A stretch of DNA of 64,000 nt from Obelidium mucronatum (Eukaryota; Chytridiomycota; Chytridiomycetes; Chytridiales; Chytriomycetaceae): the NCBI GenBank assembly GCA_025765595.1, contig JAIVFH010000029.1, forward strand, positions 1 through 64,000. Reading direction: 5' to 3'. Made by a program: the position numbers and the translations under genes. Under the pieces are notes generated by a model, which worked only from the letters and a program-made list of their open reading frames with translations, was not told where the DNA came from and made no database searches. Below, piece after piece: positions 1-64,000 of the stretch (its first letter is position 1; every line of letters begins with the position of its first letter).

Positions 1-178
1 AAGGCTCCGATTCGAATTAGATTAAGAGTCTTCGTCGCTGCCGTTGCACAGGATAGATGATAGATGTGTGTGTGTGTGTTAGAAGAATAGATGGTTCGAC
101 TACGACAGTATTCCGACAGCGTGTGTGACGACAAGCGGCCGGTGCTGAATTATGGGCGGTCGACAAATCCTAATTAAA

Positions 179-854
179 ACCTTCAAACAGCGCGTCAATA
201 ATTCGTTCCACGCGCGGCAAGGCAAATCAAGGGTCGAGGAAGCGGTGGTAGTACCCTTTAGGTTCAAAGACAAGGATAAACAAGTGTCAGAACCCAAGTC
301 AAGCCAAGCACAAGCCACCAACGATTCAAGTACCTTCAAACAGCGCGTCAATATTCGTTCCACGCGCGGCAAGGCAAATCAAGGGTCGAGGAAGCGGTGG
401 TAGTACCTAATGAGAGCGATTTGATAGCGTCACAATCGACAGAGGAGAAGGATGGGAGTTTTAACAACAGGTAGTTTTGGGATTTATTAAACCAATAAGA
501 AAGGATACCTTTAGGTTCAAAGACAAGGATAAACAAGTGTCAGAACCCAAGTCAAGCCAAGCACAAGCCACCAACGATTCAAAGTACCTAAACCACCATA
601 AGACAACAATTCCCACCAGGCCCATTCAAAACTACCTTCAAACAGCGCGTCAATAATTCGTTCCACGCGCGGCAAGGCAAATCAAGGGTCGAGGAAGCGG
701 TGGTAAGTACCTTCAAAGCATTCCAACCAATCAGCAAGGCACAACAACCCAAAACACCATCCAACAAAACCCCAAACCTAATGAGAGCGATTGATAGCGT
801 CCACAATCGACAGAGGAGAAGGATGGGAGTTTTAACAACAGGTAGTTTTGGGAT
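179..854. repeat. Mosaic of three interspersed direct repeat units (A, B, C)
   Basis: Three unit types recur in the same orientation. Unit A (about 77 bp) lies at 179-255, 332-407 and 634-711. Unit B (about 80 bp) lies at 256-335 and 509-588. Unit C (about 77 bp) lies at 406-483 and 779-854. Copies are nearly identical, with one-base length differences (for example ataattcg versus atattcg in unit A). Most junctions fall on a GTACC or GTACCT sequence, so the order is A-B-A-C-gap-B-gap-A-gap-C. No terminal inverted repeats or transposase were seen. Short ORFs across it are repeat translations without family resemblance. It could be a scrambled satellite, debris of a mobile element, or a collapsed assembly of a longer array. 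Confidence 0.85.
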
Positions 855-1111
855 AAAAAAAAAAGAAAAAGGAGCCAAGCATGGAGAAAATAGGATTCAC
901 CAAATTCCACCCCCAAATAACCAAGCAATTTCAAACAAGGGGAAAAACAAGAAATGGGGAAAAATCACGAAATTTAATAAATGTGAAAGGAAGTAAACTA
1001 ATACTAATAATAAAACCGCTTCCGGCAAGGGTGTAACATGGTGTTTCAGTTCCAGCACTTCGCATTGCCCCAAAAGCCACTGAAATTATCAGCACAAGTG
1101 CGCAATTGAAA
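855..1111. other. Intergenic, no feature recognised
   Basis: A-rich sequence between the repeat mosaic and the first gene. It includes an A run near 857 and no convincing coding frame. It presumably holds the promoter of the gene starting at 1112, but no distinct motif was identified. Confidence 0.5.
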
Positions 1112-1597
1112 ATGTTGGTTCTAAATGGAACTTCCTTCATCTTATCTGGACAGAGGCGAGTGTCCTCGCGCAGGTCCCGGTATTCCGACACAGTAAGGGG
1201 GTCTCGCCGAAGCGAATCCACTCAAGGAGCATCGACTAACCATGAAAACCAAGTGTTGATTTCTGCCGAGAATATTATTCGTTCTAGACGGTTTGAAACC
1301 AACTTTGCGTACCGCACAGGCTTGCATTCGTTCTGGGGAGCATCGAGGTGGCAGCTTGCCGAAGATGGGCGAATATTTACGCTTCAGAAGAAGCAGTGGA
1401 TGGAGCTTGCTTCCACTGATTCGGCGTACGCTTTCCCACTGTTTGAGCAGACGCGTGCACAAGTAGAGGGATCGCGCGTGATTATCACGACGCCGAGACG
1501 CATGGCGGAGAAGCAGGAGAGTCCGCAATGCACGCTGGAGTGCGAGTTTGAGGGAGCGGCGGCCGCGCTCGCGTTTTCGGCGCTGTTCAGCGAGTGA
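1112..1597 (+). CDS. Uncharacterised 161-aa protein
   Basis: Single uninterrupted frame opening at ATG 1112; an in-frame TTG lies two codons upstream. The first 35 residues are rich in Arg and Ser. The rest looks folded, with regularly spaced Trp and aromatic residues (SFWGASRWQLAEDGRIF, KKQWMEL) and an alternating hydrophobic pattern that suggests beta strands. The last 60 bases are GC-rich and encode Ala-rich sequence. No signal peptide or membrane segment was seen. I do not recognise the family. The stop lies only 34 bp before the MMS19 start on the same strand, so the two genes have almost no intergenic space. Confidence 0.55.
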   Translation: MLVLNGTSFILSGQRRVSSRRSRYSDTVRGSRRSESTQGASTNHENQVLISAENIIRSRRFETNFAYRTGLHSFWGASRWQLAEDGRIFTLQKKQWMELASTDSAYAFPLFEQTRAQVEGSRVIITTPRRMAEKQESPQCTLECEFEGAAAALAFSALFSE

Positions 1598-1631
1598 GTA
1601 AAAGCTTTATTAATAAAATCGACCAATAGAA

Positions 1632-4600
1632 ATGGAGCGCTTCTTTGCCGCGCAGACGCCGGCGCAGCAGGCCGCGGCCGTCGCCGCGCTGGCGCCGCAG
1701 CCGCTGCTCGCCGTCGTCGCGCAGCTCGGCGGCGCCGCAACGAGCGCCGATCCGTTCGAGCGCGCGAAGGCCGTCGCCCTTCTGTCGCAGCTGCTGGCGC
1801 GCAACGCCGCGGCGGACAAGAAGTCGGGTGCGCAAACTATCCTTTTTCTGTCGCTGACTAACACGCTGCCGCCAGTCTCCGTGCTGATGGAGTTCTACCT
1901 GGCCCGGCTGCACGATGCCACAAGCGTCCCCGGTACGCCTGCCCTGCTCTGCTGTTGTGCAATCTGTCCATTCTAATCTGTGCGCGCAGAACTGGTCGAT
2001 GGAATACTGTCGATGCTCAAGTCTGGTCTCGTTGCTCGGAAAGATGCTATCGACACTGCACGAGCTTTCTTCAAGGAGCTCAATGTTCAAAACTATGCGC
2101 AGACAGTCCGGTTCTCGGTTTACTGTGTATTTGAATGCCTTCTAAAGTCACACTTGGACGGTGGGAGACCATCTCAGACCAAAATCGTTATCTCTTACTA
2201 ATACACTTGCCACCAGCCATGAAGTACCTTGGCGACCAGTTCATTGCGGGCTTTTTAGTAGCCATGGACGGCGAAAAAGACCCTCGAAATATCTTGATCT
2301 CCTTCTCAATCATCCAAACGATTGTCGTCAACTTTGACATCACAGTCAAATATGAAGATGTCTTTGAATCAATCTACTGCTACTTCCCAATTACATTCAG
2401 ACCTCCACCTAATGATCCGTATGGAATTACATCTGCTGACTTAAAAGTTGAAGCTCAGGTTAGGGTGTTGATTGAAGTGTGAAATGTGTTTGACACTATG
2501 GTGTTGCAGGAGTTGCTTTTCCGCGTCTCCTCTGTTTGGAAAACTTGCCTGGCCAATATTGATTGAAAAGCTATCATCGACTTCCGATAACGCCAAGGTT
2601 TGAAGCGATACGATACGGATTTGAATCGGAGTCTCATCATCATTTTCCAGCTTGATGCTATGGAAACGATTGCTGCATGTGCTCCTGTGTATGGCGGATC
2701 ATCTATTGGCAAAAGTTTGGAGGAGCTTTGGGAGCATTTGAAAGAAGAAAGTCTCGATGCCAAACCGGCTGCACAAAAGGATGCCGCGCTTCGCGGCTGT
2801 TACTGCTGTAACATACGCATTATCTACTGATGCCGCCGCGTCTTCTATCGCTCTTGACGGATTGTCCAAGTTTTTGACGTTTGTTGAGAAGTATGCGGTG
2901 GGCGAATTGATCTCTGCAACGGCTCCAAAGGAATCTGTTCGTAGACTCCTGAAAGCATCTGCAAAAGCGACAGGAGCCTGCTTTTTTTAAACTGGTGACC
3001 ACGGTTATCAAACCATTTTTGGAGAGTTTAAAGGGGAATTCAGATACGATGGAAAGTCGAGCTGAAAAGTATGCGGTTTTCCACGACTTTCTGGAGATTT
3101 CAGAAGGATTTTATGGAGATGTATCCAGTATGGATGATGGTATGTTTTTGGAACATAGTCGTGATGGAAACTAAACTTCTTGATCTCTCAGACTCTCTCC
3201 CTCTGAATCCCCTTATTCCATTCAAAGACTGATTTATACCAGTATTTTTCTTCTGCTCTGTCCTCCAAAAACAATCGCGTCATCACTGCTGGTCTCCATG
3301 GATTATCACAGACTCTCAATCCTTCGGGGTGGATTTCATGACTGCACTAGAACTAGAATGGTACTTTGAAACACTGCTTGGTCTTGTTATCAATGAAAAC
3401 AACGCTGTTCGCCAAGTTGCTATTTCTTTGTTGACTGTGGAGTCTCAGAGGCGGGTGGATAAGGTCCTACTCCACATTGTTCCACAGTTGTTGGAAGCCG
3501 CATGCTTTAGAAGGAAAGGAAGAACCTGTTTTGAATTCTCTGGAATGCTTGGTGGCACTCTTGTGGGGCAAGTGCTACGGTTTATGCTGATGCAATTCCA
3601 AAGCTTACAGCCATGATTGAAGGTTGGTCTTTCTTGCCCTTTCAATCAAACTCTTCAATTAATTTTCTTTTTGGGTTTGTTTTAGCCTTAAGCAGGCTTA
3701 TCACTTATCCATCCGATCGCAACTGCCTTGGAAATCATTTCTTCAGACCAAACTTCTGTCGTCCCTGAATTTGACTATATTAAGTATTTATTCGCCCCAC
3801 TTCTACGTTCGTTGGTATCCCGAAAAGTGGAAAGTGGTTTTCTTTACTCTGATTTCGTTTTGGTGGAGTCTGTGGGAAGAACGTTTGCAAGCGTGATTAG
3901 GATTATGGATCAAAGGTGTGTACTAGTGGTTAACTGCTAGCATTTGCTGACGTTTCTCAAGGGAGCAAGAGCGGGTTGCTGAACTTGTTACAAAAACACT
4001 GTATCTTCGTGATGTTTCAGACCTGGGATTGTCTGGAGTATCGGTTTCTCTTGAGGTAGAACAAAGCCGGTTGATGTACGATGGCTTGCTTATATCTACA
4101 TTTTACAGGCTCACTCCGAAAGTAATCTACTGATTATTATCTTTTCGGCGGTCATATCTAACTTGAGGGCCGAGGTGTGTTTATTTCTTGCTTCCCAACC
4201 ATAGCGTTTTTGAATTAGTTATTAGGCAAAGGTTCCAAACGCAGATATTTCTGCCCTTCTCAATTGGTTAACTCAAGAAGCCGTAACCAAAGGCGCCATT
4301 TCAGACCAAGTCAAAGCAGTATACCTGGAAAGCGTGTATCACGTTGTGTCTTCTGTGTTGAACAAGGCAGATGGTTAGACATGTTTCCTTACTACTTTAG
4401 TTAAAATGTTTTGTATAGGGTCTGTGGTCTCTAAATTCGTCTTTGAAAATGCTGAATTGTATAAACTTGTGGAGAATTCTCAGTCTCTTAAAGTTCGCCA
4501 GTCTGCTATCTGCTTGGTGTTGTGGGTAAGTAACAGTGTAGGGTTAGGGTTCCCTATTGAATCAAACCTCGAAATGTCAGATTACTCGAGCCACCGTCAT

Positions 4601-5461
4601 GAAAAAGCCATCCGCGGACGAACTCGCGAAAGTCACTGGTTTAATCGACCTTTTGAAAGGATCCGATGGCGGCATTATCGCTTCCAACTTTTACATCCTT
4701 TCGGCCGATGACCCATCGTTTGGAAAGCAAATCTTGACAAAAGAAGGCGTTTGGAAAATCATCACTACTGTGGAAGCAAAAGCTTTTCAAACATTGTTTA
4801 CCAATTTTGGTGGATGGCTTTAACAAGTCTGATAATGGTAGGGAAACTCTTATCCTTTTTTTTTTTTACATAACGATTTAATCGTGTTTTTGAATTGTCT
4901 ATTAGATCTGAAAAGCAATTATCTGCTTTCATTATCCCATTTGATGAAATATGCTTGCCAAGTCAGGTTATTTTGTATGAAATACAGAATGTGAGTACTT
5001 GTAACACCTGCTTTTTGGTTTTGTGTTTTTTTTTTTGAACGTTGTTCTTTTGATGATCCAGTTGATTCCACTTCTCCTTGCTGGGTTGAACTCTCAAAAC
5101 AATCAGTTGAACCTAACAATACTCGAAATCGTCAATACGTTGCTATCAGATGCACCAGCATCTCTACAAGCTCATCTCGGCTCTTTCACGACACGTTTGC
5201 TTCCGCCTTGTTGGTGGAGATTTGGACAATGTAGGAGCCAACGCCAAGAACTCGTCAACAGAAGTACGCGTACTTGCATTGAAATGTCTTGGCAGGATCC
5301 CAAAGACGGACTTACCCTTCAATGAATTGTTTGTTTTGAAACCGAAAGTGATTCGTGGGTTGCAAGTTCCATTGGATGATGTCAAGAAGAGTGTGCGAAA
5401 GGAGGCGGGGAATGCAAGAGCGAAATGGTTTTTGTTGTTGGGAGGTGGTAAGAAGGAGTGA
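1632..5461 (+). CDS. MMS19: MMS19-like cytosolic iron-sulfur targeting factor (HEAT repeats)
   Basis: MMS19 is the HEAT-repeat adaptor of the cytosolic Fe-S assembly targeting complex; it hands clusters to DNA repair and replication enzymes. The N-terminal part shows FYLARLHDATSVPELVDG and then YCYFPITFRPPPNDPYGIT, which matches the MMS19 signature. The C-terminus (PLDDVKKSVRKEAGNARAKW) matches the conserved family end. Exon 1 is very GC-rich and Ala-rich. Introns are short GT-AG. The reading frame breaks by one base near 2,530, 2,787, 2,988 (a seven-T run), 3,230 and 3,340. Protein similarity resumes in the new frame after each break, so these look like assembly indels, although a decaying gene is possible. 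LIP5 follows 87 bp downstream. Confidence 0.88.
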
Positions 5462-5547
5462 CTAGGAAGGGGGTTTTTTTAATAAGGTTCGGATGAATCG
5501 GAAACAAATCATAAAAAAAAAGAGGAAAAAAAAAACTCAACCTTATA

Positions 5548-6973
5548 ATGATACGCACATTTACTCGTTGTTGTACGCGGTGGAATTCTACAACTACGGC
5601 AACATCGTTCACATCGAAGCTGAAGGATGGTCCTTCGTTCGATGATTTCATTCGCCAAGGTGCTGAGAAAGCCGAATTGCCGTTGAGTGACCTGGTGCTG
5701 CATGATTGAGACTGAACTGACAAGTCTGTTCATTTCTTCAGTGAGCGCACAAAGCTCCTGAGTGGCTCAAGACGGAGATTCCGGCTGGTGGTTCGTTCGC
5801 AAAGATCAAGAAGGACCTGCGAGGACTCAAGCTGAATACTGTACGTTTGTGTGTTCGACAAACTTTGGTTTTCAAACGGAAAAGCTGATCTTTTGATTTA
5901 CTCTTCTTCTGGTTGTTCTAGGTTTGTGAGGAAGCTCGATGCCCAAATATTGGGGATTGCTGGGGAGGCGGTGAAGACAAGACAGCAACAGCTACCATCA
6001 GTTAAGTTCTTTTATGTTGGAATGATCGTTAAGATCTTTTTTTTATTAACTTTATTTTGTAGTGTTGATGGGAGATGAATGCACGAGAGGCTGTCGATTC
6101 TGTTCAGTCAAGACCAACCGAAAGCCAGGTCCATTGGACGTCAACGAGCCTGAAAACACTGCTGAAGCTATTTCGCGGTGGGGACTGGGCTATGTCGTTT
6201 TGACTTCTGTTGATCGAGATGGTGTGTGCTTTTTTGTTTGACGTTTGTTGTTGTTGTTGACATTGCATAATAGATATTGCTGATGGAGGAGCGAACCACT
6301 TTGCAACCACTGTTGAACTCATCAAGAAAAAGTATGTCCCTTGATTTCCTATTGTTTGGACTTTTCTGACCTTTTCTTTTAACAGGGCGCCTCAGATTTT
6401 GGTTGAATGCTTGACAGGAGATTTTCGAGGGGATCTTTCCAGTGTGGATAGAGTCGCATTATCTGGACTTGATGTCTACGCTCACAATATTGAAACTGTG
6501 GAAAACTTGCAACATATTGTGAGAGATAGACGTGCTGGTTTCAAGCAATCACTGAGTGTTTTGGAAAGAGCCAAAGCAACAAAGCCTACTTTAGTTACAA
6601 AGACGTCAATGATGTTGGGGTTGGGTGAAACTGACGAGGAGGTGCTTCACGCTTTGAAGGGTTCGTTTTTTTGGTCCTTGTCAAAATTGTTTCTTCTCAA
6701 TTTCTTTTGTTGTTAGCTCTCCGCGCCATTGACGTTGATGTGATAACTTTTGGTCAATATATGCGACCCACCAAAAAGCATATGAAAGTGGAGGAATATG
6801 TTCATCCGTCCAAGTTCGATCATTGGGCAGAGGTGTCTAAGGAATTGGGATTCAAGTATGTTGCCTCTGGACCTCTAGTAAGATCTAGTTATAAAGCGGG
6901 AGAGTTCTTTATCAAGAATGTTCTCCTGAAGAAAAGTGAGGGGAGCAGAAGTCAAGATTTGAGCAAGACATAA
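5548..6973 (+). CDS. LIP5: Lipoyl synthase, mitochondrial (radical SAM)
   Basis: Inserts two sulfurs into protein-bound octanoyl groups to make lipoyl cofactors for mitochondrial dehydrogenases. The start at 5548 opens an Arg/Thr/Ser-rich presequence ([12 protein letters not shown]). The auxiliary-cluster segment ([13 protein letters not shown]) follows the intron at 5841-5921. The radical SAM motif CTRGCRFC (CX3CX2C) follows the next intron. [24 protein letters not shown] and [10 protein letters not shown] are all family hallmarks. The C-terminus [14 protein letters not shown] is intact and ends at 6973. One apparent single-base loss near 5757 lies just before PEWLKTEIP. The gene sits between MMS19 and HMG-CoA reductase, with only 37 bp to the latter's ATG. 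Confidence 0.93.
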
Positions 6974-7010
6974 AATAAAATAATCAGGCCACTTTCCAAA
7001 ATTGAACAAA

Positions 7011-10000
7011 ATGGCGATTCGAAGTCTCGTTTCTCCCTTAGTGCGGCTCTCGGCAGCACACCCCATCGAAGTAATTAGTGTGTGTATACTCATCGCATGC
7101 TACTTGCTACGTGTCGCTTCTCCATGGATTTATCCAAGAAGGATCCGCGTCTAACTCAGCAAGTGACTCAATTGCCACCGCGTCTGAGCAGCCCTTCAGC
7201 GCCTTTCTGCAAGGAGACAGACTTGTTAAACTTCAGGAGGACATTGCTGACTCTTCTAGTATCGTGTTTCAGTCGGATCTGAAGTTGTTCATTAAGCAAG
7301 TCGTAATTGATTTGCCAACTCCACGCTCCAAGAGCATGACTCATCAAATTCTGGAAGCTGCCAAACAACTAGAAAAAGACATTTTAGCGTTGAAGGTTGA
7401 TGCCCCTCCTTCCGAAAAAGCATGGGGCTTCAACGAACTTTGTTACCACTGTCCCCACCTACCAAGGAGTGTCTTTATATTTCTCCCCCTTGAATCTTCT
7501 TCTTCAAAGAGCTCTTTACGACAAACTCTAGGGCTCTTTGGCCAGGAATGTTCCGGGAGGCGCCTCCTTTGACATTTTTAATCAAACAGACTCGTTGTTG
7601 AAAGGAAACAGTTTGGTTTTCATGTTTGTTTTGGATCAATCATCCAACCTTTCAAGTGTGGAAGCGGCTCAAGTGTGGAATTCGCGTGTGGAATTTATTG
7701 AAGTACGAGAACCTCGCACCAAGACAGCACACAGTTGTTGCTGCCAAGGCTGACGCGTCTGTTGATGTGTTAACATACTGGAAGTACAGAGTTATTAACG
7801 GTGCTATTGATTTCTATGAGGTTCGTGAGGATTTTCCGATGGGTTTGTTTGTGATGGGTGGTTGATGAGATTTACATTAGGGCTCATCAAGTGCAGAAAT
7901 TGCGGTTGTTTTGCTGAGCTTAACGCTCATGTATGCAACATTCGTTTCTCTCTTCCATAACATGCGCAAGATCGGGTCCCATTTCTCCTTGGGTTTTGCT
8001 TTGCTTTTGAATGGCTGCATTTCTCTTTTGGTGTCTCTCTACTGCGCAAAGGCTCTCAACGTGACCATGAATTTGATTCAACTTTTTGAAGCATTGCCTC
8101 TATTGGTGGTTACGATTGGTTTCGAACGACACTTTGCCTTAACTCGCGCCATCATGGAAGCTCACGGATCTACTGACGAACAAATCATTTCTGCTGTTTC
8201 AGACGTTTCTCCATCCATTGTACGTAACTGTTTTGTGGAGATTGGGTTCATGGTTTTGGGCAGTCTATCAGGTCTGCATGAGAGTTTGAAGGACTTTGCA
8301 CTGGTGGCAGCATTCATTCTCTTTTTCGATTGCTTGGGACTTTTTACGTTTTACCTTTCCATTTTGGGACTGAAGTTGGAGTTGAGAAAGATGAGAAACG
8401 AAGTCGCTTGGGGTAGCAATGCAGTGAAAGAGGAGGAAAGCGGGTCAGTTTTTGATCGTATTGGAAACTTTTTATCATCGAAGTCCAAGCTGCCGATTGT
8501 GAGTATTTTTTCCTTTTTTTCTTGCTTTCTTTTTTCTCTTTTAAAGCTAATATTGCCTTGTTAAGATTCTTGGTTTTATTGTGGCCCAAGCAACTTTCAA
8601 CCACCAGCAACCGTCAAATATGCTTCTTCCGGTGTTTGAACTAATCAAATTGAACACAAATGTCGAAAGTGCTTTGATCAATGTTGGAGCAAGTCATGTA
8701 CTTTATCCGTCCAACCTTCGTATCTCGAACAAGAACCACTTTATTGGAAACTTGCTGTCCATGTTTGATGACCCAAAGAACGACGTTACAATGGCTATAA
8801 TTATTACCGTATCATGCGCTTTGTGGTTGACAAAGTATTTGCGGTGGTCCTAAATTGGCTGATGAGCCGGTGGTCATGAAGTCAACACCAGCTTCACCTG
8901 TCAAAAAGGCAACTCTGGCGTCTTCTGAAGCGATCAAGGAGCATCTTCCGGCTCAAAAGAAAGTAGAAGTATCTAAAGTTGTCAAGACGGTTGTCCCCCA
9001 ATCCTGAAGCAGATGCCTTGTTTGAAAAGTTGAAAGCGAATCCATCTGACGTAGTCGAACGAACAAGTTGTTACGCTGGTTGAAAGTGGAAGACTCGCTT
9101 TCCATGCTCTCGAGAAGGCGCTTAAGGATAACACTCGTGCTGTAGAAGTTCGTCGCGCAGTTTTGTGTAGGCTCCTTTTTTTTCCTGCACCGTCAGTTCG
9201 CATGCTCATTTCTTTTCTTCTTTGTTTAGCCAATGAAATTAGTCTTGACGTTCACAATGGACTCCTTCCAGTCGCTCACTATGATTATGACAAGGTTTTT
9301 GGAGTATGTTGTGAAAACGTTATCGGATACATGCCAATTCCTGTGGGTGTTGCGGGACCGCTCGTTATCAATGGAAAGCCTCTCTATATTCCCATGGCCA
9401 CCACCGAAGGCTGTTTAGTTGCCAGTACAAGTCGAGGCTGTAAAGCCATCAACGCTGGGGGAGGCGCCCGAACTGTACTCACAAACGATGGCATGACGCG
9501 TGGACCTGTTGTCCAATTCAATTCCGCGACAGAGGCCAATGAGTGTAAAAAATGGATTGAAGGGCAAGGTCGGGCTGTGATTGAAGCAGAATTCAGTAGT
9601 ACATCCCGATTTGCCAAGATCCAGAGCATTAAAGTCAGAATCGCGGGTAGACTAATGTTTATCCGATTTGCCGTCTTTACTGGAGATGCAATGGGTATGA
9701 ATATGATTTCTAAAGGTGTTGAAAAGGCATTGGACGCCATCAAGGCTGAGTTCCCTGAAATGGCTGTAATTGCCATCAGTGGTAACTACTGCACTGATAA
9801 GAAACCAGCTGCTATCAACTGGATTGATGGACGTGGAAAATCTGTTGTTGTCGATGCTGTGATTCCGGGCAAGATTGTGCGAGATGTCTTGAAGACTTCC
9901 GTTGCTGCTATGGTGGAGCTAAATATCAGCAAAAATTTGATTGGAAGTGCCATGGCTGGTTCCATTGGAGGATTCAACGCTCATGCTGCTAATATTTTGA

Positions 10001-10398
10001 CTGCGGTGTATCTGGCGACGGGTCAAGACCCTGCTCAGAATGTTGAGTCCAGTAATTGCATGACTCTCATGGAGGCTGTTAATGGTGGCGAAGACTTGTA
10101 TATTTCTTGTACAATGCCTTCTGTTGAAGTTGGTACGGTTGGTGGTGGTACTGGTTTAGGACCACAAGCTGCTTGTCTCCAAATTCTGGGAGTTCAAGGA
10201 CCAAGTAGGGATTCACCTGGTGCCAATGCACAAATGCTTGCCCAGATTATCGCTGCTGCTGTCATGGCGGGTGAACTGTCGCTCTGTTCAGCGCTTGCTG
10301 CTGGACACTTGGTTAAGAGCCACATGGCACACAACCGAGCGCCAGCTTCCACGAGCAAAACAGTTGAGCCACTTTCCGGAAGTTGCATCAAGTCTTGA
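7011..10398 (+). CDS. HMG1: HMG-CoA reductase (membrane domain plus catalytic domain)
   Basis: Makes mevalonate for sterol and isoprenoid synthesis; ER membrane enzyme. ATG 7011 opens a first hydrophobic segment. A polytopic sterol-sensing-type region follows at about 7,900-8,850 (for example [22 protein letters not shown]). After a linker comes the catalytic domain: [17 protein letters not shown] (catalytic Glu), [24 protein letters not shown] (catalytic Lys), [14 protein letters not shown] (catalytic Asp), [10 protein letters not shown], and SHMAHNR with the catalytic His near the C-terminus. An intron separates linker and catalytic domain near 9,165-9,229. Frames break by one base near 7,090, 7,455, 7,530, 8,850, 9,000 (a C run) and 9,063, while the catalytic half is clean. 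The breaks are probably assembly errors. Confidence 0.95.
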
Positions 10399-10429
10399 GC
10401 TGTAATATTTCCTATTTTCCAAATACAAT

Positions 10430-10750
10430 AATGTGACAAATAATTGCAATATTTTTGGTTTATGTGTTGCCTCACTTTTCGACATCGGCCCGGAAGGCCT
10501 GTTAAACGATAACCACAAATCACGCTGCTCGATAATCCGGAAGTTGATTTCATGATGTTCAAAGTAAGTGAACAGAATTCCCCTTCGGCACTGTCAAATA
10601 ATCTGGGAATCTTGGATATTACTGTAACGCTTGAACTACTCGCTTGACCTTAAGAGGATAATCAGACAAATCAAGTCCTCTGAAACTTATCACATGCAAT
10701 GGATATTCCGTGATAAATTTCACCTTGTCAGTGGTCGAGAGGATTCCTCT
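10430..10750 (-). other. Unassigned coding-like minus-strand segments
   Basis: Between the convergent ends of HMG-CoA reductase and CSN2 the minus strand shows short protein-like stretches in different frames: FITEYPLHVISFRGLDLSDY, PRFPDYLTVPKGNSVHLL and FEHHEINFRIIEQRDLWLSF. Together they look like one small interrupted gene, or a gene remnant of roughly 100 residues. I do not recognise a family. They could also be a read-through extension of the CSN2 C-terminal region or chance frames. Confidence 0.3.
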
Positions 10751-10753
10751 TTA

Positions 10754-12980
10754 TCAACCGGCACGATAGAAAGTTCCAAGAGCGATCATTTTTATTGACC
10801 TCACATGATCTTTCCCGTGGCATGTCTTGTACAGGTTTCCAACGTTAACAGACCATTTGTCAAGGGAAGTAATAGTAATCAGAATCTTGTGACCTGGTGG
10901 TGGTTTTTAAAAAGAAATCAGCTCGAGCATCGTTTCTGAAATGACATTACTTTGAAACGAGCTCCAATCGAGAATTGATTTGGTCGATACGGCCATTGAT
11001 CTTGCTATCCAAAATTAAACCAACCAATAAATCTTCCACATCTTGCGCTGGAACATTGAGTTGCTAAATAGAAGGCAGTTATAAACCGATTTAAAAAACT
11101 AAATTCACCGCCTTCGGCAGTACCGGAAACAAAAACGGCAAAAATACCTTAGAAATGAATGGAATTTCAATACGTGTATATGGCTTGATCAATTTCACCA
11201 ATACTTGAGTGCGAATATTCTTGAGAACACCATCAATATAAGTGCGAATGAATGGATCATCCATAATTGTTGCGCGGTTCTCTGTCAGTGGCATTAAAAT
11301 ACCACCAGTTAAATTCGAAAGTGGTACAAACCTCGTAGAATCTTTTCGAATTCGAAGATTTCTTTGCGCTGGTATGCATTGACAAGATTTGTCATCGCAA
11401 CAATATCTCCATCATTTTTGTACCTGCGCAAAAAGTACTAAGATAGACTCCCCGCACAATGGGACAAGAAAACTCACGGTTTCGTTTCTTGGGAGTCAAA
11501 CGGATTAATTGAAGATTCATTCAGCATATTCGCCAAAACGAGGTACTTCAAACAGGTGATACGTTGAGAACTTCCGGCTTCGTCGTAGTTTTTGAAGGCC
11601 TCAAAAAAGTCGGTTTCCGCTTGTTGCCATTCTGATTCACTCATGTGCATTTTCCCTCCACATTCACGAATGACACCTAGCAAGCGTGATTAATCTGTCA
11701 GAAGAGGACTCCGATAATCTGGTGAAAAAAGTAAGCTTTACCCATAATCCGGGGGTGAGGAATGGCAGATTTGACACTAAGACACTGCTGGTACAACGCT
11801 TTCAATTTCTTGTTGTTTTTTGTTTCAGTGTGCATTTGAATTTCAAGCGCATAAATCTCCAGCAGCAACGTTCCCTTCTTTTGATCATCTTCACCGTCGT
11901 CTGTTTGACAGGAGGCACGTAGTTCACGCAGAATCTAGAACATTATTCAGCATAAGCACTTTATGTTCAACCCTACCTTTGAAAGCCGAGCAAATTCTTT
12001 ACGATCCAACCACAGCTTAGCGAGCTTCAAGTTTGTTTTTACCCACAATCTCTGTTTCACAACTGATTTAATTTCCCTATTTAGAATTAATATTCTCACA
12101 GCTCCTCACGTCATTTTTGATTTCGTTCAAGCAAGCAAGGGTCAGCGAATAGAACTCTTCCAAAAACTTCATGTCGGTTGCTGCTGAGACAAAGTCCAAA
12201 ATATTATTGATGCTCTTTTCGCTGTAGTTTCTTGAAACCGCGCTCTTGATGTACGTAAGAAGGATGGTGTAATTCTTGATCACCTGGTGTTTGATATGAG
12301 TGCAAGTTGAACGAGGCGAAGATATATACTATACCAGATCGTATTTTCCGAGTTTGAATGCAACTTTGCATATTTGCTTCAATGCTTTAAACCCCCTAAC
12401 GACTGAGTGAATGAAAGAAATCGACTAATTGTAACACAACTGGTGTACCAATCTCCTTTTTCTTCTTCAGCATCAACGACAGACTGAAACTCTTTGATTG
12501 CATCCATGGGAGAATCTTCCTTTAATCCTGTGTGCGAAATTGATTAGCGTCCACCAGCTCCCCAATCACAATGACTTCATCACTACCTTTTGCAGAATAG
12601 TATTTGTTTTCCAAATCAACGTCTGGCTCTTCGTTGTCTTCGTCTTCGTACTCAAAGTCAAAGTCTTCCTCATCATCCTCCACCTGAAGAAAAATAAATA
12701 TAATGCAGTCCATTGGCGTTACTTTAGACAGACGAGAAACGGTGGAATAGGAAGCAAATGAATTCATTGATTCGAGAGAAGAGAATGCAGAATGGAAGAT
12801 CCAGGTTGATTGTCGAAGGATCGCAACCAAGAGCAACCAAGAGAGGCTCATACCATGAAATCATCGTCATCGTCAGACTAGAAGCAACACAACAATATAG
12901 AAAGAATTTAAGATAGATGTTAGTTGATTCCAGGAACAACAGGCGTTGGGTGGCAAGGCAAGGCCGCAAGTGCTTACCAT
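10754..12980 (-). CDS. CSN2: COP9 signalosome subunit 2 (PCI domain)
   Basis: CSN2 is a PCI-domain scaffold of the complex that removes NEDD8 from cullins. Matches cover the family length: acidic N-terminus ending [16 protein letters not shown], then [83 protein letters not shown], and the PCI region [19 protein letters not shown]. Exon 1 appears to be only the ATG (12978-12980). It is followed by a 24-nt exon at 12854-12877 and then an exon beginning at 12683, all in phase 0. The end is uncertain: a stop after SRLELVSK lies at 10947-10949, but a further segment with [15 protein letters not shown], resembling the usual CSN2 tail, continues to 10754 if one indel is assumed. Confidence 0.9.
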
Positions 12981-13279
12981 TTTTGATGAATAGTTACTAC
13001 TCTTTTTCAAACTCATTAAGCACCTGTTGCTGCAACAAATAACATCAAATTACTATCACTAACAATAGTTTGGTGGTTTATCTCATAATAATTGCTGCCT
13101 GATTCAGAGTCAAGCATATAAATTAGTTACAAGATAACGCGCCTCATTCTAACCAACAATAACCATCCGCACAGCAACTTAAGACTGATCGCGCGTTTCT
13201 TCCATTCCTCCCCCATTTATTGTTGAGCGATTCATCAATTAAATCATTTCAAATCCACAGAAAATACCGCAAAACACAA
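12981..13279. other. Divergent intergenic region between CSN2 and the LOV photoreceptor gene
   Basis: About 300 bp of AT-rich DNA separates the two opposite start codons. It must hold both promoters. I saw no clear shared motif or repeat. Confidence 0.5.
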
Positions 13280-15061
13280 ATGCAAGTTGAAGAACGAGCA
13301 CAGCCACCACCGCCTTATTCATCGAGCGCCGCTTCTGCCTCAACCACTGGAGGCGCCATTGGCCTCTCGGGTATATACTCGCAGTCAGGCTTTGACTTGC
13401 TGGGCATCATGTCTAGAGTATACCACCGACCCAACCCAAAAGTCAGTCTGGGCAACGTCGATCTGTCCTGTGCCTTCACAATCTCAAACCCCCGGCTTCC
13501 GGACGATCCTATTGTTTATGCGAGCGAATCCTTCACACGGTGGGTTGCTCCTTGGTTGCTTAGGGAAAAAACTCATTCTCTCACTCGGTAGATTGACTGG
13601 ATACTTATACAACGAAGTCCTTGGATTTAATTGCCGCTTTTTACAAGCTCCTTCTGGCCCAGGCTCTGTGCCAAAGGGCTCAGATCGCTCGTTTACGGAT
13701 AGCAAAGTGGTCTATCAGATGAGGGAGCATGTCAACCGGCATATGGAGTGTCAATTTAGTCTTATAAAGTAAGCTTTGAATCAAAGAGTGGGGGTTTGAC
13801 GGCGGCTGGGGGTAACTCTTTATTTATGCGTTTTTGCATCCTCATAGCTACAGGAAGTCGGGAGAGCCGTTCATCAACCTAATCACCATAGTACCGCTAT
13901 TCGCCCCAGGAACGAGCACTGTAGAGTTCTTTGTCGGCTTTCAAATTGATTTAGTAGAGCAACCTCGGGCGATCCTCGCTCGATGTAAAGAAGGGAATTA
14001 TATAGCGGGATATAGAAATGCCGATGAACATGCTCCCCGTGAAATGGACCCCCGAGGAGTCATATTTGATGAAATCCAAAACCAATCGGTAGTTCAGCAT
14101 AGGAATATCCTGACACTTCCTGAAGATTTGTGTGAGAGTGTGGTGGATTCAGGAGACTTCGTCTTTATCCTCAGTTTGAGAGCCCGATTCTTGTTTGTCT
14201 CGCCTAAAAGCTGCAAAAATCTGTTGCAGTATGATTCTACGGATTTGAATGGAAAGAAACTGCAAGATTTTGTGCATCCTGCGGATTTATTGGCAGTTGT
14301 GCGAGAATTGCGGTCTTCCAAAGCGGGGATCATCATCAACTTCATGTGCCGATTCAAAACTAGGAGTGAGACTTTCATATACTTGGATGTGACTGGCCAT
14401 GTGAGTTTCAAAGCTCGTGTTTTTGTTTTTTCATCATTCTAAATTGATTCATTAGATCTATGAAGGCAATAGCAGCAACAAAAAGTGCTTCATTCTCAGT
14501 GGTCGACCTGTTCCCATCATTGCAACACCTCCTATTCCATGTAGTCCGAATGCTTCAGACCTATGGGCGAAGCTCAGTCCCCAAGGTCTAATTCTCTTCA
14601 GCAGCAGCGAAAACTATCCCTTTTTTGGTCTCAAACCAAATAACGAAGGAATCTTGATTGGAACCCAAATCCATGACCTTATTATACTTGAAGACCGGAC
14701 AACATTTCATCAATGTCTCTTCCTCGCCGTTGAAACAAGGAGTGTGATGGAGTGTTTAGTGCGAATTGGGGAAAGTTCAAAAAGAGCTATTGTGCACATG
14801 ATTCCTGAGACGAGTGAAGATGCTCGACACATTTTTGTCCGAATGAGTCCTGCTCCGGGACCGGCGGATGGGGCCTCGAGTATCAGTGCTGTAAACGGAA
14901 GTAGACTAAACGGGAATATGCCTGCCTCTGGGCTGCTGCAGCTGAACGAGTCAGCAAATTCAACCAGTCTGCATTATGAGATCAATCAACTCAAAGTGCA
15001 AAACAAAAAATTAAAGGAAGAGCTAGCAATGGTAACAGGAGATAATGTGAACTTGGAGTAG
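13280..15061 (+). CDS. White Collar-1-like LOV/PAS blue-light sensor without zinc finger
   Basis: White Collar-1 proteins bind flavin in a LOV domain and act as blue-light receptors and transcription regulators. ATG 13280 precedes a Pro/Ser-rich start. The LOV domain begins at GIYSQSGFDLLGIMSRV and contains GFNCRFLQ, which keeps the photoadduct Cys and the flavin-contacting Asn and Gln. It ends with FINLITIVPL and VGFQID. Two further PAS-like regions follow (for example LPEDLCESVVDSGDFVFILS). The protein stops at 15061 after a short coiled coil (INQLKVQNKKLKEELAM). No GATA zinc finger is present. Introns near 13,540, 13,770 and 14,401 have clean splice sites and the frame is intact. It would probably need a White Collar-2-type partner to bind DNA; that is inference. 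Confidence 0.88.
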
Positions 15062-15169
15062 CATGGAAGAGGCGATATTTTTTTGTAGGGTGACCAACGA
15101 CTTGCTCATTGGGTTTTGTTTATTGGATAAATCCCTTGTTTTGTCGCATATTCAAGAATCTTTTTAATA

Positions 15170-18150
15170 TCAGCTTGCTCCTTCTACCGAATTACTATTG
15201 ACTTTTGTACACGCTACAGCAAGGGAGTATAGATACAATGCAGATTCCCAAATATTTCCGTTTCGTGTAGGCTGCTGTTGCCGTTCTCCAAACAAATAGC
15301 TCAGAATCTCCTTCAATTTTCTGAAAAGAATTTCTTGTCGTGTTCCAGCACACAAAACACAGACTTGATCAGCAACCAGCTTCTTATCAGGAATCCCTCT
15401 CAACACTTTAGCAATTGAACAAACAGTCTCAAAGGCAACTTCCCGTGTACGCGAATCCCTCATTTCCAAATACTGGGACACCAACAGAGGCCATATTCGA
15501 GCAGCCAGAAGCGCACAAATGGTGTTGGCCTTTGTCGCCATTTCGCTGATGAAGAATAGAATTTCCCGACGAATATCAAGGGATTTTGATGAACCATGCT
15601 TCATAAACACTTGGGCAATACCGATGAGTGCAAGTCTGTCCTTTGTTTGTGTATCCTCACATAGAAGCTGTTTGTTTTTGTTTTTGTAAGATTCAATACT
15701 CTTACCAACATGGCTGATTTTTTTTTCCCTCTTCTTTTTAATACTACGCACCTTATTTAACAACGTCATCAATGATAATATTTCTTGGTCAGTTACAGAA
15801 TCCTCCAGAATGCCAACAAGCAGACCAAGCGAATTCCCTGCAACAACAGTCTCCCTGACTTTCGGAGAGATATTCAAAATGGCAACGAGTTCAAAACAAG
15901 CATCCATAATCGGTTCATCTTTTCCCGCCGCTCTGGCTTCGATTTTCCCAAGAAATCCCAATGCAGCCTCTTTGGAACAGGTTTCCAGAATAGAAGTGCC
16001 GCAAGCTGCTCTTTTTTCAAACAATGATTCTCGAAAGTCTGCGAAATCAAAATCTTGTGTGTAATCTGAACTATCAAGAGTTGCTGCTGGTCTATGGGGT
16101 GTCGTTGGGTTGCTGATGTGGGAACAGACTGCAGTTGGTTCTGGGGTGGTGGTGGTTGCTGAATGAATCTCGCTTGATGCTTGTAATGAAGAAAGTGAAT
16201 GCGGGCTTCCTCCAAGTATGTTTGGATTCACTTCTTGGTCGAATTCAAAATCTTCATCCCAGTTTTCGGCGGGAAGTGTCATGACTGCAACTTGTAGTTT
16301 TCTTTTCCTTCAATGGCAGCTTCGTTTTGATGGGTGTCAATTTTGTCGGAACCGATATTGAGAATTTGTGAATGTCGCCGCCACATCGGGTTTTCCGGGG
16401 ACTTGGACAGGGTGTAGATTCGAGTATATCCTCATCATCGTCGTCAAAAAGAAAGTCGTCAGTCCCAGTCAAGCTGGCCAGGAGGTTCGGGTATAATAAA
16501 CTGACTGTTTGGTTCTGTTTTGTTTTTTTTTGTGTTTTTTTTTTTGTTGGCAATGGTTATAGAAACTGATGAGACCTTTCTTTTTATATACCATTTCTGT
16601 TTGGAGTCGACGGCATTCGAGTAGCAGATTTAGGTTTAGCTGTTACTTGCTGTGGAGAAAGAAAAAAAAGAAGGGTGTCATTGTCAAACTCAAAGTGGAA
16701 AAAAATAATTTCCACCTTGTGTTGACTCTTTTGAATCCAAGCATGTGACAAGAGTATCTCTGCCGATGGCCTTACAGAGCAATCTTTGATCCAACACATT
16801 TTGAGAAAGTTGTGTAAATCCTGTAAAAGGACTAGATTTGGGTGTTTGCTTTCCGTTTGATCCAACAAAAAAAAAACCGCCTTACTTTTGAAATTACGGT
16901 TTCTGGAAAGGGAGGATGATTGTCTTGAACAATGTTGAAAAGAACCGACATTGGATCGTAAGAATAGTAAGGGGGTTTCCCTTCGAGTAACTCAATCACG
17001 GTGCATCCGACACTCCATATATCCGACGTCTTTACGGCGCCTTCGAGTTGGATTATTTCGGGTGACATCCTGAAGAAACGTATGGATTGTTTTTGTTTAT
17101 ACTCTCGTAAAAGAAAAAAAAGATGAAGCGTACCAGAAAGGTGATCCCATGATGCTGTTATGCTCACTTAAGCCAGTCGCCAGTTTGGAAGATATTCCAA
17201 AATCAGCAAGCTTGACAGTGCCGGATTTTGTGGTCAGTATGTTCTGTGAAAGAAACCAAATATGAGTGGAAAGGGGGAACGACAAAACAAAACAAAAGTG
17301 GCGGAAGAATACCGCAGCTTTAATATCTCGATGAATAACGTCCTGGCCGTGCAAGTATTCAAGACCTTCGAGGACCTGGGCAACGTATAATGCAATCAGG
17401 CTCTCTGGGAAGTTTCCAAACTTTTGAAGAATGCTGTGCAGGGATCCATTTTCACAGTACCTAAAAAGTTTTTGTATAGCGATGGCGGGGGTTATCATTA
17501 CTTTGCGAGTTTAAGGGACGTGATTTGTTTGCATACTCCATGATAATATTCAAATGATCAACAGTCTATTATTTTGTGTTTGGATTTTTTGTCAGTGTGG
17601 GTTTTCGTGGATCGAATCTTATTGTAGATTACCTGGGAAAATCCTTGGTATGAAACTATATTGTCGTGCTGGTTGGTTGCGTCTATTTAGACTCTTTTTT
17701 TTTGCTTCTTTTTTTTTTTTGAACCGAGTTTAACGAATACATACATAAAGATTCTTGAGCAGATCAATCTCGGACTGATTACAAATAATGAAATGATTAA
17801 TGATACTATATGTATGAAAAATAGAAATAAGTAATAAATGAGGATAGACTCACCATAATGTCTCTTAATTCAAGTGATCCCATCTGGCTTGTTTTGATCT
17901 GCTTTACTGCATACACTTTTCCTGAATATCAAAATGAAAGCAAAAAAAGGAGGTTTAAATCGAAGATAAAGTTAAGTATTCCTGTCTATTTTACCCGTAT
18001 CTAGATGAAGTGCTTTGAAGACAACGCCAAATGCCCCTGTACAAAAAGGAAAGGGGTCAGGAATCCATAACCTACAGCGATCGCATCAACCCAATAGAAA
18101 TAGTGACACATACCTTTTCCAATCGCGTCTCCGAGCTTCAGCCGTTTCAT
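15170..18150 (-). CDS. Cdc7/SepH/Cdc15-like septation (SIN/MEN) protein kinase
   Basis: Ste11-related kinase that links mitotic exit to septum formation in other fungi. ATG 18150 gives MKRLKLGDAIGKG. The remaining motifs are spread over short exons: GAFGVVFKA (Gly loop), VYAVKQIKTSQMGSLELRD (Lys), HRDIKAANIL (catalytic loop), ADFGISSKL (DFG), MSPEIIQLEGAVKTSDIWSV, and RPSAEILLSHAW. After the kinase come acidic and basic linkers. A C-terminal helical, ARM-like region of about 370 residues ends at 15170, as in the SepH/Cdc15 group. The start faces a septin gene only about 150-200 bp away. The convergent LOV gene ends 109 bp from its stop. Confidence 0.87.
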
Positions 18151-18307
18151 CAGATCTCGTCAAACAGAATTTAGAACTGAAATTTTCCCCCCAACAAAAC
18201 AAACAAAAAAAAAAAACAACAAAAAAAAAAACACATGCCCTTGGTTCACCACTTATTTTTACAGGCTTTCATTCGCCAAATGCTTACTCGTTGTTTTTTT
18301 TCTGTAG

Positions 18308-18544
18308 GAACACGCGCTTCAATTCCGAGGTCGATTCGCTGACCCAGGACCATGGAAGCTTCCTAAATCATTCACAACGACCCGCCTCACCCAACCACTC
18401 GGGATCGGAGAGCTCCCAGCGCAAAAAGTGCGAAGATCGCGAAGAAGACCCTATGTGTTTAATATCATGGTTGTTGGGTGAGTTTTGTTTTTTTTTTGAT
18501 GAAGTGGAGAATATTCTCTTTTGACAGTGCTCCCTTACAAAACA

Positions 18545-18580
<36 letters not shown>

Positions 18581-19863
18581 GATTCAGGTCTTGGGAAAAC
18601 AACATTCCTTAATACTCTGTTTAATGCACCGTTGAATGATAACACGGCTCCAAAGCACTTGTCGTCAGTGAAAACTGTGGGTATTACTCCAGTCACTTAT
18701 GGTAACGGAAAAAAAAAAAATCACACACACGCAAGAATTATCAAATTGAACGTGCATCATGGGGGAAAAAAAACATTCACACAGAGCTGTTTGAAGAAAA
18801 CGTGACATTACACTTGACTGTGATCGACACACCTGGATTCGGTGATACCTTGAACAGGGAATCCAACTTTGACCCAATCGCAGCTTATATCGATGCCCAG
18901 TACGATAAATACTTGCAAGCTGAACGCAGTGATGAAAAAAGAGGTAAAATTCTGGATAACCGTGTTCATGCAATTTTGTATTTTATTCCACCATATGGAA
19001 CGGGGTAAGAAGAAGAAACAAGGAAAATATCCCTATTAAACGCTCTTTCCCCCCTAAAAAATATCCAGATTGAGAGACGTGGACATTGAATTCCTTCAAA
19101 GATTCTGCACAAAAGCCAATATCATCCCTGTAATCGGAAAAAGCGACGCGCTCATGCCCGATGAATCTTTATCCTACAAAAAAGCCCTTTTAAAAGACTT
19201 GGCGCGTTATGATATCCGGATTTACCCTACACACCACGCGGAAGACCGAGACCACGTTCCCAAATATGAAAAGTATATGCCGTTTAGTTTGATTGGAAGC
19301 GATGATTACATTGAGAAGGAAGGGGGGAAGAAGGTTCGTGCGAGAAAGTATGGGTGGGGAGCTGTGGAAGTGGAGAATGAGGCGCATTGTGATTTTGTGC
19401 ATTTGAGAGAGATGCTTATTCGGTGAGGCTTTTCTTTGTGGTATTGTTTGGACTGATTTTATTTTATTTATCAAGAACCAACATGCAAGATTTGATTGAC
19501 ACAACACACACGGTACACTATTCTTTGTACCGTGGAGCCAAAATGGGTGGTGGTGATGGAAGACCGCCTTCAGTGTTGGGATCCGATGAAATGTACGATG
19601 GAAAGATACAAAACGCGCGAGCTGCATTTGCCGAAGAAATGAAGATCAAAGAAGAGGAAATGAGACAAGCGTTTATTATTCGCGTTCGGGACAAGGAAGC
19701 TGAGCTCAGGTGAGGCAGAAAAGAAAAAAAGAGAGGTTGAAACTGAAGGTTAAACGGGAAAAAAAAACGATGCCATTAAAATAGAACGCGTGAAGAAGCT
19801 CTCAACGCGAAGCGAAAGCAAATGATGGATGAGATTGAGGCCATGCGACGCCAGTTGGAATAA
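18308..19863 (+). CDS. Septin GTPase (5' end unresolved)
   Basis: Septins form membrane-associated filaments at division sites. Visible parts: FNIMVVG joined across an intron to DSGLGKTTF (P-loop), then TVIDTPGFGDTLNRE (G3), LRDVDIEFLQRFCTKANIIP, VIGKSDALMPDE (G4 position, with GKSD where AKAD is usual), the septin unique element region, and a C-terminal coiled coil of charged heptads ending at 19863. Five or so short introns are evident; one contains a CA microsatellite. The N-terminal frame is ambiguous. A Ser-rich stretch from 18308 (SFLNHSQRPASPNHSGS) is out of frame with FNIMVVG, so an indel or an unrecognised intron lies near 18,440. The true start codon was not found. It is divergent from the septation kinase. 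Confidence 0.9.
18545..18579. repeat. CA dinucleotide microsatellite in a septin intron
   Basis: About 16 CA/AC units run straight into the 3' splice site, so the acceptor AG follows the repeat directly in place of the usual pyrimidine tract. Length change here could affect splicing of the P-loop exon. Confidence 0.85.
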
Positions 19864-19975
19864 CGAAAATAAAACAATATCAAGTGCTTGACTATTTTTT
19901 TGTCCGAACTTCGTATAAAACAACAAACGCTCTCTAAAAAAGACAACTGAAAACACCCAACAAAACAAAACAAGC

Positions 19976-20808
19976 ATGCTCGCCACCGCCGAAGACATCC
20001 ACGCCGAACAGCCCGAGATTGTCGTCAAGACAATGAGTCTGAAGGAGCTCGTGCACGGCGCCGACCTTCCGGTGTGTCATCTTTTTATCCCATTATTAAA
20101 CTGCAATGAAGCGACTCTTTCCTAACTCTTCTTTCTTTCTATATCCTCTTCCAGGACGAAGACATTGAAGACTTTGACTATGAAGTGCAGATGGCAGAAA
20201 ACGACAATGAAGACAGCAGCAGCGACAGTGACAGCGACGAGGAACACGAGGACAACGACACTGAGGCGATTGACGCTGACGAGGTTTGCTTCTTTTCCTT
20301 TGCTTTCTTTGTTCTGCATTGCTTCGATTCAAACAAACTGAACAAACAACCAAACCACCAAACACGCAACCAGGTCAACGACATCAACATGGAGCACGCG
20401 GACCTCCACAAGGCCAAAGTGCTGCGCTCGGGCCTGCGCGCGGCGGAGGGCCGCGGCGGCGTGACGATCCACGACATTGTTGCGGGCGACGACGAGGACG
20501 ACGACGAATACGAGCTGCGCGACGACGACGGCGCCGCGGACAGCGACTCGCAGGACGACGGCGCGGACGACGACGGCGACGACGACGACGAGGACGACGA
20601 GGACGATGTCGACGAGGACGAGGTGCGGCGGCTTGTTGTTTGACTGTTTGTTTGTTTACACTGCGGTAATCAGGTCAAGGCAATGATTGTAAATGCGCCA
20701 CACCTTCCGTCTAAAGACGCCACCGTGCTGCGCGACGGAAAGGAGATTCCAGCAGCAGAGTCGGATATCGACTTGGTTGCTAGAATGCAACAGTTGATGC
20801 AACAATGA
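19976..20808 (+). CDS. Highly acidic uncharacterised protein
   Basis: ATG 19976 gives MLATAEDIHAEQPEIVV. At least three introns are evident (near 20,071, 20,284 and 20,622). The middle is dominated by Asp/Glu runs, first Ser/Asp (SSSDSDSDEEHEDND) and then long Asp/Glu tracts in a GC-rich exon at 20,390-20,625. Between them lies a more ordered segment, HADLHKAKVLRSGLRAAEGR. The end, DIDLVARMQQLMQQ, is predicted helical. Acidic tracts like these occur in histone chaperones and nucleolar proteins, but no family is recognised. It follows the septin by 112 bp on the same strand. Confidence 0.65.
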
Positions 20809-20926
20809 GTTTTTTTGCACGTGGTCTGATGTATTATTATTTCATATAGTGTGTTGTAGTTTTAGTGTTTGTGCTTAAAGAGAAGAGAAGAGGCCGTTTG
20901 CTATTTATTATTTACTTTAAGGAAAC

Positions 20927-22570
20927 TTATTGTGCACTTAATCCAAACTGCTCATTGTAAGCTTGCCTCTTTTGTGCACGAAGCAGCAAGTCATTTGCGA
21001 GATTCCATGTGGAAGGTGGATCTGCGTGGTACTGCAAAACGCGAGATCCCAACCGCATTGTTGCTGTTCGTTTCTCCCTTCCTTCATACTCTTGCAAATC
21101 TTGATTGTAATCTATAGGTACTTTTTCAGGTGGCGGTACAATAGGTAACTGAATATCTCGTTTGCTTTGGCGCTGATATTGATGGTTACTGCTGCCACCC
21201 TGAGTACTGTATTCGAGGTTTTCGTTTCTCTTGTGAAAGGGTGCTTTCCCACTAACCAATCTGGTATTCTTGTTTGGCGAGCTGCTGTTTCGATGGGTTG
21301 TGATTGGAGCAATAGGTTTACTTGATGCGTCAGGAGAATCCTCATCCTCATCCTCATCATCCTCATGCCCATTTTTATATGACGCCGAAGGTGGTGGTGG
21401 ACCATTCAAGTTGCTCCCTAGAGGCGGTTGCGGCGACAAGGCGGTAGGTTTCATTGAAACAATGTGATTCATTGGTTTCCCTGCCCCATTGATGCGTTTC
21501 CCCATTTCCACTCCAAAAGAATGGTATTCGCGTTGGTATTCCGTGTGGAATGAGGAGGAGGCCTTGTATGCGTCGCTTTGGGCGTCCCACATTGCTTTGA
21601 ATGGGGTTTTGTTTGTTGTTGCTGCTGTTGTTGTTGGTTTTGTTGTTGTTGTTGATCCTGGTTTGTAGTGGTGTTGTTTTTGTTCGGTTTGGGATTTGAT
21701 GCTTGTTTCGTATTCTCGGATTCGTGTGGATCTGTCTTCAATGTGTGGGTACATCTTTATATAAAAAAAGGGGGCGGAATCAATATTAAAATGAAGTTGG
21801 TAATAGATTGATGAAATAAAAAAAACGAGTACCTGCGATGGTGGAACTTTTGAATTGAAGGATTTCATAAAATGTTCATCTGATGTTGGGTGTGTGTTTC
21901 CAGATCCATAGTTTAACATGGGTGGTCTGTTATTATTAGTTGATTGCTGACGATGTGGTGGTTCGGCTTGCTTTTTTGTACTACTAGTTGGGTTGACAGT
22001 AACGCTTCTGTCGTAGGATACTTTCTTTGGTGTGTCTGGTTCAGATCCGAATACTGCTCCATGGCTGCTGAAACTCTTTTCAGTATTATTGCTTTCAGAA
22101 AAGTTTGATTTGGTGGGTGATACTGTCGTGGAAGCAGGATTTGCGTTAAAGCGAACATGTGGCGTGTTTCTAGTTTCGCCATCATCATAATAATCGCCAT
22201 CTCCTCCTCCATCAACATCATCAGTTTCGTCATATCCCAGTTGATTATCAAAATCTTGATCGTATCTTCGCTGATACCCCTCATATTCCACAGTTGGGGT
22301 TTGAGGTCGTTCGACAACGGAATCGACAGCATCTCTGATCAAGTGGTTGACGGGTCCTTGTAAAATAGGGGCTCTTGGTTTTATAATGTTTTGCGCCGTT
22401 GCGTAGTTTCTGTTGTAGTCATTGCTGTTGCTCGATACTTTTTGGGGGTGGAGTTTCTGTCGCCAAATGTATTGTCGTTGGTATTCCGATTGCCAACCAA
22501 TATACGCGATTGATGGCGTTTTTCGGGTAGAAGATGATGTAGCAGTATTGTTTTGCTCTCGTTGGTTCAT
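20927..22570 (-). CDS. MDM1-like protein with SEYQ-type repeats (possible centriole/axoneme protein)
   Basis: Low-complexity protein of about 520 residues with repeated motifs of the kind found in MDM1, a centriole- and microtubule-binding protein: WQSEYQRQYIWRQK near the start, YEGYQRRYDQDFD, and FHTEYQREYHSFGVE. The rest is rich in Asn, Gln, Thr, Pro and acidic clusters (DEDEDEDSPD). I chose ATG 22570 (MNQREQNNTATSS); an in-frame upstream ATG would add a hydrophobic stretch that fits poorly. One phase-0 intron of about 80 bases (near 21,755-21,832) can be read through as coding. Assignment to MDM1 rests on motif spacing by eye. Vertebrate MDM1 acts at centrioles, which would suit a flagellated fungus. 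Confidence 0.62.
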   Translation of the reverse strand: MNQREQNNTATSSSTRKTPSIAYIGWQSEYQRQYIWRQKLHPQKVSSNSNDYNRNYATAQNIIKPRAPILQGPVNHLIRDAVDSVVERPQTPTVEYEGYQRRYDQDFDNQLGYDETDDVDGGGDGDYYDDGETRNTPHVRFNANPASTTVSPTKSNFSESNNTEKSFSSHGAVFGSEPDTPKKVSYDRSVTVNPTSSTKKQAEPPHRQQSTNNNRPPMLNYGSGNTHPTSDEHFMKSFNSKVPPSQVLVFFISSIYYQLHFNIDSAPFFYIKMYPHIEDRSTRIREYETSIKSQTEQKQHHYKPGSTTTTKPTTTAATTNKTPFKAMWDAQSDAYKASSSFHTEYQREYHSFGVEMGKRINGAGKPMNHIVSMKPTALSPQPPLGSNLNGPPPPSASYKNGHEDDEDEDEDSPDASSKPIAPITTHRNSSSPNKNTRLVSGKAPFHKRNENLEYSTQGGSSNHQYQRQSKRDIQLPIVPPPEKVPIDYNQDLQEYEGREKRTATMRLGSRVLQYHADPPSTWNLANDLLLRAQKRQAYNEQFGLSAQ

Positions 22571-22698
22571 CTTGTTTTTCTTGTTGTCTCTCTCTCTTTC
22601 AAGAGTCAGATGGAAATAAAATGAACTGACAATTTCAATTGATCTATTGCCAATCACAGCGACCGAAAAGAAAATCTATACCAACTTAATTTATTTTG

Positions 22699-23323
22699 CT
22701 AATAATCATCGCGGGATCCTCTTCGCTGTGCTTTTGCACTGGATCGATGCTGTTTTGATTTCATGGTCCGTTCCTTATCGTATTCCTTCCTGTATTTGAA
22801 AAGAAAAAAAAAAGAAAAAAAAGAATAGTAAGCTAGACGTAAGAGTAAAATAAAAGCAAAAAACAAGCAAAACTAACAAGTCTTTTATCCGTTCCACCTT
22901 TTCTTCATCAACTTCAGGTGGTATCCTTGACTGAGCAGCCGCCACCACAGCATCCGACAGCTTTTCCAAGGCATCATTCAGATTCGCAAGCTGAGTTCTA
23001 AACCGTTCCGAAGTGATGATGAATTCGCCCTTCTTGTTGATTCTGTTTTCATGGCGGTCCATCAGGGCCGTTCGAACAGGATGAGGTAGCCATTGTGCTT
23101 CTAGAGGAACGAATCTGAGTTCTGCTTTTGTGTTTACTTTGTTCACGTTTTGGCCTCCGGCGCCAGATGATCTGTTGTATTGGATGAGCAGCTTGTCTGT
23201 TGGGATGTGTGTGGGTTTGAAGGAGGCGACGAGCTTCTTGAGTGTTTGGATGTCAGAAGGCGAGAGTGATGTTGACGATGATGATGAAGAAGAAGAAGCT
23301 GAAAAGAAGCGATAGAAGCGCAT
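22699..23323 (-). CDS. Mitochondrial GGQ peptidyl-tRNA hydrolase (ICT1/ArfB-like)
   Basis: Rescues stalled mitochondrial ribosomes by hydrolysing peptidyl-tRNA. ATG 23323 opens a presequence (MRFYRFFSASSSSSSS). The catalytic loop is SSGAGGQNVNKVNTKAELRF with the GGQ motif. HENRINKKGEFIITSERFRTQ follows. A second exon (phase 2, donor gttagt) gives LKEYDKERTMKSKQHRSS and a basic tail ending at 22699, as expected for the ribosome-entering C-terminus of this family. Codon-recognition domains of full release factors are absent. It is divergent from COQ6, with 68 bp between start codons. Confidence 0.9.
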
Positions 23324-23391
23324 GTTACTTTTTATCATTCTTCTTTTTTCTATCTTTTCTTTATTTGTGATTACCAAAAGAAAACAAAAGA

Positions 23392-24981
23392 ATGAACAAA
23401 AGCACAGTCGATGTCTGCATCGTCGGCGGCGGCATCGTCGGCACGGCGCTCGCAGCGGCGCTGTCTGCGTCGGCGTTCGGCGGCGCGCTCCGCATTGCGC
23501 TCGTGGACGCCGGCGACGTGTTCGCAGCACCCGCGCCGGGCTTGTCGAACCGCGTGTCGGCGGTCACGCCGCAGTCGCAGGCGCTGCTCGCGCGTAAGCA
23601 AGCCCTGGCGTGCTTTGTGTAACGCAATTTAACCCGCCGCGCCGCAGGACTCGGCGCGTGGGAGCGCCTCGGGCTGCGCCGCAAGCCGTTCGCGCAGATG
23701 AAGGTGTGGGACGCCGCCGGCCGCGGCCGCCTCGCCTTCAGCGCGCCGCAGACGCACGCCGCCGCGCGCATCGGCACCATCGTCGAGAACGCGCGGCTGC
23801 GCAGGGCGCTGGCGGACTCGCTCGGGGACGCCGTCGCCGTGCACGGAAACGCGCTGGTCGAGTCCGTCGAGGCCGCTGCTGCGTCCGGCTGGCCGCGCGT
23901 GAATCTGAAGGGCGGCGCGCAGATCGAGGCGAGGCTGCTCATTGGCGCCGACGGCGCGAATTCGCTGGTGCGCAAATACGCGGGAATCAATAGCACCGGG
24001 TGGGACTACCCGCAGAAGGCGCTGGTCGCTACTCTGGAGCTGGAAAATGTCGAGGGAAACGGTAACGATGTTGCCTACCAGCGCTTTCTGCCCGAGGGGC
24101 CGATTGCACTATTGCCGGTATGCTAGTCAATTTGCTTTCTTGTTGTTCCCGTTTACTGCATCCCCACTATCAAAGTCTTTCCAGATTCCTAACGTTTGAT
24201 AATCTCAATTCATTCTAACAAAAAATTCAGCTGACGGAAACAGTGAGCTCAATGGTCTGGTCAACGAGCCCAACAACAGCAGCAAAATTATCCAAACTCT
24301 CATCAAAAGACTTTGCCTCCTTTGTAAACATTGCATTCCGCAACCCTATCGAAGATTTAAAATATTTCACGGATCTAATTCAACCCGACGGGTCACTACC
24401 ATCGACTCTCAATCTTGAAGAGGAAGCTGCATGGGGACGAAGTCGTTTAGAAACAGCCAATTTCCCCAACATTGGCACCCCGCCCTCGAATACTACGATC
24501 CCAACGATTCGAAATGTGGTTGAAGGTTCCCGCGCTGGATTCCCTCTCCGATTTTATCTCAGTGAACGCTATGTCAGTGAATCGCGTGTTGCTTTGATTG
24601 GAGATGCCGCCCATACCATCCATCCATTGGCAGGGCAAGGCTTGAATCTGGGACTCCTGGACGTGGACACACTCTCGCGCGTGATTGAAGAAGCTGTTTT
24701 GTCTGGATCCGATATCGGAAATATTCACTCCTTGCAAAAGTATGCGAGCGAGCGGTTTACACCGAATTTGGGTATGATGCTGGCGGTGGATGCTGTGGGG
24801 AAGCTATTTCGTGCGGAATCTGATCCAGTTGTATGGGCCCGGTCGTTTGGAATGAATTTAGTGAATACGATACCTGGATTCAAGGTAACAATGAATCCTT
24901 TTTTTGTTTTGTGTCTTGATGCATATGTTCAATATTTCTTTGTAGGAGCTTGCAATGAAAGCGGCGTCAAGTATTCAGTAG
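23392..24981 (+). CDS. COQ6: Ubiquinone biosynthesis FAD monooxygenase COQ6
   Basis: Ring hydroxylase of coenzyme Q synthesis, peripheral on the mitochondrial inner membrane. The N-terminus carries the FAD dinucleotide fold VDVCIVGGGIVGTALAAAL, then PGLSNRVSAVTPQSQALL. The second exon has LLIGADGANSLVRKYAG. The C-terminal half has RVALIGDAAHTIHPLAGQG followed by LNLGLLDVDTL, the second FAD-binding motif of this flavoprotein group. Introns lie near 23,596-23,647, 24,119-24,230 and 24,884-24,945. The final exon encodes ELAMKAASSIQ. Exons 1 and 2 are extremely GC-rich and exons 3 onward are not. The frame is intact throughout. Confidence 0.93.
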
Positions 24982-25034
24982 TATCGCGAATTAAAGCAGT
25001 TTATTTTTTAAACATACAATTCCTATTGCTCAAA

Positions 25035-25350
25035 TCAATTGTGCAAGATCATGGCGTACAGAACTTGAACTCTTGCACCGTTTATGCTTAAATCAACCAG
25101 ATTAACCAAATTCCAAAGCTTCTGGCTGGCAAACTCACCGCGCAGGGGGTTTCCGCTGAAATCCAGAATGTCAATGCGCAAGTGTCCCACTAGGCCAAAC
25201 CGACAGGAAATTTCCCCCGCTTAGCTTGCTGTTGTTTAGGTATACCTCAGTCCGAGATTTCAGCATGCCATATTCATTCGGTACATGTCCTTGAAAACAC
25301 AATTGCCTGAGAGTTTCAAAATCGTCAAACAAGAATATCACCCTCACCAT
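25035..25350 (-). pseudogene. Leucine-rich-repeat gene fragment
   Basis: The minus strand has GHVPNEYGMLKSRTEVYLNN followed by SKLSGGNF. After a one-frame shift it continues LRIDILDFSGNPLRGEFASQ, then LWNLVNLVDLSIN, and a stop at 25035. The LxxLxLNxNxLSG and LxxLDFSGNPLRGEF patterns are those of plant-type (LRR-RLP) leucine-rich repeats. Only about three repeats remain, the frame is broken, and no signal peptide or flanking repeats were found. It looks like the decayed end of a larger gene. It is convergent with COQ6, whose stop is 53 bp away. Confidence 0.55.
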
Positions 25351-25473
25351 GAGCTATACGGACATGGTTACTTTATTGCATGTGTTATGGTGAAAAGTTC
25401 AAACCAAAGAAAACTCAACACTGAGCCTTCTTAAATACAGTCATTATTTGGAGTTTTTGTACAGTGTCATAAA

Positions 25474-27479
25474 TCACAAGTTGAGTTTCCAGAACAGCCG
25501 CCAGCTCTCTTCAGTCCGACCAGGCCACTGAATTCCGCCCACTTGCATCCCCAAAAGCCCCAAAAACGCTCGTGGTTCCTTCTCCTCTGACACAACGTCA
25601 TCGCCTTCCAGACTTACGACTTTCATTCCCAGCGTGATAATCTCAACATCATCCGTCGCCAGTTGTCGTTGCTGTTGTTGCCCCAACAAACATTTCTCAA
25701 AATCATCGATTTCTTGAACCATAGCTTCCATACACTTCAAAAGAGGAGGCGTCACACCACCAACAATATTCTCTCTCTGCCCTACGCTTTCAACATACTG
25801 AATAACCATCAACATCCGACCCCTCAAAACTGTCCAACACATCTTGTCTCTCCTCCCCAAGACCGCCCACCAAATCGGATCCATTCGACACGACACAAAC
25901 CACAACACAACCATGGCTTCAAACAAGTACATGTTCATGTAGTTATTGGGAGGAAGTGGTTCTTTGACAGTCTGCCCCAGAATGTATGTCAAGAGGTTAA
26001 TTGCCCGATGCCCAGCATCCAGAGATTGGTTGATGGATTTTGCAATAGTTGATTGTTGGTCGTGGCTTAGATACATTGGATGGCATGCTTTCAAACTTGA
26101 TAGGTACAGGGTTGGTCGATTCAAAACACAGATGCTTGCAAAGACAACAGCATTGAAGAGACACAAGCTGGAAGAGTCCACATCTTTACAAATCTGCTCA
26201 TTGAATCTGGCACAGTCTTGTATTGTCAAAGTTTCTGGATCGTCACTTGTAAGGAGGTATTCAGAAGAAATGAGGGCACGTATAGAGTCCAATTTCATTC
26301 GCAGTGAAATCATGGCCTCTGAAGAAATGTGCTCAAAGATGGATTTGGGTGGGTTTTCAAAGTGTTTTCTGACGGTTGTTATGAATGCGAAAAGTGCAGT
26401 GCTTTCCATGGTTAACAGACATGCCTCGAAAATCATGACGTTGCCATCAAAAACAGGGGATGGAGGTTTGATTTTGTCGCCATTGAAGGGAAGACTTGTA
26501 ATTGCACTGGTTGTCGCAGATTCGATCAAAATTAATTCGTACGGCAACCAAAACGCCCGCCTCCGATCCTCCTTTTGTCGTGGTGTTAAATTGAGGTGGA
26601 ATAGCCAGGGAGAGTCGTCCGGATCAATGTAGAGACGTAAAGCTTGAATCAAATCAACCATAATTTTCATCAACGATAGCGCAAGTGCAGGTTGTCCCTT
26701 CCCTGAATATTAAAGCTGCGATGAGTACGTCTTAAAAAGGCGAATTGACGAAGATGAAATAACCGTAGAACACGACAGACAATACACCGCCTTTGGCAGT
26801 AAAATGCAAAATTTGACGTTATTCGGCATGAAAAAAAAGAATTCGCACTTCCAAAAAACAGAGCTAGCGTGTACAATCCCTGAACTGTTTGAAATGTTGG
26901 CTTTTCCGTCAACGCTCGAATAGCAGCTTTCCGAGTTTGTTTGTAATATTTGGGTGTCAAATGTGGAGCCATCAAATACGACATGAACATCAACTGTACA
27001 GTTCTGAGAAGAGGGGGTAACTGAAAGAACTCCTTCAAGTACAGGTCGCAATCCTGACTGAAGAGAATTGGCGGCTCAGGATCATCACCACACATAGCAC
27101 AAAAGATGAAGGCCCAATCTTCAATACACGGCATCAAGCCGTGGTCTTCGAGTTCCCACTTGGTTTCTTCCAAATCAACAAGTGGCGTTTCTGCCATACA
27201 CGTTATGCAATCCAAAGCAGAAAGCGTGTAGCCAGGAGAAGCAGCCTCGTGGTTCCAACCCTCTTCTTCTTCGAGATCCATCAGCGAGGCGTCAGACAGT
27301 TTCATGAAGCGGTCAAGAAGCGCCGATGGCGAAGAAATGGCAGGATGAGTCACCGCCAGTCCGCCGCTCACTGGCTCCAGCGAGCAACGACTCCCGCTGC
27401 GGGCACATCGGTCGCAGCCGCTTGGCGTCGGACTACATCGCTTCTTGAACTTGAAGCAGCGCTCACAGGCCGAACGCAT
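25474..27479 (-). CDS. Fungal Zn2Cys6 transcription factor
   Basis: ATG 27479 gives MRSACERCFKFKKRC and then GCDRCARSGSRC: six Cys with CX2CX6C spacing in each half, the Gal4-type binuclear zinc cluster, at the extreme N-terminus. The rest is the helical middle-homology region typical of fungal_trans proteins (for example RRRAFWLPYELILIE and CVLNRPTLYLSSLK). A Gln-rich stretch near the C-terminus precedes the end at 25474. One intron at roughly 26,700-26,860 removes a T-rich segment and rejoins LALFFG to GQPALALSLMKIMV. The neighbouring aldo-keto reductase on the same strand starts upstream and could be a target, but nothing shows this. Confidence 0.87.
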
Positions 27480-27588
27480 CACTTGATCGCTAAAAATAAA
27501 ATGATTCTATTTCTTGTCAACATAAAAAACAGTTTTCCTATTTCGTTAAGTGTACATATCAAGAGTTAAAGACAGCCGCCAACTCTCT

Positions 27589-28623
27589 TCAAGTAACAAT
27601 GGATGGATCCCAACAAAACTTCGTCACTGGAAAGCCTCCAGTTGTGGTTAATGAATCTAAACGCCTCATATCCTACATAGGGAGATGAACTGTTTTAACA
27701 ACAAGGCGGCGAGAATCAAAACGGTGGTCCATACATCTATCGAAATCTCAAAAAAGTCCAATTCAAAGTTCTCCTTGAGCCTCGCTATTGAACTTGACTT
27801 TGGAATCACACCCACACCCCGCTGAAGCGCCCACTTGAGCAGAAGCTGAGCACGCGTACACGAATACGGTGCCGCTATTTCATCAAACACTTTAAATTCA
27901 TCCTTGCTTCTGTCAACCAGATTCCCTTCCCCCAATGAGCTATAGGCTTGCACCCTGATTCCCTGCTGTTGGCAAAGCTCGAGTGTCTCCGAATGGATAT
28001 ACAAAGGGTGCAGCTCAATTTGATTCACGTATGGCTTGATAGTGCAGTAAGTGAAGAGTTCTTGGAGGTGAAGAGGTGTGTAATTCGAGACCCCAATGAA
28101 TCGGACTTTCTTCTCGGATTGCAGTTTTTCTAGCGCTTTCCATGCCGTTCGTCTGTTTTCAGTGTTTGGGTTTTTGACATCACGCTTGGAAGTGCCAGGC
28201 CAATGAATCAGAACCAAGTCCTTATTTTATAGCGGGTTATCCCTACAAAGTGCAATAAACCAATCGAAAAAAAAGATACCAAGTAATCCAATTGAAGCTT
28301 CTGGAGGGATTGCACAACGCTGTTGTACACGGCGATTTCGGATGTCAAGTACTTGGGAGAAACCTGATTCGCCCAATAAATAACGATGGCTCCATGATCG
28401 CTGAATCTGAATCAAAAGGGGGAGCAACCTTTGTAGTCACAAACAGATTCTGTCTTGGAATATCCGCCGTTGCAATCGCCTCGCCAACCATATGCTCGTT
28501 CCCATAAACTTGGGCGGTGTCAATCAACCTGTACCCGATCCGCAATGCATCATGCACAATAGATATTAAACTGTCGCGTGACTTGACGCGGTATGTTCCC
28601 AGGCCTATCAAGGGCAGATCCAT
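27589..28623 (-). CDS. Aldo-keto reductase
   Basis: NADPH-dependent carbonyl reductase of the AKR superfamily. ATG 28623 gives MDLPLIGLGTYRVKS. The catalytic set is visible: DTAQVYGNE (Asp and Tyr), VTTKVAP (Lys), VLIHWPGTS (His). FIGVSNYTPLHLQEL, NQIELHPL and GVGVIPKSS (cofactor site) follow. The last exon, after a gtatgg donor, encodes DMRRLDSLTTTGGFPV and ends with WDPSIVT at 27589, which restores the usual AKR C-terminus. Substrate cannot be told. Its start is 61 bp from the divergent NOP53 start. Confidence 0.92.
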
Positions 28624-28684
28624 CGTTCTTTTTTTTTGCTTTTGTTTTTTTTTCTTTGTAAAATAATTTCTTGGGCAAAAGATT

Positions 28685-30468
28685 ATGGCACCAACGACAA
28701 AACCCACGCCGTCGAGCATCAAGAAGAAGCTAGCCGGAGGTCGAAAAGGAAAAAAGGAATGGAAAAAGAACGTGGATATTTCAAACATTGAAGATGCCAT
28801 TGATCAAATCAGGACAGAAAAGATCCTCACTGGGTAAGAAAGACAACCAAAGTTTCGTCCCCTGTTCTTTGGACCTCTCTAGATACTTGTGAAAAGCTCA
28901 ACTATTCCTTCTCTTTCCAATTTTAATCTTCCAAACCAGATCTGCTATTGTCGACAAGGCAAACGACTCTTTATTCACAATCGACAAGAAGGGAGACGAG
29001 AAAGCCAAAGTGTCGTTACGAAACCGAAAGCTGCGGATTGACCAGATCTTGGAAGCGAAATCTGGAGTTTCTGGAATTCCGTCGTTGGGAAAGAAGAGCA
29101 AAACTGTTGCGTTGGAGAATGAAAAGGATTTAGCAGCTGGGAAGAAAGTCAAGGTTGTCTCAAAGAATGTCATGGGTCAAATCAACAAGTTGGCGAAAAA
29201 GATTACCGAAGGGAAAGGGAAGCCACAACAGCAGCAGCAGAAGGAATTGAAAAAGGGAAAGAAACGTGCTGCGGCTGGAATTCCGTCTGGAGACCTGTGG
29301 GGTGCTGACGCTCCTGGTAATGCCTTGTTTTTGGCACTAGTTTCAATCCGCTTCGACACCATCTGAAATCCTGAAAACAAAAGCAGTCGCCGAAGTCACC
29401 GAAGATGATCCAAATGACTACCTCGCACACTTGAGACCAAAGAAAGTCAAGGTATTTCATCGGCGACTCTTTTAAAAAAATAACCATCACCAACATATGC
29501 TTTATACTTCAGAAACCAAATGTTCCAAATGATAGACCCACTCACATCCCTGCCGTCAAAGTTTCTCACTCTGGTTCATCGTACAATCCAACATTCAAGG
29601 ACCATCAAGGACTCTTACAAGCTGCTTTGGATGTGGAGTTGGATAAGGAACGCAAAACTGAAGAATTCAAACAGAAAATGTCATACCCTCCAGAGCTGGA
29701 CAATATTGTATGTCTCACTGATAGTATCTCGTTATCTCTTACCTCTGCATGCATATAAAAATAGGACGATGAAAACTTTTTCGAATCCGAAGATGAAGAA
29801 GAGGAGGAGCAAGAAGAAGAGAATGCGCTGGAACCAGTTACAAAGAAACCCAACGCCAACATCAGAAAGACACGAACTGAAAGGAATAAGGAAGCAGCCA
29901 AGATTGAACGAGTTAAGACACCTATTTTTATTTGTTCATTTGGCTTTTAGTTAAACTCTTCATCTAGGCCAGAGCGGAACAAAAACTCAAGGACGATGCC
30001 AAATTGAGAAAACAGATTCATGAGTAAGTTTTTTATTCCTTGGTATAACCTCTGGCACTGTAGTTAAAAAACAATGCTTTCCAGGCTGGAAACAATCAAA
30101 AAGGAGCTCGCACAACAGCCAACCAAACCTGAAAAAAAGGAAAAGAAAAAGCCACTGAAACTCGGACCACTTGAGTTTAAAGCAGCTCCGTTGGAAATCA
30201 CATTAACGGAGGAACTCCCTGAATCCCTGATGAAGTTGAAACCGGAGGGTAACTTATTCAAGGACAGATTCCAATCTCTACAGGAGCGAAGCATTATTGA
30301 GCCACGTGTTCCTGTGGGGTTCGTGGCGCTTTTGTTTCTCAAACTTATTTATACTGAGTGTTTTCTTCCCCTCGCAGAAAAAAGGGTACCACAACACGCT
30401 GGAAGAGAAAGGACACAGAGCGTCACGATTACAAAAGATTCGACGCGGAAACTTTCGCAAATATGTAG
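28685..30468 (+). CDS. NOP53: Ribosome biogenesis protein NOP53 (GLTSCR2 family)
   Basis: Nucleolar factor for late 60S pre-ribosome processing that recruits the exosome-associated helicase. ATG 28685 starts a Lys-rich protein. GGRKGKKEWKKNVDISNIED and LRNRKLRIDQIL lie early. Next come PSGDLWGADAP, an acidic Glu run, then a coiled coil and LGPLEFKAAPLEITLTEELP. SLQERSIIEPRVPV precedes the last intron (donor gttcgt). The final exon reads KKGTTTRWKRKDTERHDYKR and ends FDAETFANM at 30468, matching the conserved basic end of the family. About six short introns. It is convergent with PP2A B55, 93 bp apart. Confidence 0.88.
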
Positions 30469-30561
30469 TTTGGCTCGTAATAAACGCAGTAGAAACAACG
30501 TTAATTTTATTTGACTTTGAGAAAAAACACAACGCACAAGAAGAAAAAAAAGAGTATAAAA

Positions 30562-32505
30562 TCATCCCTGTTGAAACAAAAACAAGTTGTTCGTCGCAGC
30601 TAGCGCGATGATCTGGGAAATATAAATAAGCCAACAAAAACAAAGCAAGAAAAAAAAGTCTTACATTCTCGCGTGGATGCCATGACGCATGCAGAATCTT
30701 TTTCGAGAAGTCCAGTGCATCTACATTCAAAAATTCTTCCTTCTTGCTCTTTTTTTGAACCCCCTTCTTTGCAATCGCTGCAGCCGCAGCCTTCTTTGAC
30801 TTGAAGGCATTCTTGTCTGCTTGCAGAATAGTGTTGTTTTTTGATTGTGTATCGTGGATTTGGAAAAAGTTGTTGTATGAACCAGTCAAAACATTTCTGC
30901 AGAAAAAACGTTAAAACACACCATTAAATAAAACAGGAACAAAATACATACGATCCATCCCCACTGAACATGCACTCAAACTTGTCAAAGATGCAATCAT
31001 TTTCATATAGATCACAGAGTTTGCCCTTCAGGTGTTCGTGAATGTTGATGGTCTCGACAGGCTTCGAGTCCATGTTGATGTCCCACACTTTCAGCGTCAA
31101 GTAATCGCGAGCCAGAATATAGCGGCCATCCCTGCTGAAACGGATATCTGAGATTGAGGAAATGATTTCGGAGAAGAACGATTTGTTTTGTGGGTCTTCT
31201 TCGACCTCGAAGGCTACATGAAAAATTGAGAAGTATCAAAACCACATTTCCGTTGTAATCAGAAGTACAACGACTGCAATAGTTACATTTGGCGTGGTTG
31301 TCGCATAAAGCGGCAGAACGCATGTCATTCAATTTAATGACACCCTTACTGCTACTAAACGCAAACAGGTTGCAATGAATAGGGTGGAATTCACAGGCTG
31401 TGATGACTTCCGTCAATTCTTCCATATTGACTGGCTTAATGTCGACAATATCTACAGAAGCACACAAAAATTAGCCATTACCGCAAAGTAGGGTCCATGA
31501 ACAAAATCATGACACTAAACTGAAGCTTTGGTCGGCTTGATTCAAACTCCAGAGATTGACCCGCAAATCATCGGCAGATAAATAAGTTTCTCCATCCGAG
31601 TTGACAGAAATTGAGTTGATATGATAGGTGTGTGCGTTTTGATAAACCTTTCGGGGCACAGCAGCAACCATGGTATCATGATGAATCATTTTGGGAAGTT
31701 TGAGTTTTGCAGACGACGCAATAGGAACGCGTTGAGATCCTTCAGGTACGTTTGTTTCAGACACCATTTTGATTGATTTCTCAAACACTTTCCAAAGCTT
31801 GATTGTCTTGTCTGTTTTGTGTCCAGGAAGAGTTTTGTTTTTAGAAGGCAGTAAAGACTCATTGATTGGCTAGCGAACCGTTTGTTGATAACAAGAAATG
31901 GGCTGCGTTCTGCCTCTTGCACCATCTGATTTTGTTAATCTTTTCCTCGATTTCCAAACTCTTGAGATAGTCGAATTCCGGTTCGTGCGATTGAAACTCT
32001 GTAAAGAATTTGTACTCGCAGGCTTTTTTCTATTTGAAAGGATCGAGAAGATGTTGGTATCACGAACGTCAAAAGAGTCAGTCCTATCCAATAATACCGA
32101 GTGGTTCCTTTCAAACAGCACAACACGACCGCCCTTGTCTCCTGTAGCCAGATAGTCTCCCGTGTGGTCAAATTCTACCGCAGAGATGATATCGGCTGTG
32201 TTGACCGCGCACGCAAAGGTTAAACATAAGAAGACAGTTTCCAAAAATAACCAACACACCTTCAGCGACTTCCTCAACATCGCCCTTGTCTCCAAAGCAT
32301 TGCCGAAACTAAAAGAAAACAAAAAAGATGTGAACAATGGCTTCAAATCATCGCGCAATCAAAAACGGTGTCGATAGGCAGGGAGGCTCCTCTGCCATTA
32401 TCCCTCGTCCGCCTCCAGGTCAACACGCTCACGCTTCCCCCCAAAAACAAAACATAAGCTTCGATTTCACACCTGCCAGTTATTGTTTTCGTCCACGTTG
32501 GCCAT
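30562..32505 (-). CDS. CDC55: PP2A regulatory subunit B55 (WD40 propeller)
   Basis: Substrate-targeting B subunit of protein phosphatase 2A. ATG 32505 gives [51 protein letters not shown] and VVLFERN follow, which are the hallmark first blades. [20 protein letters not shown], then [25 protein letters not shown] and [14 protein letters not shown] mark further blades. The last exon encodes [16 protein letters not shown] and stops at 30562. A basic loop ([15 protein letters not shown]) lies in the last blade. Introns are frequent and short. An upstream frame reads without a stop into this ATG, but a predicted intron puts the neighbour's stop at 32525, 19 bp before this start. Confidence 0.93.
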
Positions 32506-32524
32506 TTGCAGAGTTTGAATAAAG

Positions 32525-33134
32525 TTAAAAACGTCTAAAAACTGCAAAAGAAGATCCTGTTTCAATAACGCGGAAGAATCGGTCGCAGTACCCTCACCTA
32601 GTACTATACAGAAGGCAAAGTGGTTGGTATTGATACGTTTGACTGCTGGGCTGCGTGTTGGTTGGATTGTTGTCAAGACGATGTTTCGAAAAAGGGTCAC
32701 AGAATTTTTCGTAGAGCAAAGAAAAATACAAGAGTCTTCGTAAGCTATAGCATCTGGACAACAGTCGTTCACTGAAATCACGCGTTATATAGTTAAATAA
32801 GAAGAATTTATGTTGCTTATGCTCATTCGCAATCGCTGTAATAAGACCCAGCAAGTTGATGGAATATCATACTCTGCCAATCTGCCAACATCAAGAACAA
32901 GAGCGCGGTCAAAGTATGCAATCGTATTAACACGATTTGCAATTGAAATTACAGTTTCTCGAAGTGTGTCCGAATGGGGGAATGAATCAACGATGATCCA
33001 ACTGACCTCAGCTTAAGTCCCCACCAAATGGGTTGATCACCGAGATACAAACTGCAGCGAGTCGTGCCCGTAAACAAAACAGGCTCTTCAGTGCTTTTCA
33101 TAAATGTAGTTCCAAACTTTGTAAAATAAATCAT
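32525..33134 (-). CDS. Uncharacterised protein, interrupted frames
   Basis: ATG 33134 opens MIYFTKFGTTFMKSTEEPVL and continues FTGTTRCSLYLGDQPIWWGL; an internal Met at codon 12 is an alternative start. Further coding-like stretches follow in shifted frames, including TVISIANRVNTIAYFDRALV and then LDVGRLAEYDIPS, and DCCPDAIAYEDSCIFLCSTK. With a gtgagg..ttgcag intron the last frame stops at 32525-32527. By eye the NRVNTI..FDRALVLDVGRLAEYDIP stretch resembles the end of an ABC family C nucleotide-binding domain, and EPVLFTGTTR resembles its PVLFSGT segment. The signature and Walker B region between them is missing, so either it is a decayed fragment or the likeness is chance. Function unknown. 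Confidence 0.4.
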
Positions 33135-35474
33135 GTCTGTGCGAATCGGTTGCTACTCAGGCATGGGCCCGCCCCCCCTCAACTTCAAGTCATCTAACTC
33201 CAACACCCTTTAATCCAGCATTCTGGGGCGATAGTGCTCTGGCAGCCAGCCAACTGTTCAATATGGTAAAAGCCATATTCTCATTTCCAACACGTAACTT
33301 ACAACTCAAAAAACAGGACAACCCACCTCAGTACATTGTCGCCGATTATCTCGCAGAAGTCACAATGGGAATCCTCGCGCGTCAAACTAAAGGATCCAAA
33401 GGCGGCTACGTCACTGAGTTTGTTGAACAAGTCTATACCAAAAACGCCACCGTCATATCAAAGAAGAACATTAAAGTCATCACAAACGCCGGCGGACTGG
33501 TTAATTCTTATTCGAAAAAAGCTTTGGCATTTATAAATAGCAGTGTTTGAATTTTGACTTCATGAATAGGACCCCCTGGCTTGTAAGGCCGCCATTGAAG
33601 CTGCCGCCGCCAAGATTTTCGCGAAAGATCAATCCCAAATCCCAATTGTGGCCGCTGTATTCGGAGACGATATCTGGACAGACAAAACGCGTCGCGATGC
33701 GCTTGAGAAGGCAGTTTCATCCAACACATCACTACCTTTTGGCCATTTGGGATCCTCCGATACCAACAGAGAGGAATGGCCGAAAGGAAGAGAGAAAAGC
33801 ATTTTAAGTGTGAACGTGTATTTGGTAATGACAAAAAATATCTCATTTTTATTCTGACCATCTGACTTCTTCTTGAAAACAAAGGGCGCTGCTGGAATTC
33901 TTCAAGCTCTAAACTCCAAAGCAACCATCATTGTAACGGGTCGAGTCGTGGACAGCGCCCTCGTCCTCGCCCCCCTCATGCACGAATTCAAATGGTCCCC
34001 TTTAAACTACAACCTCCTCGCCGCCGGTTCCCTCGCCGGCCACATCATCGAATGCGGCTGCCACACAACCGGTGGAAATTTTACAGACTGGCGTCTCAGC
34101 GCCAACAGCCCCAACGGCGGCTGGTCCAACATGGGCTACCCAATCGTTGAAGTCGAAAACGATGGTTCCTTTATCGTCACGAAACCACCCAGAACGGGCG
34201 GGCTTGTTTCTATTGGCACTGTCTCTGAACAAATGATTTATGAAGTCTTGGATCCAGCGAATTATATTTTACCTGATGTCGTTTTGGATATGACGCAAGT
34301 TCAGATTTCTCAAGTCGGTGTTGACAGGGTCCTTGTGACGGGCGCGAGAGGCAAACCACCGACCCCGTTTTTAAAAACTTCGGGAGTCTTTGTGGATGGA
34401 TTTAAAATGTCGGGGGAGTTGGTGATTGGTGGTGCAGAGAGTGTGGAGAAGGCGAAACATGTTGCTGACGCGATTTTGAAACGCGTTGGTGGCGTGTTGA
34501 AGAAGATGGGGCAAGAGGATTTCACGGATTCTAATATTGAATGTCTTGGTTCTGAGCATACATATGGGTAAATTAATCTGTTTTTTTAAGACAACTCTTG
34601 GCCCTTTTGTTGACATGACTCTTGTTTTTTTAAGCCCAAACTCCAAAGCCACACGTACACGCGAAACTGTACTCCGAATCACCGTCTGCCATCAATCCCA
34701 AATCGGTCTAACACTCTTTGCCCGCGAAATCCCAGCCGCCGCAACCTGCATGGCTCCCGGAATCACGGGTTTCGGTTCATCAGCTAGACCATCGCCTTCG
34801 CCCAATCTCCGCCACTTCTCGATTCTTGTTCCCAAAACGTTGTTTCCAAACCTTGTGTCTATTGGATCCGGGTCTGATACAATCACAGTGACTGATGCAG
34901 TTGATCTAACTGGTGGTGGTACTGGTGTGTCGGCGTCAGGGAAGCAAGCCAAGGTTGTGAATAATAGCGTTCCTTTACCTTCTGTCATAAACACTGCGAT
35001 TGCTACAACGACAACTACTAGTGCTACGTCCAAAAAGATGGTTCGTGTCAGACTGATTGAGCTGTGCTATGGCCGAAGTGGGGACAAGGGAGATTCTGCA
35101 AACATTGGTGAGTTTGAACATACAACAAAGACATTGTGAAATAACACTGTCAAAAAAAAGGTCTAATCGCAAGAGAACCAAAATACTACCCACACCTTGT
35201 ACAAACGGTAACGGCAGATAAAGTGAAGTCCCACATGCGGCACTTGATTTTGGGTTCAGTGGAGCGATTTGAACTCCCAGGTGCTTATGGACTCAATTTT
35301 GTTGCCACAAAAGCACTTGGAGGCGGTGGGTTATCTTCGTTACGTGTCGATCGACAGGGGAAAACTTATGGCCAAATGCTGCTACAAATGAAGATTGAAG
35401 TGCCTGAAAGTTGGGGTTTGGTGGTGGGAGGGGGAGGTACACAAGCAACGAACCTTGAAAAATCAAGACTTTAA
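33133..35474 (+). CDS. AtuA-like acyclic terpene utilisation family protein (DUF1446)
   Basis: Family known from bacterial acyclic terpene catabolism and widespread in fungi with unclear role. ATG 33133 gives MSVRIGCYSG, then after an intron AFWGDSALAASQLFN, and after another DNPPQYIVADYLAEVTMGIL. Family motifs: KVITNAGGL and GRVVDSALVLAPLMHEFKW, then AAGSLAGHIIECGCHTTGGN and GGWSNMGYPIVEV. The C-terminal small domain has ELCYGRSGDKGDSANIGLIA, RHLILGSVERFELPGAYGLN and TKALGGGGLSSLRVD. Start choice is firm because VRIG opens the conserved fold. The start codon shares the palindrome CATG with the start of the divergent minus-strand gene. Confidence 0.87.
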
Positions 35475-35543
35475 TAATATATTTATAACAATACGAAATG
35501 CCACATTTTATGTAAATACGAAGATGAAAAAAAAAAGGTTTCT

Positions 35544-38028
35544 TCAATCCCTCCAAAGACTCTCCATCAAATCCACCCCAATCACAGGTCCACCGTTTTC
35601 TGCCATCTCTTCCCTTACTATAATGCATTGTTTCAAATTTCTTTCCAACACAGAGTCTGTCATTCTTCCCATCTCTGTTAAAATACAAGCGTCAACCATA
35701 GACGCCAAGTGGTCTCGCACAAGAGGATCCAATAACTTCATCACCGACAATGGCATTCGTTCGTGTTCCTGTTGTGGTTGCTGCACTTCGAGGCTTTCCC
35801 TAGAACTACTCCCACTGACTATAGACTTTTTTGGCGATGACCCGCTTCCACGACGCGTCGGCCTATGCTCTCCTACACTTCCCAGTGGTCCAACAGATAG
35901 TTTCCTCTGCAAATGCGGCAGTTGTTGTTCTTGTCGCTGTTGGCGCTGCTGTTCTAACTCTCTTTGGCACATTGCAAGATCCTCAGCGGTATACGCCAGC
36001 AAGCCGAATGTCTCCACCAACGCTGCACTCACAGCGCTATTTGAATCCTCTGCTTCTTCTCGAAACAATAAACTGATGTTTTGACCCAATGAAATCAAAT
36101 ATTCTTCCCAACAAACTGAATCCCCACCACCAAAAGGATGAGAATTCGAAGGAGTCTGAATACTTGTCAACACAGCTTCCACAAATTGTTGACAGAGCAG
36201 TGCGAAATAAATGTGTCGGTGTTTTGATAAAAGTGCAGGGAAATGGGTTTCAATTAGAGTTATGGCTTCCGCAATGTTTCCGGCCATCACTTTTTTATGA
36301 ATGTCTGTTGTTTGGGTTCATGTAATGAGAGAGGTAAAAAAAAAAAAAAAATTATATATCAAAACAAGATTAGCTCACTTTGGTGGACGTCATCTTGAAG
36401 AGCTGAAAGTGAGGCCTTGTTGTTATGGCTCCGAGAAGACCGATGCTTGTTGATGTCAGATATGCCATCCACGACGTTCAAATCTACTACGGTGGACTGG
36501 AAAATAGACGCCGTTTCGCAATATCCAGTATGTTCCAAATGCTGCAGAATTAATTGATGCAAGAGCAAGTCTGGAGTGGTGTCAGAGAACCGTTGTGATC
36601 GAAAGGTATCGGATGCCTCTATGAAAGCAGAAGTTGTGGCTACAACCGAGGGACGAATTGATGGCGGTATTGGAATCAAAGATGGTTGAATTGTTTTCCA
36701 GAGTTTTGTTTGTTGATCCTGGAAGAAAGAAAAACAGTCAGATAGACCACGCAATCATCGAAGAGACAGTTACAGTTATATATTTCTCGATGGGGAACTT
36801 GAACGGCTCAGAACCAAAGTTAATTTGCATAGCTTCTCCTGTTGTTCTGAAACCAACAGTTGGATAAAGGGGCATGTCTGGCTTCAAGTTCCGGAAAGCG
36901 ACACCTTAAGGAGAATCACATATTAAAACAACTCCATTCAAACAAAAATGAGGAATCAAAAACGCGCAAACCAATCAGTGTTCCATTTTTTGTATATGAT
37001 ATTGTGTTGTCCATATGGTTCACAATACAACCAACATAATCTGCTGTAGTAAACGTTGGACCATAATGTTTCCCTTTCCCCTGACGATTCAAAGCAAAAG
37101 CCATCATCTCCGTGATATCCATATGAATCGGGATCCCATCCTATTTTGTGCAATAAGTCTTATTTATCAATTCCATGGAACATAATCAATAACAACAATA
37201 ATAGAAAGAAAGACCTGGTAAACGATCCAAATTGACATGTTTGGCACAGCATCCAACTCCCATATAGCCCTCCTTGCCTTTAGACACAACAAAGACTTCG
37301 AAATAGAAAATCGGAACAAGAGACCGTGGAATGGGTCGATTGCACCGCACAGCAGCCGAATGCTGATCAGATATTCCAGGTCCTACATACGCTGCTTTGA
37401 GGCCGTGCTCTGACAGAGAAATCATTTCATTGTTGTTGTCAAGAGAGAATCTGTCGTATGCAAAATGGGTCGGCAGAGAGTTTGCAAGTTTCTGGAAGCG
37501 CGGATTGGATTGAGGATCGTTGGTTGAGATTGGGGGGAAACATGGTCGTTGTTGTTGTTGTTGTCGCAGTTGCAGTTGAGTTGTTGCAGTTGCTGTGGCA
37601 CAAGGTTGTTGAACACGCCACGCCGGATAGACTCGCTGAATGCGATAGCTTGAGCCCCGCACCGCCTACGGCCGCTGAGTTCGCTGCGCCGGCAGACAGC
37701 GGCGCCAGTCCGCGCGAGATTTGCGTCGTCGGCACTTCGGCGCGCGCCGCTGTTGGCGCCGCCGCGGCCGCACGCAGCGGCGCCACCCGCGCGAACAGCG
37801 GCAGCAGCGCCGCGCCGCCGTCGCCGCCGCCGCCGCGCGTCTGCGCCAGAAGATACGCGGGCACAGCGGCCGGCGCCGCGGCGGGCGGCGGCGCCGCGCT
37901 GGCTCGGGAGTCCGAACTCTCGCTGTCCGTCGGCTCGTAGTCAGTCCATCGACTACGTCGCGGTCGCGGTCGTGGTCGTGGTCGATCGGCTCGCCGTCGC
38001 TGTCGAGGTCGAGCGAGTACGGGTCCAT
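35544..38028 (-). CDS. RanBPM/Gid1-like protein (SPRY-LisH-CTLH-CRA)
   Basis: Core scaffold of the GID/CTLH ubiquitin ligase. The SPRY domain is seen in FYFEVFVVSKGKEGYMGVGC, GWDPDSYGYHGDDG, YGPTFTTADYVGCIVNHMDN and YPTVGFRTTGEAMQINFGSE. LisH follows (LLLHQLILQHLEHTGYCETA). CTLH is KVMAGNIAEAITLIETHFPA. The CRA end is LAYTAEDLAMCQRELEQQ and, after a Ser/Pro/Arg-rich insert of about 60 residues, LLDPLVRDHLASMVDACILT. The first exon (ATG 38028, MDPYSLDLDSDGEP) is acidic, then very GC-rich and Ala/Pro/Arg-rich. The frame is unclear between 37,400 and 37,900, so the N-terminus is provisional. RVYPAW just before SPRY agrees with the family. Confidence 0.88.
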
Positions 38029-38064
38029 TGCTACTTAATTATTATTCCAAGTCTATTTATTTAT

Positions 38065-39837
<1,773 letters not shown>

Positions 39838-39918
39838 GTGTGTGTGACCGTAATTCAGTTGTTTTTGCTAATATTACTTCCACACCCAAAGCCAAACTTG
39901 CGTTTGTCGGAACAGACC

Positions 39919-39950
39919 GTGGGAATTGCGCAATGCCGCACGGTTGCACG
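39919..39950. promoter_or_regulatory. Conserved upstream block of MET17 copy 1 with ATTGCGCAAT palindrome
   Basis: A 32-bp block that differs by one base from the block upstream of copy 2 (41815-41846). It contains the perfect 10-bp palindrome ATTGCGCAAT at 39925-39934, followed by CGCACGGTTGCACG. The palindrome lies about 88 bp upstream of the ATG at 39837. This is the classical C/EBP-type bZIP site; in fungi sulfur genes are regulated by bZIP factors (Cys3/MetR), though with a different consensus. Confidence 0.7.
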
Positions 39951-40129
39951 CTTTTTTGCTTGGTCAGCTTTGAATTTTTTCACACTTCCAAGATCTTTGG
40001 AGATTTCTTTGTGTTACTGTTACACAGAACTTCAAGACAAAGAAAACAATGATACAAAACTGGTTCGAGAAAAAGCGTTTTCTTTATTGTTTGAGTATTG
40101 CAAATTGAAAAAAAAAAATGAACAAGATT

Positions 40130-41750
<1,621 letters not shown>

Positions 41751-41814
41751 ATTCGGTAGTAGTTTTTCTGTTGAAGTTTACAGAGCTATTACTTAGTTTC
41801 TGTCGGAAGAAGGC

Positions 41815-41846
41815 GTGGGAATTGCGCAATGTCGCACGGTTGCACG
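41815..41846. promoter_or_regulatory. Conserved upstream block of MET17 copy 2 with ATTGCGCAAT palindrome
   Basis: Matches the copy 1 block in 31 of 32 bases (T for C after the palindrome). ATTGCGCAAT is at 41821-41830, about 71 bp upstream of the ATG at 41750. The block lies in the short gap (about 150 bp) between this gene and the 3' end of DcpS, while the surrounding bases are not alike between copies, so it is conserved against a diverged background. Confidence 0.72.
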
Positions 41847-41898
41847 GCCCTAAAATCATATTGTTACACACAGGGCTTGATGATACCTTTATTCTTAA

Positions 41899-42917
41899 TC
41901 ATTCAATTTTCAAGATAGGAACGAGTTCGTGTGTTTGCCCCAGAAAATAGGTCATTGTGCGGCGTGCATAAAAGTCGCCATCCAATTTCAGAGAATCGAT
42001 TACATCTTCCAACAAATGCGCCTGTCCAGCCGCCATACCCCCAGTCGCTTCCATTTGTAAATTCACTACGTGAATATGGAAATGATAGTACGATGGCTGA
42101 TAATGAACAAACAGTCTCACCCCATCTTTTCCAAGCCCATACTTTTCCAAAAGCAGAGACTCAACAACCGCTTTGATGTGCTCCAAATATGGAACATCAC
42201 TACCCCTCAAGTCTCGCAGACTTTTCAAACGCGACCCGTCATTCGTAATCACAAGCCAGTACAGATTCGCAACTGTGGTTCGATCCCACTTGCTGTCAGG
42301 GAGCACCACAAATCCACAACCCGTTTCGTTCCTTCCGTCTTCAAAATGGATAATGTCTTCAACTTCCGCCTCCTTCTTTACGATTTTGTTTATCCACGAC
42401 GTTCGAGAGGCGGGAATGGAATCAATCCACGGTTTCACTCTCTCCAAATACAGTTGTGGTGTTTCAATGACTTTAATAAGCGGCACACTCATATATTTCC
42501 GGATGTGTGTAATGGTGCATGGATGGATGAATTGGATCTTGTGTGTAGAAGAGAAATGGGCGAGAAAGCGGAAGTAAACATCGTTTGCTGCAATGGAGGA
42601 TGTTTGCGCATCAAATGGTGCTGACGAAATGAGGCTATGGTCGCCAGCGGCATATGCCGATTTTTCAGCTTGTGCGATAGTGAACGCTGACGGAGTTTTG
42701 GCGAGAGCTTCGGAGCAGAACTGGAGAAGATAGGCTTGGGTTTTCGCGAGCGAGACCAACGTCAAACGCGCTGGTTTCATCTAAGCAAGGCAAGTTGGAT
42801 ATTGGACAGTAAAAAATCATCATGTTTTTCACCTGTGGACAGAGAGGTCAGAAGAAGAGAAGTACTTTTGTTTGATGTCGATTCATTGAGCACACACAAG
42901 AAGCGAAGATGTTCCAT
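41899..42917 (-). CDS. Scavenger mRNA decapping enzyme DcpS
   Basis: HIT-superfamily pyrophosphatase that hydrolyses cap dinucleotides after 3'-5' mRNA decay. The C-terminal domain shows LPDSKWDRTTVANLYWLVIT, LKSLRDLRGSDVPYLEHI and the HIT motif HYQPSYYHFHIHVVNL (H-x-H-x-H). GQAHLLEDVIDSLKLDGDFY and RRTMTYFLG follow. The main exon runs 42780-41899 with an intact frame. A likely first exon starts at ATG 42917 (MEHLRFLCVLNESTSNKSTS), fitting the family N-terminus; its splice phase to the main exon is not resolved, so an indel or other acceptor is possible. It lies between MET17 copies 2 and 3. Confidence 0.9.
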
Positions 42918-43002
42918 TTCTACAAGTATTTATATATAGTAATATATAATAATGTAAATGTAAGTTTATAATTTCGTTACTTTATTTACTTTGCTTCCAT
43001 CA

Positions 43003-44645
<1,643 letters not shown>

Positions 44646-44698
44646 TCAATTTTTAGAAGCGGAGGCCGTTTATTGCCAGATTTATTCGAGTGCAAAAG

Positions 44699-47600
44699 TT
44701 AATTCAGTCCTTCAAAACACTTCAATGTTGCGGCTGTAATGTCTTGGATAGCGCCGTCTGCAAGCACCCGTTTCACACGGTTCGTCAGACCAAAGTACTT
44801 AACAACAGGCATTGAAGCATTCGCAAATGTTTCTAATCTCTTTTTGATACTTTCCAAGTTGTCATCAGCTCTTCCACTTGTTTCCCCTCTTTTAAGAAGA
44901 CGCTGCGTTAGCGTTTCATTTGGTGCATCGAAGAACAGAACAAATTTACAATGGCCAATGGTACTTTCGAACTAATTTTTGGCTGGTTTAATCCGAGAGA
45001 CATGAAGTTTTGGTTTATACCTCAATTGCCTGCTCCATTGTTCGTGGAAATCCGTCTATCAGATAGCCAGGAGCAGAGTCCTTGGCCAAATGCATAGCAT
45101 CCACCAACAGTCTCAAAGTTATCTCCAATGGTACCATTTTTCCTTCCTTCATAATTTCCTCCAGTTGTGCACCCAACGGAGTGCCACGCTTAACTTCATC
45201 TCGCAGGAGATCTCCAGTCGATAAATGAGCATAATTCAACGACTCAACAAGTTTATCGCATTGTGTTCCTTATAAAATGGGGGTTTCAGTTTGGGGAAAC
45301 TCAAAAAATGAGAAACAAACCTTTTCCACTTCCTGGGCCACCCAAAACAAAAACGATATTAGATCCTTCAAAGGGAAGTTCTTTGATAGTTTTAGAAGAG
45401 AGTAAGCCGTCTTTCACCGTTTGATAAACTTCATCAACTGTTCCGGTACTTTCAATCCTCATTACTCTGTCTTCAAATAGGCTGACGACGGGCATACTTT
45501 CCTCCTCAAACGTCTTGAATCTTTTACGAATCGTTTCAATATTGTCATCTGCTCTTCCAGAAGTCTTTCCCCGCTCTAGCAATCTGCTCTCTAGCACTGG
45601 TAACGGACAGTTGAAGAACAAAACTTTTTTCGCTGGACATATTGTCTTCTCAAACTCTAATGCTTGATCACGCGCGCGAGGAAAGCCATCAATGAGGAAG
45701 CCAGGGGTATTGAGATTTTCCCAAATGGCAGATTTCAACAATCCGAGAATGATACTCATGGGAACAATTTTCCCTTCTTTCATCAAATCCCCACACTTTT
45801 TACCGATTTCTGATCCTTTATCGAGCTCGGCTCGCAAGAGATCACCAGTCGACAGATGGGTCAGGTGAAATTCTTTTGCAAGGCGGACGCATTGCGTGCC
45901 TTTCCCAGATCCAGGCCCTCCCAAAACAAATATTATATTCGGATCAGACCTTACAATACCTTCACCTATCAAGGAAGTTTTTACGTCAGTATAGACCTGG
46001 TCGACTGTCCCAGTGCTTTCGATTTTGAGAACTCTGCCGCCAAAATGCCCAACCACTGGCAAACTTTCGTTCTGGAAAGTTTGAAATCTCTTTCTAATGG
46101 TATCAATATTATCGTCTGCTCTTCCAGACGTCTTTCCTCTTTCAATTAGACGTGCTTCCAATGTTTCCAACGGGCAGTTGAAAAAGAGTACTTTCTTGGC
46201 AGGACAAATGGTTCTTTCAAACTCAATGGCTTGATCCATTGCTCTTGGGAATCCGTCAATCAAGAATCCAGGTGTACTTTCAGAACTGTTGGAAATCGCA
46301 GACTTCAAAAGGCCAAGAATGATTGCCATTGGAACAATTTTTCCCTCTTTCATAAGATCGCCGCATTTTTTCCCAATGTCAGAGCCTTTATCGAGCTCTG
46401 CTCGAAGTAGATCCCCCGTTGAAAGATGTGTGAGACGAAATTCTTTTGCCAATCGTACGCATTGTGTCCCCTTTCCGCTACCTGGACCCCCGAGGACAAA
46501 CACAATATTTGGATCTGGTTTAATGGTTCCATCAGAAAGAAGTCCTTTTTTCAAGTCGGCATAGACCTGGTCCACCGTTCCTGTGCTTTCAATTTTCAAG
46601 ACTCTTGATCCAAAGTGACCAACAACTGGCATGCTTTCCTCTTGGAAAGTCTTGAATCTTTTTCTAATGGTTTCGATATTGTCGTCCGCACGGCCTGATG
46701 TCTTTCCCCGTTCAAGAAGTCGTGCCTCCAAGGTATCAAGAGGACAATTGAAAAATAGGACTTTTTTTGCAGGGAAAATAGTTTTCTCGAATTCAATTGC
46801 TTGGTCCATGGCTCTTGGGAATCCATCAATCAAGAAACCAGGGGTGTTTTCAGGGCTATTGTTGATGGCAGCCTTTAAAAGGCCAAGAATTATGTCCATG
46901 GGGACAATCTTTCCCTCTTTCATCAAGTTTCCACATTTTTTACCAATATCGGATCCCTTGTCAAGCTCGGCGCGCAAAAGATCTCCAGTCGACAAGTGAG
47001 TCAATCTGTATTCTTTAGCAAGACGGGCACATTGCGTTCCCTTTCCGGACCCAGGACCGCCAAGCACAAAAATGATATTTGGTATTGGTTTAATTACTCC
47101 CTCAGACAGAAGTCCGCGCTTGAGATCTGAATAAACTTGGTCCACAGTCCCAGTGCTTTCGATTTTCAAAACACGTGGTCCAAAATGGCCAACTACTGGC
47201 ATACTTTCCTCTTGAAACGTTTTAAAGCGCTTTCTGATAGTATCAATGTTGTCGTCGGCACGCCCAGACGTTTTTCCTCTCTCAATTAATCTTTTTTCCA
47301 GTGTATCAAGAGGGCAGTTGAAAAATAGAACTTTCTTGGCAGGGAATATAGTTTTTTCAAATTCAATTGCCTGGTTCATGGCTCTAGGGAATCCATCGAT
47401 TAAGAATCCAGGAGTGCTCTCTGGACTCTGTTCAATCGCATTCTTCAAGAGACCTAGTATGACATCCATTGGAACAATCTTGCCCTCCTTCATCAAGTCT
47501 CCACATTTTTTCCCAATGTCGGAACCCTTCTGCAGTTCAGCACGAAGTAAATCTCCCGTGGACAAGTGAGTGAGATTGAATTCCTTTGCCAGTCGTTCGC

Positions 47601-50600
47601 ATTGTGTGCCTTTTCCGCTTCCGGGTCCTCCAAGTACAAATATAATGTTTGGAATTGGTTTCACGACTCCTTCAGAAATCAAGTTCTGCTTTAGATCAGC
47701 GTACACTTGATCCACTGTCCCCGTGCTTTCAATCTTCAAAACCCGTTTCCCAAAGTGACCTACCACAGGCATACTTTCTTGTTGGAATGTCTTGAATCGT
47801 TTTCTGATTGTTTCGATATTATCGTCAGCTCGCCCTGACGTCTTGCCGCGTTCTATTAGCCGCTTTTCCAGGATATCCAAAGGGCAATTGAAGAAGAGGA
47901 CTTTTTTGGCAGGAAAAATAGTCTTTTCAAACTCAATAGCTTGATCCATGGCCCGTGGAAATCCGTCAATAAGGAACCCTGGAGTATTTCCAGCGGTGCC
48001 TTCAATGGCAGTTTTCAACAAGCCCAGAATCGTTTCCATTGGAACAATCTTTCCTTCCTTCATCAAATCACCGCACCTTTTCCCAATTTCTGAACCTTTT
48101 TGAAGCTCTGCACGCAATAAATCGCCCGTTGACAAATGAGTTAAGTTAAATTCCTTTGCCAAACGTTCACATTGCGTTCCCTTTCCAGAGCCAGGTCCTC
48201 CCAACACAAATATAATATTGGGATCCGGTTTTACAATCCCTTCTGCAATCAAATTACGCTTCACATTCGTGTATACTTCATTCACAGTCCCTGTACTCTC
48301 AATTTTCATGACTCGACTTCCAAAGTGGCCTACAACCGGCATACTCTCTTCTTGGAAAGTTTTGAAACGTTTACGAATCGTTTCAATATTATCATCGGCC
48401 CTTCCGGATGTTTTTCCACGCTCAAGAAGCCTCGCTTCGAGAGTTGGGAGTGGGCAGTTAAAAAATAAGACTTTCTTGGCAGGACAGATTGTCTTTTCAA
48501 ACTCAATAGCTTGATCCATTGCTCTTGGAAATCCGTCAATAAGGAAACCAGGGGTATCAGTAGTGTTTTCGATTGCAGTTTTGAGAAGCCCGAGAATAAT
48601 GTCCATTGGAACGATTTTACCTTCCTTCATCAAGTTGCCGCACTTTTTACCAATTTCAGATCCCTTGTCCAACTCGGCACGTAACAAATCTCCCGTAGAT
48701 AAGTGAGTCAATCTGAATTCTTTGGCAAGTCGCTCGCACTGGGTTCCTTTTCCGCTACCGGGCCCACCAAGTACAAAGATCAAGTTTGGAATCGGTTTCA
48801 AAACCCCTTCTGAAACGAGTGAATTGCGGACGGTATTGTAGACTTGATCAATCGTTCCTGTGCTCTCGATACGTAAAACTCTTGAACCGAAATGACCAAC
48901 GACTGGCATACTCTCTTCTTGGAACGTTTTGAATCGTTTTCTGATTGTATCAATGTTGTCGTCGGCCCGACCCGAGGTTTTTCCTCTTTCGAGGAGACGA
49001 GCTTCAAGTATGTTGAGGGGGCAGTTGAAGAAGAGGACCTTGTTGGCTGGACAAATCGTTTTTTCAAACTCGATTGCTTGATGCATTGCTCGTGGGAATC
49101 CATCAATCAAGAATCCGGGTGTGTTTTGGTTTGCCTCAATTGCTGACTTCAAAAGACCCAAAATCACTCCCTGCATTTTCAAGTTTAGTATTTTGTTTTG
49201 AATAGTGTTTCTTCTGAATTTTAAGCACGTCATATTTACCATGGGAACTATTTTTCCTTCCTTCATCAAGTCCGCGCATTGTTTGCCAATTGCTGACTTC
49301 TTTTCAACTTCAGCACGCAGCAGGTCGCCAGTTGATAGGTGCGTCAAGCTAAACTCCTTGGCTAATCTGACGCATTGAGTGCCTTTGCCGGACCCAGGGC
49401 CTCCAAGAACCATAATAATGTTGGGATAACCTCTTTCAACAAAATGAACTCGAGTGTTCTTGTACACAACGTCAGGAGGTGCCACTGACGAGATCTTGAC
49501 GCATTTCCCAATTTTATCGTAATGATTGATAACTGGCATACTCGTTTCAATAAACGTCTTGAATCGTTTCTTGATGGTCCCAATATTGTCATCGGCACGA
49601 CCACTTGTTTCCCCTCGTTTCAACAACCGCTGCTCGAGCACGTTTTCTGGGGCATCAAACATCAGCACAAATTTGCATTGTGCGATAGTATCCTCAAATG
49701 CGAGAGCTTGGTCAAGAGCTCGAGGGAATCCGTCAATCAAAAACCCTGAAGCTTCTCCAGCTTTTTCCATCGCTTCTTTGAGTAAGCCCAAGGTCACACT
49801 CATTGGTACTATTTTTCCTTCCTTCATAATCGCGTCGAGTTCTTTTGCTCTTGCTGAACCTGTGGCTACTTCTGCGCGTAGCAAGTCGCCGGCAGATAGG
49901 TGGTTATAGTTGAATTCTTTGGCGATTCTCTCGCATTGTGTTCCTTTTCCACATCCCGGACCACTGGAGTAGGAAAAGTTTCATTACCAATTTTTAAGTA
50001 GTTGCGGGAAAAAGATTACCCAAGAACAAAGACGATATTCTTCCAAGCCTTCCCACGGATTCCAGCTCCCGCATTCGACACTGGTCTTGATTTAGTAGCA
50101 GCAGAGCCTATTGGAGGAAGCGCTCCCGCTTTTCCCAGGTTCAAGTCAACAATCTGTTGCCGCGTTGTTTGATACACTTTCTCAATCGGGGCGGTGCTGT
50201 CCACCAAAATCGCCCGCCCATCTTTTTTAAAGTACTCAATCACAGGCATGCTTTGCTCTTGGAAAGTTTTGAAAGCGCTTTTTAATGGTATCAATGTTAT
50301 CGTCGGCGCGACCCGAGGTTTTCCCACGTTCCAGAAGACGGGCTTCGAGAACTGGGAGTGGACAGTTGAAGCAAAGAACGGTTCTGCATTTCCCGATCGT
50401 GGCTTCGAATTCAAGGGCTTGATCCATTGCTCGTGGGAAGCCGTCTGTTTGTTTTTTTTTCATAGTATGAATATAACGCTGTTGTTTTAATTTTAATGGA
50501 ACGCAAGTCCAAACCAATCAAGAATCCTGGCGTGTCCATATTTTCACTTATAGCCGTCTTTAAAAGTCCAAGGATGATTCCCTGCACACATTAAAAAAAG

Positions 50601-51348
50601 TTAAGCAGGAGGAAAGAAGGAAAAAAATCTGTTTAAATCCAAATACCATGGGTACGATTTTTCCTTCCTTCATGAGATCTCCGCACTTTTTGCCAATGTC
50701 AGTTCCATTTTCCAGTTCCGCTCGAAGTAAATCTCCGGTAGATAAGTGAGTGAAATGGAAACTCTTTTGCAAGACGCTTCGCATTGTGTTCCTTTTCCTG
50801 AACCCGGTCCCCTTTTGATTTATCACTTAGTGGTACTTTGGTTTTTTTTTTGCTAGTAAAATATTGCTCACCCCAAAACAAATATAATATTAGGATGTCC
50901 AACAACAGGAACGCTGCTATTGCCAACCCCATTCAAAGCCGGAAGTACCACTTTCCCTTTTGGAGCATCCACAATTTTGGCATTTGTAGCAAGCCTCAAC
51001 GCACGCTGCTTGCGTTTTTCATTATTTTCCTGATCTGTTGAAGGAATAAACGCGTCCCAATGAACACGGTTTGATTTTCGGTGTCTGCTGACTGATTGGG
51101 TTTCTGCTAGCTTCTTTGAGGCGCTTCACACAGTCCTCAATGTATCCAAGTGGGTCATCAGGCTGTTCATATACTAGACCGGTCATAATACTCTGTTTTT
51201 TGTTGTTGTTGTTGATTTCGAATGTTTCAAGGATAGTGTTCCATTTCACTGAGGGTCGCAAACTCACCTCCATTATGAGGCTGATATCTTTTCGTTCAAA
51301 GTACGCTTTGGCTCCCTCCTGCATGGCTCCTGAAGAAGGGGTACTCAT
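44699..51348 (-). CDS. Giant AK5-like adenylate kinase with ten kinase domains
   Basis: Adenylate kinase interconverts ATP, ADP and AMP. Multi-domain forms occur in cilia and flagella. ATG 51348 gives MSTPSSGAMQEGAKAYFERK; together with YEQPDDPLGYIEDCVKRLKE this matches the N-terminal docking region of AK5. Ten kinase domains follow, each with a P-loop (GGPGSGKGTQC; GGPGCGKG in domain 2), HLSTGDLLRAE, GFLIDGFPRAMDQAIEFE, and a short LID (RGKTSGRADDN, or RGETSGRADDN in domains 2 and 10). Domains are about 190 residues, so the protein is about 2,050-2,100 residues. Domains 2-9 lie in one almost uninterrupted 4.5-kb exon (one short in-frame intron near 49,175-49,245). Frame breaks occur only in domain 1 (near 50,270 and 50,760). 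The last domain is split by two introns and ends CFEGLN at 44699. Confidence 0.93.
45320..50870 (-). repeat. Ten-fold tandem repeat of the adenylate kinase module (about 570-590 bp period)
   Basis: P-loop coding sequences lie near 50,790-50,870 (D1, split by an intron), 49,943-50,034 (D2, split), 49,395 (D3), 48,760 (D4), 48,190 (D5), 47,625 (D6), 47,055 (D7), 46,485 (D8), 45,910 (D9) and 45,333 (D10). D3-D9 share the linker pattern VGHFG-RV-KIESTGTVDQVY and are more alike than D1, D2 or D10. Confidence 0.9.
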
Positions 51349-51545
51349 CTTGTCTGGTCGTTATCCGCGTCGAAAAGGAAGGGTGCGGTATACTGCCTTT
51401 TTTTGACGAATAGTTGAGAAAGGCTACCAGGACAATGGACGATTCGATTTTTTCCCCCTTGTTCATGAACCCCTCTTACTCCTTTAAGAACGACGGTTCA
51501 TCCAAGACAACAAATACAGAGTTCTATAAGATCTCTAATTAAAAA

Positions 51546-52387
51546 ATGTCATACTTTCAAGAGTTGGATCAGTTGGTCGACACACGGATCAAAACACTGG
51601 CACACTTGCAGCATCTTCATACTGGAACTGCGTTTTACTTTGACACTGTGCGAATGACGAGTGATGTCTTGGTATGGGAGTGTCGCATTCATTCAATGTG
51701 GTGTCTTTGTTGATTGCTGCTCTGGATTAGCTACAAGCATATGACAATCCAGTCGCCACTCGACGTTGTTGGCAGTACAAGTACTTAGGCCTGAGTGTAG
51801 GGCGGGCTTCTTGTGATCATGTCGCCAATTGAGTTTGTGAAGGCACTAATGTCCTCTTGCTGGAATATGAAAACGAAACAGAAGCGAAACAAGTCAATGT
51901 CGTTAGTATTTATCTGATTTTATGAAATCCTGCTCTAGTCTCTTTTGCTGATGGCCAACTTGACTGTGCGTGGGATACAGACTCAAAATCTCTTTCGTCG
52001 CAAACGTCAAATTGGATCACAAGATCTATCGAATGTGTCAACAACGTTCTTGGAAACGGGAGTGTATGAGTACTTGGAAACGCCCGACATTCCATTCGAT
52101 CTGGACTACTGCCATGTGTTCATGTCGCTGTGTGATGCACTGATTGCGGCCTACAACAAACTGATTGATGGGACAGAAGATATTTGCAGTCAAGGATATT
52201 TGGATGCAGTGAAGCGATTCGATGGACTTATCAAGGTGTGTTGATTTGGGGTTGGCTTTTACCGTCTGATTCCAAAACAACTTTGATGCAGAAAATCATT
52301 GTGAACGTGTACAAGGATCTTGAAAATGCAAGTGTGAGTGTGATGAAGGATGAGCTGGCCTTGTTCTGTGAAGGAAAGCAACTGTGA
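51546..52387 (+). CDS. Uncharacterised helical protein
   Basis: ATG 51546 gives MSYFQELDQLVDTRIKTLAH. Introns are inferred near 51,673-51,729 (donor gtatgg), around 51,800-51,940 and at 52,236-52,290. Later exons encode LLMANLTVRGIQTQNLFRRK, then LETPDIPFDLDYCHVFMSLC, AYNKLIDGTEDICSQGYLDA and KIIVNVYKDLENASVSVMKD, ending at 52387. The pattern is all-helical and cytosolic with no obvious motif. I do not recognise the family. It is divergent from the giant adenylate kinase (197 bp between starts), so the two might be co-regulated. Confidence 0.6.
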
Positions 52388-52438
52388 ATGAAAATAGATA
52401 TTTTTCCTTTTCCTCTCTCAGAAATACTTTGACGTTTG

Positions 52439-52886
52439 ATGGCCGCCAATGATCGCGACGCCCTCGACACTTTCCGCATCAAGACCGAGGTGTCTGTCAA
52501 CGCCGTCCGCCAGATGATCGAGGCGTGGCTGCCCGCCGACGACGCCGCCGCGTCCGCGGCGATCCGCAGCGCGCCGGCGCCCCACGCGCGCGCCGCAGTG
52601 AGTCAGCGATTATCGCTATATTGGGTCAGCTGACGCCGCCGCCGCAGGCTGTACGACGCGTTTCCCGGCGAGCGCAAGGCGCGCAAACTCGCCGCAAGCA
52701 ATCGCCGCAAAGAAGGCCGCCGGCGCCGCCGCGCGCGCACAGGACGCTGCCGTGCGGGATGACGCCGCAGACAGTAAGAGCCGCGTGGCTGCTGAGTCAG
52801 CAGCCAAGCCAAAGAAGCGGCTGGGCGGCGCGAGCGCGCTGGACAAGTACCTCAGCAAGAAGGGGGGCAAGAACAAGGGCAAGTAG
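52439..52886 (+). CDS. Small basic Ala/Lys-rich uncharacterised protein
   Basis: ATG 52439 gives MAANDRDALDTFRIKTEVSV, then VRQMIEAWLPADDAAA. After an intron (about 52,601-52,650) the sequence continues LYDAFPGERKARKLAASNRR. After a one-base frame shift near 52,705 it gives a Lys-rich tail ending SALDKYLSKKGGKNKGK at 52886. The frame shift and splice phase are uncertain in this very GC-rich stretch. A WLP motif followed by a basic tail is reminiscent of the fungal DUF3245 group, but I cannot confirm it. The start is 51 bp after the preceding gene's stop. Confidence 0.5.
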
Positions 52887-52945
52887 ATACGCAGTACTTT
52901 AATAATAGCAAGAGTTGTGGCATGCATCCAATAATAAATCATGGG

Positions 52946-53287
52946 TCAGTGAACTGTGTCTAAGTTGAGAGTGTTTCGATCCAGCGAAAGATCAGTCAGC
53001 AGGAATGAGTCATGACTTGCGCCTTCATAAATGTGGTATATTGAGTGGCGGGATCGAGCGAGACTCGGATATTGCCGCTGTTGTTGTTGCTGCTGGGCAA
53101 ATTCATCACGACCCACTGAGAGCGCATCCGAAACATTTGGGTTCTCTGCCGCGACGATCTCCTCCACCACTTCCGCCCGCGATGCCTTTCTTGCTTTCAT
53201 GCGTAACGCTATTGCCCAAATTGATAGTGCAAGCAGGACAAGGCCAAATATGCTGCCGCATACGCCCCATATTATTGCGTTATTCAT
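52946..53287 (-). CDS. Small single-pass membrane protein
   Basis: Intron-less 113-aa frame from ATG 53287. Residues 4-28 (IIWGVCGSIFGLVLLALSIW) form one strong transmembrane helix. A basic stretch (RMKARKASR) follows, giving a cytosolic C-terminus by the positive-inside rule. Then come an acidic segment, a Gln run (QQQQQQRQ) and a Ser/Leu-rich tail. No family recognised. The stop lies 59 bp beyond the convergent gene's stop at 52886. Confidence 0.5.
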   Translation of the reverse strand: MNNAIIWGVCGSIFGLVLLALSIWAIALRMKARKASRAEVVEEIVAAENPNVSDALSVGRDEFAQQQQQQRQYPSLARSRHSIYHIYEGASHDSFLLTDLSLDRNTLNLDTVH

Positions 53288-53574
53288 CAAATTTAAATTC
53301 TCCGCAAGAGAACGATGGCGGTCACCACTCGATACGAAGTCAACAGCCAGATCATTGTATCAGCCAAGAACCTGAAATCGACTCAGAGTCAATCTGCCGG
53401 AATGACATATGACAAATTCGATTTCCTTGACTGTGGTAAACCGCGATGAAAATCACCAACGGCAACGCGTCGCATTCGCACTTCTTTGCTGTCTCGTAGT
53501 TTCCACGGAAAACTACACTTGTATGACGCAGTGTATGGCGTGCCCGATTTCAAATTCAAAAAAAACACCAGAAA

Positions 53575-54705
53575 ATGACAGCAACAACAACCAAGGCCGT
53601 GGTTATCAAAGCCGCCCGAGAAGCTCAAATCGAAACTGTTTCGACGCCAAAACTCCAAGATGACGCCATTTTAGTCCAAACCAAAGCTGTGGCCCTGAAC
53701 CCTACTGACTGGAAGCACATTGACTTCCTCGCCTCCCCTGGTGCCCGCGTTGGGTGTGACTATTCTGGAGTTGTTCTGGAGGTAACGTATTCTTTTAAAC
53801 ATTTTCAACAATGCCATTAAGCTGACGACCTTCTTTTGTCATAGGTGGGAAGCAACGTCACCAACGGACTCAAGAAGGGTGACAGAGTGTGGGGTCTTGT
53901 CCACGGGTCGAATGCAGTTAATCACGAAGATGGTGGATTCGCCGATATCATCAGTGCTCGTGCCGCCATCCAGAGCAAGATTCCAGAAAATCTCTCGTTT
54001 GAAGAAGCCGCTACTCTTGGTGTGGGAATCTTTACTGTCGGTCAAGGACTCTATCAGTCGCTGGGTCTGCCACTTCCTTCAACAACGCAACCAGTAACTG
54101 CAACGGACAAGATTATTCTGATTTACGGCGGCTCTACCGCGACTGGTGCCCTGGCCATTCAGTTTGCCAAACTCTCTGGATTCCACGTCGTTACTACAGC
54201 TTCCCCAAGAAACTTTGAATATCTCACTGCTCTTGGAGCCGACAAAGTCTTTGACTACAACTCACCAACAGTTGCTGCCGATATTCGTGCATACTCCAAG
54301 GACTCCATCAAGCACGTGTTCGACTGTGTTTCTGAAGGGAGCTCTCTTCCTATTTCTGCTGGCGCCATTTCGCCTGAAGGCGGGCTTTATTCTGCATTGC
54401 TCGGGGTGGACAAGGCTGTGATCACGGCAATTAATCCCAATATCGTCATCAAGAATACTCTTGCTTATACTGCCATTGGCCGGGGGTTCAATTTTCGGGG
54501 ACAAGAGACACCAGCTAAACCCGAGGATTTTGAATTTGCAAGAGAGTTTGCAGTTTTGAGCAACACACTGCTGGGGCAAGGAAAGGTGAAAGTACACACT
54601 CCTTCAGTGAATGAGCAGGGATCGGGTTTGGAAGGTGTGTTGAAAGGATTGGATTTGTTGAGGAACGGAAAAGTCAGTGGAAAGAAGTTGGTTTATACTC
54701 TGTAG
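53575..54705 (+). CDS. Medium-chain dehydrogenase/reductase (enoyl-reductase-like), copy A
   Basis: Zinc-independent MDR oxidoreductase of the fungal ToxD/trans-enoyl reductase type. ATG 53575; exon 1 encodes KAVVIKAAREAQIETVSTPK, ALNPTDWKHIDF and GARVGCDYSGVVLE. One intron (53,782-53,844) precedes VGSNVTNGLKKGDRVWGLVH. The cofactor site is IYGGSTATGALAIQFAKLSG with TTASPRNFEYL for NADPH phosphate contact. The end KVSGKKLVYTL is typical. The frame is intact. Copy B follows 243 bp downstream. The substrate is unknown. Confidence 0.92.
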
Positions 54706-54948
54706 TTCCCGGAGTTTATTTGAAATTGCTGACTCATAGTTTGATGGTTGTTCCCAATGCAAACTTGCATGCCCCCCCTGTCCCATAGTCCCGAAAAAAT
54801 CGAATAATCAATATAGTTTCATGATTTCAAAGCATTTTGCGATTTCGAATAAGTTTCACGTAAATTTCAAATAAGAAAAAAATGTCTATAAATAACGGGA
54901 TTCAAGCAACCCTGGTTACTAAAAAAAGAAAACAAATCTGAAATCCAA

Positions 54949-56079
54949 ATGACAGCAGCAACAACCAAGGCCGTGGTTATCAAAGCCGCCAGACAAGCTC
55001 AAATCGAAACTGTTTCGACGCCAAAACTGCAAGATGACGCCATTTTAGTCCAAACCAAGGCTGTCGCCCTGAACCCTACTGACTGGAAGCACATTGACTT
55101 CCTCGCCTCCCCTGGTGCCCGCGTGGGGTGTGACTATTCTGGAGTTGTTCTGGAGGTAACGTATTCTTTTAAACTTTTTCAACAATGCCATTAAGCTAAC
55201 GACCTCCTTTTGTCATAGGTGGGAAGCAAAGTCACCAACGGACTCAAGAAGGGTGACAGGGTGTGGGGTGTTGTCCACGGGTCGAATGCAGTTAATCACG
55301 AAGATGGTGGGTTCGCCGATATCATCACTGCACGTGCTGCCATCCAGAGCAAGATTCCAGAAAACCTCTCGTTTGAAGAAGCCGCTACTCTGGGGGTGGG
55401 AATCTTTACTGTCGGTCAAGGACTGTATCAGTCGCTGGGTCTGCCACTTCCTTCAACAACGCAACCAGTAACCGCAACAGGCAACACTATTCTGATTTAC
55501 GGCGGCTCTACCGCGACTGGCGCCTTGGCAATTCAGTTTGCCAAACTCTCTGGATTCCACGTCGTTACGACTGCTTCCCCAAGAAACTTTGAATACCTCA
55601 CTGCTCTTGGTGCCGACAAAGTCTTTGACTACAACTCACCAACAGTTGCTGCCGATATTCGTGCATACTCCAAGGACTCCATTAAGCACGTGTTCGACTG
55701 TGTTTCTGAAGGCGGCTCATTTGCTATTTCTGCTGCATCCATTTCCCCAGAAGGTGGAGTTTATTCCGCGTTGCTCGGTGTGGACAAGGCTGTTATGACG
55801 GCTATCAATCCCAATATCGTCATCAAGAATACCTTTGCGTATACAGTTATTGGGAAGGCGTATAAGATGGGCGATGCTGAGACGCCAGCTATTCCAGAAG
55901 ACTTTGAATTTGCAAAGTCGTTTGCGGTTCTGAGCAACACATTGTTGGGACAAGGAAAGGTGAAGGTACACACTCCTTCAGTGAACGAACAAGGAACGGG
56001 TTTGGAAGGTGTGTTGAAGGGATTGGATTTGTTGAGGAACGGGAAAGTTAGTGGAAAGAAGTTGGTGTATACTCTTTGA
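54949..56079 (+). CDS. Medium-chain dehydrogenase/reductase (enoyl-reductase-like), copy B
   Basis: Tandem duplicate of copy A with the same length and one intron at the same place (55,156-55,218). The two introns differ at only about four positions. Exon 1 and the cofactor half are almost identical to copy A. Divergence is concentrated in residues around VIGKAYKMGDAETPAIP versus AIGRGFNFRGQETPAKP, likely near the substrate pocket. The frame is intact. Upstream sequence is unlike that of copy A, so regulation may differ. Confidence 0.92.
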
Positions 56080-56180
56080 AATAACATGCGAACCTTAATT
56101 AATAAATACGTCTTACTGCATTAAAATCTCAAGTTATTTAAATACACGCGCGACGCTTCTTCTTCTTTTTTTTTTTTTAT

Positions 56181-57639
56181 TTAAACTCTCGCAAAAAATA
56201 AACTGGACTGAGAAAACCTTGCCGCCGTTCCCGCACCAGCAGCAAACACTGCCAAAATACCAGCATAAATAACCAACCAATCCATCCCATACGCGTCACT
56301 TATCAAGCCGGAAATCGGTGGCGACGCAAACGTGGGAATCGCAAGCAACGTAAACAGAGTCGCCAACATTGTCACCAAAGAACTATCCATCCCAAACATT
56401 TCTGCCACAGCTACGGGGAACAAGCACCAAAACCCACCATCCCAAAACCCAATCATTGAACTCACAACCGCAAGACTACCAAACGAGGATGCAAAGATCC
56501 ATGCAAATACCGAAACGACTGTACACCACAAACACAACACCATTCCATTGAATGGACCCAAAAAACGGTCCGAGCAGTACCCGATAACTAAGCGCCCCAG
56601 AATATTGAATCCATTGTAGAAAGACATGATGACGCCCGCGTCTTGCAGTGAAAGCCCAATCACTTGTTGTCCAAAGGCTGTCAAGAAATCAATTGACACG
56701 AATTCACAAAAACAGACAAAGAAGCAAGCAAAGAACATGAAATAGAATCCACTGCGTTTGAGGAATGAGTAGTCTGTAGCTCCTTTGCGTGGCGTGATTC
56801 GCGTTTTCATGAATGGAATCACAGCCATCATGAGGACTTTGATTGGGGGAGATAAATAAGTCATTTGAGGAAAATCAAGAGTGGTCAGTGGAGGGATACC
56901 ACTATTACATACCTAGACATATTATGGCTGTGACACGAAGAGTCCACGCCATTCCGATACCATCCAAAAGTTTAGACGACAAGATCGAAAACACCAACCC
57001 TCCACACCCAGTTCCAGAAACAGCGATCCCCATCGCCAAACCCCTCCTTTTCAAAAAGTACTGTGCCGGTAAACTCACGGCAGGGAAGAAAATGAAAGAA
57101 GCTCCAATCCCAAACATGAGTCCTTGCGTGAGAATCAAAAGCGGCAACTGATGTCGTGAATGAGGATAAGAATAGCCCTAAAGAGAGTAGAATGGTTCCA
57201 CTGAACATGACGGGTCGGAATCCATACTTTTCAGCCAATGTGCTTGAAATCAGACCAAAAGCCATCCACTGCTGCCGAACCAATGCTTCCAATCATGGCA
57301 ATTGAATAGGAGTTTCCAATCTACGTTTTTTGAGACTAAGTGGTTAATTCAACTTGTGACTATGTTTAACCAAGCCACACTATGTACCTCCAAGTTTGTG
57401 TAATATGAGTTATAGATGCCGAATGAGTAGGTAATGCCATATACACAGTGTGCTATAAACGCTCCAAGAACTACAAGCCATGCTTGAATTCCACCATCTG
57501 GGTATAGATCCGCCTCGCCAGACAAGTCTTGAAGTAATTGGAGAACAGGAACTTGCTTATCATCAGCACCATCACCAACAATGAATTCATGGCTTGGAAG
57601 ATGTTGTAGAGCATCCGTCTCTTGTTGTTCCTTTTGCAT
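56181..57639 (-). CDS. MFS transporter of the monocarboxylate (MCT/MCH) type, copy A
   Basis: Twelve-helix facilitator; ATG 57639 gives MQKEQQETDALQHLPSHEF. The family signature YPDGGIQAWLVVLGAFIAHC opens helix 1. Later segments: GFRPVMFSGTILLSLGLFLS, GIGASFIFFPAVSLPAQYFL, RRGLAMGIAVSGTGCGGLVF, a central loop MKTRITPRKG, VSIDFLTAFGQQVIGLSLQD and NGFNILGRLVIGYCSDRFLG. The frame shifts by one base near 57,150 and 57,260; both are probably indel errors because similarity to copy B continues. Substrate may be a monocarboxylate or another small organic acid; it cannot be fixed from sequence. Confidence 0.88.
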
Positions 57640-57726
57640 TTTTTTTTGTACCCAGCCCGCAATGGTGTTCTCTCGACCCAAAGTCCCGTGCCAAAAAAAA
57701 GTGGTCCGGAAAAGCCCGAAAATTTG

Positions 57727-57742
57727 AAAATTAGGGTTTTGA
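57727..57742. promoter_or_regulatory. Shared element upstream of MFS copy A (reverse of TCAAAACCCTAATTTT)
   Basis: Sixteen bases, 88 bp upstream of ATG 57639, identical in reverse complement to 59683-59698 upstream of MFS copy B. It contains AACCCTAA, a telobox-like core. Whether it acts as a control site is unproven. Confidence 0.4.
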
Positions 57743-57851
57743 CCCCCCTTTTATGATCAATATTCAACAGGGATCAAACATAATTCAACATTATTAATTA
57801 CAAAACGCAATGAGAAGTGACAGCGGTGGAACGCTTCCAAAAAGGTTCCTT

Positions 57852-59397
57852 CTACACTTTCGAAAACACAACCCTGGAATGAACAAACCGCGCCATAGTC
57901 CCCGCAACAGCAGCAAGCACCGCAAGCCCACCCGCATAAACAATCATCCACTCCATCCCATAATGATCCTGAATAAACCCCGCCAGCGGCGGCGACCCAA
58001 AATTCGCAAACGTCACAAACGTGTACAAAGTCGCCAACATTGTAACAAGCGACCCATCCATCCCAAACATTTCAACAACCGCAATCGGGAACATGCACCA
58101 GAACCCACCGTCAAAAAACCCAATCACCGCACTCACTGCACAGAGGACTACCAAACGACGTGGCACTGACCCACGCGAAAACCGCCACCACCGTGCACCA
58201 CATGCAGAAAACCATGGAATTTAAAGGTCCCATGAAATGGTCGGACCCGAAACCCGTGGCAAGTCGGCCCAAGATGTTGAAGCCATTGTAAATCGACATG
58301 ATGACTCCACCGTCGTTTAAACTCAACCCAACCTTCTGTTGCGCGTACAGAGCTAAAAAGTCGACAGACACGTATTCACAAAAGGAGCCAAAGAAGCATG
58401 CCAGGAAGAGGCAGTAGAAGCCGAATTTCTTGAGGAATGTGTAGCTGGTTTTTCCCTTTCGTGGAGGGATACGGGTTTTCATGAAGGGAACAAATACGGA
58501 CATGAGAACTGTGTGGCGGGAGGTGGTGGTAATAGTTTTTTTTTTCTTTTTAGTAACTGGAAGAACGTACTTCATTTCTACTCACTTAAGCAAGTGGCTG
58601 CTGTTACTCGAAGAGTCCACGCAAGTCCAATAGACTCCAACATCCGCGCAGTCAACAGAGAAAAAACAAGTCCTCCAAATCCACTACCAGAAACAGCAAT
58701 CCCCGTAGCCAGACCCCTCCGAGTGAGGAACCACTGCGACGGCAAACTCACGGCAGGGAAGTAAACAAACGAAGCACCGACACCAAACAAAAGCCCTTGT
58801 GACAGAATCAAGAGCGGCAGAGATGTTGTGAAGGAGGACAAGAAGAGACCAAGAGATAGAATCACAGTTCCAATGAAAATGACGGGTCGGAATCCCAAGC
58901 GTTCTGAGAGTGTGCTTGATAGTATGCCCAGGATATCGAGTGAGGCGATACCAATGCTACCAATCATTGCAACTTGATAACTACTTCCGACCTAAATGGA
59001 AATGCAAACAAAAAGGGGGGTTCGGGTTAGTCACATGGTGTTCGGGTGACATTCCTTGTCAACAAGCCAGTCTCACCTGCAAGTCAAGGTAGTAAGAGTT
59101 GTAAATCCCAAAACTATAGACCATCCCGTAAACTAGAAAATGGGCGACAAAGGATCCCATGACGACCAGCCAGGCTTGGAGACCACCGTCTGGATATTCA
59201 ACTTCATCGTTGGCATCTTCCTCCGTATTGCCCAATTCATACTTGTTTAAGGCTGATTTTGAGGCTGTAGTAGTCGCTGTTGTGGTTGCTTGCAAGAACT
59301 CTAGAGGCAGGTCGTCTACGGGTTGGAGAGTTGATGCATCAGAGTCGTCCAATGACTCGTCTACGATAACGATAGGATCCTGGTTGCGTTTTGACAT
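57852..59397 (-). CDS. MFS transporter of the monocarboxylate (MCT/MCH) type, copy B
   Basis: Tandem paralogue of copy A. ATG 59397 gives MSKRNQDPIVIVDESLDDSD, a longer acidic N-terminus than copy A. YPDGGLQAWLVVMGSFVAHF opens helix 1. After an intron the frame runs through SSYQVAMIGSIGIASLDILG, GVGASFVYFPAVSLPSQWFL and SGSGFGGLVFSLLTARMLES. A second intron follows (near 58,510-58,590). Then MKTRIPPRKG and NGFNILGRLATGFGSDHFMG. A one-base frame shift near 58,150 separates this from GFFDGGFWCMFPIAVVEMFG and the last helices, ending at 57852. The proteins share the whole fold but are clearly older duplicates than the MDR pair. Confidence 0.88.
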
Positions 59398-59772
59398 TTT
59401 TTCTTGTTCTATTGCGTGACAAGCTAGAACACGCTTTTTATTTTTAGGCTGTTCCGGGATCTTGTCGGTGCCGGATCAAGAAATTGGTTGAAGAAACCCT
59501 CAATTTTGTTCCCAGCCACAGCCATGTGTACTGATGACAGGTAATAGATACCAGTCCAGTGACTCATTTAGCTCGAAGCCAACGATACGCTCTTTTTTTG
59601 ATGCGTACTCTTGTTGTCGAGGCGGGTCTTTGGACCAAAACAAGGCGTATGATAATACCCCTAATGTAAATTTTTCTAAATCTCAAAACCCTAATTTTTT
59701 ATTGGGATCCAGCCACAATATTTTCTATCACTTTGTCATTATTTTGCTTTATTTGATTTCCAACACATGCAG
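59398..59772. other. Intergenic region between MFS copy B and UQCC1
   Basis: Non-coding, about 375 bp. It holds the presumed promoter of MFS copy B and the 3' flank of UQCC1. The only notable motif is the 16-bp element at 59683-59698 shared with MFS copy A. No coding frame of note. Confidence 0.5.
59683..59698. promoter_or_regulatory. Shared element TCAAAACCCTAATTTT upstream of MFS copy B
   Basis: Exact reverse-complement match of 57727-57742. It lies 286 bp upstream of ATG 59397, in the opposite orientation relative to its gene from the copy A site. Confidence 0.4.
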
Positions 59773-60838
59773 TCAAGCATCCAGAAACTTTATAGGGTTG
59801 CTCAAATCTGTCAATGGTTTACCATCCAAATGTTGCAACTGCAGTCGAACGTATTCCACCATTTCCAAAAGTTTTTGGGCACTCACGCCATCTGTTGCTT
59901 GAAAGACATTTCGCCATAGAGCGCTTGCCAAAACCGCATCTCCACCTAATGCTAGCCCTTCGTCGTAGGCGAGAATTTGACCATAATAAGCACCAATTAA
60001 TTCAGATGTAATGCTGTCCAGCTTTGTTCGCACCTGGCCAAGAGTTTAAGAGTTAAATAAAAAAAAAAAGAGGATAGATACACCCTTCGATAGTTTTACT
60101 CACCCCAGCCTTATTCAAGTGAATTTCAATATCAAGTAGAAGGGTTGCAAAGATTTCTTGACACATTTCTCTTCCTTCAGGACCCAGCGTCTTTAACTGA
60201 GCATTGTACATCCAGACATGCAATACGGTCACGTTAAACCAAGATTGAAGGTTGTCTGGCAGGTTGAATCCTTTTCGAAAAGAGGTGCAAAAAAAAAAGA
60301 TTCGTCAATTCTTGTGGGTTCAATTGACTCAAATTCGGAAAGGCTGTTGTCTGTCGTCTGACTGTTCGTGTTGCTTATCGCTCCACTGGAGAATGACAAA
60401 TCCCTCAAAAAGACTCCTCACTCAAGACTCCACTCGAACCAAAAAAACCAAACTCAAGAGAATCATATATGCTTCGTCCAATGGTTCCCTCCAATAGAAT
60501 TAAGATCAGTGCTTACGTTCCATAAACTTGTTGTTTTCGTAAAACTGCAGTGAACAGGACTCATAGGCGAATCGGGCATGATCAATCTTGCTCATTTTCA
60601 TTTTGATTGTACCGAATGGATTCATGAGCATATCAAAGTTCTGCAGGTGTTTTTATTGAGCAATACGATTGGATGGATGGAAGGCAGTACGAAAAAAGAG
60701 AAAAGACGCACCGACCGGGGCGCCGTTGATGCATGCATCAGGCGAGATGGGCGCCCGAGCCACGCACGCCGGCTGTGGCTGAGTCCGGGCGGCCAGTGTC
60801 GGCAGTGTGGTCAAGCAGCGGTTGAAGAAGCGACGCAT
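59773..60838 (-). CDS. CBP3: Ubiquinol-cytochrome c reductase assembly chaperone (UQCC1/CBP3)
   Basis: Chaperone for newly made cytochrome b in mitochondria. ATG 60838 gives MRRFFNRCLTTLPTLAARTQ, an Arg-rich presequence. Later exons encode NFDMLMNPFGTIKMKMSKID and ARFAYESC, then NLQSWFNVTVLHVWMYNAQL and MCQEIFATLLLDIEIHLNKA. The last exon gives ELIGAYYGQILAYDEGLALG and DAVLASALWRNVFQ, the most conserved part of the family. It ends at 59773. At least three introns. Divergent from TRL1 with 41 bp between start codons, so both must share a very short promoter region. Confidence 0.9.
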
Positions 60839-60879
60839 TTTTTGTTTAAAGTTAATAAGAAAAACAAAAAACAAAAGAA

Positions 60880-62869
60880 ATGTCGTCCGACGCCGCCGTG
60901 ATCGCGCAGCTCGAGGCGCTCGTCGCCGCCGGTGCCGGAGCCGCCCGCGGGCCGGCCGGAAGCACTTCAGCGTGCGCAGCGTTGCGTACGCGGTGGGCGG
61001 CGCGACGGTGACTGCGTTCAACTGTCCGGACGCGGCGTACCGCACGCCTGGCGCGCTGCCGACGCTGGCGCGCGGCTTGTTTGTCGCCGGCGCGCGCGTC
61101 GCCGTGCGTGGCTACGACAAGTTCTTCAACGTCGGCGAGACCCCAGCGAACATCCCCCGCGCATCTCGCCGCGGTCGCCGCCGCGCCGTTCGAAGTCAGC
61201 CGTCAAGGAGAACGGCTGCATCGCCTTTGTCGCCGCATTCAACTGGCGCGCTGCTCGTCACGTCGAAGCACGCAATCAACGCCCCGCTGGCCGCAACTGG
61301 AAAGATGCAGGCTCCGCTGGGCGGGGGAACCATGTCGCACGCACAGAAGGCAGAAGAATGGGTCGACCGCCATCTGCAAGCACGGGGGCGGACAAGGGCA
61401 GGAGCTGGTCGAGTTTCTGGAGTCAAACAATGTCACAGGCAGTGTTTGAGGTAAAACTTGTGCCACACTCTGCCTGCTTTGATTTCTGATTTCAGTCTGA
61501 TTTCTAGCTTGCCGACGATGAATTCGAAGAACATATTTTGGAATATCTGAAGGGCGGAGAGGTCTTTACTTGCATGGAATCAACAAAAACTCTTGCCAAT
61601 TGGAAACCTGGTCGACTGATCGTGTCAAGCAAGTTGGTTCCGATTTCGGTTTCTTGAATGTTGAAAGCGAGATTAAGGATTCCTTTGAAGGTGTGTATTC
61701 ATTTTTCCTGTCTGTCTTACCGTTTCCATCATAACTTAATCGCTGATTACTTTTTATTCCACCAACCCTCACTTTATAGATGTAATGAAACTAGGCTGAC
61801 GAATGCAGATTGAGTGGATCATACAAGGGCAGACCAGTCGAAGGCTTTGTTATTCGTTGTACATCAAAAGAAACAGGACAATGTCTCATGTTCAAGATCA
61901 AGTTTGACGAACCTTACCTCATGTTCCGTGAATGGCGAGAAATCACAAACATGCTGATTCCATGGTCGCCATCCCACTCCGCGATACCGTCTTTCCGAAA
62001 CTTATATTTCTTGGTGTCAACGGAAGATTGAAACTCACCCTGAATTATTTGACCAGTTTTTGAAACACAAGGGAATTATTGCGGTGCGAAACTTGTTTCT
62101 TCATGAACGCAACATTCAAGAATTTTCGCATCTCCTGAAAGAAGCGTCATTTACGTTGACAAGGGACAAGGATCAGGGATCCAACAGCAGTAACAATAAT
62201 AACGATCATGACGTCTCTGCATTACCACTTGTCGAATTTCCAACACGCGTTCCTGAACCTGCAACTTGGATCACAAAAGATTCTCATACTCCCCATTGCA
62301 ATCGTCGGGCAAGGAAAGACCACTCTTGGATCAGCATTAATGTCACAATACCATCAAGAAATTGCACATATTCAAAGCGACAGTCACCAAAAGAAGCCAG
62401 CCTTCTTGAAAGCCGTCATGGCAGCTTTAAGCAACAAAAATGTTGTCTATGTTGATCGAAACAATCACTTGGACATCCACCGAACAGAAGTCTCGAAAAT
62501 GTTCAAATCTAAATACCCTGGAGGAAGGATACTAGCGTTAGAGTGGGATGTCAAGGGAGTGCTTGAGTGACACTGCATGTGGCAATGTCTCTGGAAAGAA
62601 TTGAACTTCGCGGGGAACATCATCTGAAGTTGACGCCTCAAAAGACTCCAGGATATGTATCCATAACGCAGGGATTCTTTAGGGACTTTACTCCAGTGGA
62701 TCATCGGGAGGGATCATTGGATGTACAGGCGATTGATGCGTTGGTGAAGATTCCTCTTGATTCTACGCTTTCGGAACGAGTACGGCTTGTTGCCGATGCT
62801 ATGGGTTGGACAGTGGATGAAATCAAATTGGCGGAACGACAGGCAAAAGTCGACGCGACCCAAAAGTGA
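60880..62869 (+). CDS. TRL1: Fungal-type tRNA ligase TRL1 (ligase and kinase domains, no phosphodiesterase domain seen)
   Basis: Joins tRNA halves after intron removal, and HAC1-type mRNA in yeasts. Visible: GYDKFFNVGETP, then KENGCIAF with the nucleotidyl Lys (KxNG), TSKHAINAP, a central domain (DEFEEHILEYLKGGE, GYKGRPVEGFVIR-like KGRPVEGFVIRC, FKIKFDEPYLMFREWREIT), and the polynucleotide kinase domain with P-loop IAIVGQGKTTLGSAL and VVYVDRNNHLDIHR. The end is RIELRGEHHLKLTPQKT, then a helical tail and stop at 62869. Yeast Trl1 carries a third, cyclic phosphodiesterase domain; none is seen here. The GC-rich first 550 bases show several one-base frame shifts (near 60,930, 61,150, 61,230 and 61,380), and others lie near 62,240 and 62,570. 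Confidence 0.88.
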
Positions 62870-62912
62870 CTTAAAAATAAAGTATGTATTTGAAATTCGT
62901 TAAAATTAAAAA

Positions 62913-64000
62913 ATGCCAATTGTAATCGCTGCCGTTCTTTATGAAGGATGGGAGCTACTCGATGTCCAAGGCCCCTTCTCAATACTAATGAAAATGGCCT
63001 CGCTTTCATCCAACCCCTCGGATTACAAATTCATGGTGGTTGGCCAAGACACTTCCACACGCATCAAAGAAACAACAGGGCCTCATCAACCCGTCTTGAT
63101 CGAAAAAGACTTTTCCTCATGTCCTCAGCTAAACGTTATTATTCTTCCTGGTGGCGTTGGCTCTTTTGCTGAGGCCAAGAACGCGAAACTGTTGGAGTTT
63201 TTGAAGACGCAAGCTGCGACTGCAATGTGGGTTACAAGTGTTTGCACTGGATCCAGTATTCTGGCGGAAGCAGGTCTTTTGGAGGGTCGAAAAGCTACGA
63301 GTAATAAGGCGTATTTTAACATTCAAGCAAAGGTTCTTCAAAAAAAACACAAGATCGTCGCGCGTTCTCATCTCTCTTACTTGAAAACAACCCAAACAAA
63401 ATTTTTTAGTATGGCCAAAACGTCGATTGGATTCATGAAGCGCGTTTTGTAGTTGATGGGAAGTTCATTACTGCCTCTGGCGTGTCTGCAGGCCTGGATA
63501 TGGCATTTGTCTTGGGTGAAAAACTGTTTCCAAGCAATATCGTTTCAACTGTTGCCAACCAGATACATTATCGCCCTTTAAGTAACGGAGACGATCCGTT
63601 CGCGCGAATTTACCCTCGAGATGGTGAGATGAAATCTTTTTTTTTGAAACCTGTCTTTACAACAAAAAAAAAAAAAAAAAAGCTGACGGTATACTCCTCC
63701 CCTACAGATGGCTGGTTTCCAACACTCGCATCCGCCGCATACAGTTTCCTTTCCCCCATCATCATCCCCATGGAAGTCAACCAAACCTCAACCCCTTCAA
63801 ACAAAAAATCCATCCTCTCAATCATTTTATTCAAATATTTCGATACCCTTGATTTGGCGGGGGTCCTTGAATCCTTTATGGCCTTGCGCACAACACACCA
63901 GTTCGAGCTTGTTGCCGTGAACCCTTATAAACTGACGCCCGGCGAGGGACGACCAGTACAGTGTGGAGGAGATTCTATGGCTACAGTTGAATCGTTGGCG
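62913..64000 (+). CDS. DJ-1/PfpI family protein with a second domain, cut by window end
   Basis: Class I glutamine-amidotransferase-like fold, closest in look to isonitrile-hydratase/AraC-type PfpI proteins. ATG 62913 gives MPIVIAAVLYEGWELLDVQG. The nucleophile elbow is WVTSVCTGSSILAEAGLLEG, with Cys at the expected site, preceded by NVIILPGGVGSFAEA. An intron with donor gttctt (about 63,329-63,410) joins FNIQAK to YGQNVDWIHEARFVVDGKFI. TASGVSAGLDMAFVLGEKLF closes domain 1. After another intron the text SILSIILFKYFDTLDLAGVL and SFMALRTTHQFELVAVNPYK repeats the start of the same fold, so a second PfpI-like domain begins and runs out of the window. It starts 43 bp after TRL1. Confidence 0.87.

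Follow-up and report, generated by a model that had tools for sequence, protein, structure and literature searches.

Multidomain adenylate kinases and the Obelidium gene

In the available text of PMC8339350, the adenylate kinase (AK) AK5 is classed with the R1D2 type of docking/dimerisation (D/D) proteins, and is named among the metazoan D/D proteins and not among the non-metazoan ones. The human enzyme has two active domains, according to a reference title in PMC10056885. The sea urchin sperm flagellar AK carries triplicated catalytic domains (Kinukawa 2007, as cited in PMC2680645). In mammals, AK7, AK8 and AK9 dock to the radial spokes via RIIa or DPY30 domains; the axonemal AK9 has four catalytic domains, and the three proteins total ten per 96 nm (PMC11779644). 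FAP42 combines one AK domain with four guanylate kinase domains (PMC9113940). Among the AK papers listed by literature searches, no array of the size described below was recognised; a search for literature on the Obelidium genome found no paper.

The gene described here lies in a window of 64,000 nucleotides (the whole stretch of DNA analysed) from Obelidium mucronatum, a member of the Chytridiales, in agreement with the flagellated chytrid host proposed in an earlier note made from the sequence alone. The limits given there for the gene are exact, as both its start and its stop codon were located on the minus strand. Exon limits were set from splice signs and similarity to relatives, which gave nine exons and eight introns. 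The features are the following:

44699..51348, minus strand: whole AK5-type gene; model of nine exons, which total 6,154 bases or about 2,050 codons
51348 (ATG) and 44699-44701 (stop codon), minus strand: start and stop
51268..51348, minus strand: exon 1; start of the predicted D/D docking domain; tblastn match to P0005/P0003
50872..51192, minus strand: exon 2; completes the predicted D/D domain and runs through a linker into module 1; a single frame switch lies in 51132-51068
50647..50811, minus strand: exon 3; in module 1, covers the P-loop and the AMP-binding part; the frame switches twice in 50810-50757
50515..50581, minus strand: exon 4; module 1
50020..50444, minus strand: exon 5; closes module 1 and, after a linker, holds the first residues of module 2; a single frame switch lies in 50331-50270
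49423..49963, minus strand: module D2 from the P-loop onward; 52-59% identical to D3-D10; Ala for Thr in SxGDLLR
48787..49422, minus strand: module D3; interrupted by intron 49239-49171, whose codon position is that of the module 1 intron
48220..48786, minus strand: module D4
47650..48219, minus strand: module D5
47080..47649, minus strand: module D6
46510..47079, minus strand: module D7
45940..46509, minus strand: module D8
45361..45939, minus strand: module D9
44699..45360, minus strand: module D10; introns 45320-45269 and 45020-44972; stop codon; 51-54% identical to D2-D9

As in AK5, the modules of the predicted protein are of the short-LID AK1 type and follow one another in tandem behind a D/D domain of the R1D2 type. 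It differs from the human enzyme in having ten modules instead of two, and from AK5 as treated in the available text of PMC8339350 in being fungal rather than metazoan. The sea urchin AK, set beside the array by description only, would share with it the presence of multiple AK domains in a single flagellar protein, but has three domains and a reported flagellar location.

The ten AK modules counted in the earlier note are all recovered. In a single-frame scan, the motifs HLSxGDLL and SGRADDN each occur ten times and eight P-loops are read without a break, the remaining two of the ten P-loops being split by introns. Exon-by-exon reading placed a P-loop, SxGDLLR, DGFPR...Q, and GRADDN in every module, those of module 1 being read from separate pieces in which X marks the frame switches. 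The full short-LID AK1-type set (P-loop, SxGDLLR, DGFPR...Q, RL..RG, GRxDDN) is present in 10 of 10 modules, and its residues presumably have here the roles that they have in AKs in general. The Pfam profile PF00406 matches seven nearly full modules and exon-sized pieces of modules 1, 3, and 10. When one module, D6, was compared with PDB sequences, the best matches were yeast uridylate kinase (1uky) and AK1 structures; the best 60 of 94 consisted of AK1, UMP/CMP, and other AK types, with no AK7, AK8 or AK9 among them. An AlphaFold2 model of three modules, built from a five-row alignment, was too poor to show module packing (pLDDT 65.8, pTM 0.49).

The uninterrupted 4.5-kb frame described earlier exists as the open frame 45301-49980, but it encloses one 69-base in-frame intron (49239-49171), so that the largest exon measures 3,850 bases. 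From D2 to the stop codon, the gene encodes 1,697 stop-free residues and modules 2-10 are intact. D2 has an Ala in SxGDLLR (49902-49880) where the other nine modules have a Thr, a position that we take to affect the choice between AMP and UMP/CMP; as judged from this residue, D2 may accept pyrimidine nucleotides.

Within the array, D3-D9 share 78-89% protein identity, whereas D2 (52-59%) and D10 (51-54%) stand further from the other modules in a comparison that covers D2-D10. For each of the 21 pairs among D3-D9, synonymous change has reached or almost reached saturation (20 of the 21 give no finite NG86 value; D5-D8 gives 3.74), while dN is 0.09-0.20, so the copies are old and each under selection. 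The idea that assembly multiplied a single module draws on the redundancy of other contigs and on nothing else, and its probability is negligible, given the divergence of the modules, the absence of any repeated 30-mer inside the gene, and the arrays of 8-10 modules in other genera. Because the closest long relatives carry such arrays and no 30-base word is repeated, an assembly stutter is ruled out, as had been argued earlier.

The predicted N-terminal docking domain and the frame switches

The AK5-like docking region noticed earlier at the N-terminus is supported by two kinds of evidence, a profile match and the predicted fold of an orthologue, on which the D/D assignment is based. The best profile match is to EFCAB10 (5e-6), followed by weaker ones to FAP385, PKA RI, and AK8, and the fold predicted for the N-terminus of an orthologue matches the D/D domain of PKA RI-alpha at 1.0 A over 49 residues. 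As read from these matches, the N-terminus is a predicted RI-type D/D helix bundle. It has the layout of the R1D2 type, with a helix I, a loop bounded by two prolines (QPDDP, in exon 2), and a helix II, and it stands N-terminal to at least two AK1-type modules, the arrangement expected of AK5. Searches of the N-terminus against Pfam returned sub-threshold matches only, the best being DUF5586 and Tex55, and those against NCBIfam nothing useful, while a homologue search with the first 130 residues found 5 proteins. Exons 1-2 of Obelidium align with the orthologues, and the animal and chytrid N-termini align with each other; the profile that matches D/D proteins was made from the latter alignment.

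Four within-exon frame switches, all +1, interrupt exons 2, 3, and 5, that is, the N-terminus and module 1; the earlier note makes no mention of them. All four are confined to the 1,059 bases of exons 1-5, the remaining 5,095 exon bases being free of them; since such clustering would be rare under an even scatter (about 0.0009), there is something special about this stretch. What is said here about the D/D domain and module 1 is accordingly subject to this reservation. One explanation is that both are decaying in Obelidium, and that the working protein is close to the deposited model P0001, which would mean that it lacks a docking domain and falls short of ten modules. Besides the clustering, this explanation has in its favour that P0001 (1,689 residues, O. 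mucronatum), the best database match, begins late in module 1, past the switches. However, all four switches have the direction that insertion-type assembly errors would give, as have three others that the anchor test showed in a second multi-AK gene, on contig C57; the peptides flanking the switches still resemble those of Siphonaria and Podochytrium, and the orthologues have retained the D/D domain. Decay is thus considered unlikely, and the switches are probably assembly insertions. A shift that is always +1 is easier to explain by insertion errors where polishing was poor than by decay, although seven switches are a small number. The long open frames of the other genes in the window, which were not checked base by base, were counted against poor polishing.

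Related arrays and the evolution of module number

A homologue search found 418 proteins, 120 of which are listed, under length limits that favour long proteins. With a full module defined as 120 residues or more, at least four full modules are present in 111 of the 120 proteins among the matches listed (418 found). Together with the four domains of AK9 (in the available text of PMC11779644), this count overturns the premise of the earlier note that known enzymes carry one to three catalytic domains. The closest long relatives are Chytriomyces hyalinus P0002 and P0004 (10 and 9 full modules), Podochytrium P0003 (9), Siphonaria P0005 (8, from a source flagged as an unverified contaminant), and Entophlyctis JEL0112 (8, two of them 100% identical), followed by E. 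luteolus (7). Rhizoclosmatium P0007, which is marked partial, and P0008 have 5 full modules each, and P0008 could form one split gene with the N-terminal model P0121, whose contig has the same length. Chytridiales sp. JEL 0842 has 4 full modules and Chytridium lagenaria 3. In P0002, the neighbouring modules 6 and 7 are 99% identical, through either a recent duplication or an assembly effect.

P0002, P0003, P0004, and P0005, all deposited as hypothetical proteins, share with Obelidium the D/D domain, D1, D2, and the middle array; P0003 and P0005 also share a D10-type module, whereas Chytriomyces has none in the D10 clade. Named non-fungal relatives have 3-6 modules, among them five full modules in hookworms (Ancylostoma), six modules of 92-99% identity in two Chlamydomonas species, and six of 88-99% in the sponge Ephydatia. 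To judge by their sequences, the near-identical modules of Chlamydomonas and Ephydatia point to separate recent expansions or to homogenisation.

Metagenome proteins reach 12-15 modules. P0123, P0124, and P0126 (metagenome or unnamed) hold 15 each, P0123 and P0124 being both exactly 4,000 residues long and perhaps cut, and P0126 having 3425 residues. Unlike the Obelidium array, P0123 and P0126 join their 15 modules to an adenosine deaminase and to a 5'-nucleotidase C-terminal domain, respectively. A crude pattern, which also missed the D/D domain of Piromyces, found no D/D-like stretch in these two proteins. Further AK arrays (P0049, P0059, P0068, P0080-P0082, P0091, and P0098) are combined with PF00334 (nucleoside diphosphate kinase) or PF00149/PF02872 (metallophosphatase/5'-nucleotidase). 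Ten modules is thus long but, contrary to the earlier note, not unique: the Obelidium array belongs, as one of the long ones, to a broader family of AK arrays reaching 15, and its closest long relatives have 8-10 modules.

The history of the array was followed with IQ-TREE in a tree of 61 modules from Obelidium and eight other proteins; these eight belong to the 22 that accompany Obelidium in a 139-module tree. A first module from Entophlyctis and a module from Rhizoclosmatium were left out. D1, D2, D3, D9, and D10 each cluster with their positional counterparts in other genera (UFBoot 100, 94, 89, 83, and 77, respectively). Middle modules group instead by lineage in Chytriomyces (5-9, UFBoot 91) and Rhizoclosmatium (3-5, UFBoot 86), many middle nodes being weak (21-71). 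Part of the middle is common to Obelidium and Siphonaria, since D5 pairs with Siphonaria 4 (UFBoot 100) and D8 with Siphonaria 6 (UFBoot 99). The 139-module tree, made of short sequences and lacking vertebrate AK5, is poorly supported at depth. The ends of the array are thus kept by position across genera, while much of the middle expands by lineage, presumably through tandem duplication.

Intron positions bear on the same question. One intron position, at the same codon, is common to modules 1 and 3 and is also read in both modules of the C57 gene. D4-D9 lie within one intronless exon, which suggests that the middle expanded from a copy free of the shared intron.

A broader proposal can be made only tentatively, namely that AK arrays are recurrent and have evolved independently. 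Flagellated eukaryotes would amplify AK modules behind one docking domain, tandem copy number serving as dose; in Chytridiales the ends would stay fixed and the middle would behave as an accordion, perhaps even between isolates of a single named species, and elsewhere the array would be joined to AMP-draining enzymes (adenosine deaminase, 5'-nucleotidase). If this were true, the latter fusions would be one-chain machines that regenerate ATP and remove AMP.

Proposed function and the axonemal gene set

The reading preferred here, with a probability of about 0.58, is that of an AK5-type array of the zoospore, docked in the flagellum by its D/D domain and raising the local dose of AK; docking, flagellar location, and AK activity are all predictions. 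Long flagella are thought not to live on diffusing ATP alone. The D/D bundle would dimerise and grip a partner in the axoneme or cytoskeleton by an amphipathic helix of that partner, by analogy with the AK8 D/D domain and EFCAB10 in radial spokes. Each docked molecule would then bring ten AK sites to the dyneins, or twenty if it is a homodimer, and these would run 2 ADP <-> ATP + AMP. ATP would thereby be recovered and ADP cleared along the whole of a flagellum supplied with ATP through diffusion. Repetition would lift the catalytic dose per docking site, with the array ends held by position and the middle lengthening or shortening through tandem duplication. Dosage by repetition, one of two roles offered earlier, is the best-fitting of them, the activity being predicted from the motifs.

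The other role, an energy-buffering filament along the axoneme, is conceivable. In a structural version of it, a filament or ruler, the tightly joined modules would form a rigid rod of set length, with catalysis secondary. The linkers measured with the module profile are indeed short (0 residues between D3 and D9, 1 for D2/D3, and 4 for D9/D10), but every catalytic motif searched is retained, and a ruler would hardly tolerate a module number that is 8, 9 or 10 in close relatives and 10 or 9 within Chytriomyces hyalinus itself, which makes this structural version very improbable.

A general supply of AK in the cytosol is a better candidate, if still a rather doubtful one. The protein would be a soluble, high-dose AK, whose D/D domain serves for dimerisation only, or for attachment outside the flagellum. 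Five-full-module relatives occur in hookworms, which are not known to have motile cilia, and the available text of PMC10056885 presents human AK5 as chiefly a cytosolic enzyme of the brain; both points count against a flagellar array. On the other side, the profile and fold of the D/D domain best match radial-spoke and PKA docking proteins, the fungal-named proteins among the matches listed are all zoosporic by our own reading, and sea urchin cilia and sperm flagella use the triplicated-domain AK (as cited in PMC2680645).

Other objections to the flagellar array come from the rest of the genome. AK7, AK8, and AK9 are already available for the radial spokes: loci on other contigs match AK8 (1.3e-30), AK7 (5.5e-18), and AK9 (8.6e-53, with 9.4e-57 to a 1,910-residue chain labelled CFAP276). 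These are separate families with loci of their own, so the array is an addition to the axonemal AK set, and its replacing all three is ruled out. RSP3, the AK8 dock in mammals, gave no candidate with PF06098; the control genomes were blank too, so this is not read as absence. Dynein heavy chains are present, with 22 matches on 16 contigs, some of them duplicate-like, although DHC_N2 covers cytoplasmic dyneins as well; radial spoke heads are present too, with six matches on two contigs. Finally, given the frame switches, this strain may have a disrupted D/D domain and module 1.

The gene extends the D/D-AK5 design to fungi, and, should the flagellar array hold, one docked chain would carry ten AK domains where mammals use three proteins (in the available text of PMC11779644). 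That ten is also the mammalian number per 96 nm is for now taken as a coincidence. Since the number of modules varies among related chytrids, whether AK dose limits swimming becomes testable by comparison.

The ten-module gene was found once in the genome, and the AK7, AK8, and AK9 loci each on two contigs. The contigs of each pair (C2/C521 for AK7, C4/C633 for AK8, C33/C491 for AK9) have equal or nearly equal scores, which suggests uncollapsed haplotypes. The second multi-AK gene (C57:59500-66500; about 2000-6500 of locus L017) has two modules with extra stretches between them, and its C-terminus is a long open frame, coiled-coil-like and lacking a Pfam match. In the window, three tandem genes for Cys/Met-metabolism PLP enzymes (PF01053; 38400-44316, minus strand) lie directly downstream of the AK gene, and two tandem zinc-binding dehydrogenase genes with equal open frames of 286 residues occupy 53845-56076 on the plus strand.
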